Shown piece by piece: positions 1 to 11,763 of a DNA stretch of 11,763 nt (position 1 is its first letter; every line of letters starts with the position of its first letter). Under the pieces are notes generated by a model. The model saw only the letters and a list, made by a program, of their open reading frames with translations. It was not told where the DNA came from and did no database searches. Origin of the DNA: Emcibacteraceae bacterium. Its GTDB lineage: Bacteria; Pseudomonadota; Alphaproteobacteria; Sphingomonadales; Emcibacteraceae. Both the position numbers and the translations under genes were made by a program. The stretch spans positions 1 through 11,763 of the forward strand of contig JAESUD010000360.1 of NCBI GenBank assembly GCA_016763335.1, written 5' to 3'.

Positions 1-200
1 AACCAAGAGTCAGTAAAAAAACACAGGAAGATGTAAAACCTGAAAAGGAAATACAAAAAGAACCTGAAAAAACGCCGAGAAAAAGCTCTCCCGTTAAAGA
101 AATTAAAGAGCAAGCCCCGACGCCGGAACCAGCTAAACCGGAAGCCTCGAAACCCGAAGAGGTAAAGCCAAAGAAAAAAGGTTGGTGGTCTAGGTCATAA
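1..200 (+). CDS. rne: C-terminal tail of probable ribonuclease E (5' partial)
   Basis: This open frame enters from the left edge (codons in phase from base 3) and stops at TAA 198-200, giving the last 65 residues of a protein. The segment is a low-complexity, highly charged tail rich in Lys, Glu and Pro, ending in KPKKKGWWSRS. A disordered charged tail closed by a basic GWW-type motif is what I know from the C-terminus of alphaproteobacterial RNase E, and an M48 protease gene is a common neighbour of rne in this class. In RNase E this region scaffolds the RNA degradosome and binds RNA; the catalytic S1/DNase I-like half would lie outside the window. No catalytic domain is visible here, so the name rests on tail composition and context only. 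A strong terminator follows 10 nt after the stop. Confidence 0.55.
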   Translation, partial: PRVSKKTQEDVKPEKEIQKEPEKTPRKSSPVKEIKEQAPTPEPAKPEASKPEEVKPKKKGWWSRS

Positions 201-210
201 ACATTTTTAC

Positions 211-245
211 AATAAAGCCCGAATGATCATTCGGGCTTTATTTTT
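211..245 (+). terminator. Rho-independent terminator after the rne-like gene
   Basis: Bases 211-242 form a perfect 32-bp palindrome with a GC-rich core (AAAGCCCGAAT / ATTCGGGCTTT around GATC) running into a T-run at 241-245. Because the stem has flanking A and T runs on both sides it could act in either orientation, but the only gene ending nearby is the one at 200 on the plus strand. Confidence 0.9.
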
Positions 246-298
246 GTCACATTTTTAGTTTAAAGTTCCATTCATATCCCATTAAGGCCTCATGGCCT

Positions 299-343
299 TA
301 TAATTGGTCAATAATTGACGAAACTGGTTAGAAAGCCTAAACT
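299..343 (+). promoter_or_regulatory. Promoter candidates for the M48 protease gene
   Basis: Two candidates are visible. A perfect TATAAT lies at 299-304 but has no recognisable -35 box; a 7-bp inverted repeat (TAAGGCC 283-289 / GGCCTTA 294-300, loop TCAT) sits where the spacer would be and could be an operator. Downstream, TTGACG at 315-320 is followed after exactly 17 bp by TAAACT at 338-343, which would place transcription start at about 350, the A of the start codon. The second option predicts a leaderless mRNA and fits the lack of a Shine-Dalgarno sequence before this ATG. Confidence 0.4.
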
Positions 344-349
344 AAAAGC

Positions 350-1783
350 ATGTTTTTAAAACTGATTAAAGATATTATTTCAAAAGTTTTTGTCGTGATC
401 CTAATTTATAGTTTCACGCTCACTAATGTTGCTAATGCGCAAGGGCGCAGCCTTTCTATCTTAAGAGATGCCGAAATAGAGCAAATAATCCGAGACTTGA
501 CAGAACCAATTTTCATTGCAGCCGAGCTAGACATAAACGCGGTTGATACCTACCTATTAAATGACAAGTCAATAAATGCATTTGTCATGGGTGGTCAGAA
601 TGTATTTATTAATTCGGGTTTATTGCTTACCGCAGAAAATTCGAACCAATTTATTGGTGTGATTGCGCACGAAACGGGGCATATCACAGGCGGCCATCTT
701 TCAAGATTTAGTGAAGGCATGTCAAAAATGGCAACCTATAGTCTTGTTGGGTTACTTTTAGGTGTGGCGGCAATGGCCGCAGGCGCAGGAGACGCCGGCA
801 TGGCACTTATGATGGGTGGGTCACATATTGGCTACCGTTCATTTTTACGCTTTACTAGGACACAGGAATCTGCAGCGGATCAGGCAGCATTAACACTCCT
901 TGAAAAAACAGGCCAATCCGGCAAAGGTTTAATTGAGTTTTTCGAAATACTTGGGGATCAAGACCTTGTACCGAAAAGATATCAAGACCCATATGCAAGC
1001 ACCCACCCAATTACATCAGACAGAATTGAACGGGTACGAGAGAGAGTTCAGGAATCTGAATTTTATGAAACAGAAACAGACCCAGAACTTGAAGCAAAAT
1101 TCAAAAGGCTTCAGGCAAAACTATATGGTTATCTTAAACCGCTCCATGCCACACTGGTAAAATACCCGGTCGAAGATAAAAGCGTTAATGCAAGATACGC
1201 CCGTACTTTTGCCTATCAACAAAACAAGGATATGGACAAGGCCATCGTTGAAGTTGATACATTAATCGCTGATTTTCCAGAGAACCCTTTCTACTATGAG
1301 GCAAAGGGACAAATTTTATACGAAAATGGGTTTGTTGTTGAATCGTTGGAACCTTACGCAAAAGCAGTTGAGTATTTACCCTCCTCCACATTATTGCGTA
1401 TGTCATACGCTCAATCACTTATCAGTACAGATGATGATCAATATCTTGACGCAGCAATCAAGAATTTGGAAATCGCCTTAAATGATGACCCAGATAATAG
1501 TTTTGGCTGGAAGCAAGCTTCGATTGCTTATCACCGAAATAATAACGTAGCTATGACCCATTATTCCACGGCACAACATTTTTTACTTTCTGGCAATATT
1601 CGCGGCGCTATGGTAAATGCTAAAAAGGCCATAGATTTATTGCCAGAAAATTCTCCAAAATGGATTAAAGCGCAAGACATAATGGTTATTACACAAGCCA
1701 ATATGGATGATAGCCAGAGAAAAAAACAAGAAGACAATAAGCAACAGAAAAAAGATCGTCAAAAAGAAAGAAACAGGAGTTAG
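350..1783 (+). CDS. Secreted M48 family zinc metalloprotease with TPR repeats (BepA/YfgC-like)
   Basis: This is a 477-residue periplasmic zinc endopeptidase of the M48 family, a type known to degrade misassembled outer-membrane proteins and support their assembly. Residues 1-30 are a Sec signal peptide (basic start, hydrophobic stretch at about 11-24, ANA-Q cleavage near 30). The zinc site is HETGH at 107-111, with the third ligand Glu173 in ESAAD. A Gly/Ala-rich hydrophobic stretch (about 130-160) follows the zinc helix, as in other family members. Residues about 275-450 are helical TPR-like repeats, and the last 25 residues are Lys/Gln/Arg-rich. Length and order match BepA-type proteins. 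The start has no Shine-Dalgarno sequence, but it is the only one that gives an intact signal peptide. The DsbA-like gene begins 3 nt after the stop, so the two are very probably cotranscribed. I leave the symbol empty because orthology to E. coli bepA is not certain. Confidence 0.92.
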   Translation: MFLKLIKDIISKVFVVILIYSFTLTNVANAQGRSLSILRDAEIEQIIRDLTEPIFIAAELDINAVDTYLLNDKSINAFVMGGQNVFINSGLLLTAENSNQFIGVIAHETGHITGGHLSRFSEGMSKMATYSLVGLLLGVAAMAAGAGDAGMALMMGGSHIGYRSFLRFTRTQESAADQAALTLLEKTGQSGKGLIEFFEILGDQDLVPKRYQDPYASTHPITSDRIERVRERVQESEFYETETDPELEAKFKRLQAKLYGYLKPLHATLVKYPVEDKSVNARYARTFAYQQNKDMDKAIVEVDTLIADFPENPFYYEAKGQILYENGFVVESLEPYAKAVEYLPSSTLLRMSYAQSLISTDDDQYLDAAIKNLEIALNDDPDNSFGWKQASIAYHRNNNVAMTHYSTAQHFLLSGNIRGAMVNAKKAIDLLPENSPKWIKAQDIMVITQANMDDSQRKKQEDNKQQKKDRQKERNRS

Positions 1784-1786
1784 AGT

Positions 1787-2533
1787 ATGAGATTTCCAAA
1801 ATTAACAGCAACAATATGTCTGGTGTTAATATCAGCAGGGTTATTTTCACTATTTGGAAATGCGCAACAAACCAGCGATGGTTTTAACAATACGCAAAAA
1901 GATGAAATTAACGCTATGATCCGAGATTATATTTTGGAAAACCCCGAAATTATCCCGGAAGCGGTTGAAGTTCTTCGCTCTCGTCAAAATGCCAGAATGC
2001 TTCTGCAATCACAAGACCTTCTCTATAGTGATGGCTATAGTCATGTTGAGGGAAATGAACAGGGTGATATAACCGTGGTTGAATTTTATGACTATAATTG
2101 TGGTTACTGTAAACAGGTTCCAAGCGTCCTCGCCCGCTTAATCGAAGAAGACGATAATATAAAAGTTATTTATAAAGAATATCCAATTTTAGCAGAATCA
2201 TCTGAATTTGCCTCTATCGCAGCCATGGCCGCCATGAAACAAGGTAAGTTTATGGACTTCCATAGAGCCCTTATGAAAAACAAACGTGCATTAAGTGAAG
2301 ACCTTGTTTTACAAATCGCCCGTGATAGCGGCGTAGACGAAGATAAATTGCTTAAGGATATGGCGGATCCGGAAATTGAAACCAACCTTATGAAAACAAA
2401 ATATCTTGTTCAAAACATTGGCATTTCCGGCACTCCCGGTTTTGTAATTGGTGATCAAATCATTCCCGGTTTTATCTCTTATGAAAAACTAAAAGATATT
2501 ATCGATGCGGAACGCCAAACGCGAAAAATGTAA
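1787..2533 (+). CDS. Periplasmic DsbA-family thiol:disulfide oxidoreductase (ScsC/Com1-like)
   Basis: This is a 248-residue exported thioredoxin-fold protein that forms or isomerises disulfides in periplasmic proteins. A signal peptide covers residues 1-26 (GNA-Q cleavage). Residues about 36-75 are a helical segment before the thioredoxin fold, like the N-terminal extension of ScsC/Com1-type proteins, where it drives oligomerisation. The active site is CGYC at 105-108 in the strand context VVEFYDYNCGYC, and the cis-proline loop is GTPGF (Thr216-Pro217). The C-terminal helix ends in a basic tail. The start is well supported: AGGAG at 1775-1779 with 7-nt spacing, lying inside the end of the protease gene. 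Pairing with a periplasmic protease suggests joint work in envelope protein quality control. Whether it is mainly an oxidase or an isomerase cannot be read from sequence; an oligomerising N-terminus would favour isomerase activity. Confidence 0.92.
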   Translation: MRFPKLTATICLVLISAGLFSLFGNAQQTSDGFNNTQKDEINAMIRDYILENPEIIPEAVEVLRSRQNARMLLQSQDLLYSDGYSHVEGNEQGDITVVEFYDYNCGYCKQVPSVLARLIEEDDNIKVIYKEYPILAESSEFASIAAMAAMKQGKFMDFHRALMKNKRALSEDLVLQIARDSGVDEDKLLKDMADPEIETNLMKTKYLVQNIGISGTPGFVIGDQIIPGFISYEKLKDIIDAERQTRKM

Positions 2534-2558
2534 ATTTTATATCTATTATTACTTTACA

Positions 2559-2586
2559 AAAAACCGGGCTTCACAGTCCGGTTTTT
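2559..2586 (+). terminator. Rho-independent terminator of the protease-dsbA unit
   Basis: AAAAACCGG at 2559-2567 pairs with CCGGTTTTT at 2578-2586; a G-U and a C-G pair extend the stem to a six-base loop (2570-2575). The T-run forms part of the stem's 3' arm. It separates the envelope unit from trxB. Confidence 0.85.
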
Positions 2587-2626
2587 ATCTGTCATAACTG
2601 CTTTTTATTATTTAATTTATATTTTT

Positions 2627-2631
2627 TGGAG
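2627..2631 (+). promoter_or_regulatory. Ribosome binding site that fixes the trxB start
   Basis: TGGAG at 2627-2631 lies 9 nt before ATG 2641. A longer reading from TTG 2626 would overlap this site itself and add five residues (MELSL) that family members lack, so ATG 2641 is the better start. Confidence 0.8.
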
Positions 2632-2640
2632 CTTTCATTA

Positions 2641-3588
2641 ATGGCCACCGAGCATCAAACTAAAGTCCTGATCATTGGTTCTGGACCTGCTGGTTATACC
2701 GCTGCAATATATGCGGCGCGGGCAAACCTAAAACCGATTATCGTACAGGGAATGGAACCCGGCGGACAGCTGACGATTACAACAGACGTCGAAAATTATC
2801 CCGGCTTTGCGGAGGCCATTCAAGGCCCGTGGCTTATGGAGCAAATGAAAGCACAGGCTGAAAATGTCGACACGACAATTATTACTGATTTCATAACCGA
2901 TGTTGATTTTACCAAACGTCCTTTTGTCTGCAAAGGCGATAGTGGCGATACCTATATCGGCGAGACAGTAATCATTGCCACGGGTGCACAAGCCATGTGG
3001 CTCGGCCTTCCCTCCGAAGAAAAATTTCAAGGGTCCGGCGTTTCTGCATGTGCTACTTGCGATGGTTTTTTCTACCGTGAAAAAGAAGTGATTGTGGTTG
3101 GCGGCGGTAATACTGCCGTTGAGGAAGCCATTTTCTTAACTAATTTTGCGTCAAAAGTTACACTGGTTCACAGGCGTGATGAACTACGTGCTGAAAAAAT
3201 TCTTCAGGATAGATTATTTGCCAATGAAAAAATTACCTGCGTTTGGGATAGTCAAATTGACGAAATTCTCGGTGATGAACCGCCAATGGGCGGTGTAACA
3301 GCAGCGCGCATTAAAAATGTTAAAACCGGTGAATTTTCAGAAATTCCCGCTCATGGTGTTTTCATTGCCATTGGCCATTCACCGGCAACCTCGCTTTTTA
3401 CCGGAAAAGTTGATATAAATGATCGCGGTTATATTAATACGGCACCCGGTACTTCAGACACAAATATCCCCGGCGTTTATGCCGCAGGTGATGTGACAGA
3501 CGAAAAATACCGTCAGGCCGTAACTGCCGCCGGAATGGGTTGCATGGCCGCGTTAGACGCAGAGCGATTTATTGCCGCAAACGAGTAA
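2641..3588 (+). CDS. trxB: Thioredoxin reductase (NADPH)
   Basis: This cytoplasmic flavoenzyme passes electrons from NADPH through FAD and a redox-active disulfide to thioredoxin. From ATG 2641 it has 315 residues, the normal length for low-Mr bacterial TrxB. The FAD-binding Rossmann motif is GSGPAG at 13-18, with GGQL at 41-44 and the ATG motif at 114-116. The redox pair is CATC at 137-140. The NADPH-binding motif is GGGNTA at 154-159, with the 2'-phosphate-binding HRRDELRA at 177-184. The second FAD motif is AAGDV at 281-285, followed by the RQAVTAAGMG helix. All key residues are present, and I see no feature that sets it apart from a standard TrxB. A LysR gene follows after 19 nt, an order I know from other alphaproteobacteria (trxB-lsrB). 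The upstream AT-rich stretch (2587-2625) must hold its promoter, but I cannot pick clear boxes. Confidence 0.96.
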   Translation: MATEHQTKVLIIGSGPAGYTAAIYAARANLKPIIVQGMEPGGQLTITTDVENYPGFAEAIQGPWLMEQMKAQAENVDTTIITDFITDVDFTKRPFVCKGDSGDTYIGETVIIATGAQAMWLGLPSEEKFQGSGVSACATCDGFFYREKEVIVVGGGNTAVEEAIFLTNFASKVTLVHRRDELRAEKILQDRLFANEKITCVWDSQIDEILGDEPPMGGVTAARIKNVKTGEFSEIPAHGVFIAIGHSPATSLFTGKVDINDRGYINTAPGTSDTNIPGVYAAGDVTDEKYRQAVTAAGMGCMAALDAERFIAANE

Positions 3589-3607
3589 TATATAATTAGG
3601 AACATCA

Positions 3608-4492
3608 ATGGATTGGGATAAACTTCGTATATTTCATACAGTCGCGAGCGCCGGTAGTTTTACTCACGCCGGCGAAACGCTCGGTTTAAGCCAATCCGCT
3701 GTCAGTCGTCAGATCAGAACGCTGGAAGAAAGCCTGCAAACGTCGCTTTTTAATCGCCACGCAAGGGGGCTTATCCTTACCGATGAGGGTGAAACACTTT
3801 TTGAAACGACTAAAGATGTCTATTCAAGAATCCATGTCACCGAACAAAGAATACTCGAAGGCACAGAAACCCCGAGAGGCAATCTAAAAATTACCACGAC
3901 GACCAGCTTTGGGTCCACATGGATGATGCATAATATCAAAAAATTTATTGATCAATATCCGCAAATTCATGTTCAAATGCTTATTGGTGACGAAGATTAT
4001 GATCTGCTTACCAGAAAAGCCGATGTCGCCATTAGGTTTCACCCGACAGAACATCTCGACCTTATTCAAAAGAAAATAGCCACTTTTCATTATCATCTCT
4101 TTGCTTCACCAGATTATTTGAACAAACATGGCAGGCCGAAAACAATCGAAGACCTCGATGACCATAAATTAATCGCTTATGGTGACTTAGCCACCAGTCC
4201 GATTCGCAATATTGACTGGTTATTAGAGGACGGCGCCAAGAAAAAACGAAAACCTTTTCTCGAAATAAACAATATTTATGGTGTTTTACAAGCGGTAAAG
4301 TCCGGTATTGGCATTGGATCATTACCCGATTATCTAGTTCAGGGTTCAACAAACATTACCCGCGTACTTGAAGAGGCAGATGGGCATGAATTTCCCGCAT
4401 ATTTTGTTTATACGCAAGAGCTTAGAAAATCAAAACGCATTGCCGCCTTCCGTGATTTTATCGAAAAGGAATTCAAAAAAACGCGCTTTTAA
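3608..4492 (+). CDS. LysR-family transcriptional regulator, LsrB/VtlR-like
   Basis: This 294-residue protein is a full-length LysR regulator. Residues 1-60 form the winged helix-turn-helix (FTHAGETLGLSQSAVSRQIRTLE within about 18-40, then the wing NRHARGLILTDEG at 49-61). A linker helix follows, and a substrate-binding-like effector domain starts near residue 90. The opening MDWDKLRIFH and the position after trxB match the LsrB (Sinorhizobium, Agrobacterium) and VtlR (Brucella) group, which control envelope, stress and small-RNA genes. The start is supported by AGGA at 3598-3601 and the typical N-terminus. The gene is probably cotranscribed with trxB. One oddity is that the protein contains no cysteine at all, although rhizobial LsrB has been described as sensing oxidants through cysteines. 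A likely target is the sRNA just downstream, whose promoter region carries a T-N11-A palindrome. Confidence 0.92.
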   Translation: MDWDKLRIFHTVASAGSFTHAGETLGLSQSAVSRQIRTLEESLQTSLFNRHARGLILTDEGETLFETTKDVYSRIHVTEQRILEGTETPRGNLKITTTTSFGSTWMMHNIKKFIDQYPQIHVQMLIGDEDYDLLTRKADVAIRFHPTEHLDLIQKKIATFHYHLFASPDYLNKHGRPKTIEDLDDHKLIAYGDLATSPIRNIDWLLEDGAKKKRKPFLEINNIYGVLQAVKSGIGIGSLPDYLVQGSTNITRVLEEADGHEFPAYFVYTQELRKSKRIAAFRDFIEKEFKKTRF

Positions 4493-4529
4493 TCGAGAAT
4501 TTATTTAATATATTTAACATATTTTAGCT

Positions 4530-4544
4530 ATGCGTTTTTTGCAT
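4530..4544. promoter_or_regulatory. Putative LysR-type binding site (T-N11-A palindrome)
   Basis: The 15-bp sequence ATGCGTTTTTTGCAT is an inverted repeat (ATGC-N7-GCAT) that fits the T-N11-A rule for LysR regulators. Its centre (4537) is about 65 bp before the predicted start of the downstream sRNA, the usual place of a LysR recognition site at activated promoters. TGCAT recurs at 4548-4552, 8 bp downstream, and could be part of a second, activation half-site. The regulator gene ends 38 bp upstream. Short palindromes occur by chance in AT-rich DNA, so this rests on position as much as on sequence. Confidence 0.5.
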
Positions 4545-4567
4545 GTCTGCATTGCCATTTACCCCAG

Positions 4568-4596
4568 TACTCATTCTCTGAGCAAACATCTATAAA
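4568..4596 (+). promoter_or_regulatory. Putative activator-dependent promoter of the sRNA
   Basis: TATAAA at 4591-4596 is a good -10 box; 17 bp upstream lies only a poor -35 (TACTCA 4568-4573). A strong -10 with a weak -35 fits a promoter that needs an activator. Transcription would start near 4602-4604. The -10 is flanked by an inverted repeat, AACATCT 4584-4590 and AGATGTT 4603-4609. Confidence 0.45.
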
Positions 4597-4601
4597 CTAC
4601 C

Positions 4602-4766
4602 CAGATGTTGAGAAACATCGCTGAATAGTTCTTTAATTATTTCAGTTTGTGGTGGCACCGCATCCTCCCCCTTTTCGGTCCACCACTCGTTTCATAATCT
4701 CCCCAAGATATGAAACCTCCCTATATTTTGTGAACTTGCCGGGTCTTATGACCCGGCATTTTTTTT
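4602..4766 (+). ncRNA. Probable trans-acting small RNA with anti-Shine-Dalgarno loops (AbcR-like candidate)
   Basis: This stretch has no credible ORF but a clear RNA architecture of about 165 nt. In order it contains: a 6-bp hairpin with a GAGA tetraloop (GATGTT 4604-4609 / AACATC 4614-4619); a weak 5-bp hairpin (CTGAA 4621-4625 / TTCAG 4641-4645); a strong hairpin of 7 plus 4 bp (GTGGTGG 4649-4655 / CCACCAC 4680-4686, then ACCG / CGGT with one bulged C) whose 15-nt loop carries CCTCCCCC; an 8-bp hairpin (GTTTCATA 4689-4696 / TATGAAAC 4709-4716) with CTCCCC in its loop; a free CCTCCC at 4716-4721; and a strong terminator. Exposed CCUCC/CUCCCC segments can pair with ribosome binding sites, as in AbcR (alpha-r15), alpha-r14 and CcsR/cuckoo RNAs of alphaproteobacteria. 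As I recall, the abcR genes of Agrobacterium lie next to the VtlR/LsrB gene, which is the context here. Family membership is inference; the boundaries depend on the predicted start. Confidence 0.7.
4737..4766 (+). terminator. Strong Rho-independent terminator of the sRNA
   Basis: GCCGGGTC (4738-4745) and GACCCGGC (4750-4757) form an 8-bp GC-rich stem with a TTAT loop, extended by a T-A pair (4737, 4758), and followed by eight T residues (4759-4766). It lies 245 nt after the LysR stop, too far to be simply that gene's terminator, which supports a separate short transcript. Confidence 0.92.
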
Positions 4767-4809
4767 ATGTTTAACTCAAACATATAATCCCAGAGAAATA
4801 CTCACCCTA

Positions 4810-4838
4810 TTGACATGTTAGTCTTTTAGAATCATATT
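4810..4838 (+). promoter_or_regulatory. Sigma-70-type promoter for the small ORF and lipoprotein gene
   Basis: A perfect TTGACA (4810-4815) is followed after exactly 17 bp by CATATT (4833-4838). Transcription would start near 4845, 25 nt before the small ORF at 4870. Apart from this promoter I see nothing else in 4767-4869. Confidence 0.65.
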
Positions 4839-4869
4839 TGTTTCTCTTCATATAAATACGGGGAATAAT

Positions 4870-4977
4870 ATGAAATTCACACAGCAAAATAAAAATTATA
4901 ATAAAAGTGAAGAGTTCAAATTTCATCATAGCGACCTCAAAACAGGCGAACATAAAATCATGGATATTGTGAGGTAG
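4870..4977 (+). CDS. Possible small protein of 35 residues (leader ORF)
   Basis: An ATG at 4870 opens a 35-codon frame ending at TAG 4975-4977. GGGGAA (from 4860) precedes it with suitable spacing, and a good promoter lies just upstream. The predicted peptide starts MKFTQQNKNY and is hydrophilic, rich in Lys, Asn, Glu and His, without a membrane segment or signal. It ends 5 nt before the lipoprotein gene, whose ribosome binding site (GAGG 4971-4974) lies inside its last codons, so translation of the two could be coupled. I recognise no family. It may be a real small protein, a leader peptide that tunes expression of the next gene, or a chance frame; at this length composition cannot decide. 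Confidence 0.4.
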   Translation: MKFTQQNKNYNKSEEFKFHHSDLKTGEHKIMDIVR

Positions 4978-4982
4978 TAATA

Positions 4983-5882
4983 ATGAAGATGAGTTATTTT
5001 ATATTATTTATTTTTTCATTAGGTACATTATTTTCCTGCGCACAGGAAGATATAAAAAATGACGATGCTATTCTAGCAGATGTAGTTCTTCCTGATGTTA
5101 TGCCAGAGATCATCAAATTTTTTGACGCAACCATATTTGCAGATAAAAATAATAAGATCGAATATATACCAGAGCCCGATGGTGAGAGGGCGGGAATAAG
5201 CTTCCATCTTATAACTGTGGATCGCTTAGGTTCCTTTGCTCCAAAATTGGTAGGGTATATGGGTTTTGCACAGAGATATTTCTCTTCTGAAATTCTTAAT
5301 AGGATCAGAATTTCTACCGAACCCGGGCAAGTTTCAGATGTACAAATATTTGGAATTAAAGAATTAAACCCAGAAACAATTGAAGAGGCATATTCCAAAT
5401 ATAAGGAATTTGTGCGTACAGAGGTACCAATTGAAAAATCTGAATTTGAAAAGACTGATTTTACCCAATCTTGCTTTATCCAAAGAATAATGACTGCGGG
5501 CAAAAGACGCACCTTTTCTGCCATCCTATACAACGGCGATGATACTGAAAATTACGATATTAAAGAAAGGGTCGTTGATTGTTATTTTAGAACTTTTTTT
5601 GTTCAATTTGGGGTGTGGCCGTTCGAGACAAGCAATAGAAAATTTTTGACGGTTCCTACTGTCGTTTATCCTGGCTTAGAACCCGGAATGGGGTCGAAAA
5701 AAGATATCTTGGAGGTGATGGAAAGGATAAGAAATCAAAAAAATATCCCCATTGATGAAAAGGTGCCAACATTTGCGCTTCGTAGCACGGGGTTTCAAGG
5801 GTTTTTAGTAAATGATGATGTATACGTAGGTATGGGCCGTGATGAGTTTTTTCAAATGATCAAAGATAGATATTCACGTTAA
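4983..5882 (+). CDS. Putative lipoprotein of unknown function
   Basis: I do not recognise the family of this 299-residue protein. The N-terminus is a lipoprotein-type signal: hydrophobic residues about 4-17, then LFSC with the candidate lipidated Cys19. Phe at the -2 position is unusual for a lipobox; Ala at +2 would send a lipoprotein to the outer membrane. The mature part mixes strands and helices and has just two more cysteines, Cys164 (TQSCF) and Cys200 (VDCYF), which could form a disulfide in the periplasm. An FQGFLVNDDVYVGMG segment near the C-terminus (271-285) looks like a beta hairpin. GAGG at 4971-4974, 8 nt before the ATG, supports the start; no closer alternative fits better. It stands between the sRNA and a convergent operon with no functional link visible, and may be lineage-specific. 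A 179-codon frame on the opposite strand is a shadow without a start signal. Confidence 0.75.
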   Translation: MKMSYFILFIFSLGTLFSCAQEDIKNDDAILADVVLPDVMPEIIKFFDATIFADKNNKIEYIPEPDGERAGISFHLITVDRLGSFAPKLVGYMGFAQRYFSSEILNRIRISTEPGQVSDVQIFGIKELNPETIEEAYSKYKEFVRTEVPIEKSEFEKTDFTQSCFIQRIMTAGKRRTFSAILYNGDDTENYDIKERVVDCYFRTFFVQFGVWPFETSNRKFLTVPTVVYPGLEPGMGSKKDILEVMERIRNQKNIPIDEKVPTFALRSTGFQGFLVNDDVYVGMGRDEFFQMIKDRYSR

Positions 5883-5905
5883 GTAGTAACGAAATAGGAG
5901 TACAA

Positions 5906-6067
5906 ATGAAATTAAACTATATGACCCAACAGGTTATTCATGTCACCAAATACCAAGCCACCTGCCCTTTTAAGCTTGTCATCATCACCGCGCACACTAT
6001 AGGCAATGACTTCCATCCCTGCAGCGACAGCGCCCTGAACACCGGGAAGGCTGTCTTCTATTACTAA
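5906..6067 (+). other. Orphan ribosome-binding site and start codon reading into antisense of the HAD gene
   Basis: TAGGAG at 5895-5900 lies 5 nt before ATG 5906, a better initiation signal than many real genes here have, yet the frame lasts only 53 codons. All but its first two codons lie opposite the 3' end of the HAD gene, whose stop is at 5912-5914. The peptide (MKLNYMTQQV...) has no recognisable domain. It may be the surviving 5' edge of a gene lost downstream of the lipoprotein gene, or a chance match. It could still be translated after the lipoprotein, since no terminator separates them. Confidence 0.25.
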
Positions 6068-6556
6068 GCATCGTGCCTGTTCTACCTGCATTTGTTCTGC
6101 GGCATAAAGATATAAATCAGGGTATGGTTTGCCGCGCTTTACCTGCGACGAATTATATATCTGGTTATCAAAATAATCACGAAGCCCTGTTAGTCCTAAT
6201 GTGACATCCATCTTTTCAAAACTGCCGCTTGAGGCAACACATATTTTTTTGCCATGCTCTTTTAATCCAATAATCAGCTTTTCAACACCGTCCACCGCCT
6301 TTAGATTTTTTTCAAAAATGGCAAAAGTTTTTACTTGCAACACATCTAAAAAATCATCCGGTAATTTTCGCCCTAACATCTGTTCAGATATTGAAACCAC
6401 AGCCGACATTGACCGCCCGACATATGTTTCAACCACCTGTGCCACGGTCATTTCGAGGCCATGATCCGCGAGCGCATCACGCAATAGCTCGTCTGCCAGC
6501 GGCTCGCTATCCACAAGCACACCATCGCAATCAAATATGATCAGTTCATAATCCAT
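5912..6556 (-). CDS. HAD-IA family hydrolase (sugar-phosphate phosphatase / beta-PGM-like)
   Basis: This 214-residue cytoplasmic HAD enzyme has all four catalytic motifs. Motif I is FDCDGVLVDSE with nucleophile Asp9 and acid/base Asp11. Motif II is Ser109 or Ser110 in VASSGS. Motif III is Lys143 in KRGKPYPD. Motif IV is Glu167-Asp168 in EDSLPG, which binds Mg2+. A small helical cap inserted after motif I (about 16-85) places it in subfamily IA, close to YieH-type 6-phosphogluconate phosphatases and beta-phosphoglucomutases. Asp11 and the overall layout fit a phosphatase, but the substrate cannot be read from sequence. The start codon follows the aatA stop by 3 nt, with no good ribosome binding site of its own, so it is probably translated from the aatA mRNA by coupling. 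Its 3' end faces the lipoprotein gene 29 bp away, and I see no terminator between them. Confidence 0.9.
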   Translation of the reverse strand: MDYELIIFDCDGVLVDSEPLADELLRDALADHGLEMTVAQVVETYVGRSMSAVVSISEQMLGRKLPDDFLDVLQVKTFAIFEKNLKAVDGVEKLIIGLKEHGKKICVASSGSFEKMDVTLGLTGLRDYFDNQIYNSSQVKRGKPYPDLYLYAAEQMQVEQARCLVIEDSLPGVQGAVAAGMEVIAYSVRGDDDKLKRAGGLVFGDMNNLLGHIV

Positions 6557-6559
6557 TTT

Positions 6560-7830
<1,271 letters not shown>

Positions 7831-7838
7831 GAGAGAGA

Positions 7839-7867
7839 TTGCAAAATCAGTTCAATAACCACATATT
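7839..7867 (+). promoter_or_regulatory. Promoter of uvrB
   Basis: TTGCAA (7839-7844), a 17-bp spacer and CATATT (7862-7867) form a plausible promoter. Transcription would start near 7874, the A of the uvrB ATG. No GTTC-N7-GTTC motif, the usual alphaproteobacterial LexA box, is present between 7763 and 7873. Confidence 0.5.
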
Positions 7868-7873
7868 AAGTCC

Positions 7874-10030
7874 ATGAAACAAGAATATAGCCTTAAATCA
7901 CCAACAATATTGCAACCACGCGTTTATTATGACCGACCGGCAAAGTCCGAAGGCGGCATAAAGTTTGTAATCGAATCTGATTTTGAACCCGCTGGCGATC
8001 AACCAACCGCCATTGCGGCACTTACAGAAGGCTTAAATGATGGTCTGACCGATCAGGTTTTGCTTGGCGTTACTGGTTCCGGCAAAACTTACACAATGGC
8101 CAAAATCATTGAAGCGACACAGCGCCCTGCCCTGATCATGGCTCATAATAAAACCCTCGCCGCCCAGCTTTACGGCGAAATGAAAAGCTTTTTCCCTAAT
8201 AATGCCGTTGAATATTTCGTTTCCTATTATGATTATTATCAGCCAGAGGCCTATGTTGCCCGCTCGGATACATTCATTGAAAAAGACGCCAGCATTAATG
8301 AGAGTATTGACCGTATGCGCCACGCCGCCACCCGCGCTATATTTGAGCGGGATGATGTGATAATCGTTGCCAGTGTGTCCTGTATTTACGGTATGGGGGC
8401 CGCTGAAACTTACCTGCAAATGGCTATACAGTTTAATCAGGGCATGCTTTTTGAACAAAGAGAGTTAATTAGAAAGCTCGTCGATTTACAATATAAAAGA
8501 AATGATGTGGCCTTTACACGCGGTGCGTTTCGCGTTCGCGGCGATGTAATTGAAATATTCCCCAGCCATTTTGAAGACCGAGCATGGCGGCTTGATTTTT
8601 TTGGTGATGAACTTGAAAAAATAACGCTTTTTGACCCGCTTACCGGAGAGAAATTAGAAGAACTCAACACCGTAAAACTATATGCCAATAGCCATTATGT
8701 GACCCCCGGCCCTAGTATCGATCAAGCGATCAAGACCATAAAATTCGAACTTGAGCAAACGCTTAAAGATTATGCAGCAAGAGGCATGCTGCTTGAAGCG
8801 GCAAGACTGGAGCAACGGACAAAATTTGATCTTGAAATGCTGACTGCCACGGGGGTTTGCGCCGGAATTGAAAATTATTCTCGTCACCTTACCGGGCGAA
8901 ACCCCGGTGAAGCACCGCCGACTTTGTTTGAATATTTGCCGGAAAACATGCTGTTATTCATGGATGAAAGCCATGTTAGCGTGCCGCAAATCGGCGGCAT
9001 GTCAAAAGGCGATTTCTCGCGCAAATCTACCTTGGCCGAATTTGGTTTTCGTTTGCCATCCTGTCTTGATAACCGACCTTTAAAATTCAGCGAATGGCAA
9101 TATTTTCGCCCGCAGTCCATTTATGTTTCCGCCACCCCGGGAACTTGGGAGCTTGAACAAACCGGCGGTGAATATGTTGAGCAAGTGATCAGGCCAACCG
9201 GACTTACCGACCCACCCGTTGAAATCCGCCCTGTGGAATCACAAGTTGATGATTTACTTCACGAAGTTCGGGACGTTATTAAAAATGGCCACCGGGTTCT
9301 TGTGACCACATTGACCAAACGTATGTCCGAGGATTTATCAGAATATATGCATGATAGCGGCCTTAAAGTACGCTATATGCATTCTGACATTGAAACACTG
9401 GAACGCATTGAAATTATTCGTGATTTGCAACTTGGAGTATTTGATATTCTGATCGGAATTAACCTACTACGTGAAGGACTTGATATTCCAGAAACCGGCC
9501 TTGTGGCAATTCTTGATGCCGATAAAGAAGGTTTCCTGCGTTCTGAAACATCCCTGATACAAACCATTGGTCGTGCTGCGCGTAATGTAGATAGCAAAGT
9601 AATCCTGTATGCCGATAAAATAACCAGAAGCATCAAAGCAGCGATGGCAGAAACCGACCGCCGCCGTGAAATACAGGAAGCCTTTAACCTTGAGCATGGC
9701 ATAACCCCGCAAAGCATTAAAAAATCCATTGGCGATATCATCGGCGGAACCGCAGAAGGCGACCATGTTACCGTATCACTTGGCACCGATAATACCAATA
9801 ATCTGGTCGGTCATAACTTGCGTTCATATATCGAAGGCTTGGAGAAAACCATGCTCGAAGCCGCAGGCAACCTTGAATTTGAAGAAGCTGCCAGACTTAG
9901 AGATGAGATAAAACACCTCGAGGACAAAGAACTTGGCATAGGTTTCGACCCAATTTCTAAGCATATCAGCCCCATCGGACGTTCTACCCTCGGCAGACCG
10001 GGAACACGGAAATACCGCAAAAAAAGATAG
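7874..10030 (+). CDS. uvrB: UvrABC excinuclease subunit B
   Basis: UvrB is the damage-verifying helicase-like subunit of nucleotide excision repair; it is loaded by UvrA and then recruits UvrC. The 718 residues hold the full set of motifs: Q-motif region PAGDQP at 39-44, Walker A GVTGSGKT at 65-72, the strand-separating beta hairpin [10 protein letters not shown] at 119-128, Walker B-type DESH at 364-367, helicase motif [11 protein letters not shown] at 563-571, and the C-terminal UVR helix pair (about 650-685, [11 protein letters not shown]) that binds UvrC. It is longer than E. coli UvrB because of a leader of about 30 residues and a basic tail ([12 protein letters not shown]). The ATG at 7874 has no Shine-Dalgarno sequence, and no later ATG occurs before the conserved domain, so a leaderless mRNA from the adjacent promoter is the simplest reading. 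No terminator is obvious downstream. Confidence 0.97.
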
Positions 10031-10089
10031 TAGCCCGACACCAAGAAAATTTTAACCCACCCACTCGCTGAGTTTATAAAACCGCGCGC

Positions 10090-10118
10090 TAGACTAATTC
10101 CCTCTGTACAGGTAATAT
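10090..10118 (+). promoter_or_regulatory. Promoter of the DUF6090-like gene
   Basis: TAGACT (10090-10095), a 17-bp spacer and TAATAT (10113-10118) give a moderate sigma-70-type promoter. A strong ribosome binding site, AGGGGAG at 10130-10136, follows 6 nt before ATG 10143. Confidence 0.5.
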
Positions 10119-10142
10119 ATTTATATCTCAGGGGAGAAAAAA

Positions 10143-10895
10143 ATGATCTTAAGGCGTTTAACTAAACATATTGATGAGCAGAACTGGTTTGCCGTTGGCC
10201 TTGATATGCTTGTGGTGGTGGTTGGTATATTTGTGGGCCTTCAAATATCCAATTGGAATACGGACCGGCAGAATATTACCAAAGGATATAGTTACCTTAA
10301 CCGTATTGCCGATGAACTAGAACAGGACATCCGTTTTTTCGATACTTCATTACGGATAAACCGTGATAGCGTTGAACGAGGAAATTTTATCCTGCAAACT
10401 CTTGAAAATGAAAATCTCGCCATAGAAAGTCCCACTAAATTCATCCGAACAATAGAACGGCTTGGCGGAACATTTCGGACAAATGTATCTGATAATACAT
10501 TCGAAGAAATAAAATTCAGCGGCAATCTAGAACTTATAACAGATGAAAAGCTACGGAATAAAATCGCCGATTATTATGATTTTATAGAAATGGAACAAAA
10601 TTGGAGCCATATACGCATTATGATGGAAACCACCTATTTCACACGCAGCGCAGGGATTTTAAAACCCGACCAGATAGGACGTTCTCCGCGGGAGAATGAA
10701 GGAATTTACACTGCCGAAGAAGCACAGGAAGTATACCAAGTCTTCAAAAATAAAGCTTCATTGATCGAATGGATACCATCCGTTATCTGGACCAAAAAAC
10801 AAAGTATACTTTTTGATCAGGAAGCGCAAAGAAGAGCCAAAGAATTACATGCAGAAATTAGAGGCGAACCGATCCAAGAACAACCCGATAAATAA
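10143..10895 (+). CDS. Single-pass membrane protein, DUF6090-like
   Basis: This 250-residue protein has a basic N-terminus (RRLTKH at 4-9), one transmembrane helix at about 16-35 (FAVGLDMLVVVVGIFVGLQI), then SNWN and a long soluble, mainly helical part. The positive-inside rule puts the C-terminal part in the periplasm. The layout, with a VVVGIFVGLQISNWN membrane stretch and a later TFEEIKFSGNLELITDEKLR segment (119-138) leading into a YY-containing helix, matches what I know as DUF6090, a family common in Bacteroidota and marine proteobacteria and without an assigned function. The start is firm (AGGGGAG, 6-nt spacing). It is probably a monocistronic gene with its own promoter; it converges on comEC with only 3 nt between the stop codons. 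No enzymatic motif is visible and I assign no function. Confidence 0.8.
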   Translation: MILRRLTKHIDEQNWFAVGLDMLVVVVGIFVGLQISNWNTDRQNITKGYSYLNRIADELEQDIRFFDTSLRINRDSVERGNFILQTLENENLAIESPTKFIRTIERLGGTFRTNVSDNTFEEIKFSGNLELITDEKLRNKIADYYDFIEMEQNWSHIRIMMETTYFTRSAGILKPDQIGRSPRENEGIYTAEEAQEVYQVFKNKASLIEWIPSVIWTKKQSILFDQEAQRRAKELHAEIRGEPIQEQPDK

Positions 10896-10898
10896 TCA

Positions 10899-11763
10899 TC
10901 AATTCACCCAAGGAAAATTGCCCCGACTGGCCTTCACACTTTCCAGTCTTATTTCCCCGTCCCGTTCACTGGGCAACCATATGGCATAACCGCCATCATT
11001 ATAAAAATCCCATCGGTCAAGAACATATTTGGCCGGGCAATTAATTTCTACCGGAACAAGACTGACAATGACATCAGCATTTTGACAATCTTCGGGCAAT
11101 GCCAATTCATTTTGAACTAATGAGATTAACAGATTATCCGCCCGCGCCGGACGGTATAGGCAACTAAGGGCATCACAGCTCAATTCCCTTCCTTCCGAGT
11201 TTTCAGGGGCGAATGTATCATATTTCCATTTTGATACTTTATCTTGCCCGTACCTTTGTCGCCAGCGGTCGCGGACAATACGGCTGCCGTTCATCCGTGA
11301 AAGACTGATGGAATTATCCTCAGCCCGCAGGCCAATTGTTCGCCCAGCATTATCAATGAGAATATCGGGCCTGTCATATGTGACGCCAAGTATGATACCA
11401 ACACCCATTGCGGCAATACCGGCAAATCGCCATTTTAATCGCCATATTCCAAGCCAGAGCGCACCCATGACCATAAATATCAATACTTTTAAATCAATCG
11501 CCGGAATTTCAAGTGAAGCACCGGGTAAGTTCGACACCCAATATGCCGTCGCCATTATCACCTCAAGCCCCCAAGACATGGGTATAAGGGCTAATTTCTC
11601 TAAGCCAAAAGGCATCAATACCAACGTCACGACAATCCATGGCATTACCCACGACCCCATGACCGGCATAGCGATTAAATTTGCAAGCAAACCAAACAAA
11701 ACGATTTTATTAAAATGATAAAGCGCAAATGGCGCGATGGCTATTTCCGCGATGAGCGATGTA
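10899..11763 (-). CDS. comEC: C-terminal part of ComEC/Rec2 DNA-uptake channel protein (5' partial)
   Basis: This frame stops at TGA (10901-10899) and stays open to the right edge, giving the last 287 or so residues; a TTG at 11699 is only an internal codon. The edge-proximal part, with APFALYHFNKIV then FGLLANLIAMPVMGSWVMPW, is the end of the ComEC competence domain that forms the inner-membrane channel for single-stranded DNA. Further hydrophobic helices (about 11540-11640 and 11395-11480 on the minus strand) follow. The soluble tail contains CDALSC and ends with RGNFPWVN, as in other alphaproteobacterial ComEC proteins; as I recall these carry this short tail in place of the metallo-beta-lactamase domain found elsewhere. 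No HxHxDH metal motif is visible here. The gene converges on the DUF6090-like gene with no terminator between them. Confidence 0.85.
   Translation of the reverse strand, partial: TSLIAEIAIAPFALYHFNKIVLFGLLANLIAMPVMGSWVMPWIVVTLVLMPFGLEKLALIPMSWGLEVIMATAYWVSNLPGASLEIPAIDLKVLIFMVMGALWLGIWRLKWRFAGIAAMGVGIILGVTYDRPDILIDNAGRTIGLRAEDNSISLSRMNGSRIVRDRWRQRYGQDKVSKWKYDTFAPENSEGRELSCDALSCLYRPARADNLLISLVQNELALPEDCQNADVIVSLVPVEINCPAKYVLDRWDFYNDGGYAIWLPSERDGEIRLESVKASRGNFPWVN

Follow-up and report, generated by a model that had tools for sequence, protein, structure and literature searches.

What does the blank gap behind a LysR-type regulator gene in an Emcibacteraceae bacterium hold, and what are its relatives? 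The window, by which we mean the whole stretch of 11,763 nucleotides that was analysed, leaves 490 bases between the stop of the LysR gene at 4492 and the next listed open reading frame at 4983. An original prediction, made from the letters, placed in this gap an uncatalogued small RNA (sRNA) with hairpins, a CCTCCC stretch and a terminator with eight T residues, and all of these named parts are present. Judged from the sequence, a small RNA with three CU-rich stretches able to cover ribosome-binding sites is probably transcribed behind the LysR-type gene of this alphaproteobacterium. We further consider it likely that this RNA acts in trans as a multi-contact anti-Shine-Dalgarno sRNA, expressed from its own promoter under the control of the upstream regulator, which is of the LsrB/VtlR type. 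The features of the locus are as follows.

2626-3588, + strand: trxB, thioredoxin reductase gene (Pfam Pyr_redox_2, 190.7 bits; named through relatives and the literature locus)
3608-4492, + strand: LsrB/VtlR-type LysR gene (Pfam HTH_1 and LysR_substrate)
4530-4544, + strand: inverted repeat ATGC-N7-GCAT, overlapping the operator and conserved in the genus alignment
4541-4553, + strand: LsrB/VtlR box GCAT-N3-TG-N3-T, from -61 to -49 relative to the predicted start 4602
4590-4595, + strand: predicted -10 element CTATAA, from the letters
4602-4766, + strand: sRNA gene with predicted start (fold z-score, conservation, covariation, match of model R1 over 4682-4765)
4604-4619, + strand: hairpin 1 (GATGTT/AACATC), from the fold; five of six pairs invariant among 13 genus copies
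4620-4646, + strand: hairpin 2, from the fold; without CTCCC in the window's genus
4649-4686, + strand: hairpin 3, from the fold; loop with CCTCCCCC, stem strongly covarying
4689-4716, + strand: hairpin 4, from the fold; holds CTCCCC (4699-4704)
4716-4721, + strand: linear CCTCCC seed, unpaired in the fold except for its first C
4737-4758 (stem) and 4759-4766 (eight T), + strand: intrinsic terminator, from terminator scan and letters
4983-5882, + strand: next gene, an open reading frame for a 299-aa protein that matches no family in Pfam or NCBIfam and, by eye, starts like a lipoprotein

Structure and conservation of the sRNA

The sRNA starts 109 bases 3' of the lysR stop on the same strand, and its fold reaches -56.4 kcal/mol, compared with -29.2 (sd 3.5) in shuffles (z -7.82; none of 200 shuffles equal). 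Three segments had been described as exposed. Two are largely so, since CCTCCCCC (4664-4671) falls entirely within the 15-nt loop of hairpin 3 and the linear CCTCCC is almost wholly unpaired, but the CTCCCC of hairpin 4 is only partly exposed, its CT closing the loop. Directly 3' of the linear CCTCCC comes TATATTTTG, an A/U-rich stretch that may serve as an Hfq site. The window as a whole is not rich in CTCCC (8 occurrences on both strands against 11.6 expected), with 3 of the 8 lying inside the sRNA, and three CTCCC are reached by 24 of 20,000 letter shuffles of the sRNA. A short open reading frame at the sRNA 5' end was dropped as a candidate, being not kept in all relatives (by eye, in the genus alignment).

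A DNA search of 60 genomes, including the window's own, yielded some match at E<=1 in 43, many of the weak rows being chance. Among same-genus relatives, 11 of 12 match nearly the full-length sRNA at E<=2.2e-47, the twelfth (G011) being an assembly that is 53% complete. Covariation was assessed in a genus set of 13 copies from 12 loci, one of which holds a tandem pair, and in a family set of 35, which adds 22 copies collected by a regular expression blind to copies with other terminators. Alignment A4 comprises 30 of these 35, omitting the near-duplicates L024, L236 and L239 together with two divergent copies (L262 and the second copy in L027). The alignments are without hand curation, and many of the genomes are fragmented assemblies.

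In the genus set, both-sided changes were found in 11 pairs, amounting to 23 cells versus 7.5 in shuffles, while the pair-type count alone does not exceed shuffles (116 of 500 reach the same). In A4, where hairpins 1 and 2 were excluded from the count because MAFFT misaligned them, the other three helices display both-sided changes in 98 cells, against 33.7 when shuffled and at most 24 when slid, and 94.6% of their cells pair, against at most 44.8% in the slid control, a control that favours structure because the fold was derived from one of the aligned sequences. Compensatory changes, the absence of which had been set as refuting the prediction, are present in 9 of 11 pairs of hairpin 3 across the 30 sequences, in 1 of 11 pairs of hairpin 4 and in 3 of 9 of the terminator; the latter two elements are conserved mainly as sequence. 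The reality of the sRNA is settled by its conservation in the genus and by this covariation, not by the terminator scan, which in the window is at background (1 found versus 0.8 expected). The predicted uncatalogued sRNA with anti-Shine-Dalgarno segments is supported by both, and by homologous RNAs that occupy the equivalent position elsewhere. Many copies from sister genera also carry CTCCC in hairpin 2, giving four segments, and tandem sRNA pairs occur in genomes G012, G013 and G016.

Regulator, operator and promoter

Neither the type of the regulator nor its box had figured in the original prediction; both emerged in the follow-up. Among solved structures, the LysR protein matches 9hh1 best (277 bits; the next scores 109); this is LsrB, alias VtlR, of Agrobacterium tumefaciens (PMC11975290). 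A search of the window's own genome with A. tumefaciens LsrB at E<=1e-50 returned the window LysR as the sole match. The gene order trxB-lysR-sRNA of the window parallels trxB-vtlR-abcR1-abcR2 in A. tumefaciens (PMC7486931). The lysR gene lies directly 5' of the sRNA in all 12 same-genus loci (the window included), in both loci from the order's other families and in 11 of the 16 further family loci, the five exceptions being L015, L016, L017, L025 and L026. Cysteines C144 and C273 of LsrB are conserved among the rhizobial LsrBs compared (PMC11975290); the window protein has Val at both positions, and of 110 class orthologs no more than 8 have Cys at the first and 1 at the second, so that redox sensing via those residues cannot be general. 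By its homology and residues, the window regulator is LsrB-like and not a redox LsrB.

Upstream of the sRNA, the box sits exactly where it does in S. meliloti PabcR1, at -61 to -49 (PMC8844928; box also PMC7486931). It is the only match in the window, where 2.6 are expected by shuffling; the LsrB box is not rare by itself, and only its place is telling. That place is kept across the family set, in which the full 13-base box occurs in 22 of 35 copies and GCAT-N3-TG in 27 of 35 (L024 with two N), starting at -60 to -62. The window's own genus is weaker, with the full box in 2 of 13 copies and GCAT-N3-TG in 7 of 13. Of the 35 family copies, 33 have TATAW within -14 to -6; the second L027 copy is the one among the 35 that lacks both this element and the box. 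A promoter scan upstream of the sRNA listed no sigma-70 promoter and recognised no -35 element.

Relation to a class-wide group and to named families

A sample of 289 alphaproteobacterial genomes contained LsrB-like genes in 183, and we examined 110 such loci (30 from search output and 80 hand-picked, none of the window's order), 92 of which have trxB directly upstream. Behind the LsrB-like stop, these loci have CTCCC 150 times versus GGGAG 6 times between +150 and +299, and 64 forward versus 3 reverse terminators between +200 and +349. CTCCC precedes a terminator by 8-60 bases in 64 of the 108 loci with enough sequence. A 29-base core, ACGTCTCCCAGACGTGAAGCCTCCCTGTT, recurs exactly in 31 of the 110 loci and its central 23 bases in 42 (50-500 bases behind lysR); RCCTCCCT is present at that distance in 73 and missing in 37.

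From LsrB-like loci of other orders, the window's order being excluded, 64 cores were taken by a second criterion, of which 62 were aligned (A1; near-duplicates L164 and L180 dropped) to build model R1. Since the terminators were misaligned by MAFFT, it contains only 5 base pairs and so works essentially on sequence. R1 matches the window at 4682-4765 with 46.9 bits and an E-value of 7.4e-13 in 131 kb, its only match there, E-values being rough owing to a short calibration. This match is the actual test, from which it follows that the window RNA belongs to the LsrB-linked group; the 29 relatives' loci given to R1, all of which match at 30-61 bits, are no independent sample, having been found by DNA similarity. 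R1 matches occur in 41 of the 60 genomes, and matching family genomes carry one to three at full length. A named set of 78 loci was retrieved through trxB, and a lysR relative is present in 56 of them. Here R1 yielded 16 full-length matches of at least 24 bits, each just 3' of lysR, in records that include Kiloniellales, Rhodospirillaceae and Magnetovibrio; no such match came from the remaining 40 of the 56, which include Devosia and Bosea. On the evidence of R1, the window RNA is a member of a broad, non-universal group of LsrB-linked anti-Shine-Dalgarno sRNAs.

Other contents of the slot were also observed. Along 1 kb of sequence behind lysR, two Devosia loci (L079 and L084) display three and four LsrB boxes, respectively, in alternation with runs of CTCCC and with terminators, a pattern that suggests tandem sRNAs and has no match to R1 (E<=0.01) or to Rfam at gathering. 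In alphaproteobacterial locus L125, three tandem SorX/suhB-like copies (2591-3196) follow the LsrB-like gene. The slot of L105, L109, L049 and L062 holds other CTCCC stretches and hairpin-like repeats by eye without an R1 match, with a terminator called in L049 and seen by eye in L062. No lysR relative lies within the trxB locus of L074, L080, L085, L092, L103, L104, L107 and L108; the lysR-less trxB records comprise Celeribacter, Shimia, Thalassovita, Tropicibacter, Albibacillus, Ruegeria and Phaeobacter. SorX stems from the order of such Celeribacter- and Ruegeria-type records.

Rfam at gathering gave no match in the window and none in 35 lysR-bearing loci given (17 named trxB and 18 class loci). 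The covariance search that had been proposed with the alpha-r families in mind did not return ar15; within 4480-4990 at E<=10 its best matches, all sub-gathering, were SorX (RF02784; 27.3 bits, E 1.5e-4; gathering 46.6) and SorY (RF02651; 24.2 bits; gathering 111), both over the 3' half of the sRNA, and suhB/alphaR8 (RF00519; 22.2 bits; gathering 41). SorX also matches 13 of the 18 class loci given at E<=1, with up to 43.8 bits and none at gathering, and ar15 is absent from all 39 Rfam rows for these 18. By these scores, the 3' core of the group resembles SorX, SorY and alphaR8. Membership of the window RNA in SorX or alphaR8 was rejected, as it scores below gathering for both.

Much as in alphaR8 (suhB/MmgR/SisA-D), the window RNA has a weak hairpin, what may be a comparable single-stranded CCUCCCU stretch, and a terminator, the single strand ahead of the terminator being UUUCCUCCCU in alphaR8 and AAACCUCCCU here; its hairpin 4 aligns with the ACGTCTCCCAGACGT hairpin of sRNAs from other orders. 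A single-copy alphaR8 is usually found beside an FGase gene (PMC12559287), whereas the window RNA is flanked by LysR and a protein that matches no family. The genome's own suhB match over the cut-off (G000:C138, 50.8 bits) does lie beside FGase (PF05013, 183 bits), and alphaR8 proper was therefore rejected for the window RNA, the FGase-linked copy sitting elsewhere in the genome. A second suhB-like RNA in this genome, at G000:C55, is below the cut-off and carries TTTCCTCCCCC (L331 and L332 denote G000:C138 and G000:C55).

The alternative that survives best is that the window RNA is AbcR (ar15) proper, descended together with Rhizobiales abcR1 and diverged in sequence beyond recognition. Both RNAs lie behind trxB-vtlR/lsrB with the same box spacing (for the window relative to the predicted start) and occur as tandem copies in some genomes, both have CCTCCC in a hairpin loop, a C-rich seed in linear sequence and ACTT ahead of the terminator, and an LsrB-like gene is upstream in 9 of 12 fetched ar15 loci. 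In the order to which genome G294 belongs, 19 of 149 genomes gave an ar15 match, 5 of them above cut-off. However, neither 4480-4990 at E<=10 nor the own genome gave a match to ar15 (RF02345, gathering 40); a search of the 289 class genomes also found none, but there no positive control matched either. Given 10 ar15 loci (L227 and L230 not among them), R1 scores 13-19 bits in nine and misses L221, and 7 of the nine matches begin at R1 position 47 or later, in the terminator. The AbcR motifs M1 CUCCCA and M2 GUUCCC (PMC5461406) are both absent from the window sRNA, and TGTTCCCCTCTGG occurs in 0 of 110 class loci. Unlike AbcR1 and AbcR2, moreover, the window RNA is about 165 nt long with four hairpins plus a terminator. 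AbcR proper was rejected on these grounds, and descent from abcR1 seems unlikely to us: AbcR and the LsrB-linked group, as far as their sequences can be compared, have a common place and regulator and no detectable common core.

The likeness to AbcR and alpha-r14 that had been proposed is thus one of kind, not of membership. Nearest in logic is NfeR1 (alpha-r14) of S. meliloti, which is LsrB-activated, has three anti-Shine-Dalgarno motifs in unpaired hairpin parts with variable stems, and is reported to be Hfq-independent (PMC10746234, PMC8844928). In NfeR1/cuckoo RNA, CCUCCUCCC is identical in three hairpins, whereas the window segments differ from one another (CCUCCCCC, CUCCCC and CCUCCC), and alpha-r14 is not among the Rfam matches to 4480-4990 at E<=10 (if Rfam holds that family). 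Open-licence main texts, in the portions drawn on here, describe no such sRNA behind LsrB-like genes outside Rhizobiales.

SorX is processed from an mRNA 3' end. With SorX as the best Rfam match and the window RNA on the lysR strand shortly past its stop, cleavage of the sRNA from the 3' end of lysR mRNA has to be considered, yet the conserved operator and TATAW precede the RNA start, and five copies without a lysR relative in their 3-kb locus (L015, L016, L017, L025 and L026) keep the full box and TATAW. We regard such processing as improbable, and an sRNA with its own promoter remains the preferred reading.

Proposed action and meaning

Under the preferred reading, the LysR protein would bind 4541-4553 and activate transcription of the sRNA, and Hfq, the gene for which is present in the own genome (109 bits), would bind the U-tail and the A/U-rich stretch. 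By base-pairing to G-rich ribosome-binding sites, the linear CCUCCC and the loops with CCUCCCCC and CUCCCC could then keep several mRNAs from being translated, with each hairpin potentially offering an alternative contact. A precedent is SisA of Caulobacter, which has the same CCUCCCU seed and base-pairs 5' of a start codon (PMC12559287).

The CU-rich loops might instead mainly bind other G-rich sRNAs, making the RNA a sponge. The CCUCCCU seed of the Caulobacter RNAs SisA-D is a binding site for CrfA (PMC12559287), and no long exact complement was found here: the exact 12-base complement of the hairpin-3 loop occurs only in the sRNA itself in nine same-genus genomes and nowhere in four others. 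In Caulobacter, however, it is the CCUCCC RNA that regulates mRNAs and the G-rich RNA that is the sponge, and we rate titration slightly below processing. Least of all do we credit a mere terminator with chance pyrimidine runs, which would suit the simplicity of C-rich runs and the background-level terminator scan but is very hard to square with the fold z-score, the compensatory changes in hairpin 3 and the match of a model from other orders.

AbcR represses mRNAs of ABC transporters; for the multi-target repression of transporter mRNAs that had been proposed for the window RNA, the leads are weak. The own genome holds 10 sites of the form GGGGAGG-N2-8-ATG versus 5 for the reversed pattern. 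True starts among the 10, by eye, belong to TRAP DctM, TonB-receptor, rplE and repeat-like protein genes. With rplE among them, a target cannot be inferred from the strength of a ribosome site, and we claim none. In several genus genomes, GGGGAGG-NN-[AG]TCTAATG is kept at dctM-like starts (L303, L307, L308 and L312), and the same pattern at rplE-like starts (L304, L305, L306, L309 and L311) suggests ordinary strong initiation, one identity of each kind having been checked in Pfam.

More tentatively, the place behind trxB-lsrB may be an ancient alphaproteobacterial sRNA slot. An anti-Shine-Dalgarno sRNA driven by an LsrB-like protein would then predate the split of the orders, with AbcR, SorX/alphaR8-like and multi-hairpin forms as its diverged or replaced occupants, and the ancestral input would not have been thiol oxidation, because on this reading the redox cysteines are a rhizobial addition. 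We hold this as a possibility, with the odds somewhat against it.

The trxB-vtlR order or the AbcR region has already been called widely conserved in the class (PMC7486931, PMC8844928, PMC5461406), and ar15 has been placed in most Rhizobiaceae and Brucellaceae (PMC8844928). LsrB itself has been called 'unique to Rhizobiales' (PMC11975290), a statement based on few species, which the presence of LsrB-like genes in 183 of the 289 genomes limits. A blank gap becomes one case of a regulator-sRNA module spanning alphaproteobacterial orders. The module bears on why one RNA carries several anti-Shine-Dalgarno hairpins, and it offers a direct test of which signal is read by LsrB-type regulators without redox cysteines.
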